Below, piece by piece: positions 1 through 64,000 of a stretch of DNA of 64,000 nt. The DNA is from Fusobacterium mortiferum ATCC 9817 (GTDB taxonomy: Bacteria; Fusobacteriota; Fusobacteriia; Fusobacteriales; Fusobacteriaceae), in assembly GCF_000158195.2 (NCBI RefSeq), contig NZ_GL987994.1, positions 368,343 to 432,342 of the forward strand, given 5' to 3'. The position numbers were made by a program, and so were the translations under genes. A model generated the notes under the pieces. That model made no database searches, was not told the origin of the DNA, and saw nothing but the letters and a program-made list of their open reading frames with translations. Within the stretch, counting starts at the first letter, position 1; every line of letters starts with the position of its first letter.

Positions 1-81
1 TTAACACCATCATTAATTATATTCTTTGGAGCACAAAAACACTTTGTGGATGGTATTTCAGCTGGTGGAGTAAAAGGATAG
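1..81 (+). CDS. Carbohydrate ABC transporter permease, C-terminal fragment
   Basis: Only the last 26 codons are in the window, read in frame 1 and ending with TAG at 79-81. The tail reads FFGAQKHFVDGISAGGVKG, which has the form of the C-terminus of MalG/LacG-class sugar ABC permeases (a last membrane helix, then F-x-x-G-I-x-A-G-x-V-K-G). It lies 24 bases upstream of an oligogalacturonide-degrading gene, so an oligogalacturonide or uronate-oligomer importer is the likely role. The rest of the transporter lies outside the window. Family assignment is good; the substrate is inferred from context only. Confidence 0.7.
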   Translation, partial: LTPSLIIFFGAQKHFVDGISAGGVKG

Positions 82-105
82 AAAAAATAATTAAGGAGAA
101 AAATT

Positions 106-1644
106 ATGGAAATTAATATTTTGTTAGTTACTTCAAGAAGTGTATCTTTCCAATTGGAGACTCATGAAAATTTTTTCTTAGATGAAAAAGTTATTTTAAA
201 ATATAATGCTAAAAAGATTGAATTAACAAAAGTTGTAAATACAATCTATGATTTAGAACCAGACACAGAATATTTTTTGATATTTGAAAAGAATGAGGAA
301 AAAATATCAGAGATAAAAGTTAAGACTGAAATTGAGAGTTTTACATTGAATGTAAAAAGATTTGGAGCAAAAGGAGATGGAGTATCAAATGATACTCTAG
401 CTCTTCAGACTGCAATAATGTCTTGTCCAGAAAATGGAAGAGTATATATACCAAAGGGAAAATATTTGATAACTTCACTATTTTTAAAAGATAATCTAAC
501 AATAGAGTTAGGAGAAGGAGCTGAACTTTTAGGAGATACTAAAAGAGAAAATTTTGGAATTTTACCAGGATTAATAGATAATGATAAAAATGAGGAGTAT
601 TATTTAGGTAGTTGGGAAGGAAATCCCTTGGATAGTTTTACATCTCTAATAACAGGTATCAATGTAAAAAATGTAAGAATCATAGGTAGAGGGTGTTTAA
701 ATGGACAAGCTAGTAAAGAGAATTGGTGGAAAAATCCTAAAGTAAAGAATATAGCTTGGAGACCAAGAAGTATATTCTTAAATAGTTGTGAAAATGTAGT
801 AATAGAGGGAATAAAAATTATGAATTCTCCTTCATGGACTATACATCCATTTTTAACAAATAATTTAAGATTTATTAATCTAAAAATAGAAAATCCAGCA
901 GATTCTCCTAATACTGATGGAATAGACCCAGAATCATGTGAAAATGTGGAGTATATAGGAATAGACTTCTCAGTTGGAGATGACTGTATAGCTATAAAAT
1001 CTGGTAAATTATACTTAGGAAAAGTGTTAAATAAGCCTTCAAAGAATTTTATAATAAAAAATTGTTCAATGAAGTATGGACATGGAGGAGTAGTTATTGG
1101 AAGTGAAATGTCTGGAGGAGTAGAGAATATAAATATAGAAAAATGTGATTTTTATAAAACGGATAAAGGAATAAGAATAAAGACTAGACGTGGAAGAGGA
1201 GAAAATGGAGTAATAGATGGAATCTATGTAAAAAATATAAGTATGAAAGAAGTTAAAGTTCCATTTGTATTTAATAGTTTTTATTTTTGTGATCCAGATG
1301 GAAAAACTGAGTATGTGTATACCAAAGAAAAACTTCCAGTGGATGAAAGAACTCCAAGTATAAAAAATATAAGTTTTGAAAATATTAAAGCTGAAGACAC
1401 ATTAGTATGTGCTGGATTTTTATATGGATTACCAGAAAAACCTATTGAAAATGTAAAATTTAAAAATGTAGAAGTTGATTTTAAAGATGGTGAAGTAACA
1501 CCAGAATATCCAGCTATGATGTCATTTATAGATGAAGAAGCTAAAACGGGATTTTTTATTGAAAATGTAGAAAATATCAGTTTTGATAATTTAATAGTAA
1601 AGAATAATATTGGTGAAAAAATAAGAATGAAAGGAAGAAAATAA
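106..1644 (+). CDS. Intracellular GH28 polygalacturonase (exo-type likely)
   Basis: Glycoside hydrolase family 28 enzyme, 512 aa. The family's four signatures are present: N269-T270-D271, G291-D292-D293, G-H326-G and R357-I-K359. The two Asp of DD and the Asp of NTD are the catalytic acids of the family. An N-terminal region of roughly 80 residues precedes the beta-helix, as in bacterial exo-polygalacturonases. There is no signal peptide, so it probably hydrolyses imported oligogalacturonides in the cytoplasm. The start is set by an AGGAG about 8 bases upstream. It follows an ABC permease gene and precedes kduI by one base, so the genes are probably cotranscribed. Exo action is inferred from location and domain plan. 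Confidence 0.88.
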
Positions 1645-1645
1645 A

Positions 1646-2482
1646 ATGAGATTAGATGTAAGATATGCAAATCATCCAGAGGATTCAAAACACTATACAA
1701 CAGAAGAGTTAAGAAAGCATTACTTAATAGAAAAGGTATTTATAGAAGATGAGGTAAACTTAGTTTATTCTCATGTAGATAGAGTAATAGCTGGAGGAAT
1801 AACTCCAGTAAAAGAGAGTTTAAAATTAGAAGGGTGCAAAGAACTTGGTTCAGAATATTTCTTAGAGAGAAGAGAGCTAGGAGTAATAAATATTGGTGGA
1901 AATGGTAAGATTACTATTGATGGAAAAGTTTATGAAGTAAAATCAAGAGAGGGATTATATGTAGGAATGGGATCAAAAGAGTTGATCTTTACTTCTGATG
2001 ATGAAAAAAATCCAGCTAAGTTCTATATAAATTCATCTCCAGCACATAAAACTTATCCAACAGTAATGATAGATTTAGAAAAAGCTAATAAGGTACACTT
2101 AGGAGATTTAGAAAACTCAAATAAGAGAACGATATATCAATATGTACATCCAGCAGTATGCCAATCATGTCAATTAGTGATGGGAATGACAATGTTAGAA
2201 CCAAATAATATGTGGAATACAATGCCTTGTCATACACATGAGAGAAGAATGGAAGTTTATCTATATTTTGATATGACAGAGGATAGCAAAGTATTTCATC
2301 TGATGGGAGAGCCAAATGAAACAAGACACATAGTGATGGGAAATGAGCAAGCAGTGATATCTCCATCATGGTCTATTCATTCTGGAGTGGGAACTAGAAA
2401 CTATACATTTATCTGGGGAATGGCTGGAGAAAATCAAACATTTACAGATATGGACCATGTGGCAATGAATGATTTAAGATAA
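1646..2482 (+). CDS. kduI: 5-keto-4-deoxyuronate isomerase KduI
   Basis: Converts 5-keto-4-deoxyuronate (DKI) to 2,5-diketo-3-deoxygluconate in pectin breakdown. Length is 278 aa, the same as the Escherichia coli enzyme. The metal ligands fall at the positions known there: H196, H198 and E203 in the [10 protein letters not shown] stretch and H245 in SWSIHSG. It is a cytoplasmic cupin-type enzyme. The start codon lies one base after the polygalacturonase stop, so translation is probably coupled. The product is the substrate of the next gene, kduD. Assignment is firm. Confidence 0.95.
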
Positions 2483-2516
2483 GAGATTAAAAATAGAGAG
2501 AGTTGAAGGAGGAAAA

Positions 2517-3290
2517 ATGTTAAATAATTTTAGTATGGATTTCTTTTCTTTAAAAGGGAAAGTGGCAATAGTAACAGGAGGAAATACAGGATTAGGACAA
2601 GCTTATGTTGTAGCACTAGCAAAAGCAGGAGCAGATCTATTTGTAGTAACTTATGATAGAGCTTGGGATGAAACAAGAGCTATGGTAGAAGCTGAAGGAA
2701 GAAAGATAGAGTTTTTCCAAGCAGACTTAACAGACAGAGCTCAAATAGATAAAGTAATAGAAGCTTGTGTAGAGAAATTTGGAAAGATAGATATATTAGT
2801 AAATAACGCAGGAACAATAAGAAGAGCACCATTATTAGAGTACAAAGATGAAGATTGGAAAGCGGTAATGGATATCAACTTAAATTCAGTATACTTCTTA
2901 AGTCAAGCGGCAGCCAAAGTAATGGTAGGACAAGGTTCAGGAAAGATAATCAACATAGCATCAATGTTATCATTCCAAGGGGGAAAATTTGTACCACCAT
3001 ATACAGCAAGTAAGCATGGAGTAGCAGGAATAACAAAAGCCTTTGCAAATGAGTTAGCAGCACACAATATTCAAATCAATGCGATAGCACCTGGATATAT
3101 CAAGACAGCAAATACAGCACCGATAAGAGCAGATGAGAAGAGAAATGCTGAGATACTAAGTAGAATACCAGCAAATAGATGGGCAGATCCATTTGATTTA
3201 ATGGGAGCAGTAGTATTTTTAGCAAGTAAAGCATCAGACTATGTAAACGGACACATCTTAGCAGTAGATGGAGGATGGTTAGTAAGATAA
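2517..3290 (+). CDS. kduD: 2-deoxy-D-gluconate 3-dehydrogenase KduD (SDR)
   Basis: Short-chain dehydrogenase, 257 aa, that reduces 2,5-diketo-3-deoxygluconate to 2-keto-3-deoxygluconate (KDG). The Rossmann motif TGGNTGLG is at residues 20-27, NNAG at 96-99, and the catalytic set S149, Y162 and K166 (YTASK) is intact. A strong GGAGG site sits just upstream of the ATG. Position directly after kduI supports KduD over another SDR. Codon use is slightly richer in GC and in CA-type codons than the neighbours, which may only reflect high expression. Confidence 0.93.
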   Translation: MLNNFSMDFFSLKGKVAIVTGGNTGLGQAYVVALAKAGADLFVVTYDRAWDETRAMVEAEGRKIEFFQADLTDRAQIDKVIEACVEKFGKIDILVNNAGTIRRAPLLEYKDEDWKAVMDINLNSVYFLSQAAAKVMVGQGSGKIINIASMLSFQGGKFVPPYTASKHGVAGITKAFANELAAHNIQINAIAPGYIKTANTAPIRADEKRNAEILSRIPANRWADPFDLMGAVVFLASKASDYVNGHILAVDGGWLVR

Positions 3291-3309
3291 TTTGTTTAGA
3301 GGTGGGATT

Positions 3310-4275
3310 ATGTATAAAAAAGTTATATTGGGATTATTTTTTATTGTAAATTTTATAATGTGGGGTAGAGAAAATATGTTTCAATTAGATGATACAATGT
3401 CAATTCAAAAAATAATTAATTCGATAGATTCAAAGGAAAGAACAGTAATTTATTTGAAAAATGGAATATATAAAGAGAAGTTGTATATCAACAAACCCAA
3501 TATAAAACTTTTAGGAGAAAGTAAAAATGGTGTAATAATTGAGTGGGATGATGCATCAGATACAATAAAAAGAGATGGGTCTCAAGAAACTTATGGAACA
3601 GCAGGAAGTGCTAGTGTAACTATTTTTCCAGAAGCGGTAGGATTTCAAGCAGAAAATATAACATTTTTAAATAGTTTTGACTATAATAGAAGTAATTTCA
3701 AGAATAAACAAGCGGTAGCATTAAAAAATGATGCAGATATGTCTGAATTTAGAAATTGTAATTTTTTAGGGAATCAAGATACATTGTATGCTAATACAGG
3801 TAGGCAGTATTATTTTGAGTGTTATATAGAAGGGCATGTTGATTTTATATTTGGAGCAGCACAAGCTTATTTTGAAAAGTGTGAAATATTCTCAAAAGAT
3901 AAAAAAGATGAGAAAGTTAATGGTTATGTAACTGCTGCTTCAACTAAGGAAACAGAAGAGTTAGGATTTATTTTTAATGCTTGTAATTTTGTAAGTGATG
4001 CTAAAGCAAATACTGTATATTTAGGAAGACCTTGGCATCCAGGAAAAAGACCAGGACATAATCCTAGTGTAATAATAATGAATTCAGATTTAGGAAAACA
4101 TATTAATAATGAAGGATGGACAGTTATGTCTGGCTTTTTACCAGAAGATGCAAGATTTTATGAGTATTCTAATACTGGGATAGGAGCTAAAGAAAATATA
4201 AAAAGAAGAGTTTTATCAAAAGAGGAAGCTCAAAAAATAACTAAAGAAAAATTATTTAAAGATTGGAAGGTTTAA
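3310..4275 (+). CDS. Secreted pectin methylesterase (CE8)
   Basis: Removes methyl groups from pectin and yields polygalacturonate. Carbohydrate esterase family 8 hallmarks are present: QDTLY, then GHVDFIFG with the second catalytic Asp, then the YLGRPW motif with the conserved Arg. The start is placed at ATG 3310 because an AGAGGTGGG site lies just before it. An upstream in-frame TTG at 3292 has no such site. From this start the protein is 321 aa and begins with MYKKVILGLFFIVNFIMWG, a signal peptide without lipobox, so the enzyme is periplasmic or outer-membrane exposed. It would act before the cytoplasmic GH28 enzyme. Confidence 0.9.
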   Translation: MYKKVILGLFFIVNFIMWGRENMFQLDDTMSIQKIINSIDSKERTVIYLKNGIYKEKLYINKPNIKLLGESKNGVIIEWDDASDTIKRDGSQETYGTAGSASVTIFPEAVGFQAENITFLNSFDYNRSNFKNKQAVALKNDADMSEFRNCNFLGNQDTLYANTGRQYYFECYIEGHVDFIFGAAQAYFEKCEIFSKDKKDEKVNGYVTAASTKETEELGFIFNACNFVSDAKANTVYLGRPWHPGKRPGHNPSVIIMNSDLGKHINNEGWTVMSGFLPEDARFYEYSNTGIGAKENIKRRVLSKEEAQKITKEKLFKDWKV

Positions 4276-4287
4276 AGGAGAAAAGTT

Positions 4288-5232
4288 ATGAGAAAAAAAC
4301 TTTTATTTCTTAACTTAATTATCAGTATGCTAGTACAAGCTAAATTACATACAGGAGATACTTTTCAAATATGGGAAGGTGTGGCTCCAGGAAGTGAAAA
4401 AGTTGAAATCAAAGAAGAAATTTTAGAGAGAAGTAAGGATCCTAAAATAAAAGATAGAGCGGCTATAAATATAAAAATTCCTACAATTACAGCATATGTT
4501 CCTAAAAATCCAAATGGAGTTGGTATTTTAGTAATTCCAGGTGGAGGATATGAAAGAGTTGTGCTAGATAAAGAAGCAGAAGAGCTATCTCCTTGGCTGA
4601 ATGGAGAGGGAGTAACATATTTTGTATTAAGGTATAGACTTCCTAAAAATGATCATGAGAATAAAGAGGTAGTTCCACTTCAGGATGCTCAAAGAGCTAT
4701 GAGAGTAATAAGAAATTATAGTGAAGAGTGGGGGCTAAATCAAGAAAAAATAGGAGTTATGGGATTTTCAGCAGGAGGACATGTAGCTAGTTCATTAGCT
4801 AATAAGTATGATGAAAAAGTTTATAAAAATACAGACAAGATAGATGAGATAAGTGCTAGACCTGATTTTCAAATTTTAGGTTATCCTGTTATAACTATGA
4901 CAGAGCCTTATGCACATAAGGGTTCAAGAAAATATCTTCTAGGGAAAAATCCAAGTATAGAGTTGGTAGAAAAATTTTCAGTGGAGAAGAATGTTCATGA
5001 AAAGACACCTATAGCTTTTATTATGCATGCGACAGATGATAAATCAGTTCCAGTAGAAAATTCTTTAAAATATTATCAAAGTTTGAGAGAGAAAAAAGTA
5101 CCAGTAGAACTTCACTTATATCAAGATGGTGGGCATGGATACTCTATTAGAGGAACGACTGGAAAATCAGTAGCTAATTGGACTGATGTAGTGATGAATT
5201 GGTTAAAAGCTAATAAAATAATAGAAAGATAA
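4288..5232 (+). CDS. Exported alpha/beta-hydrolase esterase (pectin or xylan acetylesterase-like)
   Basis: Alpha/beta-hydrolase of 314 aa with an N-terminal signal peptide (hydrophobic LLFLNLIISMLVQA). The oxyanion motif PGGGYERV is near residue 85, the nucleophile S161 is in GFSAGGH, and an acid (DDKSVP) and a histidine (DGGHGYS) follow near residues 250 and 284. The layout matches acetylxylan-esterase-like hydrolases found in polysaccharide loci. Next to a pectin methylesterase it most likely removes acetyl groups from pectin. Substrate is inferred only; a xylan or general carbohydrate esterase is possible. Confidence 0.75.
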   Translation: MRKKLLFLNLIISMLVQAKLHTGDTFQIWEGVAPGSEKVEIKEEILERSKDPKIKDRAAINIKIPTITAYVPKNPNGVGILVIPGGGYERVVLDKEAEELSPWLNGEGVTYFVLRYRLPKNDHENKEVVPLQDAQRAMRVIRNYSEEWGLNQEKIGVMGFSAGGHVASSLANKYDEKVYKNTDKIDEISARPDFQILGYPVITMTEPYAHKGSRKYLLGKNPSIELVEKFSVEKNVHEKTPIAFIMHATDDKSVPVENSLKYYQSLREKKVPVELHLYQDGGHGYSIRGTTGKSVANWTDVVMNWLKANKIIER

Positions 5233-5259
5233 ATAAGAGATTAAGTGAGGGGAAATAAA

Positions 5260-6696
5260 ATGTTAAGTAGAAAAGAGTTAAATTTACCAAAATACCCAGA
5301 AAAAATAATTCAATTTGGAGAGGGAAATTTTTTAAGAAGTTTTGTAGATTGGCAATTAGATATTATAAATAAAAATACAGATTTAAATGCTGGTATAGCA
5401 GTGGTGAGACCGATAGATTATGATACAGTACCATTACTAAATATTCAAGATGGACTATATACTTCAATAATTAGAGGTATCAATGAAAAGGGAGAGGTAG
5501 TAAAAGATTATAGAATTATCTCTTCAATAAATAGGGAGATTCCAGTGTATAAAGAGTTTGATGAATATTTAAAATTAGCTCATAATCCAGAGATGAGATT
5601 TATAATTTCAAATACAACAGAAGCTGGAATAGTTTATAGTGATGAGGATAAATATGATGATAGACCACAAAATACATTCCCAGCTAAATTAACAAGACTT
5701 TTACATGAAAGATTTAAAGTTTTTAATGGAGAGGTAAATAAAGGATTTATCTTAATGCCTTGTGAACTTATAGATTATAATGGAGAAGAATTAAAGAAAA
5801 TTGTTTTAAAATATGCTGATCTATGGAATCTAGAGGAAGAGTTCAAAAATTGGTTGGTAACTGGAAATATCTGGTGTTCTACATTGGTAGATAGAATAGT
5901 AACAGGATATCCAAGAGCAGAAAAAGATGAGTTAGTAAAAGAATTAGGATATGAAGATAAATTTATGACAACAGGAGAGTATTTTTACCTATTTGTTATT
6001 CAAGGACCAAAGGATATTTTAACAAAAGAGTTAAGATTGGATAAAGTAAATCTAAATATCTTAATTGTAAATGATTTAAAACCATATAAGATGAGAAAAG
6101 TTGGAATTTTAAATGGAGCTCATACAGCTATGGTTCCAGTAGCTTATCTTTATGGAATAGATACAGTAAGAGAAGCGATGGAAAATAGTGATGTAAGAAC
6201 ATTTATAGAGAAAGCTATTGATGAAGAGATTATTCCAGCATTGGATATGGATAAAAAAGAATTGGTAGAATTTAAGGAAGCTGTAATAAAAAGATTTCAA
6301 AATCCATATGTAAAACATATGTTGATGGATATCTCTTTAAACTCAATGTCAAAGTATAAATCAAGAATTTTACCACAAGTACTAGAGACATATAGAAGAA
6401 CTGGAAAACTACCAAAAAGATTACTTTTTTCACTAGCTGCTTTAATAAGATTTTATAAGGGAGTTAGAGAAAATGGGAATGTAATAAATTTAAGAGATGA
6501 TAAACATCATTTGGAAATGTATCAAGAGTTATGGAAAACAAATAACTACAGAAAAATAGTTGAGCATGTGTTAGGATTGGAAAAACATTGGGATATCAAT
6601 CTAAATACAATAGAGGGAATGACAGATTTAGTAACTCACTATGTAGAAAAAATAGATAAATATGGAGTAAAAAAAGCTCTGGAAGAGGTAAAATAA
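5260..6696 (+). CDS. uxaB: Tagaturonate reductase (altronate oxidoreductase) UxaB
   Basis: Mannitol dehydrogenase superfamily enzyme, 478 aa from ATG 5260, interconverting D-tagaturonate and D-altronate with NAD(H). The N-terminal Rossmann region carries FGEGNFLRSFVDWQ, and the C-terminal domain has KVGILNGAHTAMVP, typical of UxaB/UxuB. The start at 5260 follows GTGAGGGG with proper spacing; the in-frame GTG at 5245 is part of that ribosome-binding site. The stop codon overlaps the uxaA start by one base (TAATG). Pairing with uxaA supports UxaB rather than the mannonate enzyme, which is encoded further on. Confidence 0.92.
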   Translation: MLSRKELNLPKYPEKIIQFGEGNFLRSFVDWQLDIINKNTDLNAGIAVVRPIDYDTVPLLNIQDGLYTSIIRGINEKGEVVKDYRIISSINREIPVYKEFDEYLKLAHNPEMRFIISNTTEAGIVYSDEDKYDDRPQNTFPAKLTRLLHERFKVFNGEVNKGFILMPCELIDYNGEELKKIVLKYADLWNLEEEFKNWLVTGNIWCSTLVDRIVTGYPRAEKDELVKELGYEDKFMTTGEYFYLFVIQGPKDILTKELRLDKVNLNILIVNDLKPYKMRKVGILNGAHTAMVPVAYLYGIDTVREAMENSDVRTFIEKAIDEEIIPALDMDKKELVEFKEAVIKRFQNPYVKHMLMDISLNSMSKYKSRILPQVLETYRRTGKLPKRLLFSLAALIRFYKGVRENGNVINLRDDKHHLEMYQELWKTNNYRKIVEHVLGLEKHWDINLNTIEGMTDLVTHYVEKIDKYGVKKALEEVK

Positions 6697-8186
6697 TGAA
6701 AGAGTTTATAAAGATAAATTCTAAGGATAATGTAATAATTGTCCTTAGAGATTATAGGAAAGATGAAATTATAAAAATAGATGGGAAAGAGATAAAAATT
6801 CTTCAAGATACAATGAAGGGACATAAGATAGCTCTTGAAAATATATCTAAGGGAGAAAATATTTTAAAATATGGAATGCCAATAGGATATGCTCTTGAAG
6901 ATATAAAAGTTGGAGAGTGGGTACATACTCATAATATAAGAACCAACTTAAAAGATTTAAGTACCTATGAATACACTCCAGAATTTGAAAAGGAATTATC
7001 TTCATCAAATAAAAGAAAAGTAAAGGTATACAGAAGAAAAAATGGAGATGTTGGAATAAGAAATGAACTATGGATAGTTCCAACAGTAGGATGTGTAAAT
7101 GGAATAGCTAATTTGATAAAAGAAGCATTCTTAAAAGAAATAGGAGATTTAAAAGTTGATGGTATAAATGTATTGACACATAACTATGGATGTTCACAAT
7201 TAGGAGAGGACCATATCAATACTAGAACTATTCTTCAAAATACAGTAAAACATCCTAATGCAGGTGGAGTTTTAGTGTTAGGACTAGGTTGTGAAAATAA
7301 TCAAGTTTCTGAATTTATAAAAACTTTTGGAGAGTATGATGAGGAGAGAGTAAAATTTTTAATCTCTCAAGATGTAGAGGATGAAATAGAGAGTGGAAAA
7401 GGAATTTTAAAATCTCTATATGAAAAAATGCTAGAGGATAAGAGAGAAGAGGGAGAGTTAGGAGAGATAAATTTTGGACTTGAATGTGGTGGTTCAGATG
7501 GACTTTCTGGAATAACTGCTAATCCTATGCTTGGACATTTCTCAGACTATGTAATATTTCAAGGAGGAACAAGTGTTTTAACAGAGGTTCCAGAAATGTT
7601 TGGGGCAGAAACATTACTTATGAAGAGATGTAAAAATAAGGAAGTTTTTGAAAAATGTGTAGATTTAATAAATGACTTTAAAGAATATTTTATAAAACAT
7701 GATCAAGAAATATATGAAAATCCATCTCCTGGAAATAAAAAAGGTGGAATTACAACTCTTGAAGATAAATCTTTAGGTTGTACACAAAAATCTGGAACAT
7801 CAAAAGTAATAGATGTTTTAAAATATGGAGAGGTTTTAAGAGAGAAAGGATTAAATCTTTTATCAGCACCTGGGAATGATTTAGTAGCTACTACAGCTTT
7901 AGCAGCAGCTAAATGTCATATTGTACTGTTTACAACAGGGAGAGGAAATCCTTATGGTGGATATGTACCAACAGTAAAGATTTCAACTAATAGTGAATTA
8001 TATAATAGAAAGAGAAAATGGATAGACTTTGATGCTGGAAGATTGGTATCAGAAGATATCAGCATGGAAGACTTAACAGAGGAATTTATTGAGTATATTA
8101 TTGAAGTTATAAATGGAGAAAAAACTAATAATGAAAAAAATAAATTTCAAGAGATAGCTATATTTAAATCTGGGGTAACATTATAA
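6696..8186 (+). CDS. uxaA: Altronate dehydratase UxaA
   Basis: Dehydrates D-altronate to 2-keto-3-deoxygluconate. The protein is 496 aa, full length for UxaA. An N-terminal SAF-like domain (about 1-90) is followed by the large catalytic domain. Conserved stretches include GIRNELWIVPTVGCVN, NYGCSQLGEDH, GLECGGSDGLSG and the C-terminal TTGRGNPYGG, with several Cys suited to iron binding. Its start overlaps the uxaB stop by one base, so it is translationally coupled. The product feeds KDG metabolism encoded outside this window. Confidence 0.93.
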   Translation: MKEFIKINSKDNVIIVLRDYRKDEIIKIDGKEIKILQDTMKGHKIALENISKGENILKYGMPIGYALEDIKVGEWVHTHNIRTNLKDLSTYEYTPEFEKELSSSNKRKVKVYRRKNGDVGIRNELWIVPTVGCVNGIANLIKEAFLKEIGDLKVDGINVLTHNYGCSQLGEDHINTRTILQNTVKHPNAGGVLVLGLGCENNQVSEFIKTFGEYDEERVKFLISQDVEDEIESGKGILKSLYEKMLEDKREEGELGEINFGLECGGSDGLSGITANPMLGHFSDYVIFQGGTSVLTEVPEMFGAETLLMKRCKNKEVFEKCVDLINDFKEYFIKHDQEIYENPSPGNKKGGITTLEDKSLGCTQKSGTSKVIDVLKYGEVLREKGLNLLSAPGNDLVATTALAAAKCHIVLFTTGRGNPYGGYVPTVKISTNSELYNRKRKWIDFDAGRLVSEDISMEDLTEEFIEYIIEVINGEKTNNEKNKFQEIAIFKSGVTL

Positions 8187-8202
8187 ATGGAGATGAGAAG
8201 TA

Positions 8203-9603
8203 ATGAAACAATTTATGTGTGAGGATTTTTTATTAAACACAGAAACAGCTAAAAAATTATATCATGATTATGCAAAAAATATGCCTATATATGACTTTCA
8301 CTGTCATTTAAATCCAAAAGAGATATTTGAAAATAAAAAATATAAAAATATCTCAGAGATATGGTTAGGAGGAGATCATTACAAATGGAGAGCTATGAGA
8401 AGTAATGGTGTATCTGAAGATTATATAACTGGAGATAAAAGTGATAAAGAAAAATTTGTAAAATGGGCAGAAACTATGGATGAGTGTTACGGAAACCCAT
8501 TATTCCATTGGACTCATTTAGAGTTAAAAAGATTCTTTGGAATAGATACTATACTTTCAAAGGAAACAGCAGAAGAGATTTGGGAAAAGACAAATGAAAA
8601 ATTATCAACAGACGAGTTTACAGCTAGAGAATTAATAAAAAGAGCTAATGTAAAAACTTTATGTACAACAGATGACCCAATAGATTCTTTAGAATATCAT
8701 ATAGGAATAAAAAATGACAAAACTTTTGATGTGGAAGTAAGACCAACTTTTAGACCTGATAAAGGTGTGAGAATAGATAAAGAAGATTATATGCCATGGT
8801 TAAATAAATTAGAAGAGTTACATGGAAAGAAGATAGAGTCATTATCTGAATTTAAAAAAGCTTTACTTGAAAGAATAGAGTTTTTCCATGAAGTAGGATG
8901 TAGAATATCTGACCATGCTCTTGACCCAGTAGTTTTTGAAATGGGAACAGAGGAAGAGGCAGATAGAATATTTAAAAAGAAAATTTCTGGAGAAGAGTTA
9001 ACGGAAAGAGAAGTAAAAATTTATAAAACGAATATATTACTTTTCTTAGGAAGAGAATACAATAAAAAAGGTTGGGTAATGCAATATCATATAGGATGTA
9101 TAAGAAATAATTCAACTAGAATGTATAAAAAATTAGGACCAGATACAGGGTTTGATGCTATTGCAGATGAAACTTTTGTACTTGCTCTTTCAAGAATATT
9201 AGATACATTAGATGATACTGATGAGTTGCCAAAAACTATTTTATATAATTTAAATCCTAGAGAAAACGAAACTTTAGGAACCTTAATTGGATGTTTCCAA
9301 GGTGGAGGAATATCAGGAAAAATTCAATTAGGTTCTGGTTGGTGGTTCTTAGATCAAAAAGATGGAATGATAAAACAGATGACAGCATTAGCAAATTTAG
9401 GATTGCTTTCGAGATTTGTAGGAATGTTAACTGACTCAAGAAGTTTCTTGTCATATACAAGACATGAATATTTTAGAAGAATTTTATGTAACTTACTAGG
9501 AGATTGGGTAGAAAACGGAGAATTACCTAATGATATAAATAAATTAGGGAAAATGGTAGAAAATATTTGTTACAATAATGTTAATAACTATATTATAAAA
9601 TAA
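8203..9603 (+). CDS. uxaC: Glucuronate/galacturonate isomerase UxaC (copy 1)
   Basis: Uronate isomerase, 466 aa, converting D-galacturonate to D-tagaturonate and D-glucuronate to D-fructuronate. Amidohydrolase-fold signatures are present: YDFHCHLNPKEI with the HxH pair near residues 35-37, CTTDDPIDSLEYH, the GGWVMQYHIG-like strand and LTDSRSFLSYTRHEYFRRI near the C-terminus. It is the last gene of the first operon and is followed by a hairpin terminator. A second, clearly related copy begins 214 bases downstream in its own transcription unit. Confidence 0.93.
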   Translation: MKQFMCEDFLLNTETAKKLYHDYAKNMPIYDFHCHLNPKEIFENKKYKNISEIWLGGDHYKWRAMRSNGVSEDYITGDKSDKEKFVKWAETMDECYGNPLFHWTHLELKRFFGIDTILSKETAEEIWEKTNEKLSTDEFTARELIKRANVKTLCTTDDPIDSLEYHIGIKNDKTFDVEVRPTFRPDKGVRIDKEDYMPWLNKLEELHGKKIESLSEFKKALLERIEFFHEVGCRISDHALDPVVFEMGTEEEADRIFKKKISGEELTEREVKIYKTNILLFLGREYNKKGWVMQYHIGCIRNNSTRMYKKLGPDTGFDAIADETFVLALSRILDTLDDTDELPKTILYNLNPRENETLGTLIGCFQGGGISGKIQLGSGWWFLDQKDGMIKQMTALANLGLLSRFVGMLTDSRSFLSYTRHEYFRRILCNLLGDWVENGELPNDINKLGKMVENICYNNVNNYIIK

Positions 9604-9623
9604 TTGAAATATGAACTTACCTT

Positions 9624-9657
9624 AAAATGAGATGGAGTAAAATCTATCTCATTTTTT
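9624..9657 (+). terminator. Rho-independent terminator after first uxaC
   Basis: Inverted repeat AAATGAGAT / ATCTCATTT at 9625-9633 and 9646-9654, with its 3' arm running into a T-rich stretch. It ends the pectin operon 1 transcript. Confidence 0.8.
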
Positions 9658-9749
9658 ATTAGAAAAATAATGATACTAATTTCTAACTTAGAACACTGTT
9701 TTATATAAATACATTTAATTATTTTTTAGAAAAAATAGCAAAAAAACTA

Positions 9750-9797
9750 TTGACTTTTTTTAAATTTCAAGTTATTATTCTAGTATACAAGTATAAA
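9750..9797 (+). promoter_or_regulatory. Promoter and GTATAC operator of uronate operon 2
   Basis: A -35 TTGACT at 9750-9755 and a -10 TATTAT at 9773-9778 are separated by 17 bases. Immediately downstream lies CTAGTATACAAGTATAA, which includes a GTATAC core. UxuR/ExuR-type GntR regulators of E. coli use operators centred on GTATAC, and a GntR/FCD regulator gene lies at 18235-18924. The promoter is seen directly; the regulator pairing is inferred. Confidence 0.6.
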
Positions 9798-9817
9798 ATT
9801 AAAAGAGGAGGTTAAAA

Positions 9818-11224
9818 ATGATAAGTTTTATGAACGAAGATTTTTTACTAAAAAATGAAGTGAGTAAAAAATTATATCATGAATATGCAAAAGATATGCC
9901 TATCTTTGATTACCATTGTCATTTGAACCCAAAAGAGATAGCAGAAAATAAAGGATATGATAACTTAACACAAATATGGCTATATGGAGATCACTATAAG
10001 TGGAGAGCCATGAGAAGTAATGGAATAGATGAAAAATATATTACAGGAGATGCCAGTGATTATGAGAAATTTCTAGCTTTTGTTGAGACAATAGAGTATT
10101 GTTTTGGAAATCCACTATATCATTGGTCACATTTAGAGTTAAAAAGATTCTTTGGAATAGATGAAGTAATAAATAGAAAAAATGCAGAAGTTATTTGGAA
10201 TAAAGCAAATGAGCTTTTAAGAACACCAGAGTTTACAACTAAAAATTTAATAAAGAGAGCTAATGTAACAGCACTTTGTACAACAGATGATCCAATTGAT
10301 TCTCTAGAGTACCATTTAGAGATAGCTCAAGATAAAGAGTTTGGAGTAAAAGTATTACCTACATATAGACCAGATAAGGCTATGGGAATAGAAAAAACTG
10401 GATATGTAGAGTATGTAGGAAAATTAGCTGAAGTAAGTGGAATAGCCATAAACTCTTTTAGAACTTTTGTAGAAGCATTAAAAGAAAGAGTTAAATTTTT
10501 CGTGGAGAGAGGTTGCTTAGTTACAGATTTAAGTTTAGAGGAACCATTTTTCAAAATAGTAAATGAAGAGGAAATAGAAAGAATTTTCCAAAAAGCTTTA
10601 ACTGGAGCAGAGTTAACAGCAGAAGAGAGAGAAGCTTATAAAACAATGCTATTTGTAGAGTTAGGAAGAGAATATAAAAAATATGATTTAGGAATGCAAA
10701 TTCATATGGGAGCTCTAAGAAATAATAATAGTAGAATGTTTGATAAATTAGGAGCAGATATAGGAATGGACTCAATAGCAGATAATAATTATGCTAAGTC
10801 ATTATCATCTCTATTAAATGAGTTAGAAAAAACAGGAGAGCTACCTAAGACAATTCTTTACTGTTTAAATCCTAAGGATAATGAAGTGCTAGGAACTATG
10901 ATAGGAAACTTCCAATGTGGAGAGATGCCAGGTAAGATGCAATTTGGTTCTGGTTGGTGGTTCTTAGATCAAAAAGATGGAATGATAAAACAGATGATAG
11001 CACTAGCAAACTTAGGATTACTTAGAAGATTTGTAGGAATGTTAACTGACTCAAGAAGTTTTATCTCTTACACAAGACATGAGTACTTTAGAAGAATTAT
11101 GTGTAATCTAATTGGTACTTGGGTAGAAGAGGGAGAAGTTCCATTTGATGAAGAGATTTTAAAAGCTATGGTACAAGAGATTTGTTACTTAAATGCTAAA
11201 AATTATTTTAAATTAAAAATATAG
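9818..11224 (+). CDS. uxaC: Glucuronate/galacturonate isomerase UxaC (copy 2)
   Basis: Second uronate isomerase, 468 aa, colinear with copy 1 throughout (YDYHCHLNPKEI, LYGDHYKWRAMRSNG, CTTDDPIDSLEYH, LTDSRSFISYTRHEYFRRI). It opens the second operon behind its own promoter and a GAGGAGG site. It is followed by uxuA and uxuB, which act on fructuronate products. This suggests that copy 2 serves the glucuronate branch and copy 1, next to uxaA/uxaB, the galacturonate branch. That split is inferred from order only; both copies keep the family motifs. Confidence 0.93.
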   Translation: MISFMNEDFLLKNEVSKKLYHEYAKDMPIFDYHCHLNPKEIAENKGYDNLTQIWLYGDHYKWRAMRSNGIDEKYITGDASDYEKFLAFVETIEYCFGNPLYHWSHLELKRFFGIDEVINRKNAEVIWNKANELLRTPEFTTKNLIKRANVTALCTTDDPIDSLEYHLEIAQDKEFGVKVLPTYRPDKAMGIEKTGYVEYVGKLAEVSGIAINSFRTFVEALKERVKFFVERGCLVTDLSLEEPFFKIVNEEEIERIFQKALTGAELTAEEREAYKTMLFVELGREYKKYDLGMQIHMGALRNNNSRMFDKLGADIGMDSIADNNYAKSLSSLLNELEKTGELPKTILYCLNPKDNEVLGTMIGNFQCGEMPGKMQFGSGWWFLDQKDGMIKQMIALANLGLLRRFVGMLTDSRSFISYTRHEYFRRIMCNLIGTWVEEGEVPFDEEILKAMVQEICYLNAKNYFKLKI

Positions 11225-11258
11225 AAATTAAAAATATATAGATTTTAAGGAGGAGTAA

Positions 11259-12308
11259 ATGAAATTATCATTTAGATGGTATGGAGACTCAGACCCAGTA
11301 AGTCTTCAATACATAAAACAAATACCTACTATGCATAGTATAGTTACAGCTATCTATGATGTACCAGTAGGACAAGTATGGGAAATGGACAAGATATTAG
11401 CTCTTAAAGAGAAGGTTGAAAAAGCTGGATTAAAATTTGAGGTAATAGAGAGTGTTCCTGTACATGAAGATATAAAATTAGGATTACCTACAAGAGAGGT
11501 ATATATTGAGAACTATAAGAAAAATATAGAAAACTTAGCAAAAGCTGGAGTAAAAGTAATATGTTATAACTTCATGCCTGTATTTGACTGGACAAGATCT
11601 CAATTAGATAAAGAGTTAGAAGATGGTTCGACAGCACTAGTTTACTACAAAGACCAAGTGGATAAGTTAGATCCATTAAATAGTGAATTATCTCTACCAG
11701 GATGGGATTCAAGCTATACAAAAGAGGAGATGGCAGATTTATTTGCTAAATATAAAGCATTAGGAGAAGAGGGATTATGGGAAAATTTAAAATATTTCCT
11801 TGAGCAAATAATTCCAGTAGCAGAGCTTAATGATATTAAAATGGCTATACACCCAGATGATCCACCTTGGCCAATATTTGGATTACCGAGAATTATCACT
11901 AAAGAGGAAAATTTAGATAGATTTTTAAAATTAGTTGATAGCAAATACAATGGACTTACACTATGTACAGGTTCATTAGGATGTGCAAACTTCAATGACA
12001 TGCCAAAATTAGTAGATAAATATAGTGCTATGGGAAGAATCCATTTCATGCATGTAAGAAATGTTAAGTTATTAAATGATGGAGTAAGCTTTGAAGAGTC
12101 AGCTCATTACTCTGGTTGTGGTTCATTAGATATAGTTGAGATAATGAGAGTGTTACATAAAAATGGATTTGATGGATACTTAAGACCAGACCACGGAAGA
12201 ATGATTTGGGGAGAGACTGGAAAACCAGGATATGGATTATATGATAGAGCTTTAGGAGCAAGTTATATAACTGGAATTTGGGAAACTTTAACTAAATTAG
12301 GAAAATAG
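11259..12308 (+). CDS. uxuA: Mannonate dehydratase UxuA
   Basis: Converts D-mannonate to 2-keto-3-deoxygluconate. The protein is 349 aa, a usual length for the short bacterial form. It starts [21 protein letters not shown], typical of UxuA, and carries the conserved metal-site stretches [23 protein letters not shown] and HFMHVRN. The final stretch [23 protein letters not shown] also matches the family. A strong AAGGAGGAG site sits upstream. It lies between uxaC copy 2 and uxuB, completing the glucuronate branch. Confidence 0.95.
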
Positions 12309-12338
12309 TAAAATGTATAGGATATTCAGGAGGATAAA

Positions 12339-13943
12339 ATGAAATTAAACTTAAATGAGATGAAAAATATAAAAAATATAAGTGAAGTAGTGACTCCTGC
12401 ATATGATATAGAAACTGTAAAAGAAAATACAATGAAGGCACCAAAGTGGTTACACTTTGGTGCTGGAAATATTTTCAGAGCTTATGTTGGGAAGATGCAA
12501 CAAAATCTTTTAAATAAAGGGCTTGAAAATACAGGGATTATCGTTGCAGAAAGTTTTGATACAGAGATTATAGATAAAGTGTATAAGCCACATGATAATT
12601 TAACTTTATCAGTAATTCTATCAAAGGATGGAAATTTTTCAACTGAGGTTATAGCTAGTATAGTTGAATCTTTAAAAGCTGACACAGATAAAGATACTTT
12701 AAAAGAGATAGTAAAAGCTCCAACTCTTCAAATGATCAGTTTTACAATTACTGAAAAAGGATATAACTTAAAAACTCCAAATGGAGAATATATGAAAGTT
12801 ATAGAAGAGGATTTCCAAAACTCTCCAGAAGAAGCAAAACATATAATGAGTATAGTAACTAACTTACTATATGTTAGATTTAAAGCTGGAGCAACTCCAA
12901 TTGCTTTAGTAAGCATGGATAACTGTGCTGGAAATGGAGATAGAGTAAGAGCAGCTGTTCTTGATATAGCAGAGCATTGGGTAGAAAAAGGATATGTAGA
13001 AAAAGAGTTCTTGGCTTATGTATCAGATGAAAAAAAAGTAGCTTATCCTATTTCAATGATAGATAAAATTACTCCAAGACCTGCAGAAGTAGTAAAAGAG
13101 CACCTAGAAAAATTAGGTTTTGAAGATATGAATATAGTAGTTACTTCTAAAAATACTTATACAGGAGCTTTTGTAAATGCTGAAGCACCAGAGTATTTTG
13201 TAGTAGAAGATAAATTCCCTAATGGAAGACCAGAATTAGAAAAATCAGAAGCTGGAGTATATGTAACAGATAGAGAGACAGTAGAAAAAACAGAGAGAAT
13301 GAAAGTTACAACTTGTTTAAACCCATTACATACTACACTAGCTGTATACGGTTGTCTATTAAATGAAAAAACAATATTTGATGCAGTATCTAATCCATAT
13401 TTAAATAAATTAATAAAAAATATAGGATATGGAGAGGCATTAAAAGTTGTAGATGACCCAAAAATATTAAGTCCAAAAGCATTTATAGATGAAGTTATCA
13501 ATGAGAGATTTGCTAATAAATTTATACCAGACCAACCTGAGAGGATAGCAACAGATACATCTCAAAAAGTAGGAATAAGATTTGGAGAGACTATAAAAGC
13601 ATATTTAGCAAGTGATGAATTAAATGTAGAAGATATTAGATATATACCACTTGTATATGCTGGATGGTTTAGATATTTATTAGGAATTGATGATAATGGA
13701 AATGAAAGAAGTATTAGTCCAGATCCTATGTTAGATATGTTAAAAGAAAAAATGGCAGGAATAGAGTTTGGAAAACCTGAAACTTATAAGGGGCAACTAA
13801 GAGAAATCTTAAAAAATAGGATGATATTTGGAGTGGATTTAGAAGAAGTAGGAATGGCTGACAGAGTAGAAAAATATTTTGTAGAGATGTTGGCTGGAAA
13901 AGATGCAGTAGTAAATACATTAAAAAAATATTTAGGAGAATAG
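12339..13943 (+). CDS. uxuB: Mannonate oxidoreductase UxuB-like (fructuronate reductase)
   Basis: Mannitol dehydrogenase family protein, 534 aa, expected to reduce D-fructuronate to D-mannonate with NADH. The N-terminal stretch HFGAGNIFRAYVG is the nucleotide-binding region. The C-terminal catalytic helix holds the CLNPLHTTLAVYGCLL segment, the family's K/N-x-x-H region. It is longer than UxaB in the same window and belongs to the longer UxuB-type group. Position after uxuA supports the call. An AGGAGGATAA site precedes the ATG, and the TRAP transporter genes follow after 10 bases. Confidence 0.87.
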   Translation: MKLNLNEMKNIKNISEVVTPAYDIETVKENTMKAPKWLHFGAGNIFRAYVGKMQQNLLNKGLENTGIIVAESFDTEIIDKVYKPHDNLTLSVILSKDGNFSTEVIASIVESLKADTDKDTLKEIVKAPTLQMISFTITEKGYNLKTPNGEYMKVIEEDFQNSPEEAKHIMSIVTNLLYVRFKAGATPIALVSMDNCAGNGDRVRAAVLDIAEHWVEKGYVEKEFLAYVSDEKKVAYPISMIDKITPRPAEVVKEHLEKLGFEDMNIVVTSKNTYTGAFVNAEAPEYFVVEDKFPNGRPELEKSEAGVYVTDRETVEKTERMKVTTCLNPLHTTLAVYGCLLNEKTIFDAVSNPYLNKLIKNIGYGEALKVVDDPKILSPKAFIDEVINERFANKFIPDQPERIATDTSQKVGIRFGETIKAYLASDELNVEDIRYIPLVYAGWFRYLLGIDDNGNERSISPDPMLDMLKEKMAGIEFGKPETYKGQLREILKNRMIFGVDLEEVGMADRVEKYFVEMLAGKDAVVNTLKKYLGE

Positions 13944-13953
13944 AGGAGGAAAG

Positions 13954-14970
13954 ATGAAAAAGTTTTTAAATCTATTACTAATAGTAACTTGTTTATTTAT
14001 TCTTGGAGCTTGTGGAAAAGGAGATAATAGAAGAATTATTAGGATATCTCATAACCAAGCACAGGACCATCCTACAAATATAGGATTATTAGCATTTGAA
14101 GAGTTTATAGAAAGTAAACTTGGAGATAAGTATGATGTACAAGTATTCCCTAATGAATTACTAGGTTCACAAGTAAATACAGTTGAGTTAACACAAACAG
14201 GAGCAATAGATTTTGCTGTAGCAAGTAATGCTATATTAGAAAGTTTTGATAATATCTATCAAATATTTAACTTACCATATCTGTTTGATAGCCCAGAACA
14301 TTACCATGCTGTAATGGATAATGCAGAATTGATAGAGCCTATTTTTACATCTACTGAAAAATCAGGATTTGAAGCAGTTACTTGGTTAGATGCAGGAACT
14401 AGAAACTTTTATACAGTAAAAAAACCTATTAATACACCTGATGATTTAAAAGGATTAAAAATTAGAGTACAACAAAGTGCTTCAAATATAAGAATGATGG
14501 AATTATTTGGAGGAGCAGCAACTCCTATGGGATTTGGAGAAGTTTATACAGCTTTACAACAAAGCGTAATAGATGGAGCAGAAAATAATGAGTTAGCTAT
14601 AACAAGTAATAAACATGGAGAGGTAGCTAAGTATTATTCATATAATATGCACCAAATGGTTCCAGATATTTTAATAGGAAACTTAAAATTCTTAAATGGA
14701 CTTTCTCCAGAAGAGAGAGAAATATTTAATGAAGGATTTAGATTGATATCAAAAGTTCAAAGAGAAGCTTGGACAGAATCAGTTGAGAAAGCTAAAGCAC
14801 AAGCTCAAAATGATATGAATGTGCAATTTATCTATCCAGATGTAGCTCTATTTAAAGAGAGAGTTTTACCATTACATGGAGAGGTATTAGAAGCAACTCC
14901 TAAATTAAAACCTATTTATGATAAAATTCAAGAGATAGGAAAACAAATAAAAGAGGGAGGGAATAACTAA
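13954..14970 (+). CDS. TRAP transporter substrate-binding lipoprotein (DctP family)
   Basis: Periplasmic solute-binding component of a tripartite ATP-independent transporter, 338 aa. The signal peptide ends in the lipobox LGAC, so C20 is the lipidated cysteine. The DctP-family core includes a conserved arginine in KGLKIRVQQS, which usually contacts the substrate carboxylate, followed by GAATPMGFGEVYTALQQSVIDGAEN. It overlaps dctQ by one base. Placement behind uronate genes implies a hexuronate such as galacturonate, glucuronate or tagaturonate as substrate. The substrate is inferred. Confidence 0.9.
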   Translation: MKKFLNLLLIVTCLFILGACGKGDNRRIIRISHNQAQDHPTNIGLLAFEEFIESKLGDKYDVQVFPNELLGSQVNTVELTQTGAIDFAVASNAILESFDNIYQIFNLPYLFDSPEHYHAVMDNAELIEPIFTSTEKSGFEAVTWLDAGTRNFYTVKKPINTPDDLKGLKIRVQQSASNIRMMELFGGAATPMGFGEVYTALQQSVIDGAENNELAITSNKHGEVAKYYSYNMHQMVPDILIGNLKFLNGLSPEEREIFNEGFRLISKVQREAWTESVEKAKAQAQNDMNVQFIYPDVALFKERVLPLHGEVLEATPKLKPIYDKIQEIGKQIKEGGNN

Positions 14971-15449
14971 TGAATAATTTAAGAAATGCCCTTGATAAAA
15001 TAATTATTGGAATATGTGTAATCTTATTTATGTTTATGACAGTGGTAGGAACTTATCAAATAACTTCAAGATATGTATTAAAAGATCCAAGTACAATATC
15101 TGAAGAATTAATATCTTATTCTTTTGCTTGGATGTCAATGTTTGCAGCTTCTTATGTATTTGGAAAAAGAGATCATATGCGTATGGTATTTTTCGTAGAA
15201 AGATATTCTAAAAAAATTCAATTGAATATTGCTATTTTATCAGAGATAGTAGTTTTATTATTCGCTTTTGGAGTATTAGTATGTGGAGGAAAAGCTATAA
15301 CTACATTAACTATGACTCAAATTTCTCCAGCTCTTAGAGTATCAATGGGATATGTATATTCTGTACTTCCAACTTGTGGAGTAATTACTTCAATATACTC
15401 TATTTTAAATATAGTAGATTTATTAAAAAAAGTTAAAGAGGAGGCATAG
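14970..15449 (+). CDS. TRAP transporter small permease (DctQ family)
   Basis: Small membrane subunit, 159 aa, with four predicted hydrophobic segments (about residues 13-35, 50-65, 85-105 and 125-150). The stretch SEELISYSFAWMSMFAASYVFGKRDHMRM is typical of DctQ. It starts on the last base of the dctP stop and ends two bases before dctM. It anchors and assists the large permease in sodium-coupled uptake. Confidence 0.9.
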   Translation: MNNLRNALDKIIIGICVILFMFMTVVGTYQITSRYVLKDPSTISEELISYSFAWMSMFAASYVFGKRDHMRMVFFVERYSKKIQLNIAILSEIVVLLFAFGVLVCGGKAITTLTMTQISPALRVSMGYVYSVLPTCGVITSIYSILNIVDLLKKVKEEA

Positions 15450-15451
15450 GA

Positions 15452-16756
15452 ATGGTACTTACAACAGCTTTAATAATGTTTATAGTTTTAGTAATAACTT
15501 TATTATTAGGATTTCCTATTGCTATTAGTATAGGATTATCTTCAATATTAGCAATATTACCATCATTAGCTTTTGATAATACATTAGTAACAGGAGCTCA
15601 AAGAATATTTTCAGGAATTTCAAACTTTACTTTGATAGCTATACCATTTTTCATCCTTGCTGGAAATATAATGAACCAAGGGGGAATAGCTAAGAAGCTT
15701 GTATCATTTGCTCAATCATTAACAGGAAGAATACCTGGTTCTCTTATGCAAACAAATATTTTAGCTAATATGATGTTTGGAGCAATATCAGGTTCAGCAA
15801 CTGCTGCTTGTGCTGCTATGGGAGGAATTTTACTTCCTATGGAAGAGGAACAAGGATATGATAAAAAATTAGGAGCAACAGCAAATATAGCATCAGCTCC
15901 AACAGGATTATTAATTCCACCATCAAACTCATTGATAGTATATTCATTAGTAAGTGGAGGAACTTCAGTAGCTGCTCTATTTATGGCAGGATACCTACCT
16001 GGAATTTTATGGGGAATAGGATGTATGGCTCTTACTTTATATTTATGTAAAGCTAAAGGAATGAAGGGTACAAATAATTTTAAATTAAAAGTTGTACTAG
16101 TAACTTTTATAGATGCTTTACCATCACTTGCACTGATTATTATAGTAATTGGAGGAATTATTAAAGGAATATTTACTCCAACAGAGGGTTCTGTAGTAGC
16201 AGTAGTTTATACATTAATTCTTTCAATGTTATTTTATAGAACAATAACTATAAAAGGATTAATTGAAATATTTGCTGAGAGTGCTAAAATGACAGGAATT
16301 ATAGTATTCCTAATAGGAGTATCTACAATAATGTCTTGGGTAATGGCATTTACAGGTGTACCTCAAGCAATATCAAGTTTAATTTTAGGATTAACAAATA
16401 ATAAATTCTTAATTCTTTTATTAATGAACTTATTATTACTATTTATAGGAACATTTATGGATGTAACACCAGCAATACTTATATTTACTCCAATATTCTT
16501 ACCAATAGTTCAATCTTTTGGAATGAGTGCTGTACAATTTGGAATAATAATAGTATTTAACCTATGTATAGGAAATATTACTCCACCAGTTGGAAATACT
16601 CTATTTGTTGGAGTAAAAGTTGGAAATTTAAAAATAGAAGATGTAATGGGACAGCTTATAAAATATTATGTAGTAATAATAATAGTACTTATGTTAGTAA
16701 CTTATATTCCAGCTATTTCAATGTATCTACCAACTATTGGAGGATTTGTAAAATAA
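15452..16756 (+). CDS. TRAP transporter large permease (DctM family)
   Basis: Large membrane subunit, 434 aa, with about twelve hydrophobic helices. Family landmarks are the N-terminal FPIAISIGLSS, the GSATAACAAMGGILLPMEEEQGY loop, PTGLLIPPSN and ITPPVGNTLFVG. It performs the ion-coupled transport step for the solute delivered by the DctP-like lipoprotein. A GAGGAGG site lies within the end of dctQ. It is the last gene of operon 2; the terminator that follows is split by an insertion sequence. Confidence 0.92.
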   Translation: MVLTTALIMFIVLVITLLLGFPIAISIGLSSILAILPSLAFDNTLVTGAQRIFSGISNFTLIAIPFFILAGNIMNQGGIAKKLVSFAQSLTGRIPGSLMQTNILANMMFGAISGSATAACAAMGGILLPMEEEQGYDKKLGATANIASAPTGLLIPPSNSLIVYSLVSGGTSVAALFMAGYLPGILWGIGCMALTLYLCKAKGMKGTNNFKLKVVLVTFIDALPSLALIIIVIGGIIKGIFTPTEGSVVAVVYTLILSMLFYRTITIKGLIEIFAESAKMTGIIVFLIGVSTIMSWVMAFTGVPQAISSLILGLTNNKFLILLLMNLLLLFIGTFMDVTPAILIFTPIFLPIVQSFGMSAVQFGIIIVFNLCIGNITPPVGNTLFVGVKVGNLKIEDVMGQLIKYYVVIIIVLMLVTYIPAISMYLPTIGGFVK

Positions 16757-16760
16757 TAAA

Positions 16761-16772
16761 AAAAAGGGCTTT
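16761..16772 (+). terminator. Left arm of a terminator split by the IS
   Basis: AAAAAGGGC followed by TTT is the left arm and part of the loop of a hairpin. Its partner GCCC plus a T-run is at 18226-18236, beyond the insertion. With the IS removed and one TTT copy dropped, the sequence becomes AAAAAGGGC-TTTT-GCCCTTTTT, a compact bidirectional terminator. The AAAAGGG arm can now pair instead with CCCTTTT at 16783-16789 inside the IS end, which may restore termination. Confidence 0.7.
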
Positions 16773-16804
16773 TGTAGTGAACCCCTTTTCTTAGACACTA
16801 TTAT

Positions 16805-17602
16805 TTAATTATTGATTAATAAGGATTGATTCCTGTATTCTGCAGGACTTAATCCTTTTAATTTTACCTTTATCCTTTTATTATTATAATAATCTATATA
16901 TTCTTCTATTGCTAACTTTAAGTCTTCAATATTTTTGTAATTATTTTCTTCTCCATAAAACATTTCTGATTTCATTATTCCAAAGAAACTTTCCATTAGT
17001 CCATTATCTAAACTATTCCCTTTTCTTGACATACTTTGAATTATATTTTTTTCTTCTAATATTTTAGTATAAAAACTATGCTGATATTGCCAACCTTGGT
17101 CACTATGAAATATTAATTTTTCTATCTCTTTATTGCTACTAAATGCTTTATCTAACATATCTATTATTTGATTTGAATTAGGAGTTGACGATATACTGTA
17201 TGAAACTATATATCTTCCGTAAGCATCTAATATTGGAGATAAGTATATTTTATTTCCTCTTAAATTAAATTCTGTTACATCAGTAAACCATTTTTCATTT
17301 GGTTTATTTGCTTCAAAATTTCTTTTAATGTGATTATCAGCAATTTTTCCAATAGTTCCTTGATAAGAAGAATATTTCCTTTTTTTACGCGTAATACTAT
17401 GTAAATTTAATTTATTCATTAGTCTTAAAACTTTCTTATGGTTGATATTTATTCCTTGATTTTTAAGTTCTAATGTAATTCTACGATATCCATATCTCTT
17501 TTTATTTTCATAAAATATCTCTTTGATTTTATCAATAATATCTTGATTTTTTAAGTCTTTATCTTCTTTATTTACATAGAAATAGTATGTAGCTCTTGAC
17601 AC
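16805..17602 (-). CDS. IS3-family transposase orfB (DDE integrase domain)
   Basis: Integrase-like half of the IS150-type transposase, 265 aa from the first internal ATG. Catalytic residues are visible: D in WFTDVTEF, D in IFHSDQGWQY and E in NGLMESFFGIMKSE. The frame stays open upstream for about 20 further codons (TEFRAKYPLKILLEISGVSRATYY), as expected if translation normally enters by a -1 frameshift from orfA rather than at this ATG. The HTH_21-type region is at residues 15-60. Since orfA is broken, little full-length OrfAB should be made. Confidence 0.85.
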   Translation of the reverse strand: MSRATYYFYVNKEDKDLKNQDIIDKIKEIFYENKKRYGYRRITLELKNQGININHKKVLRLMNKLNLHSITRKKRKYSSYQGTIGKIADNHIKRNFEANKPNEKWFTDVTEFNLRGNKIYLSPILDAYGRYIVSYSISSTPNSNQIIDMLDKAFSSNKEIEKLIFHSDQGWQYQHSFYTKILEEKNIIQSMSRKGNSLDNGLMESFFGIMKSEMFYGEENNYKNIEDLKLAIEEYIDYYNNKRIKVKLKGLSPAEYRNQSLLINN

Positions 17603-17658
17603 TCCAGATATTTCAAGTAATATTTTTAAAGGATATTTGGCTCTAAATTCAGTTATTA

Positions 17659-18170
17659 CTATGGTTTTATCTTCTCTTGTTGTTCCTTTTCCTGAACTAG
17701 AGCATTTAACTTTTTTAGGTATTCATTTTCAGTCTTTAAATACAAAATTTCTTTTTCTAAATCTTTAATTTTTTCTTTATTAGTTCTTGTTTTATTATAT
17801 TTCTTTACCTAGTCATAGTTTTTGGTTTTCTCCCTTTTTTCTTCTCTATGACATTATAGCAGTTTTCTTTGTATTTTTTAATCCAATTTGTTAAAATTCC
17901 TGTTGAACTTAATCCAATATCAATTGCGACAGATAAGAGGGATTCATTATTTGTTAATATTCTATTAATAGTTAGCTCTTTAAACTCTTTAGAATAATAA
18001 CGATTTTTATCATCTCTAAGAATAGAATACCCATGTCTATCTATGAGTCTAATTAAATACTCAATATTGTGAATATTAATATTGAAGTTTAAAGCTAAAG
18101 ATTTTATAGTTTCCCCATTTCATCTTCTCTCATAAATTTCAATTTTTTGTTCTTTTGTTAATTTAGCCAT
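17659..18170 (-). pseudogene. IS3-family transposase orfA, inactivated
   Basis: Begins at ATG 18170 with MAKLTKEQKIEIYERR, the usual start of Fusobacterium IS150-type orfA. It is stopped by TGA at 18120-18122 (codon 17). Reading resumes NGETIKSLALNFNINIHNI, then meets TAA at 17805-17807. After a frameshift close to that point the coiled-coil tail KEKIKDLEKEILYLKTENEY continues to TAG at 17659-17661. The two lesions make it a pseudogene. It supplies the helix-turn-helix and leucine-zipper part of the transposase when intact. Confidence 0.8.
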
Positions 18171-18221
18171 AAAAAAACTACACCCTCCATCTTAGATGTC
18201 TAAGATTTTGGGTGCAGTACA

Positions 18222-18236
18222 TTTTGCCCTTTTTTT
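18222..18236 (+). terminator. Right arm of the IS-split terminator
   Basis: TTTT-GCCC-TTTTTTT, the right half of the hairpin whose left half is at 16761-16772. It overlaps the TAA of the converging GntR gene, which implies that the original hairpin served both directions. Confidence 0.65.
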
Positions 18237-18924
18237 ATTTGAAATATTCAGGATATTTATCTAAATAATTATTAATTACATGCTTAAATTTTGAAAGATG
18301 TTCCGAGATTAAATTGTCAATATTTTCAGTTGTTTTATTTTTTATAATATCAATAATATCATGATGTTGTTCATAAGTTTTAGTGGCACTAAACTTTTCT
18401 AGTGCATCAATAAGTCTAAGTCTATCATAATGTGTAGCTAATCTTTTTACACTTTTCCAAACATTTTTTTTATTATAATAATAAAAAATTAAAGCATGCA
18501 ACTCATTATCTAAGTCAAAAAATTTATGTAAGTCTTCTTCAAAATCAATTATAATTTTTTGATAAGCTAGATTTTTTTCTAACTCTCTAATTAACTCTTT
18601 AGAATTTTTATCAGAGCAAGCCAATTTTAAAATCTCTTTTTCACAAAGCGCTCTTAAAAAAACAGCCTCATCAACTAAATTTAAATCTATCTTAGAAACA
18701 AAGGATCCTTTTTGTGGAAAAACATCTATAAGTTTTTCTTCAGATAATCTAACAATAGCTTCTCTTACAGGGGTACGACTTACATTAAGTTGATTTCCTA
18801 ACTCTACTTCACTAATACATTCTCCAGGTTTTAGATTGAGAGTCATAATATTTTCTTTAATAACTCTATAGATAAACTCTCGATTATTTTCATTTTTCTT
18901 TTTAGTGGTATTTTCTAATAACAT
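18235..18924 (-). CDS. GntR/FCD-family regulator (UxuR/ExuR-like)
   Basis: Transcription regulator, 229 aa. The N-terminal winged helix (about 15-80) includes the recognition helix VSRTPVREAIVRLSEEKLI, and an all-helical FCD ligand domain follows with metal-binding His positions (HALIF, HYDRLR, HHDII). FCD regulators commonly sense uronates. It converges on the uronate operon, and a GTATAC-type operator candidate lies at the operon 2 promoter, so control of uronate genes is likely. The effector is unknown. It lies 17 bases downstream of the IclR gene, in the same direction, so the two are probably cotranscribed. Confidence 0.85.
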   Translation of the reverse strand: MLLENTTKKKNENNREFIYRVIKENIMTLNLKPGECISEVELGNQLNVSRTPVREAIVRLSEEKLIDVFPQKGSFVSKIDLNLVDEAVFLRALCEKEILKLACSDKNSKELIRELEKNLAYQKIIIDFEEDLHKFFDLDNELHALIFYYYNKKNVWKSVKRLATHYDRLRLIDALEKFSATKTYEQHHDIIDIIKNKTTENIDNLISEHLSKFKHVINNYLDKYPEYFK

Positions 18925-18941
18925 ATTTTCTTTTCACCTTT

Positions 18942-19700
18942 TTAATTTATAAAATATTCTAATCTTTTTGAGATTTCTTCACAAGTTTTCTGCATCTCTT
19001 TAACTAAGAATTTCGATTTTTCATCTGTTAAATCATCAGGAAAACAAGGACAACTAATAGCAGCTATAATTCTATTTTTTTTATCTAATATTGGAACTGC
19101 GACAGCTTTAATATTTTTTGAGTGTTCCATATTATCATAAGAAACTTTTTGTATATTAATTTTAAGTAATTCTTCTTTTAACTTTTCTCTGTCTGTTATG
19201 GTATTATCAGTATATTTTGGGAGAGTTTTAGTAAGGAGTTTATTTAATTTGCTTTCACTAAGTTGACAAATAAGAAGCTTACTAGCTGCTCCAGCATGAA
19301 GTGGAAAAATAGCATTTTCTGCTACAGATACTTTTATTAAATCACTACTTTCAACAGTAGCAATACTTCTAATTTTATCATTATCAAGAACACTTAATTT
19401 AAATGTTTCTTTAAATTTTAAAGATAATTCTTCAAGATATGGATGAGTTATATTCTTAATAAGAGTATATTTTTCATATCTATTAGAGAAAAAGTAAAAT
19501 TTTTCTCCTAAAGTGTACTCTTTATCTTGATAATTGAGATACTTTAAGTTAGTAAGTACTTCTAAAAGTCTATTGACAGTTGCCTTAGGAAGATTTAAAT
19601 CTTTAGAAATAGAACTTTGAGTAGCTGAATATTTATAGTAAAGATAGTTAAAAATTTTATCTGCTTTATCAATAGCAGGAACTTTTGATTTTTCTTCCAA
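18942..19700 (-). CDS. IclR-family regulator (KdgR-like)
   Basis: Regulator of 252 aa with an N-terminal winged helix (about 10-70; SISKDLNLPKATVNRLLEVL) and a C-terminal IclR effector domain (about 80-250; HAGAASKLLICQL, AVPILDKKNRIIAAISCP). In many bacteria KdgR of this family represses pectin genes and senses KDG, the product of the pathway encoded next door. The functional link here is by proximity only. The sequence upstream has a TATAAT on the opposite strand that belongs to the divergent structured RNA. Confidence 0.82.
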   Translation of the reverse strand: MEEKSKVPAIDKADKIFNYLYYKYSATQSSISKDLNLPKATVNRLLEVLTNLKYLNYQDKEYTLGEKFYFFSNRYEKYTLIKNITHPYLEELSLKFKETFKLSVLDNDKIRSIATVESSDLIKVSVAENAIFPLHAGAASKLLICQLSESKLNKLLTKTLPKYTDNTITDREKLKEELLKINIQKVSYDNMEHSKNIKAVAVPILDKKNRIIAAISCPCFPDDLTDEKSKFLVKEMQKTCEEISKRLEYFIN

Positions 19701-19753
19701 GATGACTCCCTCCCTGTATCTTTTTTACCCTTCCATTTTTATTTTTTATGTGG

Positions 19754-19759
19754 TATAAT
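19754..19759 (+). promoter_or_regulatory. -10 element (TATAAT) of the 6S-like RNA
   Basis: A perfect TATAAT ends 9 bases before the start of a 13-bp closing stem at 19769. The -35 candidate TTCCAT (19731-19736, 17-base spacer) is weak. Transcription is expected to begin near 19766-19768. Confidence 0.55.
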
Positions 19760-19766
19760 ATAGAAA

Positions 19767-19925
19767 AGATATAAGGGAAACAATAACCCACAAGGGTTGA
19801 GGGTAACTCTTAAAGAGCTATTTTGATAGTAAACTCAAAACGTCTAACTTTAACTACTATCTTAAAATAATTCTTCATAAGTTAAACCCCCTTTCTTGCA
19901 AGAATTAAGGTTTCCCTTATATATT
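19767..19925 (+). ncRNA. Structured RNA of 6S (SsrS) architecture
   Basis: About 157 bases without a coding frame, bounded by a perfect 13-bp inverted repeat (ATATAAGGGAAAC at 19769-19781, complement at 19910-19922). Inside are small hairpins on both sides of an open region: AACCC-ACAA-GGGTT on the 5' side and TTCT-TGCA-AGAA on the 3' side. Beyond them a long imperfect stem pairs GGGTAACTCTTAAAGAG with a downstream strand ending in AAGTTAAACCC, closed by GATAGT / ACTATC. Closing stem, central bubble and long terminal stem are the 6S RNA layout. Identity rests on fold shape, not on a sequence match. Confidence 0.55.
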
Positions 19926-19999
19926 TATTATATCATAGTAGAATTGTTATATCAAGAATTAGAGAGGATTTTCTAGTTCTTTTTTATTTTTTGAACTTG

Positions 20000-20028
20000 T
20001 TGACAGTAAAAAATCTTTATGCTAGTAT
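20000..20028 (+). promoter_or_regulatory. Promoter of the M20 amidohydrolase gene
   Basis: Consensus -35 TTGACA at 20000-20005 with a 17-base spacer to TAGTAT at 20023-20028, preceded by TGC (extended -10). An overlapping TATAGT at 20026 is less well spaced. The promoter lies downstream of an upstream in-frame start at 19991, so that start cannot be used. Confidence 0.65.
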
Positions 20029-20059
20029 AGTAGAAAATATTAAAAAGTTGGAGGAAAAG

Positions 20060-21253
20060 ATGGAGTTAAAAAAAGAATTATACAAGATAGAGGATGAGTT
20101 AAAAAAGGAGATAGAAGGAGTATCTGATTATATTTTTAAAAATCCAGAATTAGGAAATGAGGAGTATAAGGCAGTAGAATTTTTAATAAAAGAGTTAGAA
20201 AAAAATAATTTTAGAGTAGAAAAAAATTATTGTGGAATGGAAACAGCTTTTAGAGCTGAGATAGGAGAAGGATCTCCTAAGATAGCTTTTCTAGCTGAGT
20301 ATGATGCTCTACCTGGATATGGAGTAGAGAAGAAACCAGGACATGCTTGTGGGCACAACTGGATAGCAGCTAGTACATATGGAACAGCTCTTGTATTATC
20401 AAAAATGTTGGATAAATTTAATGGAACAATAGTATTTATAGGAACACCAGCAGAGGAAACAGTAGGAGGAAAAGTTCCTATGGTAGAGAGTGGAACTTTT
20501 AATGATGTAGATGTAGTATTTCAGATGCATTTAGAATCTCAGAATAATATAGCTTGTAAAACTTTGGCAATAGATTGTATAAAATTTCAATTTAAAGGAA
20601 GGGCAAGTCATGCAGCTGCTCATCCAGAAGATGGAATTAACGCACTTGATGCTATAAATCTAATGTATGCAGGAATAGGTTGTTTAAGACAACACATTAC
20701 TTCTGATGCCAGAATACATGGAATAATAACTCATGGTGGAGATGCTCCGAATACTGTCCCAGATTTGACAGAGGCAAGATTTCACATTAGAGCAAATAAT
20801 AGGGAGTACCTAAATAATTTAACAGAGAAAGTAATAAATATAGCTAAAGGTGCTAGTATGATGACAGGAACAGAGATGAGTTGGGAGAAATTTGAAAATT
20901 CTTTTGATAATTTAGTAAACTTAAAATCCCTTCAAGAGTTAATGAAAAAAAATCTATTAGAAGTAGGAATAAAAAATATTCAAGATGAGGGAAAAGGAGC
21001 TACTGGTTCATCAGATATTGGGAATGTAAGTCAGGTATGTCCAACAATGTATACAGAAGTGGCATTAGAGATAGAAGAAGTTTGTCATGTACATGATGAA
21101 GCTTATTTAAAATATGTAAATTCAAAAGAAGCTTATGATAAATTACATAGAGGAGTAAAAGCTATGGGAGGTTCTGCTCTTGAAATTTTAACTAATAAGG
21201 AATTGTTAGAGAAAATAAAAAAAGAGTGGAGAGAATTAAAAAATATAAAATAA
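20060..21253 (+). CDS. M20-family metallopeptidase / amidohydrolase
   Basis: Zinc-dependent M20D-type amidohydrolase, 397 aa, related to AbgB-like and N-acyl amino acid hydrolases. Metal-site landmarks are AGHACGHN, the PAEETVGGK acidic pair, FQMHLES and the C-terminal ALEIEEVCHVHDEAYL. The start is set at ATG 20060, directly after GGAGGAAAAG and downstream of a clear promoter. The protein is cytoplasmic. The next gene is a lysine-riboswitch-controlled transporter, so a dipeptide or acyl-lysine substrate is conceivable. That is inference; the substrate cannot be read from sequence. Confidence 0.82.
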   Translation: MELKKELYKIEDELKKEIEGVSDYIFKNPELGNEEYKAVEFLIKELEKNNFRVEKNYCGMETAFRAEIGEGSPKIAFLAEYDALPGYGVEKKPGHACGHNWIAASTYGTALVLSKMLDKFNGTIVFIGTPAEETVGGKVPMVESGTFNDVDVVFQMHLESQNNIACKTLAIDCIKFQFKGRASHAAAHPEDGINALDAINLMYAGIGCLRQHITSDARIHGIITHGGDAPNTVPDLTEARFHIRANNREYLNNLTEKVINIAKGASMMTGTEMSWEKFENSFDNLVNLKSLQELMKKNLLEVGIKNIQDEGKGATGSSDIGNVSQVCPTMYTEVALEIEEVCHVHDEAYLKYVNSKEAYDKLHRGVKAMGGSALEILTNKELLEKIKKEWRELKNIK

Positions 21254-21317
21254 TAATAAAATTATATATAATATATATTTTACAAAAGAAGAAAAGGGGA
21301 GTAAAATAAACACAATA

Positions 21318-21500
21318 AAAAAAGCCGATAGAGGAGCAAATGACAAGAGTAGGATTGTGGAGTTTTGCAAACGACGAAACAATTTGAAAGGGGATTTTGC
21401 CGAAATGGAAAAGAAGCTAAACTTTTCTGTTGGCAATATGAATAATATTCATATTGCTGTCATTGATAAAAAAGGTCAGTGGAGAGCTATCTGTGTGTCA
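21318..21500 (+). promoter_or_regulatory. Lysine riboswitch (L box)
   Basis: Matches the lysine aptamer core in order: GATAGAGG followed by GCAAATGACAAGAGTAG, then TGAAAGGGGATTTTGCCGAAA, a P4 hairpin closed by TGTTGGCAATATG...CATATTGCTGTCA, and GGAGAGCTATCTG. The P1 stem pairs GATAG at 21327-21331 with CTATC at 21487-21491. It lies in the leader of the YfcC-type transporter gene, upstream of an intrinsic terminator. By the known mechanism, lysine binding favours termination, so transporter expression should fall when lysine is plentiful. Confidence 0.93.
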
Positions 21501-21535
21501 TTTTACATATGTTTTTTCTTACATTGTAAATTTAT

Positions 21536-21569
21536 GCCGCAGTTTATATCCGAGACTGTGGCTTTTTTT
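21536..21569 (+). terminator. Riboswitch expression-platform terminator
   Basis: Hairpin GCCGCAGT / ACTGTGGC (21536-21543 and 21555-21562) followed by TTTTTTT. It sits between the lysine aptamer and the start codon at 21612, as expected for transcription attenuation. Confidence 0.88.
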
Positions 21570-21611
21570 ATTATCAATCACTATATAAAAACACTTTGGG
21601 AGGAATTTACA

Positions 21612-23009
21612 ATGGAACAAAGAAAAAGATTTTCAATGCCACACACTTATGTACTAATAGGAATGATATTAGTAATTTTAACAGGACTTACTTATTTAGT
21701 CCCATCTGGGAGTTATCAAAGAGCAGTTGACCCAGTTTTAAATAGAACTATGGTAGTAGCTAACTCATTTGAATATGTAGCACAAACTCCAGTTTCTATA
21801 TTTAGAATGTTTAAAGCTATAATAGATGGGTTAGTATCAACATCTGATATAATATTTTTTATCTTCTTTGCTTATGGATATATTAATATGTTGATAAGTA
21901 CAGGAGCTTTTTATGGGGGACTAGGAACTGTAATAAAAAGATTTAATGGAAGAGAAACATTGATATTTCCAATATTTATGGTAATATTTGGAATTTGTGG
22001 TTCTACATTTGGATTATATGAAGAAACTTATGGATTACTTCCTGCTTTTATGGGAATATCTGTGGCTTTAGGATATGATGCTCTAGTTGGAGGAGCTGCT
22101 GTAATAGTAGGAACAGCTACTGGATTTGCTGCTGCTACTCTTAATCCTTTTACTATAGGAATAGCTCAAGGAATAGCAGAAGTACCTATTGGTTCAGGAA
22201 TTGGACTTAGAACAATAGCTTTTATAGTTTTCCAAGCAACTGCTATAATATATGTTATGATGTATGCTAGAAAAGTGAAATTAAATCCTGAGAAATCAAT
22301 AGTAAAAGATGTTAAATTTAATTTTTCTAACGGAATGACTAGAGATGAATTAGAAGGATTACCTTTTACAAATAAGCATAAATTAATAATGGGATTATTT
22401 TTAATCACTATTGGAATTTTAGTATATGGAACTACCCATTATGGTTGGTATTTAAATGAATTATCTACTTTATTCTTTATAATGATGTTAATAACAGGAT
22501 TAATTGGTGGATATAATTTTAGTCAGATATCTCAACATTTTATTACTTCAACTTCTGATGTGTTATTTGGAGCTTTTGCTGTAGGAGTAGCTAGAGCCTT
22601 AACAATAGTAATGGAAGATGGACAAATAATAGATACAATTATAAATAGTATGGCTGCTACTTTATCTACTCTACCAAAATCAATAGCAGCAGTAGGAATG
22701 GTAGTAGTTCAAAATATGATAAATTTCTTTATTCCATCTGGTTCAGGGCAAGCAGCTACATCTATGCCTATTATGGCACCATTAGCTGATGCTATTGGAC
22801 TTACTAGACAGACAGCTGTATTGGCTTTCCAATTTGGAGATGGATTCTCAAATCTATTTTGGCCAACATCAGCAGCTACTATGTGTGGACTTATGAGTTT
22901 ACCAATCAATAAATGGTATAAATTTATAACTCCATTATTCTTAATTATGTTTGGATTACAAGTTATATTTATAATAATAGCAGTGGCTATTAATTATGGA
23001 CCATTTTAA
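21612..23009 (+). CDS. YfcC-family transporter under lysine control, likely lysine uptake
   Basis: Integral membrane protein of 465 aa with about twelve hydrophobic segments, in the YfcC / C4-dicarboxylate anaerobic carrier-like family. It starts MEQRKRFSMPHTYVLIGMILV and has the family stretches GSTFGLYEETYGLLP and NFFIPSGSGQAATSMPIMAPLAD. The ATG at 21612 follows GGGAGGAATTTACA. A longer open frame runs upstream but encodes the riboswitch, so it is not protein. Family members move amino acids or carboxylates; the lysine riboswitch points to lysine or a lysine-like compound. That specificity is inferred. Confidence 0.85.
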   Translation: MEQRKRFSMPHTYVLIGMILVILTGLTYLVPSGSYQRAVDPVLNRTMVVANSFEYVAQTPVSIFRMFKAIIDGLVSTSDIIFFIFFAYGYINMLISTGAFYGGLGTVIKRFNGRETLIFPIFMVIFGICGSTFGLYEETYGLLPAFMGISVALGYDALVGGAAVIVGTATGFAAATLNPFTIGIAQGIAEVPIGSGIGLRTIAFIVFQATAIIYVMMYARKVKLNPEKSIVKDVKFNFSNGMTRDELEGLPFTNKHKLIMGLFLITIGILVYGTTHYGWYLNELSTLFFIMMLITGLIGGYNFSQISQHFITSTSDVLFGAFAVGVARALTIVMEDGQIIDTIINSMAATLSTLPKSIAAVGMVVVQNMINFFIPSGSGQAATSMPIMAPLADAIGLTRQTAVLAFQFGDGFSNLFWPTSAATMCGLMSLPINKWYKFITPLFLIMFGLQVIFIIIAVAINYGPF

Positions 23010-23049
23010 TAGAAAAGCATAATAAAACTTAAAAATAAAAAAGCAAATA

Positions 23050-23156
23050 GAATAAATAGAGCAAGTTAGTAAAAGTAAAATATAAAAAACAAAATAAATT
23101 AAAGATTTAATATTTATGTTTTTTATTGAGTTAAGCTATACTTGCTCTTTTATTTT
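23050..23156 (+). repeat. Palindromic intergenic repeat, copy A
   Basis: Imperfect palindrome with outer arms AGAGCAAGT (23058-23066) and ACTTGCTCT (23140-23148) and inner arms ATAAAAAACA / TGTTTTTTAT. A related copy is at 62770-62873, with the same AATAAATAGAGCAAGT start and TACTTGCTCTTT end. It could act as a bidirectional terminator for the transporter gene upstream or be a small mobile palindromic repeat. Confidence 0.65.
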
Positions 23157-23201
23157 TAATAAAATTATTTTGAATTATTTTGTGTGTTTTCAATAAAATA
23201 T

Positions 23202-23230
23202 TTGCTTTTTTTAGATAACTAATGTATAAT
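23202..23230 (+). promoter_or_regulatory. Promoter of the acid phosphatase gene
   Basis: TTGCTT at 23202-23207 and TATAAT at 23225-23230 with a 17-base spacer, 31 bases before the gene. Confidence 0.6.
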
Positions 23231-23261
23231 TTAGACAAGTCAAAAGCATAGGAGGAATATG

Positions 23262-24101
23262 ATGAAAAACAAAAAACTTTTATCATTGTTAGCAATATCT
23301 ATAACAATTTTAACTATGACAGGATGTAGCAATTTATATGAGAAAAAAGATGAAAAAGTAGTTCTTACTTATGATGAATTAGCTGCTAGAGAAAATATGA
23401 TGGGAACAAATTGGTATCAAACTTCTGGAGAAGCTAAAGCACTATATTTACAAGGATATAATGTAGCTACTCAGAGATTAAAAGAGTACTTAAAAGTTCC
23501 CCACAGTAAACCATATTCAATAGTTTTAGATTTAGATGAAACTGTAGTAGATAATAGTCCATACCAAGCTGAAAATATTTTAAGAGGAAGAGGATATGAT
23601 ACAGAGTCTTGGGATGAATGGGTACAGATGAAAAAAGCTAAGGCTGTTCCAGGAGCAAAGGAATTTTTACAATTTGCAGATAAAAATGGTGTAAAAATAT
23701 ACTATATTTCTGATAGAGCAGAAAGTCAATTAGAAGCTACTATTGAAAATTTAAAAGCTGAGGGTATACCAGTGCAAGGTGAAGATAGTGTACTATTAAA
23801 AAATAAAGAGGATAAGAGTGGAAAGGTTAATCGTCGTGAATATGTAAAAAAACATACTCAATTAATTATGCTTTTTGGAGATAACTTATCAGATTTTGAT
23901 GTATTCTCTTCTAAGTCAATAGATGAAAGAGATAATAAAGTAGAAGAATTAGCAAAGGAGTTTGGAGATAGATTTATAATCTTCCCTAACCCTATGTATG
24001 GAGCATTTGAAAGTGCTATATATGGAGGAAAATTCCCACAAGCTAAAGAGAAAGTAGAAATAAGAGAGAGTACTTTAAAAAGTTATAAATCTCTTAATTA
24101 A
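23262..24101 (+). CDS. e(P4)-type 5'-nucleotidase / acid phosphatase lipoprotein
   Basis: HAD-superfamily outer-membrane lipoprotein of the e(P4) class, 279 aa from the second of two adjacent ATGs, which has the better spacing to GGAGG. The signal peptide ends in MTGC, so C22 is lipidated. The catalytic DLDETVVDNSPY motif (DxD) and the later YYISDRAE and FGDNLSDF motifs are intact. Known members dephosphorylate NMN and nucleotides outside the cell so that nucleosides can be taken up. A hairpin terminator follows. Confidence 0.9.
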   Translation: MKNKKLLSLLAISITILTMTGCSNLYEKKDEKVVLTYDELAARENMMGTNWYQTSGEAKALYLQGYNVATQRLKEYLKVPHSKPYSIVLDLDETVVDNSPYQAENILRGRGYDTESWDEWVQMKKAKAVPGAKEFLQFADKNGVKIYYISDRAESQLEATIENLKAEGIPVQGEDSVLLKNKEDKSGKVNRREYVKKHTQLIMLFGDNLSDFDVFSSKSIDERDNKVEELAKEFGDRFIIFPNPMYGAFESAIYGGKFPQAKEKVEIRESTLKSYKSLN

Positions 24102-24125
24102 AATTATAAAATAGAATTAATAAAA

Positions 24126-24180
24126 AGAGAAGAAGGAGTGATATAATTTAGGAGATTATAACACTCTTCTTCTTTTTTTT
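24126..24180 (+). terminator. Terminator after the acid phosphatase gene
   Basis: AGAGAAGAAGGAGTG pairs with CACTCTTCTTCT across a loop of about 20 bases and is followed by a long T-run. Confidence 0.8.
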
Positions 24181-24424
24181 ATGTTTAATGGTTATAGAGT
24201 AAAAACAGCTTGAAAAAGTAGAAAAATACTAATTTTTACCTAAAAAGTTAACTAATATAGTTAATTAAAAAATGATTTATAAATTTATATGACTACAAGT
24301 ACCATAAATACTGAGTTTGAATCAAGGTTTAAAACCAGTCTTAAAAAACTGAAAAATATTAGTCATATAATTAATAAAAAGAATAAAATTACAGGTGTAT
24401 AAAACGATTTTATGAGGTCATTTT
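24181..24424. other. Non-coding gap before the CRISPR-linked gene
   Basis: AT-rich stretch without a supported gene. The only structure seen is a spaced inverted repeat ATATGACTA / TAGTCATAT near 24287 and 24358. No promoter facing the 280-aa gene is needed here, because that gene is transcribed toward this gap. Confidence 0.5.
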
Positions 24425-25267
24425 TTAAAGTGGAATTATTAAATATAGAGATTTTATTAGATTCTTTTCATTTTCATCAAGAAGTGAGTTATTTATGACC
24501 TTTAAAGCAATATTTTTATAAAGATTTTTATCTTTATGAAGATATAGTACCTCAGATAGTTTATTTTGTAGTTTGCCATCTATTCCATTAGGAAGAAGAA
24601 AAATTTCAATTAAAGAGTAATAAAGATAAGAAGATTGATTTATACTGATATCTCTATGTAAAATTTTACAAATAAAATTTATATAGTCTTTTAAAAAAGT
24701 TCTTTTGATAACTGGATATCTTTGATAACTTGTAATTTTCCCAATGGATAAAAAACAGTATTCTCTTTGAGTAAAATCTTTTTTTATAATAGAGAAAAGA
24801 ATAGAAAGAGAACTCTTTCCACCAATATTTCCCATTAAGATAATAAATTCTTTTAAATAAGTATCAAAGATAGGTTTATTTTTAAAAGTTAAAATTTTTT
24901 CTTCAATCTTATTTGTAAAAAACTTTGCAAGAATTTTTATAAGATAATGAATGTGAGGATAATAGGTAGAAGAATAGATAAAATTATCAAAAAATTTAAA
25001 AATAAACTGCAAAATATTTTCTTGAATATTTTTTATAGAGTTTATTTGAGAAAGAAGATAAATATATCTATAATTAGAAAAAGAAACAGTAAAATTTAGT
25101 TGTTTAAAAATAATTTCATCTAAATTTAAAATATTTTTAGAAAGTAGAAGAGAGTTTTCCAATGATTTAAATTTTTTTACTATTTCCATTTTATTTTTTA
25201 CCAAGCTTATATGAGGATATTTATTGTAGTAATAATTTAATTCCAAAAAAATTTCCATGATAATCAC
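24425..25267 (-). CDS. Unknown helical protein next to cas1
   Basis: Open frame of 280 aa, not recognised. It is rich in Leu, Ile, Lys and Phe and appears almost wholly alpha-helical, with repeated helix-turn-helix spacing that could suggest a HEAT-like fold. There is no signal peptide or membrane span and no nuclease motif that I can see. It is divergent from cas1 across 122 bases. Codon use resembles the cas genes, so it may belong to the CRISPR locus, but that link is only by position. The first codons read MIIMEIF; the Met at codon 4 is an alternative start. Confidence 0.55.
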   Translation of the reverse strand: MIIMEIFLELNYYYNKYPHISLVKNKMEIVKKFKSLENSLLLSKNILNLDEIIFKQLNFTVSFSNYRYIYLLSQINSIKNIQENILQFIFKFFDNFIYSSTYYPHIHYLIKILAKFFTNKIEEKILTFKNKPIFDTYLKEFIILMGNIGGKSSLSILFSIIKKDFTQREYCFLSIGKITSYQRYPVIKRTFLKDYINFICKILHRDISINQSSYLYYSLIEIFLLPNGIDGKLQNKLSEVLYLHKDKNLYKNIALKVINNSLLDENEKNLIKSLYLIIPL

Positions 25268-25398
25268 CTTTTATTTTTATTTTAACAAGTATAAATTACT
25301 AAAATTTTTTAAAATCTAAAAAGGTAATTTTTAGAAAAAAGGTATTTTAAAAAGAGTATAATTAAGGTAAATAAATTTTTTAATAGGAGATGGTATTA

Positions 25399-26382
25399 AT
25401 GGATTTATTTGTACAAAAAAATGGAAGTAAGATATATAGAGAAAAAGAGTATTTTGTTGTAGAAAGAAAAGAAGAGGGAAAGGAGTATTTTTCATATAAT
25501 CTTATTGATAATATTATAATACAAGAGGGGAATCAATTAACAAGTGATTTTCTTTTAGAGATTATAGAAAAAGATATTCCATTGTATCTTGGGGATAAGT
25601 ATGGAAATATTAGAGGAAAATTTACTCCAATAACCTATAATACCAATAGCAATATAAGAGAAAGACAATATCAACTTTGGATAAGAGAGTATGGAAAAGA
25701 ATTAGGAAAATCTTGGATAATGGAAAAAATAGAGAATCAAAAGAAACATATACAGAAAATTTATTCGAGACGAGGAGTGTTGGATAAATTTTTAGAGATA
25801 GAGAGAAAATTTGATGAGAATATTACAAAAATAAAAAATATTACTTGGAATGATAAGGATTTTGAAAATAGAGTGATGGGATATGAAGGTAGGAGTAGTA
25901 TTTTGTACTATGAAGAGATAAAAAAATTTTTACCAGAAAATTGGAGTTTTACAAAAAGAGAGACACAGGGAGCGAAAGAACCTTATAACATTGTATTAAA
26001 TTATGCTTTTGGTATATTGTATTTTAAATTAGAAAGATATTTAACTTTAGCTGGCTTAGATATACAATTAGGAATTATCCATTCCAATAATAATAAAAGT
26101 AATTCTTTAATTTTTGATTTTATTGAACCTTTTAGAATATTAGCTTGGGAATGTGCTTTTTCACTTTTTAGTAAAAAAGAATTAAATAAAAATTATTTTA
26201 ATCTTAATGAAGGTAAGATTGAATTAGAAGGGAAAAGAGTGATAGCTAAAGATTTATATAATAGATTGAAAAATATAGTAGAGTATAATGGAAAAAAGAT
26301 GAGCTATGAAGAGAAGATTGAAAAAAGAGCTAAAGAACTTGTAAAGGAATTGATGAAAAATGAAATATATAGTAAGTTATGA
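25399..26382 (+). CDS. cas1: CRISPR integrase Cas1
   Basis: Metal-dependent integrase that inserts new spacers together with Cas2. From ATG 25390 the protein is 330 aa, but AGGAG abuts that codon, while ATG 25399 has it nine bases upstream, so 25399 is preferred (327 aa, MDLFVQKNG). Catalytic residues, numbered from 25390, are E166 in GYEGRSSILYY, H231 in GIIHSNNNKSNSL and the acidic FDFIEPFR (D243/E246). A candidate -10 TATAAT is at 25357-25362. The 3' end overlaps the first cas2 by 23 bases. Confidence 0.95.
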   Translation: MDLFVQKNGSKIYREKEYFVVERKEEGKEYFSYNLIDNIIIQEGNQLTSDFLLEIIEKDIPLYLGDKYGNIRGKFTPITYNTNSNIRERQYQLWIREYGKELGKSWIMEKIENQKKHIQKIYSRRGVLDKFLEIERKFDENITKIKNITWNDKDFENRVMGYEGRSSILYYEEIKKFLPENWSFTKRETQGAKEPYNIVLNYAFGILYFKLERYLTLAGLDIQLGIIHSNNNKSNSLIFDFIEPFRILAWECAFSLFSKKELNKNYFNLNEGKIELEGKRVIAKDLYNRLKNIVEYNGKKMSYEEKIEKRAKELVKELMKNEIYSKL

Positions 26383-26650
26383 TATTTCAGTTGGAAAAAT
26401 TAGAAAAGAGTTTAGTGATTTTTTAAAAAGCGAGGGATTTATTAGGATACAAAAGTCTGTATTTTTAGGAAAAATAAATAAGAAATATATGTATAAAAGA
26501 TTTAGAGATTGGATAGAAAAAATAGATAAGATAGAAGATTCGATTATAGTTTTTCCTCTATGTGATTTAGATTTTGAAGAATCTTATTTTTTAGGAATAA
26601 CTTTTGATATAAAAGATATTGAAAAGTTTGAAAATATGTTTATAATGTGA
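26360..26650 (+). CDS. cas2: Cas2, first copy
   Basis: Small ferredoxin-fold protein, 96 aa, that bridges Cas1 dimers in the spacer integration complex. It has the N-terminal strand KYIVSYDIS with the conserved Asp at position 8 and the RIQKSVFLG motif. It overlaps the cas1 end by 23 bases, so translation is coupled. A second Cas2-like gene follows after 6 bases. Confidence 0.92.
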   Translation: MKYIVSYDISVGKIRKEFSDFLKSEGFIRIQKSVFLGKINKKYMYKRFRDWIEKIDKIEDSIIVFPLCDLDFEESYFLGITFDIKDIEKFENMFIM

Positions 26651-26656
26651 GGAAGT

Positions 26657-26941
26657 ATGAAAGTTATAATAGCTTATGATATAATAGAAAATGGAGTGAG
26701 AAATAGAATAATAGAAGTTTTATTAGAAGAAGGAATGATGAGAATACAAAAATCTGTATTTTTTGGAGAAATCAATGAGAAAAAAATAAAAAAATTAGTT
26801 AAAAGAGTAGAAGGAATAATTGATAAGGAGATAGATTCATTATATTTTTTTAAATTATGTGAGAAGGATTTCTCTAAGGTAAATTATTTTGGAAAAAATA
26901 TAGAGTTTCATTTTTTTAATAAAGATTTTTTTATAATATGA
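26657..26941 (+). CDS. cas2: Cas2, second copy
   Basis: Second Cas2-like protein, 94 aa: KVIIAYDI with Asp at position 8 and RIQKSVFFGEI. It is clearly homologous to the first copy but diverged along its whole length, so this is not a recent duplication. It ends 25 bases before the conserved leader of array 1. It could form a heterodimer with the first copy, or one of the two may be regulatory. Confidence 0.9.
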   Translation: MKVIIAYDIIENGVRNRIIEVLLEEGMMRIQKSVFFGEINEKKIKKLVKRVEGIIDKEIDSLYFFKLCEKDFSKVNYFGKNIEFHFFNKDFFII

Positions 26942-26965
26942 TATTGATTTTATTTTTGAAATAGA

Positions 26966-27173
26966 GTAGAATATAGAAAACGGAATGAGAGGAAAAAAGA
27001 TAAAATACCTTTCAACTCCTTTTAAATAGAGAGCTAGGAAAGACGAAATGGATATAAAAAATAGAAGTTTTTAGATGGAAAAGTGGTAAAAACTAGTAAA
27101 AAAGAGTAAAAATTAACGAAAGAAAAAAGAGTTAGAAGTAAGGAAAAAAGATAGATTGAGTTAAAAATATAGG
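26966..27173 (+). promoter_or_regulatory. Leader of CRISPR array 1
   Basis: Stretch of about 208 bases without a gene, closely similar to 36599-36806 ahead of array 2. Shared blocks include GTAGAATATAGAAAACGG, AATTAACGAAAGAAAAAA and an identical final block AAAAAGATAGATTGAGTT that continues to the repeat. Leaders hold the array promoter and the integration signal for Cas1-Cas2. Confidence 0.85.
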
Positions 27174-27681
27174 GTTAAAAGATAGGACCAGTAACAATAA
27201 GGATTGAAACAAACTAATATTTCAGTTCTCATTATACCCCCTTATCGTTTTAAGTTAAAAGATAGGACCAGTAACAATAAGGATTGAAACTTTGATTTTC
27301 TAGCTTTTTTACACTCATAGCACTTACCACAGTTAAAAGATAGGACCAGTAACAATAAGGATTGAAACTTTTTTACCTCTTAATTCAATTTTTAATATTT
27401 TTAAGTTAAAAGATAGGACCAGTAACAATAAGGATTGAAACCTAAATTATTTGTTTTTCCACCTTGAATTTTAGTTGTTTTTTGTTAAAAGATAGGACCA
27501 GTAACAATAAGGATTGAAACTTTATTAATTTAAAGGGTTACGGCTCTCTGGCTCGAGTTTCCTTATAAGTTAAAAGATAGGACCAGTAACAATAAGGATT
27601 GAAACTCCTAAATGCAATTCTATTCCTAATTGCATAATAAAGCTATTTAAGTTAAAAGATAGGACCAGTAACAATAAGGAT
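27174..27681 (+). CRISPR. CRISPR array 1: 7 repeats, 6 spacers
   Basis: Repeats of 37 bases begin at 27174, 27254, 27332, 27405, 27484, 27569 and 27651, starting GTTAAAAGATAGGACC and ending AAGGATTGAAAC. The first six are identical; the seventh matches only 31 bases before diverging, which marks the leader-distal end. Spacers are 43, 41, 36, 42, 48 and 45 bases, the long and variable lengths usual for type III. The last eight repeat bases, ATTGAAAC, would form the crRNA 5' handle after Cas6 cleavage. I found no spacer match within the window. Confidence 0.98.
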
Positions 27682-27686
27682 AGTCA

Positions 27687-27724
27687 AAACTGATTAGTAT
27701 AAGTAAACTAGTCAGTTTTTTATT
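27687..27724 (+). terminator. Terminator after array 1
   Basis: AAACTGATTAGT pairs imperfectly with ACTAGTCAGTTT and a T-run follows. It ends the precursor crRNA before the CARF-like gene. Confidence 0.75.
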
Positions 27725-27807
27725 TTTTGTAAAAAAAGTAATTTTCTCTATGAAAAAGTAATTGTAATATGATATGATAATAATATAAAATAAATAGAGG
27801 GAAACCA

Positions 27808-29523
27808 ATGAAAAAATATGAAGTGGCAAATAGTTTAAAAAGTTTTTTAGGAAAAGAGAATAATAAAATACTTCTAAAGTATTCCTTAGAGGAAAAACTT
27901 TCTGATGAGGAAAAAACTGAGTTAGAAAAGATTTATTTAGAAAATTTACAAAAGCAGAGGAAAAGAATAGCAAATAAGATAAAATTAGAAAATATAGAGA
28001 TACTAATTTCTTATGTAAGTTATTCCTATTCTGAAAATGAAAAAATATATTTTGAAAATATTCTGGAGAAAAATTTAAGAATATTTCCAAATATAAAATG
28101 CTTTCTTTTAATTTATTCTAAAGAAACAGAGGAGATATTTAAAAAAACAAAAGTAAAGTTTAAAAATGTAGATGTTAATGGAATATTATTAGAAGAGGTA
28201 ACAAGCGCTCATATTCAAAGTAATATACAAAAGTATATTAGCAAGTTTAAACCAAATAAAAATAACTCAATTATAGATATAACCTTAGGAATGAAAATAA
28301 TTACAGTATATCTATATAAACTAGCAGTAGAAAGAGGGATTTTTTCTATCAATTGGCAGGAGAGTCAAATTCCTAAATATATTTATTGTGAGAAGCAAGA
28401 TGAATATATAAAAGATATAGGAATGAGAAGATATCCTTTTAATACCAAACTTGAATTAATGATAGAGCCAGAAAAAGAGAATATAAAAATATATGAGTAT
28501 ATAAATAAATCTTTAAAGAAATTTGAGTTTTCTGCTACAGAATCTTATTATAATCAGATAGGTAATAGTGGAATGGAAAACTTTTATAGAGAGTTATCTA
28601 AGATTTTTTCTTTTCAGAATATGTTGAGTTTAGATGGAGAAAATTTTTATTCTCAAATGGAAAATTTTTTTATAAAATTAAGTGAAAATAGAGAGTTATC
28701 AAGAGAAAATATATTAAAGTTAAAACCATTTTTAAGTAATTTGTTATCCCTTATTTTATTTGAAAGCAGTGAGGAAAACATAGAGACTAGAAGTTTTTTC
28801 TGGTTAGATAGATTCCTTACAAAATTTCAGATAAAGAGTGATGAGTTACTTGAGAATGGTTTTTTGTCTGAATATAGAGAGAAGATATATTATTTTTTTA
28901 TTTTGAAGTACTTTGAGAGTAAAAAAGAAGAGGAAAATAGTTACTACTATGAAAAATTCATAAAGGATTTAAGAAAAAATATTCTTAAAGAGTTGAGAGT
29001 TGATGAGAAAGAGGGAAAAGATTTCTTAAGAGATGGAAATATATTTGAACTTTTAGATATTGATATAGAAGATATAGTAGAAAATTTAAATCCTAGTATT
29101 TCTTTAACTGAGAGTATAAAAGGGGATTTCTATTTTGAGAATAAAGTCCTCTATATTGAGAAATATAATCTTAAAATAGATTGTGAAAAAGATGAAAGAA
29201 TAAATTTTATAAATAATAAAGGAGCAGATATTTTAAGAGAGTTAATGAAAAACTATACTGTTACTTTTGGAGGAAGAGAACTTTTTGAAAGATTAGCTAA
29301 ATATAAAAATGATGAGAGTGAATTGGCAAGAAGTAATAGATTTAGAAAAAATTTAACAGTATTGAAAAATAAAGCTAAAGATTTTAATAATCATTTGAAA
29401 GAGATAGGAAGAGAGGAAGGAATAGAGTTAGGAGAGTTGATACTTTATCAAAAAATTGAGGAAAAGGAGAGTAACTATTCACATCAATTTCAAATAAATC
29501 CTAAATTCTATACACTAGTCTAG
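27808..29523 (+). CDS. CARF-like CRISPR ancillary protein of unknown output
   Basis: Protein of 571 aa between array 1 and the type III effector genes. Residues about 55-200 look like a CARF fold: a first strand NIEILISYVSYSY, then SAHIQSNIQKYISKF, then IIDITLGMKIITVYLYKLA, where D157 to K163 sits where CARF proteins carry a T-G-G-T-K loop. CARF domains bind cyclic oligoadenylate made by Cas10. Residues about 200-470 are helical and unrecognised. Residues about 480-560 resemble a winged helix (SNRFRKNLTVLKNKAKDF). No R-x4-6-H HEPN motif is present. It may be an effector or a regulator; Csm6 is otherwise missing. Confidence 0.6.
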   Translation: MKKYEVANSLKSFLGKENNKILLKYSLEEKLSDEEKTELEKIYLENLQKQRKRIANKIKLENIEILISYVSYSYSENEKIYFENILEKNLRIFPNIKCFLLIYSKETEEIFKKTKVKFKNVDVNGILLEEVTSAHIQSNIQKYISKFKPNKNNSIIDITLGMKIITVYLYKLAVERGIFSINWQESQIPKYIYCEKQDEYIKDIGMRRYPFNTKLELMIEPEKENIKIYEYINKSLKKFEFSATESYYNQIGNSGMENFYRELSKIFSFQNMLSLDGENFYSQMENFFIKLSENRELSRENILKLKPFLSNLLSLILFESSEENIETRSFFWLDRFLTKFQIKSDELLENGFLSEYREKIYYFFILKYFESKKEEENSYYYEKFIKDLRKNILKELRVDEKEGKDFLRDGNIFELLDIDIEDIVENLNPSISLTESIKGDFYFENKVLYIEKYNLKIDCEKDERINFINNKGADILRELMKNYTVTFGGRELFERLAKYKNDESELARSNRFRKNLTVLKNKAKDFNNHLKEIGREEGIELGELILYQKIEEKESNYSHQFQINPKFYTLV

Positions 29524-29531
29524 GGGGAGTA

Positions 29532-30176
29532 ATGAAATTAGTAAAGATAATACTAAAAAGTAATGAAAAATTTGAAAATAGAGATGCAGAGAAATTAAGA
29601 GGGTATTTTGGAAGATTATTTCAAGAAAATATACTTTTCCATAATCATAAAGATGATTATAATTTCAATTATGATTTTTCATTTATACAGTATAAAGTAA
29701 AGAATGGGGAATTTTTAATAGTTGGAATAGATAAGGGAGGAGATATTCTTTTAGAGAAGATAGAAGATATAAGAGAGATAGTTATAGAAGATAGAAAAAT
29801 AGAGATAACTCCAGAAATAAATATCTCTTTTCCTCAGTTGAAAGTAGATGATGAGAAAAAATATAGATATAGATTTGAGACAATATGGTTAGCTCTCAAT
29901 GATAAAAACTTTTTGAGATATAAAGTTGGAGAGTTTGATTTAAATAAGCAGTTGGCAAATAATATCTTAGAATTTTTTAAAATGTGTGGAATTAGAGTAG
30001 AAAAAAGAGTAGAGGTAGTAGGAGAGTTTCAAGAGCTTAAACTTAGACAAAAAGATACTACTATCTTGGGATTTGTAGGAGAGTTTGTAACAAATGCCTA
30101 TCTTCCAGATAATATATCTCTAGGGAAAAGAAAGAGTATAGGTATGGGTAGAATAAAAAGGAAAGGGGAGGTTTAG
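29532..30176 (+). CDS. cas6: Cas6b-like crRNA-processing endonuclease
   Basis: RAMP-fold protein of 214 aa. N-terminal features are RGYFGRLF followed by FHNH with H37 and H39, the position of the catalytic histidines in Cas6b-type enzymes, and FIQYKVKNGEFLIVGI. The C-terminus has the glycine-rich RNA-binding loop SLGKRKSIGMGRIKR. It should cut the repeat 8 bases from its 3' end. It starts 8 bases after the CARF-like gene and ends directly before cas10, so it belongs to the effector operon. Confidence 0.85.
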   Translation: MKLVKIILKSNEKFENRDAEKLRGYFGRLFQENILFHNHKDDYNFNYDFSFIQYKVKNGEFLIVGIDKGGDILLEKIEDIREIVIEDRKIEITPEINISFPQLKVDDEKKYRYRFETIWLALNDKNFLRYKVGEFDLNKQLANNILEFFKMCGIRVEKRVEVVGEFQELKLRQKDTTILGFVGEFVTNAYLPDNISLGKRKSIGMGRIKRKGEV

Positions 30177-32570
30177 ATGGTAAGGTTACAAGATGATAAA
30201 GAGAGAGTTATCTTAGGTGGATTACTACATGATATAGGGAAATTTATAGGTAGAAGTGAAAAATATATGTCTCAATGTCATATAGGAAAGAAACATCCAC
30301 ATCTTTCTTGGTGGTTTATAAAATTTTTAGAAGAGAAAAAAGTAATAGAAGAGGATAGAGTTTTAGAAGAGTTGGTTTTAAAACACCACGAGGGGAACTT
30401 TTTTTCAGAAGATATAAATGTAGCAGGATTGGAAGATAAGTATCTAAGAAGATTAGCATATATAGTAGCAAGAGCTGACAACTATTCTTCAGCAGAGAGA
30501 AATGAAGATGAGATGAAAATGAGACCTTTTACAAAGGTACCTCTAGATTCTATTTTTGGAAATATAGATATAGGAAGAGGGAAGGATAGAGAGAGTAAAA
30601 AAAGATATAAGTTAAAAGAGTTTTTATTTGGAAATATTTTTCCTATGGAGTTTGAAGAAAACTCTCAAGAGGAACTAAATCTTTTAATAGAAAAATTTTT
30701 AAAAGAGGTAGAGAAGATAGAGACAGAGAGTTTTAAAGTGTTGTACACCACTCTATTAGAATTGATAAGAAAATACTGTTGGAGTATACCGTCAGATACT
30801 CAAAAAGAGATTTGTGATTTATCACTATATGACCACTTAAAAACTACTTCGGCTATATCTTTGGCAACTTATAATTATGTTAAAGATCTAAGGGGAAGTA
30901 TAGAAAAGGCAACAGATGCTGATATAAAAAATGCTAAATTAAAAGATTATTTTCTTTTAATAGCTGGAGATATATCTGGTATTCAGAACTATATTTTTAA
31001 TCTAGAGAGTACAGAAGGAGCAGGAAAAAGAATAAGATTTCGTTCTTTCTTTATAAAAATTTTTACTAATATGATAGCTTACAAAATAATAGAAGAATTA
31101 GACTTAGAAGTTGGAAATATAATAATCTCATCAAGTGGAAAATTCTATATCTTAGCTCAAAATACCCAAGTAACTAGAGAAAAAATTTCTAAATTAAAAA
31201 ATGAGATTAATAGAGAGTTGTATCAAAAATATTATGGAGAAATTTTCTTCAATATAGAGTATCTAGCTCTTACTGGAGATGATTTAGGATTAAAATTTAG
31301 TAAAAAATATGCTGAAATAAATGATTTATTAGCAGAGGGAAAAAGATTAAAATTTTTAAAAGAGGTAGTAGAGTTACCAGTATTAGATGAAGAAATTAAT
31401 GAGATGAAGAGTGTACAACAGTGTAAAATCTGTGGAAAAAGATTGGTAGAGAAAGGTAATATATGTGAGTATTGTTTGAAAGATTTTCAACTGGGAGAGT
31501 TATTACCAAAACTAAGAAAAGTAGCCTTTTATAAAGGGGATAGTGATGTAGTTGGAGATATAGAGATATTAGGAGTAAAGTGTAAATTATATAAAGATGA
31601 GGAAATAGAGGGAAAACCATTTTTAGTACAAGAGTATGAAGAGGATATAAGAGGAGATTATCCTTGGGTAAGAGAGTATTACGGTGGATATACTCCTATT
31701 GATTCAAAAGGGAACTCTATATCTTTTGAAGAGATAGCTCAATTGTCATCTTCTAAAAATTTAGGAATACTTAAGGGAGATGTAGATAATTTAGGGCTTA
31801 TAATGGCTTATGGATTAAAGATAGATGATGTAGATGGAGAGGAGAAAAAAGTAAAAGATATAACTTCTATATCAAGAGTAGCCACAGTGAGTAGAATGTT
31901 TGATAGTTTTTTCTCATATTGGTTGAAAGAGAAAATAAAATATGAAAATGAAAGCTATATAGTTTATTCTGGGGGAGATGATTTTATGATAGTAGGAGCT
32001 TGGGATAAATTAATTGATACAGCTAAAGAGATAAGAGAGAGTTTTAGAAAGTTTGTAAGAGATAATGAAAACATTACTCTTACTTGTGGAGTAGTTCTTA
32101 CTAAAGCAAAAGCTCCTTTGTTTTATGGGGTAAAAACTGTACAGGAAGCAGAAGAATTTGGAAAAAATTCTGGAAAGAATGGAATAGTTCTATTTGATAC
32201 CTATATACCTTGGGATAGATTTTATGAGGTAGATAGAGTAATCAATTTTATAGATGAGAATATGAAGAGTGGCTTGTTTAGTCAGAGCTTTGTATATAGA
32301 CTTTTAAGATATACAGAGATGGCTAGAAAATATAGTGAAAGTAAAAATGGAAAATATTTAAAATATATTTCAGATTTTACTTATGATATAGGTAGAAATA
32401 TTAGCAAGAAATTAAAAAATCCTAGTAGTGATGAAAGAATTATCTTTTTAAGTAGATATTTTGGAATGGAATCTATACAATCTAGAGAGAAACAAAGGTT
32501 TTTATCTGAGTATATGAAAGTAGTATTAAACTATGTAGTAAGAAAAAATAGGGGAGGTTCAGATGTTTAA
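30177..32570 (+). CDS. cas10: Cas10/Csm1, type III-A large subunit
   Basis: Signature subunit of the Csm complex, 797 aa. The N-terminal HD nuclease domain carries LLHDIGK (H18-D19) for cutting single-stranded DNA. A zinc ribbon with CKIC and CEYC lies near residues 415-435. The second Palm domain has the cyclase motif GGDD at residues 599-602, which makes cyclic oligoadenylates from ATP. Both active sites appear intact, so a cOA-responsive partner is expected; the CARF-like protein upstream fits. The 3' end overlaps csm2 by 8 bases. Confidence 0.96.
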   Translation: MVRLQDDKERVILGGLLHDIGKFIGRSEKYMSQCHIGKKHPHLSWWFIKFLEEKKVIEEDRVLEELVLKHHEGNFFSEDINVAGLEDKYLRRLAYIVARADNYSSAERNEDEMKMRPFTKVPLDSIFGNIDIGRGKDRESKKRYKLKEFLFGNIFPMEFEENSQEELNLLIEKFLKEVEKIETESFKVLYTTLLELIRKYCWSIPSDTQKEICDLSLYDHLKTTSAISLATYNYVKDLRGSIEKATDADIKNAKLKDYFLLIAGDISGIQNYIFNLESTEGAGKRIRFRSFFIKIFTNMIAYKIIEELDLEVGNIIISSSGKFYILAQNTQVTREKISKLKNEINRELYQKYYGEIFFNIEYLALTGDDLGLKFSKKYAEINDLLAEGKRLKFLKEVVELPVLDEEINEMKSVQQCKICGKRLVEKGNICEYCLKDFQLGELLPKLRKVAFYKGDSDVVGDIEILGVKCKLYKDEEIEGKPFLVQEYEEDIRGDYPWVREYYGGYTPIDSKGNSISFEEIAQLSSSKNLGILKGDVDNLGLIMAYGLKIDDVDGEEKKVKDITSISRVATVSRMFDSFFSYWLKEKIKYENESYIVYSGGDDFMIVGAWDKLIDTAKEIRESFRKFVRDNENITLTCGVVLTKAKAPLFYGVKTVQEAEEFGKNSGKNGIVLFDTYIPWDRFYEVDRVINFIDENMKSGLFSQSFVYRLLRYTEMARKYSESKNGKYLKYISDFTYDIGRNISKKLKNPSSDERIIFLSRYFGMESIQSREKQRFLSEYMKVVLNYVVRKNRGGSDV

Positions 32571-33030
32571 TAATAAGGGATTTGATAATAGAAGTAGAGG
32601 AAATAGTAGAGGTTATGATAATCCAGAGCCAGTAGTTTTTGAATTTTCAAAATTAGGGTTTCTTGACAATAAGGGAAATTTAAGAGAAGAGTTAATGACA
32701 ACAGAAGCTGAAAATATAGCAAAAAGTTTTGAGAGAGTGAGTACAGCTCAGCTTAGAGCTTTCTTTAATGAGATAAAAGCTCTAAAAAATAGATTAGAAA
32801 ATAATGATAATAATGAGCATTTTGAAAGAATTTATCCATTTATTTTAATGATAAAGTCAAAAGTTCAATATAGAATAGCTAAAGATAAAAAATTAGAACC
32901 ATTAAAAAATTTCCTTTATGCTGGAATAGAGGAGATACAGAAACAGAATAAAGTTGGAAAAGGAAAGGAAGCTTTTGAAAATTTTGCAATATTTTTTGAA
33001 ACAATAGTAGGATATGCATATAAAGGATAG
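32563..33030 (+). CDS. csm2: Csm2 small subunit
   Basis: Small helical subunit of the type III-A complex, 155 aa, that forms the inner filament along the target RNA. After a disordered Gly/Asn/Arg-rich start it shows the family segment KSFERVSTAQLRAFFNEIKAL and a C-terminal FAIFFETIVGYA. It overlaps the end of cas10 and has its own GGGGAGG site. Size and position fit Csm2. Confidence 0.9.
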   Translation: MFNNKGFDNRSRGNSRGYDNPEPVVFEFSKLGFLDNKGNLREELMTTEAENIAKSFERVSTAQLRAFFNEIKALKNRLENNDNNEHFERIYPFILMIKSKVQYRIAKDKKLEPLKNFLYAGIEEIQKQNKVGKGKEAFENFAIFFETIVGYAYKG

Positions 33031-33043
33031 GGGGTAAAGAGTT

Positions 33044-33739
33044 ATGAGATTAAAGAGTATAAAAAAGATAGATGGAATAATAGAGTTACTTACTGGAACA
33101 AGAGTGGGAGGAAGTTCTGATACGATAGAGATAGGTGGAAATGACTCTCCAATAGTTAGAAATCCATTGAATAATGAGTCATATATTCCTGGTTCTTCTC
33201 TAAAAGGAAAGATGAGAATGTTTATGGAATGGGTAGAGGGAAAAATAGATGAAAATGGAAATGTACATAGTTGTACAACACCAGAATGTCCAATATGTAG
33301 AGTCTTTGGAAGAGGAGCAGGAGATAGTGAGATAGCAAAATCAGGACCTACTAGAATTTCAGTAAAAGATGCATATTTAACTGAAGAGAGTAGAGAGATA
33401 TTAGAAAAGTTAAGAGAAAAAGTCGGATTTGATACAGAGTGGAAATATGAGAATAATATCAACAGACTTACTTCAAAGGCAACTCCTAGAAATTCAGAAA
33501 GAATACCAGCAGGAATAAAGTTTGAATTTTCAATTTCATATAAAGTATTTGATATGAATGACAATGGAAAATTAGATGAAGAACTTTTTGAAAAAGTTGT
33601 ACTAAAAGGATTGAAAACTTTATTAATTGAGGGAATTGGTGGAGGAGTATCTCGTGGAAATGGACAGATAAGATTTGTAAAGCTAGATGTAGATGGAGAG
33701 TCTTATATAGATAAGATAGAAAATATTTCTATTAGATAG
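33044..33739 (+). CDS. csm3: Csm3 backbone subunit and target RNA nuclease
   Basis: RAMP protein of 231 aa, the repeating backbone that cuts target RNA every six bases. D34 in IGGNDSPIVR aligns with the catalytic Asp known in Streptococcus Csm3 (the Asp before SPV). The GSSLKGKMR motif, a cysteine cluster CTTPECPIC and the C-terminal glycine-rich GGGVSRGNGQI are also present. RNA cleavage should therefore be active. Confidence 0.95.
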   Translation: MRLKSIKKIDGIIELLTGTRVGGSSDTIEIGGNDSPIVRNPLNNESYIPGSSLKGKMRMFMEWVEGKIDENGNVHSCTTPECPICRVFGRGAGDSEIAKSGPTRISVKDAYLTEESREILEKLREKVGFDTEWKYENNINRLTSKATPRNSERIPAGIKFEFSISYKVFDMNDNGKLDEELFEKVVLKGLKTLLIEGIGGGVSRGNGQIRFVKLDVDGESYIDKIENISIR

Positions 33740-33747
33740 GAGGAGTT

Positions 33748-34692
33748 ATGTATCAAACATATTTGTGGAATATAAAACCTCTCTCTTCATATATGACACC
33801 TTGGCAAAGTGATACTATCTATGGACATTTTTTTTGGGGAGTAGCACTTCTTGAGGGAGAAGATGAGCTAAAAAAAATCTTAGCTGAGTTTGAAAAAAAT
33901 AATCCACCATTTATTGTATCTGATGGATTTGTAGATAATAGGCTTCCTATGATAAGTAAGAGAGTAATAAAAAATAGTGAAGTAGAGAGAATGGCAGTAG
34001 AAAAAAATGAAAGTATAATAGATATAGCTACAAAAATAAAGAGATTAAAAAAGGTTTCAACTATATCTTTGGAGTTATTTAATAAACTTAGAAAAAAAGA
34101 GAACGATATTGTAGAGTTAGTAGATGAAATATTAGACGACAACAGTAAAAATAGAGGGATTATCTCTATTGAAAATACTCATAATAGGATTGATAGACTC
34201 TCTGGAAGTACAGGAGAGAATGCTATATTCTCTTTGAAAGAAAATTTTGTGGCTGAAAATATATTTATCTATATAAAAGTAAGAGGGGATTATCCAATAA
34301 ATAAATTGGAAAAGATATTAAGGTTTGTAGAAGAGAATGGCTTTGGAAAAAAAGTAAGTATAGGAAAAGGAGCTTTTAAAACAGAAAGTTTTGAGAGATT
34401 TGATGGGTTTGAAAAAATAAGTGGAAATGGTTTCATCTCTCTATCAAATTATATTCCTAAAGAGGAAGATTATGAGTATGTAGAAAATTCTCTTGTTTTA
34501 ATAAAGAGAGGAAAGGTAGCTAATCTCTATGGAGATGAGGGAAATCCTTTTAAAAAACCATTCTCTTGTTTTAGAGCAGGAGCTATATTTAGAGGAAAGA
34601 GTAGTGGAATAAAAGGTAGAGTTTTAACTAATCTACATAGAAAAAAGATTATTCAAGTAGGAATACCTTTTATTGTTGAGGTGGAATTATGA
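33748..34692 (+). CDS. csm4: Csm4 subunit
   Basis: RAMP protein of 314 aa that holds the crRNA 5' handle and contacts Cas10. The start YQTYLWNIKPLSSYMTPWQSDTIYGHFFW and the loop GFGKKVSIGKGAF are typical of Csm4, as is the C-terminal FRAGAIFRG. The stop overlaps the csm5 start by 4 bases (ATGA). Confidence 0.92.
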   Translation: MYQTYLWNIKPLSSYMTPWQSDTIYGHFFWGVALLEGEDELKKILAEFEKNNPPFIVSDGFVDNRLPMISKRVIKNSEVERMAVEKNESIIDIATKIKRLKKVSTISLELFNKLRKKENDIVELVDEILDDNSKNRGIISIENTHNRIDRLSGSTGENAIFSLKENFVAENIFIYIKVRGDYPINKLEKILRFVEENGFGKKVSIGKGAFKTESFERFDGFEKISGNGFISLSNYIPKEEDYEYVENSLVLIKRGKVANLYGDEGNPFKKPFSCFRAGAIFRGKSSGIKGRVLTNLHRKKIIQVGIPFIVEVEL

Positions 34693-35840
34693 TAAGAAAA
34701 GATATAGAAAAAATAGAGTGTACAATAATGCCACTGACAGATATTCATATAGGAAGTGGAATAGATTTAGCTTCATATGAGTATGTAATAAAAGATGGAG
34801 TATTTTATAGAATAGATTTAGGAGAGATATTTTATAATTTTCCTGAGGATATGAGATTAAAACTTACAGAATTGATGGAAGAAAATAACATTATTAAAAT
34901 AAGAAAATATATTAAGGATAATTACAAGGTAGAATATGGATATTCATATAGTTGTGAAGTAGCTGATGATGTAAATGAGTTATATGAAGAGAAAATTGGT
35001 GGAGCTAGGAATTCTAATGATGAAAACTCTTTAACTATATCTGAATTTATAGGAAATTATAGAGGAAAGTATATTCCAGGGAGTAGTATAAAGGGGAGTA
35101 TAAGAAATGCATATATTGGAGATAACTTTCAAGGTAGTTATGAGATAATGAGAAATAAAAAGATAAATACAGCTCCTTTTATAATTGCAAAGGAAAAAGA
35201 GTATTTAGCTAGAAAAATAGAAGCAGAAGCTTTAGGGTTGAAAGAGCTAGAACCTAAATTTGACCCTTTTAAAAATTTGCAAGTTACAGATAGTGAAATT
35301 TCAAAAGATATGTTGAAAATTGTAAAAGTTGAGAGGGTAAATTTAAAAAAAGATAAAATAAATGTACCTATGGGAAATCATGAAATGATGAGAGGGTATC
35401 TATTAAGTAGAGATAAAAAAAGTTTAAAGTTTAAGATTAATATATCAGAACTTTCTTTTGATAGGGAGAGTGAAATAAAATATAGAAATCTTTCCCAAAA
35501 TAAAAAAGGAGAGACTATAATAGAAGAACTTAACAAAGAGTTATATGTGGATTCAGTACTTTTTCCAGCTTTGAGGGAAAAATCTAACAAAGTACTTGAA
35601 GAGGATTTGAAATTTTTTAAGGAAGCAAAAAATCTTATAGGAATAAAAGCTTGTGAAGAGATAAAAAATTATTCTGCTACTTTAAAAGAGAATGAAGTAT
35701 TAATAAAGTTTGGAAAGGGAGCAGGATTTAATTCTACTACTTTAAATTTATTTAATAGAAATAAAAAAGATGTTTTTACAAGAGTTATGGCTGAAGGATA
35801 TCCAGTAGGTTGGGCAGTATTATCTTATAACGAGGAGTAG
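34689..35840 (+). CDS. csm5: Csm5 subunit
   Basis: RAMP protein of 383 aa that caps the crRNA 3' side of the complex and helps maturation. Visible features are TIMPLTDIHIGSG at the start, YIPGSSIKGSIRNAY near residue 130 and the C-terminal loop IKFGKGAGFNSTTLN. It overlaps csm4 and precedes the second Cas6-like gene by two bases. Confidence 0.92.
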   Translation: MIRKDIEKIECTIMPLTDIHIGSGIDLASYEYVIKDGVFYRIDLGEIFYNFPEDMRLKLTELMEENNIIKIRKYIKDNYKVEYGYSYSCEVADDVNELYEEKIGGARNSNDENSLTISEFIGNYRGKYIPGSSIKGSIRNAYIGDNFQGSYEIMRNKKINTAPFIIAKEKEYLARKIEAEALGLKELEPKFDPFKNLQVTDSEISKDMLKIVKVERVNLKKDKINVPMGNHEMMRGYLLSRDKKSLKFKINISELSFDRESEIKYRNLSQNKKGETIIEELNKELYVDSVLFPALREKSNKVLEEDLKFFKEAKNLIGIKACEEIKNYSATLKENEVLIKFGKGAGFNSTTLNLFNRNKKDVFTRVMAEGYPVGWAVLSYNEE

Positions 35841-35842
35841 AT

Positions 35843-36571
35843 ATGATTTGTAGTTTTACTATATATTTGAAACCACTATCTTTTGGAGAAAAAATAAAAA
35901 AATATAAAAATTATGATTATTTTATTAAAGAATTAAAAATTGAATTTACAGATAAAGAACTTAAAAAGGTAGTGATAACTAATTTTTTAACTAAGGATAA
36001 TTATATAGAGGATAAAAAATATTCTATAAAAATAAGTGCACTAGATAGTGGAATTTTAATAAAACTATTTCAATTCTTTTTTCTAAAAAAAATAGGAGAA
36101 GAGAGAATAAAAATAGGAGAGACGGAGTTTGCTATCTTAAATATTTATAATAGTAATAAATATGCTAGACAACTAAATGAAGAGAGTGATATTGAGATTA
36201 GCGAAGATAGATTGAGAGTAAAAATAATAACTCCAATATTTTTTAAGATAGGAAATAGATTTATAGCTACAAATGATATCAATTTAATTTTAAAAAATAT
36301 AGAAAAAAAGTTAAAAAACAGTAATATTTTAGATATAGAAGATTATTTAGGAATATCAAAATATAGTAGTAAGATAGAGATGTTAGAAGATTATAGTAGA
36401 GAAGTAAAAATAGAAAAGGAAGTAGTAGGAAAAGTTGGAGAGATAATATATGATATTTCTTCACTGGATGATAAGGAGAAAAGAGAAGTAATATTTTTAT
36501 TAAAGTTTGCTTTTTTCTCTGGAATAGGATATATGACAGAAAAAGGTTATGGACAGATAGAAATGATATAA
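35843..36571 (+). CDS. Second Cas6-like protein, without histidine
   Basis: RAMP-fold protein of 242 aa at the end of the csm operon. The C-terminal SGIGYMTEKGYGQIEMI is the glycine-rich loop of Cas6, and the double ferredoxin layout and size fit that family. The whole protein contains no histidine, so the usual general acid of Cas6 is missing. It may bind repeat RNA without cutting, use another residue, or work in crRNA retention. Another Cas6-like gene is at 29532-30176. Confidence 0.8.
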   Translation: MICSFTIYLKPLSFGEKIKKYKNYDYFIKELKIEFTDKELKKVVITNFLTKDNYIEDKKYSIKISALDSGILIKLFQFFFLKKIGEERIKIGETEFAILNIYNSNKYARQLNEESDIEISEDRLRVKIITPIFFKIGNRFIATNDINLILKNIEKKLKNSNILDIEDYLGISKYSSKIEMLEDYSREVKIEKEVVGKVGEIIYDISSLDDKEKREVIFLLKFAFFSGIGYMTEKGYGQIEMI

Positions 36572-36598
36572 AAATGTTGCTTTTAAAAGAAAAATAAA

Positions 36599-36806
36599 GT
36601 AGAATATAGAAAACGGAATGAGGGGAAAAAGGATAAAATTCCTCTCAATCCCTTTCTAATAGATGATTAGAAAAGACGAAGTAGATATAAAAATAAAGTT
36701 TTATAGAATGAAAAAGAGTCGAAAATTAATAAAAATTAAGGGAAATTAACGAAAGAAAAAATAGTTGGAAGTAAGGGAAAAAGATAGATTGAGTTAAAAA
36801 TATAGG
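36599..36806 (+). promoter_or_regulatory. Leader of CRISPR array 2
   Basis: Near-copy of the array 1 leader (26966-27173), with scattered substitutions and an identical block next to the first repeat. It begins just after the second Cas6-like gene. Confidence 0.85.
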
Positions 36807-37160
36807 GTTAAAAGATAAGACCAGTAACAATAAGGATTGAAACATTATTCATATTATCACCTTATTTTATATATAGTTCAATGTTAAAAGATAAGACCAG
36901 TAACAATAAGGATTGAAACTTCTCTAATTGAGAACTTCCTTTAAGAGCTGTCATATCTGTACGTTAAAAGATAAGACCAGTAACAATAAGGATTGAAACT
37001 AAATATGTTTTACTATCTAGATACAAACCTATGCTTATTTCTTGTTAAAAGATAAGACCAGTAACAATAAGGATTGAAACCATCAGTCTTGATATGGAAA
37101 TACTTAAGTAAGAAATATCTCTCTGTTAAAAGATAAGACCAGTAACAATAAGGATTGAAA
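36807..37160 (+). CRISPR. CRISPR array 2: 5 repeats, 4 spacers
   Basis: Repeats of 37 bases begin at 36807, 36883, 36963, 37044 and 37125. They match the array 1 repeat except at position 12, which is A here (GATAAGACC) and G in array 1 in every copy. The last repeat lacks its final C. Spacers are 39, 43, 44 and 44 bases. The leader is on the left, so array 2 has the same polarity as array 1. The array runs straight into the ribosome-binding site of the next gene with no terminator between. Confidence 0.98.
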
Positions 37161-37176
37161 ATAGGGGGGATAAGAG

Positions 37177-37992
37177 ATGAAAAAAGTGTGGGGGATGTAT
37201 TTCAGTGGAACTGGAACTACTGAAAAAGTAGTAAAGAGGATAGCTAATACTCTAGGAGAAAAATTGGGAGTAGAGAGAGAAAATATTGATTTTACATCAA
37301 AGAGTGCAAGGGAGAAAGAGTATATCTTTTCAAAAGAGGATATAGTAGTTTTTGGTGTGCCAGTTATAGCAGGGAGAGTTCCAAATCTTTTACTAAAATT
37401 TTTAGATACAATAAGAGGAGAGGGAGCTTTAGCGGTACCAATAGTACTATTTGGAAATAGAAATTATGATGATGCTCTAATAGAGTTGAGAGATATATTG
37501 TTAAAAGATGGATTTTTTGTAGTAGGAGCTGGAGCCTTTGTAGGAGAACATTCATTTTCTAGAGAGTTAGGAAAGGGTAGACCAGATAGAGAAGATTTAG
37601 AAATAGCAGATATTTTAGCTGAAAAAGTAATTGAGAATATGGAGAATAAAAAATACCTTTCAGAAAAACTGTATGTAAAAGGGGAGAGTCCATATAGATG
37701 GTATTATCAACCGAGAGATTCTAAAGGAAATCCAATAGATATTAGAAAGGTAAAACCAAAAACAAATATGGAGTTATGTAATAATTGTGGATTATGTGTA
37801 GAACTTTGTCCACTGGGTTCTATTGAAAAAGAAAGAGTTGATGTAGTCAGTGGTATATGTGTGAAGTGTTGTGCCTGTATAAAAAAATGTCCTCAAGGGG
37901 CTAAGTATTTTGATGATAAGAATTTTATATATCATAAAGAGGAGCTAGAACTTGAGTATAGCAGAAGGGCAAAAGTAGAGATATTTTATTAA
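37177..37992 (+). CDS. Flavodoxin-ferredoxin fusion (EFR1 family)
   Basis: Protein of 271 aa with an N-terminal flavodoxin-like domain (about 1-160; YFSGTGTTEKVV phosphate-binding loop for FMN) and a C-terminal bacterial ferredoxin domain (about 195-245) with two 4Fe-4S motifs, CNNCGLCVELCP and CVKCCACIKKCP. It is a soluble electron carrier, common in anaerobes. Its AGGGGG site begins within a few bases of the last repeat of array 2, so read-through from the array leader is likely. No functional tie to CRISPR is evident. Confidence 0.9.
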   Translation: MKKVWGMYFSGTGTTEKVVKRIANTLGEKLGVERENIDFTSKSAREKEYIFSKEDIVVFGVPVIAGRVPNLLLKFLDTIRGEGALAVPIVLFGNRNYDDALIELRDILLKDGFFVVGAGAFVGEHSFSRELGKGRPDREDLEIADILAEKVIENMENKKYLSEKLYVKGESPYRWYYQPRDSKGNPIDIRKVKPKTNMELCNNCGLCVELCPLGSIEKERVDVVSGICVKCCACIKKCPQGAKYFDDKNFIYHKEELELEYSRRAKVEIFY

Positions 37993-37998
37993 AAAAGG

Positions 37999-38041
37999 AA
38001 CAAGAGTAAATTGTTTAAGAGAGTTTACTCTTGTTTTTTTA
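37999..38041 (+). terminator. Terminator after the flavodoxin-ferredoxin gene
   Basis: ACAAGAGTAAA pairs with TTTACTCTTGT and is followed by a T-run. Confidence 0.85.
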
Positions 38042-38070
38042 TTGTAAAACTCAACAAAACATGATATAAT
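38042..38070 (+). promoter_or_regulatory. Promoter of the rhodanese gene
   Basis: TTGTAA at 38042-38047 and TATAAT at 38065-38070, spacer 17 bases. Confidence 0.6.
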
Positions 38071-38106
38071 ACTTGAGTAAAAAAATCAAGAATAAAAAGG
38101 AAAATA

Positions 38107-38484
38107 ATGAAAAGAGTTATAATAGGAGTGTTGATAATGATAAATACAATTACAAATAGTTATGGTAAAGAGTTAGCTTATCAAATAATTTCACAAGAAA
38201 AAGCAAAAGAGATGATGGAAGAGAATAATAATTATATTATTCTGGATGTGAGAACAGATTGGGAGTATAAAATGGGGCATATAGCTGGAGCTATTAATAT
38301 TCCCAACGAAGAGATAGGACATCAAGAGATAGAGGAACTCCCAGATAAAAATCAACCTATCTTGGTATATTGTAGAAGTGGACATAGAAGTAAACAAGCT
38401 TCAAGTAAATTAGCAGTGTTAGGATATAAAAATATCTATGAGTTTGGTGGAGTAATAACTTGGGAATATGGTTTGGTAGAGTGA
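38107..38484 (+). CDS. Exported rhodanese-domain protein
   Basis: Single rhodanese domain, 125 aa, behind an N-terminal signal peptide (RVIIGVLIMINTITNSYG). The active-site Cys is C89 in VYCRSGHRS, and the CH2A motif LDVRTDWEYKMGHIAGAINIP is complete. It would act in the periplasm as a sulfurtransferase or sulfur carrier. It is a single-gene unit with its own promoter. Confidence 0.88.
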   Translation: MKRVIIGVLIMINTITNSYGKELAYQIISQEKAKEMMEENNNYIILDVRTDWEYKMGHIAGAINIPNEEIGHQEIEELPDKNQPILVYCRSGHRSKQASSKLAVLGYKNIYEFGGVITWEYGLVE

Positions 38485-38520
38485 AAAAATATTTTCTTAA
38501 ATAAATAGAATAAAAAATAA

Positions 38521-38549
38521 TTGACCAATTGTATATTATATTGTATAAT
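38521..38549 (+). promoter_or_regulatory. Promoter of the small lipoprotein gene
   Basis: TTGACC at 38521-38526 and TATAAT at 38544-38549, spacer 17 bases, close to consensus. Confidence 0.7.
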
Positions 38550-38578
38550 TAAAAGAAATAATATACAAGGAGTGGGTT

Positions 38579-38911
38579 ATGAAAAAAATAGTAAAATTAT
38601 TTGTAATAATAATGGTTATAGTATTAGCTGGATGTAGTAATACTGAAACTCAAGAACCACCAAGACAGAGAACAACTGGAGAGAAAGTTGCTTTGGTGAC
38701 AGAGTTTATTATAGATAACGCTATATACAATGGCTATGATTTAGGATTTGGAAGAGAAATCATAAAAAGTAAATCTGTTAGCCAAAGTGATAGTGTTACT
38801 ACTACAGGAATAGATGCTTCTGGAAACTTAAATACACATACAACAACAAAAACTACTACTAAAACTAAGAGCAAGGGAGCAGGTTTTGGTATAGGAATAG
38901 GAGATTATTAA
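38579..38911 (+). CDS. Small lipoprotein of unknown function
   Basis: Protein of 110 aa with a lipoprotein signal ending in LAGC (C19). The mature part has a Ser/Thr-rich low-complexity stretch (THTTTKTTTKTKSK) and ends with a Gly-rich GAGFGIGIGDY. It is not recognised. It has a near-consensus promoter and ends in a terminator shared with the converging YihY gene. Confidence 0.75.
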   Translation: MKKIVKLFVIIMVIVLAGCSNTETQEPPRQRTTGEKVALVTEFIIDNAIYNGYDLGFGREIIKSKSVSQSDSVTTTGIDASGNLNTHTTTKTTTKTKSKGAGFGIGIGDY

Positions 38912-38939
38912 AAAAACTGAGAAAATTCTCAGTTTTTTT
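38911..38939. terminator. Bidirectional terminator
   Basis: AAAACTGAGAA / TTCTCAGTTTT with A- and T-runs on each side, lying between the converging lipoprotein and YihY genes. Confidence 0.85.
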
Positions 38940-40173
38940 CAATATATTCTTTAAAAGAAAATTTAAAATTTTTCTCTCTAACACAATCTAAAAGAGATTC
39001 TAATTCATCACTATTTTTAAAGTTTATTTTCTCTCCGTAATTTTCAAGAGATTTAAAAACTGTTTTAAAAGAGATAGTATCAATATTTTTTATAATCACA
39101 TAGTTTTTCTCATCTTTATCTCCAATTTCTCCAACTAATTCATCAGAGATAAATATTTCCAAAATATGCTTTACTACTTCATAAGGAATATCATATTTTT
39201 TTACAATCTCATTGATACTAAGAGGAGAGAGGTTACTATAATATCTTTCTATTAACTCTTTCATTACAATTACAGCAGTATACTCTTTTATTTTAAAGTT
39301 TACATCCTCTGCTCCCTTAGTAAATAGATGTAGCTCTCTGTTTTGTAAAAAATAACAAAGATGAGAACCTAGTATAATAAAAAACCACATTATTTTTAAC
39401 CAAAAAAGAAAGATAAATATTACAGAGAAACTACCATAAATTTTATTGTAAGCATTTACCATATCTTGTAACAGAAGGAATAGAGATTGAAATCCAGAGA
39501 AAAACATAGCTATAAACATAGCAGATATAAGTGCTGGAATAAATCTCACCTTAGTATTTGGGATGAGCATATACATAATTGTAAAAAAGAAAAGTAGAGT
39601 TAAGAAAGGAACAAATTTAATAAAGATAGTAAGGATTAAATTTTCCATTCCAATTCTATTTCCAATTATTTTAACAATCCCACTAGAGATAACCATTAAG
39701 GTAGGAAATAATATAAAAAATGAGATATAGTCAGTAATTTTTCTTAAAAGCATTCTAGATTTTTCTACTCTCCAAATATCGTTAAAGGCTTTTTCAATAA
39801 TTGCAAACATAGATATCAGAGTCCAACCTAAAAATAGAAATCCTATCCCTGCTAAAATTCCTGTTCTCGTATTTTCTAAAAAATTTTGAGCAAAGGTAAT
39901 TAGAAGATTTATAGATTCTTCATTTAGTGGAGAGTACTCTCTTAACTTTACAAGTAGATAGTCAGCAACTCCAAACCAAGTTCCTAAGCTAAAAAGGATA
40001 GCAAAAATAGGAACAAGAGATAGTATTGTATAGAAACAAAGAGAGGTAACCCAAAGACCTGAGTTAGCTCTCTTATAACTTTCTAATGCTTTTTTACTGA
40101 CACTGATTATATTATTTAATTTACCTTGGGATATTATCTCTTTGTATGAATCTATAAGTGAAGTTAATTTCAT
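38929..40173 (-). CDS. YihY/BrkB-family membrane protein with C-terminal winged-helix-like tail
   Basis: Inner membrane protein of 414 aa. Residues about 30-280 form the six-helix YihY core (SGLWVTSLCFYTILSLVPIFAILFSLGTW, GFLFLGWTLISMFAIIEKAFNDIW). Residues about 290-410 are soluble and include SINEIVKKYDIPYEVVKHILEIF, which looks like a helix-turn-helix, as in longer members annotated as ribonuclease BN-like. The transport or enzymatic role of the family is unsettled. It is the last gene of a minus-strand cluster with 40189 and htpX. Confidence 0.87.
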   Translation of the reverse strand: MKLTSLIDSYKEIISQGKLNNIISVSKKALESYKRANSGLWVTSLCFYTILSLVPIFAILFSLGTWFGVADYLLVKLREYSPLNEESINLLITFAQNFLENTRTGILAGIGFLFLGWTLISMFAIIEKAFNDIWRVEKSRMLLRKITDYISFFILFPTLMVISSGIVKIIGNRIGMENLILTIFIKFVPFLTLLFFFTIMYMLIPNTKVRFIPALISAMFIAMFFSGFQSLFLLLQDMVNAYNKIYGSFSVIFIFLFWLKIMWFFIILGSHLCYFLQNRELHLFTKGAEDVNFKIKEYTAVIVMKELIERYYSNLSPLSINEIVKKYDIPYEVVKHILEIFISDELVGEIGDKDEKNYVIIKNIDTISFKTVFKSLENYGEKINFKNSDELESLLDCVREKNFKFSFKEYIEKN

Positions 40174-40188
40174 AATATCCTCCTAAGA

Positions 40189-40644
40189 CTAATTACTATT
40201 TTCATCAGCAGGAACACCAGTTCCTTCATCAATATCAGAGATATCTATTTTATCTTGTGTTTTTTCAATAGTTGTTTCTAATTTTTCTTCAGGTAATGAT
40301 TTATCTCTAAAATTTGATTCAAAATTCTCCTTATCTAAAGTGTAGATACTAGATAAAGTTGTAGGAGAATAAAAATAATCTCCCATTCTTACAATTTTCT
40401 TTTCATTATTTGAGTCATAAATATAGAAAGGATTTTCACTATTTCCTAAAATATTCATTACCTCTTTATCAACTTGCATAGCTTTTAGCTCTTGTTTCCC
40501 ATCATTTGATATATATGTAGGAGCTACATCCATAAGCATAATAAGTCTTTCCATTAAAAAGTATTCTGGGATAATCTCTGCCCCTTGAACTTTTACAGTC
40601 AGTAGAGCTATCATTGTAAAAATTCCAATAAAAAATTTTTTCAT
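40189..40644 (-). CDS. Exported protein of unknown function
   Basis: Protein of 151 aa with a signal peptide (KKFFIGIFTMIALLTVKVQGA). The mature part is hydrophilic with an acidic, Asp- and Glu-rich C-terminus. No domain is recognised. It lies 8 bases after htpX and 15 bases before the YihY gene, so it is probably cotranscribed with both. Confidence 0.7.
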   Translation of the reverse strand: MKKFFIGIFTMIALLTVKVQGAEIIPEYFLMERLIMLMDVAPTYISNDGKQELKAMQVDKEVMNILGNSENPFYIYDSNNEKKIVRMGDYFYSPTTLSSIYTLDKENFESNFRDKSLPEEKLETTIEKTQDKIDISDIDEGTGVPADENSN

Positions 40645-40652
40645 TAATCCTC

Positions 40653-41495
40653 CTATTCATATCTCATTTCTTCTAATTTTCTTATTCTATCTTCAGTAGA
40701 TGGATGTGTACTAAAAAGATTAGCCATTTTACTTCCAGCTAGTGGACTTACAATAAACATATTTTCAGTTGCTGGAGCAGCATTAGGCATAGGAATTCTT
40801 CTGCTGTACATATCCAATTTTCTCAAAGCATTAGCTAGATATAGTGGGTTTCCACTGACTTTAGCTCCAAATCTATCTGCTTTATACTCTCTTGTTCTAG
40901 AGATAGCCATCTGTACTAACATAGCTGCTAATGGAGCAAAAATTGCTATACCAATTAGAGCTATTGGATTGCTACCACCATCTTCATCATCTCTATGGTT
41001 TCCAAAGATAGCTGCCCATTTAGCCATATTTGCTAAAAAGGCAATAGCTCCAGCCATAGTAGCAGCAACTGTACTAATTAGAATATCTTTATTATGTACG
41101 TGTCCTAGCTCATGTCCAATTACTCCAGCTAATTCATAGTCATCAACTAAATCCATAAGTCCTCTAGTTACAGCTACTGCTGCGTTTTTAGGATTTCTAC
41201 CAGTAGCAAAAGCATTTGGTTGAGCTTCATTTATAATATATACTTTTGGCATAGGAAGGTCAGCACTCTTAGCTAATTTCTCTACCAATTGATAAAGATG
41301 AGTATTTTTATCCACAGGTTGAGCACCATACATAGATAAAACAATTTTATCACTATACCAGTAAGAGAAAAAGTTCATAAAACCTGCCATTATTAGAGCT
41401 ATAAATATTCCATTTTGCCCACCAATAGCATTACCAAGTAATAAAAGTATAAATGTCAGTACTCCCATGAGTACAAATGTTTTTAATGTATTCAT
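40653..41495 (-). CDS. htpX: Membrane zinc protease HtpX
   Basis: M48 family metalloprotease of 280 aa for quality control of membrane proteins. It has two N-terminal membrane helices (about 5-22 and 28-46) and the zinc motif H128-E-L-G-H132. The third ligand region is TREYKADRFGAK. Two further hydrophobic segments lie around 140-155 and 180-195. It is the first gene of its cluster; the divergent aroB fusion starts 255 bases away. Confidence 0.94.
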   Translation of the reverse strand: MNTLKTFVLMGVLTFILLLLGNAIGGQNGIFIALIMAGFMNFFSYWYSDKIVLSMYGAQPVDKNTHLYQLVEKLAKSADLPMPKVYIINEAQPNAFATGRNPKNAAVAVTRGLMDLVDDYELAGVIGHELGHVHNKDILISTVAATMAGAIAFLANMAKWAAIFGNHRDDEDGGSNPIALIGIAIFAPLAAMLVQMAISRTREYKADRFGAKVSGNPLYLANALRKLDMYSRRIPMPNAAPATENMFIVSPLAGSKMANLFSTHPSTEDRIRKLEEMRYE

Positions 41496-41681
41496 TATTA
41501 ATTCACTCCTTAAAAATCTTTCTTAATATTTTTTACAGTTTATAAATTGATATATAGTTATACTGGATAGTAATCGTCCTCCTCAAAGATACTCCTACAT
41601 ATATTATACATTATTTTTAAATTTCTTCAATATATTTATATTGCCATATTATTGTGTCGAGAATATGATAAATTTTATATA

Positions 41682-41710
41682 TTGAAGGAAACAGTTTTTT
41701 TAGGTATAAT
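41682..41710 (+). promoter_or_regulatory. Promoter of the aroB fusion gene
   Basis: TTGAAG at 41682-41687 and TATAAT at 41705-41710, spacer 17 bases. Confidence 0.65.
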
Positions 41711-41750
41711 TTATTTTAAAAGAGAGCTAGAAATAAGATAGAGGTGTATT

Positions 41751-43730
41751 ATGAATATAATAGATGTAAAAACTTCAAGTGGAGAGTATCCTATAATTTT
41801 AGGATGTAATATAATATCAGAATTAAAAAAATATACAATACCCTATGACAAGATATTGATTTTATCAAATGAAGATATTGGAGATATATATTTTGAAAAA
41901 CTACTGTGGGAATTGAATGATGAGAGAATAAAAACTTTTACAATACCAGAGGGTGAAAAATTTAAAAATTTAGAAACAGTTTCAACTATTTATGATTTTA
42001 TGGCAAAAGAAAATTTTTCAAGAAAATCTTTGATTATCTCTCTAGGTGGAGGAGTAGTCTGTGATATGGGAGGATTTGTAGGGGCTACCTATATGAGAGG
42101 GATAGATTTTATACAGGTACCAACTTCGCTTCTTGCTCAAGTTGATGCAAGTATAGGAGGGAAGACAGCAGTAGATCATACCAGAGGAAAAAATCTTATA
42201 GGGGTATTTAAACAACCTAAAGCTGTATTAATAGATGTAGAATTTTTAAAAACTCTTCCTAAAGAGCAGTTTTCTTCTGGAATGGCTGAGGTAATTAAAC
42301 ACTCTCTTCTATTGGAGAATAGAGATTACTTTAGATTTTTAATGGAGAGAAGAGAGGAAATTTTATCTTTGGAAAGTAGCTCATTAATAGAGATGATAAA
42401 AAAATCTTGTGAGATAAAGAGAGAAATTGTAGAAAAAGATGAGTTTGAGTTAGGAGAGAGAGCCTCATTAAATTTAGGACATACTTATGGGCACTCTTTA
42501 GAAAAACTTTTTAATTTTGAAAATATAACTCATGGGGAGGCAGTAGCTAAGGGAATAGTTTTTGAGTTGGAGCTATCTAATATTTTAAATGGAATAGAAG
42601 ATGAATTTATCAATGAGATAAAAGATATTTTTAGAAGTTATGGTTTAAATTCAAATCCGATCTATTATCCTGAGAAAATATTGTTAGACGTTATGAAAAA
42701 AGATAAGAAAAACTCTTTTGATAAGATAAACTTTATTCTTTTTGACAAAAATAAAAAAGTGTATAAAGATAGCGTTGAGGTAAAAAATATTTTAGAAGTA
42801 AATAATCTATTTTCTTCTAGATATATAAAGGGAATTATTGATATTGGAACTAATTCTTGTAGATTATTTTTAGCACAGGTATATGAAGATAGAGAGATAA
42901 AGATAGAAAAAGAGATTTCTAAAGATGTAGAGATAGTAAAATTAGGAGAAGATGTAAATAAAAACGGATATCTAAAAAAAGAAGCTATTAAAAGAACCAT
43001 AGATTGTTTGAAAAAATATAAGGAGAAGGCTGATAAGTTTGGAGCTAGTAAAGTAATAGCTTTTGCTACTTCTGCTACTAGAGATTCTCAAAATAGAGAG
43101 GAGTTTTTATCTCAAGTGAGAGATATAGGAATAGATATAAGATGTATAGCTGGAGAAAGAGAGGCTCAACTTAATTTTTTAGGAAACTCAATAGTCTTCA
43201 AAGATAGAATTTTGGTTTTAGATATTGGTGGTGGAAGTACAGAGTTTACTCTAGGAGAAAATGGAAATATAGAGTTTACTAAAAGTATAAATATTGGAGC
43301 TGTAAGAGGAACAGAGAGATTTTTTCCAGAGCAAAACTATACAGAAGAGAATATAGAAGAGTGTAGAAATTGGATAAAAGAGATGGTATCTGGGGTAAAA
43401 TTTTTAAAAGATGATAATTTTACTTTAGTGGGGGTAGCAGGAACAGCTACTACTCAAATCTCTGTACAGAAGCAGATGGAGATTTATGATAGTTCAGAGG
43501 TACATCTTTCAAAAATAAATTTAGATGAACTTAGACAAAACCTACAATTATTTTTATCTTGTGATGGTAAAAAAAGAAAGGAGATTGTAGGTTTAGAAGC
43601 TAAAAGAGCTGATGTGATAATAGCTGGCACTATAATCTTGATAGCTATTATGGAGGAATTAGGGGTAGATAGTATGGTTGTATCAGAGTCAGATAATCTA
43701 AATGGAGCGATGATAAGTAAAGAGATATAA
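41751..43730 (+). CDS. aroB: 3-dehydroquinate synthase fused to a Ppx/GppA phosphatase
   Basis: Protein of 659 aa made of two enzymes. Residues 1 to about 345 are AroB, which forms 3-dehydroquinate in the shikimate pathway; LGGGVVCDMGGFVG, VPTSLLAQVDASIGGKTAVD and LNLGHTYGHS are intact. Residues about 358-659 are an actin-fold Ppx/GppA domain with GIIDIGTNSCRLFLAQV, FATSATRDS, DIGGGSTEF and GVAGTATT, which hydrolyses polyphosphate or pppGpp. The junction is seamless in one frame. Fusobacterium genomes are known to carry this fusion. Confidence 0.93.
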   Translation: MNIIDVKTSSGEYPIILGCNIISELKKYTIPYDKILILSNEDIGDIYFEKLLWELNDERIKTFTIPEGEKFKNLETVSTIYDFMAKENFSRKSLIISLGGGVVCDMGGFVGATYMRGIDFIQVPTSLLAQVDASIGGKTAVDHTRGKNLIGVFKQPKAVLIDVEFLKTLPKEQFSSGMAEVIKHSLLLENRDYFRFLMERREEILSLESSSLIEMIKKSCEIKREIVEKDEFELGERASLNLGHTYGHSLEKLFNFENITHGEAVAKGIVFELELSNILNGIEDEFINEIKDIFRSYGLNSNPIYYPEKILLDVMKKDKKNSFDKINFILFDKNKKVYKDSVEVKNILEVNNLFSSRYIKGIIDIGTNSCRLFLAQVYEDREIKIEKEISKDVEIVKLGEDVNKNGYLKKEAIKRTIDCLKKYKEKADKFGASKVIAFATSATRDSQNREEFLSQVRDIGIDIRCIAGEREAQLNFLGNSIVFKDRILVLDIGGGSTEFTLGENGNIEFTKSINIGAVRGTERFFPEQNYTEENIEECRNWIKEMVSGVKFLKDDNFTLVGVAGTATTQISVQKQMEIYDSSEVHLSKINLDELRQNLQLFLSCDGKKRKEIVGLEAKRADVIIAGTIILIAIMEELGVDSMVVSESDNLNGAMISKEI

Positions 43731-43745
43731 AATATTCTTATAGAA

Positions 43746-43774
43746 TTGTTTGGAAAAATATAGTAAAATATATT
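43746..43774 (+). promoter_or_regulatory. Promoter of the selenium operon
   Basis: TTGTTT at 43746-43751 and TATATT at 43769-43774, spacer 17 bases, 37 bases before the first gene. Confidence 0.5.
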
Positions 43775-43810
43775 AGTTGATAAATAAAGTTTAAAAATAT
43801 TGGAGGAAAT

Positions 43811-44071
43811 ATGACACCTAGATTAGCAAAAATATTAGATGCTTATGATAGTTTTAATAGTACAACAAGAAAGAGATTAGTAGCTGGAAATCTTTATGAT
43901 TACTTTATGCAAGAGTTCAGAGGAGAGATAGAGATGATATATAACTCTGCTACAAAGGAAGATATAAAAGAGGATGTCAAAGGTATGGCAGAGATAATCT
44001 ACAAAGAGGAAGAGAAAGAAAAAAGAGATTTTTTAGTGGGTGTACTTGTAGATATAGTAAAAATGATGTAA
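43811..44071 (+). CDS. Small protein of unknown function ahead of selD
   Basis: Protein of 86 aa, charged and helical (KRLVAGNLYDYFMQEFRGEIEMIYN), without signal or membrane span. It has a TGGAGGAAA site and is followed after 24 bases by selD. It is not recognised. It may be the first gene of the selenium operon, but nothing in its sequence ties it to selenium. Confidence 0.75.
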   Translation: MTPRLAKILDAYDSFNSTTRKRLVAGNLYDYFMQEFRGEIEMIYNSATKEDIKEDVKGMAEIIYKEEEKEKRDFLVGVLVDIVKMM

Positions 44072-44095
44072 AGTTATACAGATGAGGTGAGTGAG

Positions 44096-45124
44096 TTGGA
44101 TAAATTGCATTTAGATAGATGTTCAATTGGTGGTTGAGCAAGTAAAATAGGACCAGAGGTTCTTTCAGAAATATTACATGATCTTCCGAGTGTGGAGGAT
44201 AAAAATTTAATAGTAGGATTTGAAAAATCAGATGATGCTGCTGTATATAAATTAACTGAAGATTTAGCAATTATACAGACATTGGATTTTTTTACTCCTA
44301 TGACAGATGACCCATATATTTTTGGACAGATAGCTGCGGCAAATTCACTAAGTGATGTGTATGCTATGGGGGGACAACCTAAGACAGCTATGAATATAGT
44401 ATGTTTTCCACAAAAGATGGATATAAAAATATTGGGGGAGATATTGAGAGGTGGAGCTGAAAAGGTAATGGAAGCTGGAGCTGTTCTAAGTGGTGGACAC
44501 TCTATACATGATCCAGAGGTAAAGTATGGGCTTTCAGTAACAGGAATAGCACACCCAGATAAGATTTTAAAAAATCATGGTTGTGAAAATGGAGATATCT
44601 TAATATGTACTAAAAAGCTTGGAACAGGGATAGTTACAACTGCATCAAAGGTAAATCTTGCAAGTAAAGAGGCAATAGATGAGTCTGTAAAACAGATGAC
44701 AACTTTGAATAAATACGCTGCTGAGATAATTGTAAATTATCCTATTACAGCTTGTACAGATATAACTGGATTTGGTTTTTTAGGACATGCATATGAGATG
44801 GCAAAAGGTTCTGATAAAACATTGGTATTTGAGGGAGATTTTATTCCATATATAGCAGATGCTAAAGAGTACGCTAAAGAGTTTTTAATAACTACTGGTG
44901 GACAACAAAATAGAAATTTTATAGGTAGAGATATAGATTTTGGAAAAAATCCTCTTTGGTTACAAGAGATAATGTTTGACCCACAAACTTCAGGTGGACT
45001 TTTATTCTCTGTAAAAAAAGAGCAAGTGGGAGCTCTTATGAAAGAGTTTCAAGAAAAGAATATAGATGCCTATATAATAGGTTCTGTTGAAGAGAAAAAA
45101 GAGAAATATTTAATTGTGAGGTAG
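44096..45124 (+). CDS. selD: Selenophosphate synthetase SelD, itself a selenoprotein (in-frame UGA)
   Basis: Makes selenophosphate from selenide and ATP. The frame runs from TTG 44096 (GAGGTGA six bases upstream; GTG 44087 is an alternative) through TGA at 44135-44137 to TAG, 342 aa. The TGA is codon 14 in CSIGG-U-ASKIGP, exactly where SelD proteins carry the catalytic Cys or Sec. A hairpin AGGACC-AGA-GGTTCT (44149-44163) starts 11 bases after it, the right place for a bacterial SECIS. Later motifs such as LDFFTPMTDDPYIFGQIAAANSLSDVYAMGG and SGGHSIHDPE are complete. Plain ORF calling starts it falsely at 44192. Confidence 0.92.
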
Positions 45125-45127
45125 AAG

Positions 45128-46488
45128 ATGAATAATCTTTTTCGTAAACTTCCTAAACTAGATATACTTATGAAAAATGAAAAATTAGATGAGTGTAGAG
45201 AGAAGTTAAATTATAACACTTTATACACTCTAGTAAAAAATGAGATAGATAGTTTTAGAGAAAAAATAAAAAACAGAGAGATAGAGGATTTTCAAGTAGA
45301 AGACATAATAAAAAATATCCTAGATAGAGCAAAATTTGCTGGGAATAATAAGCTAAAAAAAGTAATTAATGGAAGTGGAGTAATTATCCATACAAACCTT
45401 GGCCGTTCTGTACTTAATAAAAAAGTAGTAGAGAAGATGGGAGAGGTAGTAAGTAATTATAATAACCTTGAGTATGATTTGGAAACAGGAAAAAGAGGAC
45501 ATAGAAACTCACATGTTGAGGAATTGATATGTAAGATAACAGGAGCAGAGGGAGCTCTAGTAGTTAATAATAATGCTGCTGCTGTAATCATCTGTTTGAA
45601 TGAATTTGCTAGAGGAAAAAACTCTATTGTATCAAGAGGAGAGTTAGTAGAGATTGGTGGTTCTTTTAGAATACCAGATATAATGGAACTATCTGGTTCA
45701 AAATTAAAAGAGGTAGGGACTACAAATAAGACTAATATTTCAGATTATGAAAGAGCTATTGATGAGGAAACTGCACTTATTTTAAAGGTTCATAGGTCAA
45801 ATTTTAAAATAACAGGATTTACTGACGAGGTAGGAAATAGAGATATATCAAACCTTGGAAAAGAAAATGGAATACTTACTATGGAAGATTTAGGAAGTGG
45901 AGTTCTTGTAGATTTTTCAAAATATGGAGTAGTGAAAGAGCCTACTGTACAGGAGAGCATTTCTTCTGGAATAGATATAATTACAATAAGTGGAGATAAA
46001 CTCTTAGGTGGACCACAGTGTGGTATTATTTTAGCTAAACAAGAGTATATAGCAAGACTTAAGAAAAATCAGTATCTGAGAGCTTTTAGAGTGGATAAAC
46101 TAGTTTTATCTGCTTTGGAAGGAACACTAAGATACTACCTTGATGAGAGAGAAGCTGTAAGAGAGATACCTACTCTTAGAATGATAACCGAGGATAAAAA
46201 GAGGTATTAAAAAGAGCAGAGAAACTTCAAAAAATGCTGATAGAAAAAAATATATCTACAAGTATAATAGAAACTAGAGCAAAAATAGGTGGAGGCTCTA
46301 TGCCAGAAGAAACTGTACCTAGTTATGCTTTAGTATTTACAGGAGATGCTGTAAAATTAGAAAAGTATTTCCGTACTGGAGATATAAATATAATTGGAAG
46401 AGTAGCTGATGACTCATTTATCTTGGATATAAAAACTATAAGAGATGAGGATATGGAAATAATAGTAGAAAAAGCTATTAATATGTAA
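45128..46488 (+). CDS. selA: Selenocysteine synthase SelA, with a one-base frameshift
   Basis: PLP enzyme that converts seryl-tRNA-Sec to selenocysteyl-tRNA-Sec. Frame 1 of the gene gives 360 aa (45128-46210) with NLGRSVLNK, EGALVVNNNAAAV and the PLP lysine in SGDKLLGGPQ. It stops soon after LRMITEDKK. The remainder, EVLKRAEKLQKMLIEKN to the end at 46488, is in another frame. Adding one A to the five-A run at 46196-46200 restores a 453-aa SelA of normal length. It is either a sequencing or assembly undercall, a real mutation, or rescued by slippage. Confidence 0.88.
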
Positions 46489-46521
46489 AAAAATTGAGAT
46501 AATGAGAAGGGGGTGAGAAGA

Positions 46522-48381
46522 GTGAGAGATATAGTAGTGGGAATGGCAGGACATATAGATCACGGAAAAACAACAGTAGTAAAATATCTTACAGGAGTGG
46601 ATACCGATACATTACCAGAGGAAAAATCTAGAGGAATGACAATAAATTTAGGATTTACTCAGATAAAGTTTGACGATGGAAGTAGAGTTGGACTTATAGA
46701 TGTACCTGGGCATGAAAAATTTATAAAAAATATGAGTGCAGGGGTTTCAGGTGTGGATTATCTGCTTATGGTGATAGCTTGTGATGATGGAATTATGCCA
46801 CAGACAGAAGAACATTTCCAGATATTAAAACTCTTTGGTGTAAAAAAAGGAATGATACTTCTTACAAAGAGAGATTTAGTAGATGAGAAGAGATATGAAG
46901 AGGTAAAAAAACAGTGTAGAGAGTATTTTAAGGGTAGTTTTTTAGAAAACTCTCCTCTTCTCCCTCTTTCAATAACCGATATTGAAAGTTATAACACTCT
47001 TAAAAATTTATTGAAAGATGAGTTAAAAAAAATAGATTTAGAAGAGAAAGAGAGATACTTTCGAATGGATATAGATAGGGTATTTTCTGTAAAAGGTTTT
47101 GGTTGTGTAGTAACAGGAACAGTAAAAAGTGGAAAGATAAGCGTAGGAGATACTCTTACAATCTATCCTCAAAATAAAATGGTAAAGGTAAAAGGTTTAG
47201 AGTCTCACGGAGAAAAAAAGGATAGTATAGGAACAGGAAATAGATGTGCTATAAATCTAGCTGGAATAGAAAGTAGTGAGATAAAAAGAGGGGATATTAT
47301 AGGAAAATCTCTTTTAACAGGAGATAAAATAGAGTGTAAATTAACTCTTTTAGAGAACTCTCCTAAGATAAAAAATAATCATAGGATAAGATTAAATATT
47401 GGAACTGATGAGATAATAGGAAGAGTAAAAATTTATGAAAAAAATTATATTTTAGCTGGAGAAATAGCTTTTGTACAAATAGATTTAGAAGAGATACTAG
47501 GGGGAGTATTAAAAGAGAGAGGAGTAGTTAGAAATTACTCTCCAATATCTACAATTGGTGGAATAGAGCTTCTGGATTTTTCTAAAAAAGAGTTTAATAG
47601 AAAAGATACAAAGCAGATAGAATTACTTAAGGTGTTATCTCAAGAGGACAATGAAAAAAAAGTAGAAGAGTTAATAAAAATTGATAGAGAGTTAGAGAAT
47701 ATTTTTTCTCTTTTTGGGGAGGAAATTTCCTTAGAAAATCTCATTGAAACTAAGAAGGTTTTTCTTTTGGATAAAAAATATATTCATAGAGATACACTCT
47801 TAGAAAAAATTTCTATAATAGTAGATGAGTTAGAAAAATTTTATAGTGAGAATAGATTAGTGAGAGGAATTTTAAAATCTCAAATAAAAGAGAGATATTT
47901 TAAAAATTACTCATTAAAATATTATAATAAATTTTTTGATTTAGATTTAGTAAAAGAGAAGATAACAGTAGTAGATGAGCTAGTAGCTTTAAAAGAGTTT
48001 AAAATAAGATTAAATAAAGAGGAAAAAAATATGAAAGAGGAGATTTTCTCCTATTATAAAGAGCAAAAATTTAATTTGAAACCTTATTCCTACTACTTGG
48101 AAGTTACTAAAGATAAAAATTTATTTGAACAAGTGCATAGATATATGGTTGAAGAGGGATTTATTCAATATTTAGAAGAGGAGTACTATATATTAAATGG
48201 ATATTTAAAAGAGAGTACAAAGCTTATTACAAATTTTCTTGAAAAAAATAGGAAAATACAAGTGAAAGAGGCAAAAGAGGTATTGAATAATAGTAGAGAT
48301 AGTAGTATACTTATCTTAAGGAAATTAGATACTCTAAAGGTAACTAAAAATATAGATGGAGTCAGAGTATTGATAAAATAG
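46522..48381 (+). CDS. selB: Selenocysteine-specific elongation factor SelB
   Basis: Delivers Sec-tRNA to UGA codons next to a SECIS hairpin. The N-terminal GTPase domain has GHIDHGKTT, the switch stretch SRGMTINLGF and DVPGHEKF. EF-Tu-like beta barrels follow, and the C-terminal half (about 360-620) carries the winged-helix repeats that bind SECIS. GTG 46522 is preferred because GGGGGTGA lies 5 bases upstream; GTG 46513 (622 aa) falls inside that site. Its substrates here include selD and the gene at 54522. Confidence 0.94.
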   Translation: MRDIVVGMAGHIDHGKTTVVKYLTGVDTDTLPEEKSRGMTINLGFTQIKFDDGSRVGLIDVPGHEKFIKNMSAGVSGVDYLLMVIACDDGIMPQTEEHFQILKLFGVKKGMILLTKRDLVDEKRYEEVKKQCREYFKGSFLENSPLLPLSITDIESYNTLKNLLKDELKKIDLEEKERYFRMDIDRVFSVKGFGCVVTGTVKSGKISVGDTLTIYPQNKMVKVKGLESHGEKKDSIGTGNRCAINLAGIESSEIKRGDIIGKSLLTGDKIECKLTLLENSPKIKNNHRIRLNIGTDEIIGRVKIYEKNYILAGEIAFVQIDLEEILGGVLKERGVVRNYSPISTIGGIELLDFSKKEFNRKDTKQIELLKVLSQEDNEKKVEELIKIDRELENIFSLFGEEISLENLIETKKVFLLDKKYIHRDTLLEKISIIVDELEKFYSENRLVRGILKSQIKERYFKNYSLKYYNKFFDLDLVKEKITVVDELVALKEFKIRLNKEEKNMKEEIFSYYKEQKFNLKPYSYYLEVTKDKNLFEQVHRYMVEEGFIQYLEEEYYILNGYLKESTKLITNFLEKNRKIQVKEAKEVLNNSRDSSILILRKLDTLKVTKNIDGVRVLIK

Positions 48382-48390
48382 GAGGGAGCT

Positions 48391-48966
48391 ATGGTAAAAG
48401 TAGATGCTATTGGGCAAGTGTGTCCAGTACCAATTATAATGACAAAAAATGCTTTAAAGGATATAGAGGAAGGACAGGTAGAGGTATCTGTTGATAATAG
48501 AATCTCATTAGAAAATCTACAGAAGATGTCAAAAGAGATGGGGTATGACTATACAGTAGAAGAGAGTGGAGATATTTTTAAAATTGTAATCAATAAGATG
48601 AGAGAGAGCGTAGAGCTAAGAGAGAGTGAAGAAAATACAGTTGTAGTTATAGATTCTTTACATATGGGTAAAGGAGATGTAGAGTTAGGAAGAATACTTA
48701 TGAAAGGATTTATTTATACACTCTCTGAGATAGAGGAACTACCTAAAACAATTCTTTTCTATAATGAAGGAGTTAAACTTGCAATAGAGGGAGCAGAGAG
48801 TTTACAAGATTTAAAATCTTTAGAAGAGAGAGGAGTAGAGATTCTATCTTGTGGAACTTGCTTGAATTTCTATGGAATAACTGAAAAATTAAGAGTAGGA
48901 AGTGTTACTAATATGTATACTATCCTTGAAAGACAGATGAAGGCAACAAGGGTGATTAAACCATAA
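48391..48966 (+). CDS. yedF: YedF-type selenium metabolism protein
   Basis: Protein of 191 aa with an N-terminal TusA-like domain (DAIGQVCPVPIIMTKNAL, with the CPxP motif) and a C-terminal DsrE-like domain that has the short Cys motif LSCGTCLNFYG near residue 160. YedF proteins co-occur with selD and selAB and are thought to handle reduced selenium. The position inside the sel operon supports this role. It overlaps the next gene by one base. Confidence 0.88.
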   Translation: MVKVDAIGQVCPVPIIMTKNALKDIEEGQVEVSVDNRISLENLQKMSKEMGYDYTVEESGDIFKIVINKMRESVELRESEENTVVVIDSLHMGKGDVELGRILMKGFIYTLSEIEELPKTILFYNEGVKLAIEGAESLQDLKSLEERGVEILSCGTCLNFYGITEKLRVGSVTNMYTILERQMKATRVIKP

Positions 48967-49226
48967 TGAAAGTTGAAAAGTTTCTATTATTAGTTTCAGA
49001 CTCTACTCATTATGTGATGAAATTAGAAAAACTCTTGCAAAATTCTCAAATATGTTGTAGAATAATACCGTTGCCTAGAGAGGTAAGTGCTGGGTGTGGT
49101 CTTTCTATTAGGGCAGAGCTTTCTGACAAAGAGATAATTGAAAAAATCTTAAAAGATAATGAGATTGAAGTAACTAAGTATCTTATAGAAAAAGAGGGGC
49201 TTAAGAAGAGAGTAGAGAAAATTTAA
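48966..49226 (+). CDS. DUF3343 protein, putative Se/S carrier
   Basis: Protein of 86 aa. The segment CCRIIPLPREVSAGCGLSIR has the conserved cysteine of DUF3343 (putative Se/S carrier-like) proteins, which often sit beside YedF and tRNA-Sec. It starts on the last base of the yedF stop. The role in passing selenium is proposed for the family, not shown here. Confidence 0.82.
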   Translation: MKVEKFLLLVSDSTHYVMKLEKLLQNSQICCRIIPLPREVSAGCGLSIRAELSDKEIIEKILKDNEIEVTKYLIEKEGLKKRVEKI

Positions 49227-49227
49227 T

Positions 49228-49319
49228 GGAAGCGGGAGAAAGCTGGTGCTTTCAGCAGTCTTCAAAACTGTAGGGTGGCTTAGGTCATTGGTAGGTTCGA
49301 TTCCTACACGCTTCCGCCA
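49228..49319 (+). tRNA. selC: tRNA-Sec (anticodon TCA)
   Basis: Acceptor strand GGAAGCG pairs with CGCTTCC at 49309-49315, followed by G and an encoded CCA (49317-49319). The anticodon stem GCAGT / ACTGT encloses the loop CTTCAAA, so the anticodon TCA is at 49262-49264. The extra arm is long, and the T arm GTAGGTTCGATTCCTAC is standard. The extended D and acceptor regions fit a selenocysteine tRNA. It lies one base after the DUF3343 gene, inside the sel operon. Confidence 0.95.
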
Positions 49320-49350
49320 AAAATAAAAATAATTTTAAATTTATATAGAA

Positions 49351-49391
49351 GAAAAACTTGCTTTATATTTTAAGTAGGTTTTTCTTTTTTT
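49351..49391 (+). terminator. Terminator after tRNA-Sec
   Basis: GAAAAAC and GTTTTTC arms around a short inner stem, followed by T-rich sequence. Confidence 0.6.
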
Positions 49392-49415
49392 ATTTCTGAA
49401 GGTAAAATTATTTTG

Positions 49416-49444
49416 TAGACATAAATGGTAAAACATATTATAAT
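49416..49444 (+). promoter_or_regulatory. Promoter of the ttcA pair
   Basis: TAGACA at 49416-49421 and TATAAT at 49439-49444, spacer 17 bases. It overlaps the false upstream start at 49425. Confidence 0.65.
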
Positions 49445-49475
49445 ATATTGTATTTACTTATTTTTAGGAGGAGAA

Positions 49476-50270
49476 ATGAGCAAAGGAGAATTAGCTTTAG
49501 AGAGCATTAGAACTACATATAGAAAGAAAATTTGGAGTAAATTTATAAAGGCAGTAAAGGATTTTGAACTGATAGAAGATGGAGATAGAATAGCAGTAGG
49601 AGTATCTGGAGGAAAGGACAGTCTACTTCTATGTAAGCTTTTTCAAGAGTTAAAAAAGGATAGAAGTAAAAATTTTGAGGTAGCTTTTATATCAATGAAT
49701 CCAGGATTTGGAGCTATGGATATGGAGCAATTTAAAAAGAATCTTGAGGAGCTAGATATCCCTTGTGAGATATTTGATGCTAATGTATGGGAAGTAGCTT
49801 TTAGAGAGGACCCAGAGGGACCTTGCTTTTTGTGTGCTAAGATGAGAAGAGGAGTACTGTACAATAAAGTGGAGGAGCTAGGATATAATAAGCTTGCTTT
49901 GGGACATCATTTTGATGATGTGGTAGAAACTACTATGATAAATATGTTTTATGCAGGAACTGTAAAAACAATGATACCAAAGGTTAGTTCTACAAGTGGA
50001 AAGATGGCTGTAATAAGACCTCTTGTCTATATCAAGGAAAAAGATATAATAGCCTATACACAAAGAAATGAGATAAAGGCTATGAGCTGTGGTTGTCCTA
50101 TTGAATCTGGAAAAGTAGATTCTAAAAGAAAAGAGATAAAAAATCTTTTAGCTGAGATAGAAAAAGCTAATCCCAATGTAAAACAAAGTATATTTAACTC
50201 TATGAAAAATATAAATATAGATTATGTAATGGGATATACTAGAGGAAATAAAAATAAAGGAGATATGTAA
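49476..50270 (+). CDS. TtcA-family tRNA thiolation protein (first copy)
   Basis: ATP-PPi loop enzyme, 264 aa from ATG 49476, which follows TAGGAGGAGAA; an upstream ATG at 49425 lies in the promoter. SGGKDS is the PP-loop near residue 40. PCFLCAKMRRG and SCGCPIES supply the Cys ligands of the TtcA iron-sulfur cluster. Family members add sulfur to C32 of tRNA or related positions. Its stop overlaps the start of a second homologue by one base. Confidence 0.85.
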   Translation: MSKGELALESIRTTYRKKIWSKFIKAVKDFELIEDGDRIAVGVSGGKDSLLLCKLFQELKKDRSKNFEVAFISMNPGFGAMDMEQFKKNLEELDIPCEIFDANVWEVAFREDPEGPCFLCAKMRRGVLYNKVEELGYNKLALGHHFDDVVETTMINMFYAGTVKTMIPKVSSTSGKMAVIRPLVYIKEKDIIAYTQRNEIKAMSCGCPIESGKVDSKRKEIKNLLAEIEKANPNVKQSIFNSMKNINIDYVMGYTRGNKNKGDM

Positions 50271-51025
50271 TGGAGAAAGAGAAAAATAACTCTATCTTAA
50301 AAAATATCGAGGGAAAAGGATTTGGAAAAACTATCTGGAGTCCAATTGGAAGAGCTATGCACAAATACAATATGGTAGAAGCTGGAGATAGAATAGCAGT
50401 GGGAGTGTCTGGTGGAAAGGATAGTATGACTACTTTAAATGCTCTAGTTAGAGTAAAAAAAATAGCTCAGATAGATTTTGAGATTATACCTATTCATATA
50501 CACCCTAATACTGATAAAGCTTCTTATGAAAAGATTGAAAAATATTGTGAAGAGTTAGATTTAAAATTACAGGTAGAGTCTACTAATCTAAGTGATATGT
50601 TATTTGGAGAAAAAGAGGTAAAAAATCCTTGCTTTCTATGTGGAAGAATAAGAAGAGGGATTCTCTATAGAATGATGAAGGAGCAAAATATAAATAAGCT
50701 TGCTTTAGGACATCATAAAGATGATATTATAGAAACTTTTCTTATGAATGTATTTTATCAAGGAAATATGAAGATGATGAAACCTAGCTATGTATCTGAA
50801 GAGTATGGAGTAAGAGTGATAAGACCTCTTGCCTATGTAGAAGAGGCAGATATCATAAGATATGTAAAGAAACAAGAACTTCCAGTAGTAGCTTCAGATT
50901 GTCCATATGAAACAAGTGAGAACTCAAAAAGATTGAGAGTAAAAAATCTTATAAAAGAATTAGCACAGGAAAATAAAGATGTTAGAAGTGTTGTTTTCAA
51001 CAGTATAAAAGAGATGTTAGATTAA
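50270..51025 (+). CDS. TtcA-family tRNA thiolation protein (second copy)
   Basis: Second PP-loop enzyme of the same family, 251 aa, with SGGKDS near residue 45, PCFLCGRIRRG and ASDCPYET as Cys ligand segments, and LALGHHKDD. It is coupled to the first copy by TAATG. The two proteins have the same layout but are diverged in sequence, so they could form a heteromer or modify different bases. Confidence 0.85.
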   Translation: MEKEKNNSILKNIEGKGFGKTIWSPIGRAMHKYNMVEAGDRIAVGVSGGKDSMTTLNALVRVKKIAQIDFEIIPIHIHPNTDKASYEKIEKYCEELDLKLQVESTNLSDMLFGEKEVKNPCFLCGRIRRGILYRMMKEQNINKLALGHHKDDIIETFLMNVFYQGNMKMMKPSYVSEEYGVRVIRPLAYVEEADIIRYVKKQELPVVASDCPYETSENSKRLRVKNLIKELAQENKDVRSVVFNSIKEMLD

Positions 51026-51148
51026 TTATTAGATAAAAAGTAAAAAAAATGATATAATTGTATTAGAAAAATTATTTTAATAAAAATATATAAAATAGAA
51101 TTAAAAAATATAAAGTTGGGGGAAAATAAGATTATATAGGGAGAAAAA

Positions 51149-51823
51149 ATGAATATTCTCGTGGTACAAAGGGAGAAAAAGCAGGCTGAATATGTAGCTA
51201 AGGGACTTAAGGAATCTGGATATATAGTGGAATATACTGATAATTTAGAGGAGGCTTATCATCTGTGTGAACTGATCTCCTATGATTTAGCAATAGTTGA
51301 TACACTCATCTCTAATAAATCAGGATTGGATTTTTGTAAAAATTTAAGAGAGATAAATAAAGATATGGGAGTTATATTTTTATCATCTGATACAGATATT
51401 AATATAAAAGTAAAAGCTTTTGAATGTGGAGGAGATGATTATATTACTAAACCTTTTATCTTTATAGAGCTTTTAGCTAGAATTCAAGCTATTGTAAGGA
51501 GATTACAAAAAAAAGAGAGCAGCTTAAGTAATATTCTTAAAGTTAGAGATTTAAAATTAGATTATCTTACAAGAGAGGTGTATAGAGGAGAGAAAAAAAT
51601 AGACTTAACCTCTAAAGAGTTTGCTCTATTGGAATATTTTATGAGAAATAGAAATATTGTACTTACTCGTACAGTTTTAAAAGAGCAGATATGGGGTATA
51701 GATTTTATCTCTGATACAAATATTGTGGATGTCTATGTTACATATCTTAGAAATAAAATAGATAGAGGGTATGATAGCAAGTTTTTTTATACAGTAAGAG
51801 GTGCAGGTTATATTTTAAAATAA
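51149..51823 (+). CDS. OmpR-family response regulator, orphan
   Basis: Protein of 224 aa with an N-terminal receiver (phosphoacceptor D51, K101 in ITKPF) and a C-terminal winged helix (about 130-224; LTSKEFALLEYFMRNRNIVLTR, DTNIVDVYVTYLRNKID). The usual acidic pair after the first strand is replaced by Q7-R8-E9, which may weaken metal binding. No histidine kinase is next to it. An AGGGAGAAAAA site precedes the ATG. Targets are unknown. Confidence 0.88.
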   Translation: MNILVVQREKKQAEYVAKGLKESGYIVEYTDNLEEAYHLCELISYDLAIVDTLISNKSGLDFCKNLREINKDMGVIFLSSDTDINIKVKAFECGGDDYITKPFIFIELLARIQAIVRRLQKKESSLSNILKVRDLKLDYLTREVYRGEKKIDLTSKEFALLEYFMRNRNIVLTRTVLKEQIWGIDFISDTNIVDVYVTYLRNKIDRGYDSKFFYTVRGAGYILK

Positions 51824-51871
51824 TAGATTTAAAAGAAAATTTTATTGTATAAAGAGAGTAAAGGAGAAAAA

Positions 51872-52018
51872 ATGAATTTTTACGAAAAGATGTTAATAAA
51901 GGTATTAGAAAAAAGTATGTCAGCACAAGATAGTGAGATACTAAAAAAATTAAAATCTGGTATAGACTTATCAGCAAAAGATAAAAAGGAACTAGAAGAG
52001 TTAATAGATAGTCTATAG
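51872..52018 (+). CDS. Small protein of 48 aa
   Basis: Short frame MNFYEKMLIKVLEKSM... ending KELEELIDSL, with AAGGAGA upstream at suitable spacing. It is amphipathic, Lys- and Glu-rich and wholly helical. It lies 48 bases after the response regulator and 12 bases before the acyl-ligase gene. No family is recognised. Ribosome-binding site, position and helix-like composition make it a probable real gene. Confidence 0.55.
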   Translation: MNFYEKMLIKVLEKSMSAQDSEILKKLKSGIDLSAKDKKELEELIDSL

Positions 52019-52030
52019 TTAGGAGGAAAA

Positions 52031-54520
52031 ATGAAATTTATATATGATAGAAATAAAACCGCAGTAATTTTTGGGGATAGAGAGTATAGTTACAAGGAGA
52101 TAATAAAAGGGGTAAAATATTACTCTACACTTTTAAAAGAGAGTGGAAAAGTAGTAGTAACTATGGAAAATAGACCTGAAATGATATGTTCAATATTTTC
52201 TATTTGGGATAAAAAAGAGACAGCAATAGTTTTAGATTCTGGATATACAGGGGAGCAATTTGCTTATGCTTTTTCAGACTCAGAGCCAAGATATATTTTT
52301 ACCTCTAAAAAGGTGTATGAGAGAGTAAAAGAGGGAGTGGAGTTATCTAAACAGAATATAGATATAATTATAGTAGATGATATTGAGATATCAGAGAATT
52401 TTGTTCCAGAAAATTATGAGGTAGAGATAGATGATATGGAGAGGGTAGCACTATTACTTTATACATCAGGAACAACAGGAAATCCTAAGGGAGTTGTATT
52501 GACTTTTAATAACTTAGAGTCAAATATCAGAGCTGTAAGAGAGATAGAGTTAGTAAATGACCAAGATAGAGTTTTAGCTATACTACCTTATCATCATATC
52601 TTACCATTGAATCTAACTTTACTTATGCCAATGTATTTTGGAACATTTTTAGTAATCTTAGAGGAGCTATCATCAGAAGCACTGAAATTAGCTCTAAAAA
52701 AACACCAAATAAGTGTAATAATTGGAGTGCCAAGAGTATGGGAGATGCTACATAAGGCTATAATGGGAAAAATCAATAGTAATTTTGTAGCTAAAAAACT
52801 TTTTAATCTTTGTAAAAAAGTAAATAGTTTAGCTCTTAGCAAGAAGGTGTTTAAAAAAGTAGCTGATGAACTAGGTGGAAATATGAGAGTTCTTGTTTCT
52901 GGAGGAGCAAAGCTTGACCCAGAGGTTTCTGCTAATTTTAAAGTATTAGGACTTCCTATCATAGAGGGATATGGTCTTACTGAGACATCTCCTATTATAG
53001 CTTTTAATCGTCCAAATAATAATGTTATAGGTTCTGCTGGACAACTTATTCCAAATATTGAAGTAAAGATAGCTGAAGATGAGGAGATACTAGTAAGAGG
53101 AGCCAATGTAATGAAAGGATATTATAAAAATCCTCAAGCTACCTCTGAAGCTATTGATAGTGATGGTTGGTTTCATACTGGAGATTTAGGAAAATTTGAA
53201 GGGGATTCTCTATTTATAATTGGAAGAAAAAAAGAGATGATAGTTTTATCCAATGGTAAAAATATAAATCCAGGGGATATTGAATCAGCTATTTTAAAAG
53301 AAACTGATTTAGTAAAAGAGATAGCAGTTATGGAGTACAACAATCATTTGATGGCTGTAGTTTACCCAGATTTTGATTTGATAAAGAGAAGAAAGATAGC
53401 TAATATCAAAGAGACTTTAAAATGGGAGATTATAGATAAATACAATGTAACTGCTCCTAAATATAGAAAGATATTAGAAGTAAAAATTGTAAAAGATGAG
53501 TTACCAAAAACTAAACTTGGAAAAATCAGAAGATTTATGCTTAAAGATTTCTTAAAGAAATCTGATGAAGAGGAAAAAGAAAATACTCAAGAGAAAAAAG
53601 AGACAGTAACTGTTCCTCAAGAGTTAAAATTTGAATATGAAACATTAAAAAAATATTTAGTATCTACTTTTAATTGTGAAGTTGAACCAAATTTTCATTT
53701 AGAATTAGACTTAGGATTAGATTCTTTAGATATTGTAGAGATTTTATCATTTATAGAGACAAATTTTGGAGTAAAAATAAGTGAAGAGCAATTTAGTAAT
53801 CTAAAGAGTATATTGGATATAGCTAAATTTATAAAAGAGAATGGTGGAGAGTATCACGAAGAGGAGATGGATTGGAAAAGTATCCTAAATCAAGATATAG
53901 ATGTACCTCTTCCAAAATCTAGCTTTGTATTAAGAGCTATAAATATAATTGTAAAACCAATATTTTCTCTATACTTCCGTTTACGTAAAATAGATACAGA
54001 TAAGCTTGTAGAAAATCCAGCTCTATATATAGGAAACCATCAAAGTTTCTTAGATGCATTGATATTTAGCCAAGCTATACCTCTAAAAAAATTAAAAGAT
54101 ACTTACTTTATAGCAGTGGTTACACATTTTGATACACCACTTAGAAGATATTTAGCTGAGAGAGGAAATATCATCATAATAGATATAAATAAAAATCTAA
54201 AAGAAACTCTACAAATTTCAGCTAAAGTTTTAAGAGAGGGGAAAAATCTTGTTATATTCCCAGAGGGAGCAAGAACAAGAGATGGAGAGTTACAGGAGTT
54301 CAAAAAAACATTTGCTATTCTTTCTAAGGAGTTAAATATTCCAGTAGTACCATTTGGAATAAGAGGAGCTTATGAATCTATGCCTTATGGAAGTAGCTTC
54401 CCTAAATCTTCTCCTATTGATATTAAATTTTTTGATGAGATAGAGCCAGAGGAATTAACTATTGATGAGATAGTACAAGAAGCTAGAAAAGAGATAAATG
54501 ATTGGTTAAAAGAGGATTAG
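52031..54520 (+). CDS. Acyl ligase - acyl carrier protein - acyltransferase fusion (first copy)
   Basis: Protein of 829 aa with three parts. Residues about 1-510 are an AMP-dependent fatty acid ligase (YTSGTTGNPKGV; GYGLTETSP; KMIVLSNGKNINP-like core). Residues about 545-620 are a carrier domain with the phosphopantetheine Ser in LGLDSLDIVE. Residues about 640-829 are a PlsC acyltransferase (NHQSFLDA and FPEGARTRDG). It probably activates fatty acids, holds them on its own carrier and passes them to lysophospholipids, as Aas does. A paralogue follows at 54859. Confidence 0.9.
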   Translation: MKFIYDRNKTAVIFGDREYSYKEIIKGVKYYSTLLKESGKVVVTMENRPEMICSIFSIWDKKETAIVLDSGYTGEQFAYAFSDSEPRYIFTSKKVYERVKEGVELSKQNIDIIIVDDIEISENFVPENYEVEIDDMERVALLLYTSGTTGNPKGVVLTFNNLESNIRAVREIELVNDQDRVLAILPYHHILPLNLTLLMPMYFGTFLVILEELSSEALKLALKKHQISVIIGVPRVWEMLHKAIMGKINSNFVAKKLFNLCKKVNSLALSKKVFKKVADELGGNMRVLVSGGAKLDPEVSANFKVLGLPIIEGYGLTETSPIIAFNRPNNNVIGSAGQLIPNIEVKIAEDEEILVRGANVMKGYYKNPQATSEAIDSDGWFHTGDLGKFEGDSLFIIGRKKEMIVLSNGKNINPGDIESAILKETDLVKEIAVMEYNNHLMAVVYPDFDLIKRRKIANIKETLKWEIIDKYNVTAPKYRKILEVKIVKDELPKTKLGKIRRFMLKDFLKKSDEEEKENTQEKKETVTVPQELKFEYETLKKYLVSTFNCEVEPNFHLELDLGLDSLDIVEILSFIETNFGVKISEEQFSNLKSILDIAKFIKENGGEYHEEEMDWKSILNQDIDVPLPKSSFVLRAINIIVKPIFSLYFRLRKIDTDKLVENPALYIGNHQSFLDALIFSQAIPLKKLKDTYFIAVVTHFDTPLRRYLAERGNIIIIDINKNLKETLQISAKVLREGKNLVIFPEGARTRDGELQEFKKTFAILSKELNIPVVPFGIRGAYESMPYGSSFPKSSPIDIKFFDEIEPEELTIDEIVQEARKEINDWLKED

Positions 54521-54521
54521 T

Positions 54522-54833
54522 ATGGAGATATTCATAGATAAAAAAGTCCAAAACTATTATTTACAACATAATTATAAAGGCATTGTATTAAAAAAAGAGA
54601 TACAATCTTTTGGGTGAGCTGGATGTAGAGATATAATTCAAGGTGAATTTGTAAAAAATAGTGATTTATTAAAAGAAAATAAGATAAAATATGAAGAGAA
54701 GGATATAGAAGGGATAAAAGTGTTTATCCCTAAATATCTTAATTTAAATAATATTAAAGAGATTAGAATAACAAGATTATTCAGTGTTTTTAGTAAGGTT
54801 ATGCTACTGAATATTGAATTGAGTCAAATATAA
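54522..54833 (+). CDS. Putative HesB-like selenoprotein (in-frame UGA)
   Basis: Frame of 103 aa from ATG 54522 to TAA 54831-54833, with TGA at 54615-54617 (codon 32) read as Sec in the context QSFG-U-AGCRD. A hairpin AATTC-AAGGT-GAATT at 54635-54649 begins 17 bases after it, with GGT in its loop, as in bacterial SECIS elements. The rest continues without stops (EEKDIEGIKVFIPKYLN). Layout and the U-x-x-C motif resemble HesB/IscA-like selenoproteins. A strong upstream ribosome-binding site is not obvious; the gene follows the ligase stop by one base and may be coupled. Plain ORF calling misses it. Confidence 0.75.
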
Positions 54834-54858
54834 TATTTTAATATTGAGGGGGATTTTG

Positions 54859-57327
54859 GTGAATTTTGTAAAAGATTATAATAAGACTGCTATTATTTAT
54901 GATGGAAAGAGAATAAGCTACAGTGAGGTTATCAAAAAAAGTAAATATTTCTCTACTCTTTTTGATATCAAACCTCAGGATAAGGTTATCATCTTTATGG
55001 AAAATAGACCAGAATTATTATATAGTTTTTTAGGGACTTGGGATAAGAGAGGAACTTGTGTATGCTTAGATGCTAGTTTTAGTGGGGAAGAGCTAGTATA
55101 TTATTTAAATGATTCAGATGCTAAGTTTATTTATACATCTAATGGAAGTCAAAAAGCTGTGGTAGAGGGATTGGCTCTATCAGGAAAAACTTCTGAAGTA
55201 AAAGTAATAAATGTAGATGAGATAGAAGTAAAAGATATTGAGATAAAAGAGTATATTTTAAAAGCTCCAGAGAGAGATGATATAGCTCTTATGCTATATA
55301 CCTCAGGAACAACAGGAAATCCTAAAGGGGTAATGCTAAAATTTGATAATATTTTAGTCAATATAGAGGGATTAGATAAATATAAGATGTTTATTTCGGA
55401 AGATATAGTTTTAGCTCTACTTCCTATGCATCATATTTTTCCACTTTTAGGAGCAGGAGTAGTTCCTTTAGCTAAGGGAGCAACTATTGTCTTTTTAAAA
55501 GAGTTATCATCTCAAGCAATGGTAGAAGCTTTTAAGGAACATAGGGTAACTATGATGATAGGGGTTCCTAGACTCTGGGAGATGTTACATAAAAAGATAA
55601 TGGAAAAAATTAATTCTAGCAAAGTAACTAAAGCAGTATTTAAATTAGCTGAAAAGATAGAGAGTATAAGTATAAGAAAGAAAATTTTTAAAAAGGTTCA
55701 CGAAGGTTTTGGTGGGAATGTAAGATTTTTTGTTTCTGGAGGTTCTAAACTAGATCCACAAATATCAAAAGATTTCCTAACTTTAGGAATACAAGTGTGT
55801 GAAGGTTATGGAATGACTGAGACATCTCCAATGATATCTTTTACTCCTATCAATGAGATTGTTCCAGGTTCTGCTGGAAAAATTTTGCCAGGGGTAGAGG
55901 TAAAAATCTCTGAAGATGGAGAGATTTTAGCTAGAGGTAGAAATGTAATGGCTGGTTACTACAAACGTCCTGAAGCAACAGCAGAGACAATAGATAATGA
56001 AGGTTGGATACATACAGGGGATTTAGGAGAATTAAAGAATGAGTATTTATATGTAACAGGGCGTAAAAAAGAGATGATAGTTCTATCTAATGGAAAAAAT
56101 ATAAATCCAGTGGAGATAGAGCAATGGATAATGGCTAATACAAATCTAATTCAAGAAATGGCAGTAGCTGAAGTGGACTCTGTACTTACAGCAGTTGTAT
56201 ATCCTAATTTCCAAAAAATAGTTGAAGAAAAAATAACAAATATAAAGGAAACTCTAAAATGGGGAGTAATAGATAAATATAATGGAAAAGCTCCTAATTA
56301 TAGAAAAATATTAGATATTAGAATAGTCCAAGAGGAACTACCTAAAACTAAACTTGGAAAAGTAAGAAGATTTATGTTGCACTCTCTTTTAAATAAAAAG
56401 GAAGAGGAGAATATAAAGATAGAGGAGCCTAAATTTCAAGAGTATTCAGAATTAAAATCATATTTAGAGAAAGTGAAGAATAAGAAGATTACTCCTATGG
56501 CTCATCTTGAATTAGATTTAGGATTAGATTCTTTAGATATGGTTGAACTTCTTACTCATCTAGAAACAAGCTATGGTATTAAGGGAGAAGAGAGTATAAT
56601 AGTTAATAATCCTACTGTTGAAAAATTAGCTAATTATATAAAAGAGAATAGAGGAGAGAGAAAATTTGAAGAGATAAATTGGAAAGAGTATCTTAATCAA
56701 GAGAAAAATATTACTCTTCCAAATTCAAATATAGCTATACATCTAATAAAAGCTCTACTTTGGTTACCTTTAACTCTATATATTAGAGTAAAAAAATCAG
56801 GAATAGAAAATATTCCAAACGATAGACCTGTAATTTTTGCTGGAAATCATCAAAGCTTTTTAGATGCTTTTATATTTGGATATGCAACTCCATTTAAATA
56901 TTTAGTAAACTCCTATTCACTTGCTAAAATAAAACATTTTAATAAAGGATATCTGAAATTTTTAGCAAACCATTCCAATGTTGTATTAGTAGATATAAAT
57001 AAAAATCTAGGAGAAGTTCTGCAAACTATGGCTAAGGTATTAAAAGAGGGAAAAAATATAGTTATATTCCCAGAGGGAGCAAGAACAAGAGATGGAGAGA
57101 TGTTGGAATTTAAAAAAGCTTTTGCTATTTTAGCAAAAGAGATGGAGGTAGATATTGTTCCTTTTGGAATAAGAGGAGCTTATGAAGCTTTTCCAGCTAA
57201 TTCTAAATTACCTAAGCCAGCTCAAGTAGAAATAAAGTATTTTGAACCAATATCTTCAAAGGATAAAAGTTATGAAGAGATTGTTCAAGAAACAAGAGAT
57301 ACTTTGATTAAGTGGGTAGGAAAATAG
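54859..57327 (+). CDS. Acyl ligase - acyl carrier protein - acyltransferase fusion (second copy)
   Basis: Paralogue of the gene at 52031 with the same three domains, 822 aa from GTG 54859. That start aligns with the first copy and lies six bases after GAGGGGG; the TTG at 54844 is inside that site. YTSGTTGNPKGV (ligase), LDLGLDSLDMVE (carrier Ser) and NHQSFLDAF with FPEGARTRDG (acyltransferase) are all intact. The pair differ across their length, so they may prefer different acyl chains. A terminator follows. Confidence 0.9.
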   Translation: MNFVKDYNKTAIIYDGKRISYSEVIKKSKYFSTLFDIKPQDKVIIFMENRPELLYSFLGTWDKRGTCVCLDASFSGEELVYYLNDSDAKFIYTSNGSQKAVVEGLALSGKTSEVKVINVDEIEVKDIEIKEYILKAPERDDIALMLYTSGTTGNPKGVMLKFDNILVNIEGLDKYKMFISEDIVLALLPMHHIFPLLGAGVVPLAKGATIVFLKELSSQAMVEAFKEHRVTMMIGVPRLWEMLHKKIMEKINSSKVTKAVFKLAEKIESISIRKKIFKKVHEGFGGNVRFFVSGGSKLDPQISKDFLTLGIQVCEGYGMTETSPMISFTPINEIVPGSAGKILPGVEVKISEDGEILARGRNVMAGYYKRPEATAETIDNEGWIHTGDLGELKNEYLYVTGRKKEMIVLSNGKNINPVEIEQWIMANTNLIQEMAVAEVDSVLTAVVYPNFQKIVEEKITNIKETLKWGVIDKYNGKAPNYRKILDIRIVQEELPKTKLGKVRRFMLHSLLNKKEEENIKIEEPKFQEYSELKSYLEKVKNKKITPMAHLELDLGLDSLDMVELLTHLETSYGIKGEESIIVNNPTVEKLANYIKENRGERKFEEINWKEYLNQEKNITLPNSNIAIHLIKALLWLPLTLYIRVKKSGIENIPNDRPVIFAGNHQSFLDAFIFGYATPFKYLVNSYSLAKIKHFNKGYLKFLANHSNVVLVDINKNLGEVLQTMAKVLKEGKNIVIFPEGARTRDGEMLEFKKAFAILAKEMEVDIVPFGIRGAYEAFPANSKLPKPAQVEIKYFEPISSKDKSYEEIVQETRDTLIKWVGK

Positions 57328-57340
57328 TTTGAAAATTTAA

Positions 57341-57388
57341 AAAGTTTGATTAACTAGATTCAAAACTAGATTAATCAAACTTTTTTTA
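57341..57388. terminator. Bidirectional terminator
   Basis: AAAGTTTGATTAA pairs with TTAATCAAACTTT, with an inner CTAG-type stem and a T-run; it lies between converging genes. Confidence 0.85.
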
Positions 57389-57453
57389 TAGAATATATAA
57401 TATTGTAATTACTTTTCTTAAATTGATTTACTGGCTGAGTAATTACATAATAT

Positions 57454-59640
57454 TTAAAATTTTAGTGATAGTCCTAAGTAATAATTTCTTTCTGGAGCAG
57501 GAATAGCTGTTGTTGCAGTTTCAAAATAATTATAGTGTTCATTAAATATGTTATTAACTCCAATTTTAACAGTTAGATAATCTTTTATATTGTATTTTCC
57601 ATATAAGTCTGTTACTCCAAATCCAGAAATTTTATATTTATTGTAAGATTCTAGTTCTCTTTTTTCATAGCTACTATTATAGACATAAGTTGCTCCTAGA
57701 GAAAATTTATCATTAAATTTATAATCAGCTCCTAAAGTGATTTTCCATTTTGAAACAATTGGAACTTTATCTCCTTCCTTTAACCATTCGTTACTATTGA
57801 CTTTTTTTATTTTAGCATAAGTTATAGACTCACTTAAAGTTAACTTATCAAAATAGTGTTGAGCAAAAATTTCGCTGCCATATCTTCTTGTTTGACCGAT
57901 ATTTTCAAATTTCCATTCCTTTAAAGCTGGATTATTAGCATTTCTGTCTAATGTTGCTATTTCATTATTAGTTTGTGAAAAGAAAATAGATACTGTAATA
58001 AAACTATTATCTATAACATCTTTTATTCCGAATTCAATACTATCAATAGTTTCAGATTTTAGATTGCTATTAGTATATTTTTGATTTTCTTTATTAGTTA
58101 ATTGACTTGGAAGAGGAGAGATAAAACCTCTTTCATATCTAGTATAGATGCTTCCTACTTCACTAAATTTGTAATTAAGTCCAATTTCTCCAGCAAAATT
58201 ATCTGTACTTTTATCTATAGCGGTATAATCATTTATTAAAATTTTATTTGAATTATTATTAGGGAATAATATTCCGCCTAATATTCCACCATTTTCTAAA
58301 TTGTAACCTTTTATATTACCAAATGAATTTCTATAACCATTGTATTTTGAATATTCATATCTTAGTCCAGTAGTAAGAGCAAGTTTTTCAGTAAGATTAT
58401 AATTATTAAGTAAATATAGTGCATGGGTATCTTTACTGATATCAAAACTATTTTTTATAGTAACTATACCTTCAAGAGTTCCAAGAAGGTTAGGTGGAAT
58501 AGGAAAGTTATCAATACTTACATCTGAAAATTTAAATCTATCCGTTGTAACTAAACTATCTCTTTTAACATTAGTAGTAGTATAATCATATCCCATTACT
58601 AAAGTTCCACTATCATAGTCAAATTTAGATTTTAATTTAATCCCTTGAGATTCTTCAATAAATTTTCCATCTAAAGTAGATTTTAAATTTTTTATTAAAG
58701 GTGAAAATGGCATATTTGAAGTAAATTTAGGAATAGAAAAATCTCTAGTATCATTTTGTAAAAAGTTTCTTTCATATTTAGTTTTGAAAATATTTGAGTA
58801 TAAAGTTAGAGAGTTGCTAGCTCTGTATTCATAATCTAGAGAGAAAGAACCTCTTTTACTATCAAAATCAATATTTTCTCCTTTAGCTCGTCTATTTTGT
58901 GAAAGTAAGGATTTTTTTATCTCAGTAGATGTTTTACCTTCATCATTAAAATATAATCCTTGAAATTTTATTCTATGTTTTTCATTTATAATATAGTCTA
59001 ATGTTCCATTAAAACTTTTATTTTCAGAATTTTCATTTTCTCTATATCCATCTTTATTAGAATATTGTGTAGCAAGACTTAGATAAAGATTATCATTTAT
59101 ATTTTGTCCTATTGAAAAATCTAAGTTTTTATTATAATACGAGCCACCTTTGAGATCTGCAGAGATAAAATCTTTTCTACTATCTGCTAAGGTTATAATA
59201 TTAATTACTCCACCTGTTGTTCCACTTCCATATAAAGCAGCACTACCACCAGGTATTATTTCAATTTTTTCAATAGAACTTACAGGAATAGAATTAAGAG
59301 GTAGACTTCCCATAGATTCTTCAAGTGGGGTTAAGTTGATTCCATCTATCATAACTTTTACTCTACTCATTGAACGTTCTCCACTTCCACGAAGATTTAT
59401 AGTTGGACCAAATTGAGTATTAGTAATGATTATGTTAGGAGTATCTCTTAGAATTGCTTCTACATTATTATATTGTTTTTTTGAGATATCTTCTTTTGTA
59501 ATTAAAGTAATATTTTTATTAGTTTCAACTAATGGAGTATTTAAACCAGAAGTTGTTGTAATAGTTGTTGAGGATAAATGAATTTCATTTCCTAAAAGAA
59601 TTGTATTTATAGATAAAATCATAAAAATTATTTTTTTCAT
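57454..59640 (-). CDS. TonB-dependent outer-membrane receptor
   Basis: Protein of 728 aa with a signal peptide (KKIIFMILSINTILLG). The plug domain (about 30-150) has NNVEAILRDTPNI, INLRGSGERS and a GSAALYGSGTTGGVINIIT stretch. A beta-barrel follows, ending in the aromatic residue F of GLSLKF, as outer-membrane proteins do. It imports an iron carrier, heme or a similar ligand with energy from TonB. A palindromic operator lies between it and the divergent globin gene, and its own ribosome-binding site can pair in a hairpin. The ligand is unknown. Confidence 0.9.
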   Translation of the reverse strand: MKKIIFMILSINTILLGNEIHLSSTTITTTSGLNTPLVETNKNITLITKEDISKKQYNNVEAILRDTPNIIITNTQFGPTINLRGSGERSMSRVKVMIDGINLTPLEESMGSLPLNSIPVSSIEKIEIIPGGSAALYGSGTTGGVINIITLADSRKDFISADLKGGSYYNKNLDFSIGQNINDNLYLSLATQYSNKDGYRENENSENKSFNGTLDYIINEKHRIKFQGLYFNDEGKTSTEIKKSLLSQNRRAKGENIDFDSKRGSFSLDYEYRASNSLTLYSNIFKTKYERNFLQNDTRDFSIPKFTSNMPFSPLIKNLKSTLDGKFIEESQGIKLKSKFDYDSGTLVMGYDYTTTNVKRDSLVTTDRFKFSDVSIDNFPIPPNLLGTLEGIVTIKNSFDISKDTHALYLLNNYNLTEKLALTTGLRYEYSKYNGYRNSFGNIKGYNLENGGILGGILFPNNNSNKILINDYTAIDKSTDNFAGEIGLNYKFSEVGSIYTRYERGFISPLPSQLTNKENQKYTNSNLKSETIDSIEFGIKDVIDNSFITVSIFFSQTNNEIATLDRNANNPALKEWKFENIGQTRRYGSEIFAQHYFDKLTLSESITYAKIKKVNSNEWLKEGDKVPIVSKWKITLGADYKFNDKFSLGATYVYNSSYEKRELESYNKYKISGFGVTDLYGKYNIKDYLTVKIGVNNIFNEHYNYFETATTAIPAPERNYYLGLSLKF

Positions 59641-59644
59641 TAAA

Positions 59645-59680
59645 AGTAAACTCCTTTATTTTTTAATTAAAGTTTACTAA
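59645..59680 (-). promoter_or_regulatory. Leader hairpin covering the TonB receptor ribosome-binding site
   Basis: On the minus strand AGTAAACT and AGTTTACT form an 8-bp stem with an 18-base loop. The Shine-Dalgarno GGAG overlaps the start of the 3' arm. This could limit translation of the receptor. Confidence 0.4.
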
Positions 59681-59695
59681 AAAAATAAAGATTAG

Positions 59696-59715
59696 TCGGT
59701 AACATATGTTACCGA
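59696..59715. promoter_or_regulatory. Perfect 20-bp palindromic operator
   Basis: TCGGTAACATATGTTACCGA reads the same on both strands. It lies between the divergent TonB receptor and globin genes. The layout GTAAC-N4-GTTAC is that of a dimeric CRP/FNR-family site. The regulator is not in this window. Confidence 0.75.
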
Positions 59716-59773
59716 TTTTTAAAGAAAAATATATTATACTAATATTATCTAGTTTTAAGGAGGAAAATAAGAT

Positions 59774-60214
59774 ATGTTATCACAAAAAACAATTGATATA
59801 GTAAAAGCAACAGTACCAGCTTTAAAAGAAAGAGGAGTAGAGATTACTCAAGTATTTTATAAAAATATGTTAGGAGAAAATCCAGATATAAGAGCTATGT
59901 TTGATCCAGAAAAACAAAAAGATGGTTCTCAACCAAAAGCTTTAGCGATGACAGTATTAGCAGCAGCTCAAAATATAGAGAATTTAGCTATTTTAGCTCC
60001 TGCTGTACAAAAAATTGCTAAAACACATGTAAATGTAAATGTTAAACCAGAGCATTATCCTATTGTAGGAAAATATCTTTTAGGTGCAATTAAAGAAGTA
60101 TTAGGAGAAACAGCAACTGAAGAAGTTCTTAATGCTTGGGCAGAAGCTTATGGAGTAATAGCAGATATTTTTATCAAAGTAGAAGCAGATATATACGCTG
60201 AACAAAATAGATAA
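59774..60214 (+). CDS. Single-domain globin, Vitreoscilla hemoglobin type
   Basis: Heme protein of 146 aa, the same length as Vitreoscilla hemoglobin and similar throughout ([58 protein letters not shown]). Key positions match: Y29 (B10), Q53-P54 (E7-E8) and the proximal H85 (F8). No FAD reductase domain is attached. In an anaerobe the likely job is to detoxify nitric oxide or oxygen with a separate reductase. A GGAGG site and a palindromic operator lie upstream. Confidence 0.93.
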
Positions 60215-60218
60215 TTGA

Positions 60219-60243
60219 AAAAGGAGCTGAAAACAGCTCCTTA
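60219..60243. terminator. Bidirectional terminator
   Basis: AAGGAGCTG-AAAA-CAGCTCCTT. On the minus strand it is followed by a T-run, so it mainly ends transcription of the neighbouring globin and helicase genes that converge here. Confidence 0.8.
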
Positions 60244-60247
60244 AAAT

Positions 60248-61885
60248 CTATTTATTTTCTTTTTTCTTTCTTTTTGAATTTTCCTTTTTTTCCTTACTTT
60301 TATCTTCGTTAGATTTATCCTTAGCTTTTTCAACAAGAGGCTTTTTACCATTTTTATCTTTTTGGAAAGCTTCTAATATAATTTCAGCTTCAGTAAAAGG
60401 AACAGACATAAATGAGAAGTTTTCAAAAACCTCAACATTTTTAATTTTTCTATCATCAACTTTAGATTTTTTTATAACATAGTCTACAAGTTTTTTAGGA
60501 GTCATAGCATTTTTTCTACCTAGTGCAATAAATAATCTTACTTTACCAGATTTTTCTAACTTAACCTCACTGATTTCATTGTAGTTATTCTCATCTAAGA
60601 TATCATCATAAGCATGTTTTAATAAAGCAGCAACTAAATCCAAAGCTTGTTCTCCATTTAGAAGTTCCTTTGCAAAATCTTTAAAATTATCATAATTTCC
60701 TTCTGCTAAAATATTATTTAGTTCTTCCATAAGTCTGAATTTTTTAGCTTGTATTACATCTTTTATTTCAGGAACTCTCTCTTTTCTTATCTCAGTTTTT
60801 ACAATTCTTTGAATTTGAAGTAATCTTCTATACTCTTGTGGAGTGATAAAAGTGATAGCAGTTCCTTCTTTTCCAGCTCTTCCTGTTCTTCCTATTCTAT
60901 GTACATAGCTTTCAGCTTCTTGTGGTATAGAGTAGTTAATAACATGAGATAAATCATTTACATCAATTCCTCTAGCAGCTACGTCAGTTGCTACAAGTAC
61001 ATTTATCTTTTTAGCTTTAAATCTTTTTAAAGTAACCTCTCTATAATTTTGGCTGATATCTCCATGTAGACCTTCAGCATCATATCCTCTATCATTTAAT
61101 TTTCCTACTAAGTCATTGGCATCATTTTTTGTACGACAGAAAACAATTCCATAGAAATCTCTAGTTAAATCAATAATTCTACAAAGAGCTTCAAACTTAT
61201 CTTTTTCATGTACTTCAAAATATATTTGATCAGTTAAATCAGTAGTTAATTCTCTAGCTTTTACAGCTAAAACTTCATAATCTTTCATATGATTTTTAGC
61301 AATTTTCATAATTTCATTTGGCATAGTTGCTGAAAAGAATAACATTCTCTTATCTTCATTAGTAGCTTCTAATATTTTTTCAATATCCTCTACAAATCCC
61401 ATATTTAACATTTCATCTGCTTCATCTAAGATAAAATATTTTAAATCTTGTAACTTGATAAGTTTTCTTTCCATTAAGTCAATTACTCTTCCAGGAGTAC
61501 CAACAATAATATCAGTTCCTTTTTTTAATTGTCTAATTTGAAACTCTATTGATTGCCCACCATATACAGGAGTAATTCTTATTTTTTTACCGTGAGCTAA
61601 ACTATTCATCTCTTCAGCTACTTGTAGAGCTAATTCTCTAGTAGGAGCTAGAACTATTGCTTGTATAACTTTACTTGGCTCAAAATTTTCTAATATAGGA
61701 AGAGAGAAAGCAGCAGTTTTTCCTGTTCCTGTTTGAGCTTGCCCAATTATATCCTTATCTCCATTTAATAGAGCTGGAATTGTTAACGCCTGGATAGGAG
61801 TAGGCTGTTCATACCCTTTCTTTGCCAAAGCTTTTAATGTTTTCTCACTCAATCCTAATTCTCTAAATTGTTCTAATTTTTCCAT
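60248..61885 (-). CDS. DEAD-box RNA helicase (DeaD/CshA type)
   Basis: ATP-dependent RNA helicase of 545 aa. Motifs in order: Q-motif YEQPTPIQ, AQTGTGKT, PTRELA, DEAD, SAT, HRIGRTGRAG. Residues about 445-510 form a DbpA-like RNA-binding domain, and the C-terminal tail is Lys/Glu-rich and disordered. It probably serves ribosome assembly or mRNA turnover at low temperature. The leader (61886-62170) is long, 285 bases, as is common for cold-shock helicases. Confidence 0.93.
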   Translation of the reverse strand: MEKLEQFRELGLSEKTLKALAKKGYEQPTPIQALTIPALLNGDKDIIGQAQTGTGKTAAFSLPILENFEPSKVIQAIVLAPTRELALQVAEEMNSLAHGKKIRITPVYGGQSIEFQIRQLKKGTDIIVGTPGRVIDLMERKLIKLQDLKYFILDEADEMLNMGFVEDIEKILEATNEDKRMLFFSATMPNEIMKIAKNHMKDYEVLAVKARELTTDLTDQIYFEVHEKDKFEALCRIIDLTRDFYGIVFCRTKNDANDLVGKLNDRGYDAEGLHGDISQNYREVTLKRFKAKKINVLVATDVAARGIDVNDLSHVINYSIPQEAESYVHRIGRTGRAGKEGTAITFITPQEYRRLLQIQRIVKTEIRKERVPEIKDVIQAKKFRLMEELNNILAEGNYDNFKDFAKELLNGEQALDLVAALLKHAYDDILDENNYNEISEVKLEKSGKVRLFIALGRKNAMTPKKLVDYVIKKSKVDDRKIKNVEVFENFSFMSVPFTEAEIILEAFQKDKNGKKPLVEKAKDKSNEDKSKEKKENSKRKKKENK

Positions 61886-62170
61886 TATTCACATCCTTAT
61901 AATCTAAAATTCATCATTGTCCACCGTAGTGTCCTATAATATTTATATATCTGTTTTATTATAGGAAACTCTCTGTTCAAATTTTATATAAGCATTTAGC
62001 GGTTAAAAAAGAGTAATAAATTTTTTATTAATTTATAATTCAGAGAATAATCCTATATTTTTCTAATACAGTATGATATATTGTACCATACTTTTCAAAG
62101 AATTGTAAGCTTTTTTATTTTTTTTACAATTTTTTTACAAAAAAAGTGTTTAAAAATCGTGTGTTTATAT
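61886..62170. other. Long non-coding leader of the helicase gene
   Basis: AT-rich region of 285 bases between the helicase start and the end of the phosphodiesterase gene. No gene is supported. Because the helicase is read leftward, this is its upstream region and may contain a regulatory 5' UTR. I see no clear known riboswitch. Confidence 0.45.
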
Positions 62171-62713
62171 TTAGAAATTTATCTCCATTAAAATATTCTC
62201 ATCTAAATCTTTAATTTGAAATTTAGTTTCATCTAAGATAGCAAAGCTATGATTACTATTATTTTTAGGAAGAGATATGGAACCAGGATTAAAGAAATAT
62301 CTCTCATCTTTTTTTTCAATCATTGGAATATGGAAATGTCCATATAGTAGTATATCTCCTTCTGACATAGGAAGAGGATTATCAATATTATAAATATGTC
62401 CATGAGTTAAAAAAACTCTTTTATTTCCTAAATATATCATAGAATAATCGCTCATAATAGGATAACTCAACACCATTTGGTCTACTTCGCTGTCACAATT
62501 TCCTCTTACTGCTATGATTTTATCTTTATATTTATTTAAAATTTCAATTACCTCTTTTGGAGAATAATCCTTAGGAAGAGGATTTCTAGGACCATGATAT
62601 AATTCATCTCCAAGTATTACAAGTTTATCATAGTTTTCTTTTTCAAAAATTTCCATCACTTTTTTTAAATAGTATAAAGAACCATGAATATCTGATATAA
62701 TAAATAGTTTCAT
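62171..62713 (-). CDS. yfcE: YfcE-type metallophosphodiesterase
   Basis: Calcineurin-like phosphodiesterase of 180 aa from ATG 62713, directly behind TAGGAGGAAATTT; an upstream in-frame ATG at 62749 has no such site. Metal-binding motifs are SDIHGS, GDELYHG, RGNCDSE, THGH and YGHFHIP, in the order usual for YfcE. The phosphodiesterase substrate in vivo is unknown for the family. The palindromic repeat copy B lies upstream. Confidence 0.9.
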   Translation of the reverse strand: MKLFIISDIHGSLYYLKKVMEIFEKENYDKLVILGDELYHGPRNPLPKDYSPKEVIEILNKYKDKIIAVRGNCDSEVDQMVLSYPIMSDYSMIYLGNKRVFLTHGHIYNIDNPLPMSEGDILLYGHFHIPMIEKKDERYFFNPGSISLPKNNSNHSFAILDETKFQIKDLDENILMEINF

Positions 62714-62769
62714 AAATTTCCTCCTAAATAATATAAAAATAAAATTCAAGAATGATGAAGATTGAAGAG

Positions 62770-62873
62770 AATAAATAGAGCAAGTCAGCGAAAGCGAATG
62801 CTAAAAAACACAACTGTTTGAGTGAAACGAGTTTTGTGTTTTTAGTGAGCTAAGCCATACTTGCTCTTTATTC
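62770..62873 (+). repeat. Palindromic intergenic repeat, copy B
   Basis: Outer arms AGAGCAAGT (62777-62785) and ACTTGCTCT (62859-62867); inner arms CTAAAAAACACAA and TTGTGTTTTTAG; a GCGAAAGCG block on the left. It is related to copy A at 23050-23156. It lies between nadD and the phosphodiesterase gene, both on the minus strand. Confidence 0.65.
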
Positions 62874-62899
62874 TTTGAACGAAAGTCATTCTTGAATTA

Positions 62900-63466
62900 T
62901 TATCTATACAATTTATTTTTTTGAATAAAATCAGCTACTTTTTGAGGAAGCAGGTCATCAACTTTTTCATTTTTTTTCAACCTCTCTCTCACTAAAGTAG
63001 AGGAAATATTGTAGAGTGGAGTATCTAAATAGATTATATTATTATGAGAAACACCACCATTATAACCCTCTCTACGAAAAACAATAACTTTACTTAACTC
63101 TAATATTTTTTTATAATCTTTCCATTTAGAAAAGTTATAAGCAGAATCTTCTCCAACTATTTCATAAAATTCATGGTGTCCACCATAAAAAGATATTATT
63201 TTTTTTAAGGTATCAATAGTATAAGAGGTTTTTTTACTTTTTATTTCAATATCAGAGATAATTATTTTTTCATTTCCTTCAAAGGCTAATTCACACATTT
63301 TTTTTCTAAGTTCTCCACTTAGCATAATATCATCTCTATGAGAAGCTTTTCCAACAGGAATAATAATTATTCTATCTAATTCTAGTTTTTTAAGAATAAA
63401 TTTTACTATTTCAACATGAGCTTTATGTATGGGATTAAAGCTTCCACCATAAATTCCTATTCTCAT
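62900..63466 (-). CDS. nadD: Nicotinate-nucleotide adenylyltransferase NadD
   Basis: Joins nicotinate mononucleotide to ATP on the NAD pathway. The protein is 188 aa with the nucleotidyltransferase motif GGSFNPIHKAHVEI, the second motif ISSTLVRERL (SxTxxR) and a conserved middle VGEDSAYNF. It overlaps the preceding PTS IIA gene by 4 bases, so the two are coupled. Confidence 0.94.
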   Translation of the reverse strand: MRIGIYGGSFNPIHKAHVEIVKFILKKLELDRIIIIPVGKASHRDDIMLSGELRKKMCELAFEGNEKIIISDIEIKSKKTSYTIDTLKKIISFYGGHHEFYEIVGEDSAYNFSKWKDYKKILELSKVIVFRREGYNGGVSHNNIIYLDTPLYNISSTLVRERLKKNEKVDDLLPQKVADFIQKNKLYR

Positions 63467-63915
63467 TTTAACTCCGCAATAGCTTCTAAAAGCTCTTGAT
63501 AGTTAGAAGCACAAGTTACAGCTTCTCTTAATTTTTTATTTCTAAAAGTTCTCATAAGTTCAGAAACAAGAGATAGATATTCTCTATTTTTTCCTTTAGG
63601 AGCACCTACTAATAAAATAAGATTTACTCCTTCTCCATCTGGAGAATTAAAATCTATTTTATTTTCAACTAATCCAACTGCTACTACTATCTCTTCTATT
63701 TTTTCACTTCTAGCATGAGGAATAGCAATTCCTTGACCTATACCAGTACTTCCTAATTCCTCTCTAGCCATTATATTTTCATAGAAATGCTGTTCATCTT
63801 TTAAGACATCAGTGTTTTCTCTAATTAAATCTACTAATATTTTTAAAACTTCCTCTTTTGTATGTTTTCCATTAATATAGGTAATCAGTTTGCTATTAAA
63901 ATACTCTAACATCAC
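63463..63915 (-). CDS. PTS EIIA domain protein (fructose/nitrogen type)
   Basis: Phosphotransferase-system IIA protein of 150 aa with the phosphorylated His at H67 in GIAIPHARS. It is a stand-alone domain without EIIB or EIIC genes nearby, so a regulatory PtsN-like role is more likely than sugar transport. The start MMLEY follows TAGGAGG; the stop overlaps the nadD start. Confidence 0.85.
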   Translation of the reverse strand: MMLEYFNSKLITYINGKHTKEEVLKILVDLIRENTDVLKDEQHFYENIMAREELGSTGIGQGIAIPHARSEKIEEIVVAVGLVENKIDFNSPDGEGVNLILLVGAPKGKNREYLSLVSELMRTFRNKKLREAVTCASNYQELLEAIAELK

Positions 63916-63921
63916 TACCTC

Positions 63922-64000
63922 CTATAAAAAACTCTCCAAAAGTTTTTTTTCTACTTCTCTAAGTGGAGTATAATCTTTTATATTTTCTATCATATATTTT
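63922..64000 (-). CDS. C-terminal fragment of an unidentified gene
   Basis: The minus strand is open from the window edge to TAG at 63922-63924, giving YMIENIKDYTPLREVEKKL and a few more residues. It ends seven bases before the PTS IIA start. Too little is present for a family call. Confidence 0.5.
   Translation of the reverse strand, partial: KYMIENIKDYTPLREVEKKLLESFL

Follow-up and report, generated by a model that had tools for sequence, protein, structure and literature searches.

A conserved selenocysteine protein of predicted HesB-like fold in Fusobacterium and a neighbouring genus

As judged from sequence comparisons, a small gene in the window (the whole stretch of 64,000 nucleotides of Fusobacterium mortiferum ATCC 9817 DNA analysed here) encodes a real selenocysteine protein, conserved in Fusobacterium and in a neighbouring genus. 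Its single in-frame TGA is almost certainly read as selenocysteine by SelB and tRNA-Sec, under the direction of a hairpin located 17 bases downstream. The complete proposal, in which selenocysteine is inserted, the protein adopts a HesB fold and Sec32 and Cys35 form a redox site, strikes us as an even bet. The features on which the analysis is based are the following:

44087-45124, + strand: selD, itself a Sec gene (TGA at 44135-44137, motif G-G-U-A-S; start codon inferred)
45128-46488, + strand: selA, whose frame is broken near 46190-46205 in the assembly, so that it reads as two ORFs
46513-48381, + strand: selB (TIGR00475 over cut-off in G000 at this place)
49228-49319, + strand: tRNA-Sec (ARAGORN and Rfam RF01852)
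52031-54520, + strand: AMP-binding/PP-binding/acyltransferase fusion, the upstream neighbour (Pfam; by synteny not a conserved partner)
54512-54516, + strand: ribosome-binding site GAGGA, inside the 3' end of the upstream ligase gene
54522-54833, + strand: selenoprotein gene of 103 codons (ATG at 54522, TAA at 54831-54833; predicted IscA/HesB fold, motif G-U-A-G-C)
54612-54626, + strand: motif codons GGG TGA GCT GGA TGT (G-U-A-G-C), with the candidate U32/C35 pair (alignment and Cys census)
54615-54617, + strand: in-frame TGA, codon 32, almost certainly read as selenocysteine; invariant in all 18 orthologues
54635-54649, + strand: bacterial SECIS-like hairpin AATTC-AAGGT-GAATT (stem 54635-54639/54645-54649, loop AAGGT)
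54844-57327, + strand: second AMP-binding/PP-binding/acyltransferase fusion, the downstream neighbour (Pfam; synteny)

An earlier note, made from the letters of the window, had described a 103-codon frame with one internal TGA in a G-U-A-G-C context, a hairpin 17 bases past this codon with GGT in its loop, and selD, selB and tRNA-Sec genes elsewhere in the window. On direct reading of the sequence the frame and the hairpin were exactly as described, and the three components of the selenocysteine machinery were all present. The gene fits snugly between two large ligase genes, its start lying 1 base past the stop of the first; the GAGGA site, also read directly, is separated from the ATG by 5 nt, and AGGAGG-type sites precede the equivalent start in relatives. 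Ordinary gene calling would truncate the product to 31 residues at the TGA.

A scan for frames of at least 90 codons interrupted by a single TGA, with both parts long, returned nine in the window, two of them outside ordinary ORFs. The second of these two (26360-26941) consists of two tandem cas2 genes and was rejected as a Sec candidate, which leaves 54522-54833 as the sole single-TGA frame outside ordinary genes. The cas2 pair belongs to a region (25390-27680) that also holds cas1 and a CRISPR array with 7 copies of the repeat GTTAAAAGATAGGACCAGTAACAATAAGGATTGAAAC, and a lysine riboswitch (Rfam RF00168) is found at 21321-21497.

When 100 related genomes were searched with the 103-residue protein, we recovered its own copy and 17 orthologues (34-69% identical), from 10 further species of the same genus and 7 species of a second Fusobacteriaceae genus. 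All 18 sequences carry the TGA at the equivalent codon (codon 30-33), within G-[TGA]-A-G-C and in a frame open on both sides. Residues invariant in the alignment flank it in either direction (G20, G31, U32, G34, I39, E42, K45, K66, V67 and P70). Between the window gene and its nearest relative, dN/dS was about 0.2 on either side of the TGA (0.249/1.262 before it, 0.208/1.011 after it), indicative of purifying selection in both parts. The distribution of the gene is narrow: it is missing from many Fusobacteriaceae and from all the order-level relatives searched, and a profile search of 389 genomes gave no matches outside Fusobacteriaceae.

The conservation on both sides of the TGA that the earlier note had proposed to look for was thus found, and continues past the TGA in relatives. 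An unrelated sense codon at that position, which would have spoken against selenocysteine, occurs in none of them, the only sense replacement in the wider family being Cys. As for homologues with Cys in place of U32, the outcome was split: no Cys orthologue was found within the GUAGC clade among the 100 related genomes, while a related subfamily has K-U-C-P in three genomes (G037, G046 and G058, all with SelB) vs K-C-C-P in G059, a SelB-less assembly that is 82% complete.

The hairpin is present at equal distance past the TGA in 26 sequences, Sec forms of the sister subfamilies included, with 96.2% of cells paired and 13 double-change cells as compared with 3.4 in shuffles. Columns 22-34 are occupied by AU (17 sequences), CG (7) or GC (2), with no mismatch. 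The element accordingly lies just 3' of the UGA, has an invariant G (G28) in its loop and covaries, as expected of a SECIS. Since the hairpin overlaps coding sequence, protein constraint contributes to its conservation; the compensatory exchanges, however, argue for a kept RNA structure.

SelB scored over the curated cut-off in all 18 genomes carrying the gene and, more broadly, in 27 of the 28 genomes having a TGA form of any related protein, as opposed to 26 of the 72 others (Fisher p 1e-8); the lone genome with a TGA form and no SelB is a 76%-complete assembly. The selD gene of the window carries a TGA itself, implying that its true start lies upstream of the one chosen by the ORF finder (44192). 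Between selB and tRNA-Sec (48391-49226) there are genes for a TusA/DsrE protein (YedF type) and for a PF11823 Se/S-carrier protein.

The selA gene of the window shows a one-base frameshift in a poly-A run, as compared with an open-frame stretch that is 99.6% identical in G009. The gene is unbroken in 10 of the 12 genomes of the genus, and G001 has a separate poly-A shift further on. The frameshift could be a sequencing error; with selA frameshifted in the assembly, selenocysteine synthesis in ATCC 9817 itself is unproven. The near-identity to G009 extends over positions 46061-46330 (matching L105), although the Sec proteins of the two genomes are less than 50% identical, suggesting a recent transfer of, or recombination in, the sel block between these genomes.

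The fold prediction proposed in the earlier note was carried out with AlphaFold and Foldseek, and pointed to an IscA/SufA (HesB) fold. The model had a pLDDT of 87 and a pTM of 0.78, and its first five Foldseek matches were all of the IscA/HesB fold, the leading ones being SufA, YneR, AQ_1857 and a Lactobacillus Fe-S protein. For SufA the probability was 1.00 (E 4e-3, TM about 0.48 with the predicted model); TM-scores were modest throughout (0.45-0.49), and the E-values of the window protein were all above 0.001. A sister subfamily gave firmer values (SufA, E 2e-4; IscA, E 7e-4), and a BFVD search added just two matches, both viral and of the Fe-S assembly type. Pfam and PDB sequence searches returned no useful family.

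Profile comparison placed G-U-A-G on the G-C-x-G of HesB proteins (35%, E 4e-4; reversed or shuffled nulls at most 2.8%), with U32 aligned to the first conserved Cys of both A-type carriers and HesB-like selenoproteins. The same procedure gave 97% with fusobacterial CC/UC relatives. In the tree, the fusobacterial proteins form one group, separate from the NF041239 members (support 99/95), while the GUAGC group itself has moderate support (81/68). These results support an IscA/SufA/HesB-like fold in which Sec32 would sit at the tip of a beta-hairpin, in the position of the first conserved A-type Cys.

The window protein contains exactly one Sec and one Cys, arranged as U32-A-G-C35 at the beta-hairpin turn. 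Every TGA member listed has a Cys no more than 3 residues away from U (at +3 in 17 of them, at -2 in one), sister clades have it at U+1, and Cys-only relatives keep CC, CxC or CxxC in the loop. The C-terminal C-x-C of A-type carriers is absent, leaving Cys35 as the one other chalcogen near Sec in the loop, and we infer that activity resides in the Sec32/Cys35 pair, which would most likely act as a reversible selenol-thiol/selenenylsulfide redox site. For such a two-chalcogen site, redox chemistry would be our first choice and binding of a metal or cluster a close second; that the second Cys lies at varying distances fits both equally well.

A metal-binding role can be pictured as that of a trimmed A-type carrier, whose ligands for iron, a [2Fe-2S] cluster or a soft metal (copper, for example) would be Sec32 and Cys35, perhaps shared between the subunits of a dimer. 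This reading is quite possible, if short of probable. The protein would share the HesB/IscA fold, with Sec where a cluster-ligating Cys sits, and the distance between its two chalcogens varies. Moreover, a canonical PF01521 protein was found in none of the 100 related genomes and A-type carriers are reported absent from Fusobacteria (PMC2682760), so that the A-type carrier niche is empty. On the other hand, the C-terminal C-x-C is missing, many Fusobacteriaceae and all the order-level relatives searched live without the gene, and we recognised no isc or suf linkage in the stretches read. The further proposal that this apparently uncatalogued Sec subfamily is the Fusobacteria's substitute for A-type carriers, binding iron or a cluster via U-x-x-C instead of three cysteines, seems unlikely to us. 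The second-ranked fold match, YneR, is a protein of HesB fold that inhibits pyruvate dehydrogenase (PMC10090944), and the window protein might by analogy be a protein-binding regulator of the PdhI/YneR kind, blocking an enzyme and using Sec as a redox sensor. We consider this decidedly unlikely, because the strictest conservation surrounds the chalcogen loop, which suggests chemistry, and because the gene neighbourhood indicates no partner.

The neighbourhood bears also on the idea, put forward in the earlier note, that the protein has a redox or metal-related task in support of the acyl-ligase/acyltransferase fusions. The layout in the window is tight and operon-like, with 1 bp separating the gene from the upstream ligase, and ligases flank the gene in G005, G006, G010 and G011 as well. 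In G009, however, one ligase adjoins it, and in G003, G004 and G008 one ligase together with an F420-ligase-like gene; in the second genus, the neighbours in all seven species are of other kinds (F420-ligase-like, HAD hydrolase, transporter or serine-hydroxymethyltransferase-like genes), and no ligase is among them. With ligases adjoining in one of the two genera, and inconsistently there, the association is too variable between species, and we rejected the link to lipid acylation; the reading as a whole is very improbable. Seven genomes, from both genera, have an F420-ligase-like gene (PF01996) next to the Sec gene (loci L037-L040, L043, L045 and L046), but it was set aside as a partner, its relative orientation being divergent in some cases and convergent in others. 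No conserved gene partner emerged from the neighbourhoods compared. It is hardly credible, finally, that no selenoprotein exists here at all, the locus being either an ORF of 31 codons or a gene in decay that happens to have an open frame past the TGA. Translation table 11 does read TGA as a stop, and selA is broken in the assembly, but the TGA and both its flanks are kept in all 18 species, dN/dS stays low past the TGA, and to these are added the compensatory hairpin changes, the co-occurrence with SelB and the Sec/Cys exchange in relatives.

The preferred reading, a Sec32/Cys35 redox protein of HesB-like fold, can be set against what is known of related families. A 2026 inventory lists 119 prokaryotic selenoprotein families, including HesB-like (TIGR01911, UxGP) and CC/Se (NF041239, CxxU) proteins (PMC13188914); the U-A-G-C protein was matched to none of them, and our literature search found no paper on it. 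What HesB-like selenoproteins do is unclear, even for those that have been labelled with 75Se (PMC11097638). The protein described here would add a conserved selenoprotein subfamily whose members are missed by the curated models TIGR01911, NF041239 and PF01521. Fusobacteria, said to be without A-type carriers, would, to judge from the predicted structures, possess HesB-fold proteins after all, which contain Sec in some cases and Cys in others. The natural Sec/Cys swaps and the moving second Cys may be useful for probing the role of Sec in HesB-like selenoproteins.

The closest named family is NF041239, the CC/Se motif family (Moorella type), whose members, likewise small and HesB-like, are about 95 aa long and carry either Sec or Cys in the loop of the hairpin. 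Comparison of the two profiles by hhalign gave a probability of 90% (E 1.5e-6, with no null above 1.1%), and 27 of the 32 members of alignment A2 matched the family at E at most 1 (best 4.5e-9). The window protein itself, however, reached 20.4 bits (E 4e-4) as against a cut-off of 40 bits, no protein in the related genomes passed that cut-off, and the Sec members of the family that were read have C-x-x-U or C-x-U where ours has U-x-x-C. Two other genomes (G209 and G346; L087-L090) have two adjacent TGA-containing genes of the NF041239 type each, with motifs CFSU and CSTU.

The label "HesB-like" given in the earlier note holds for the fold, by Foldseek and profile alignment, but not for membership of the named families: the TIGR01911 and PF01521 models did not match the protein, the C-terminal cysteines are missing and U-x-x-C replaces UxGP. 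TIGR01911 proteins share with ours the HesB fold and the position of Sec (G-U-G-G-P vs G-U-A-G-C). The window protein lacks both their UxGP (PMC13188914), although one species, L012, has U-A-G-P, and their C-terminal Cys. The model did not match it among NCBIfam results up to E 10, nor did it match anything in Fusobacteriaceae at E 1e-6.

The IscA/SufA/ErpA A-type carriers (PF01521) resemble the window protein in fold and in the position of the first Cys, but of their three ligand cysteines (GCxG plus a C-terminal CxC) the window protein keeps the first position only, as Sec, and has no PF01521 match. The nearest relatives are the sister subfamilies found here, GGU-C-A/S-G (g13), K-U/C-C-P (g4) and KGCCxPY (g14). 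The first of these appears to be a second uncatalogued Sec subfamily, from another Fusobacteriaceae genus (L020, L022, L028, L029 and L031-L033), likewise below the NF041239 cut-off. All three have the fold in common with the window protein, being 17-28% identical to it, and differ in that their second Cys lies at U+1, vs U+3 in the protein described here.
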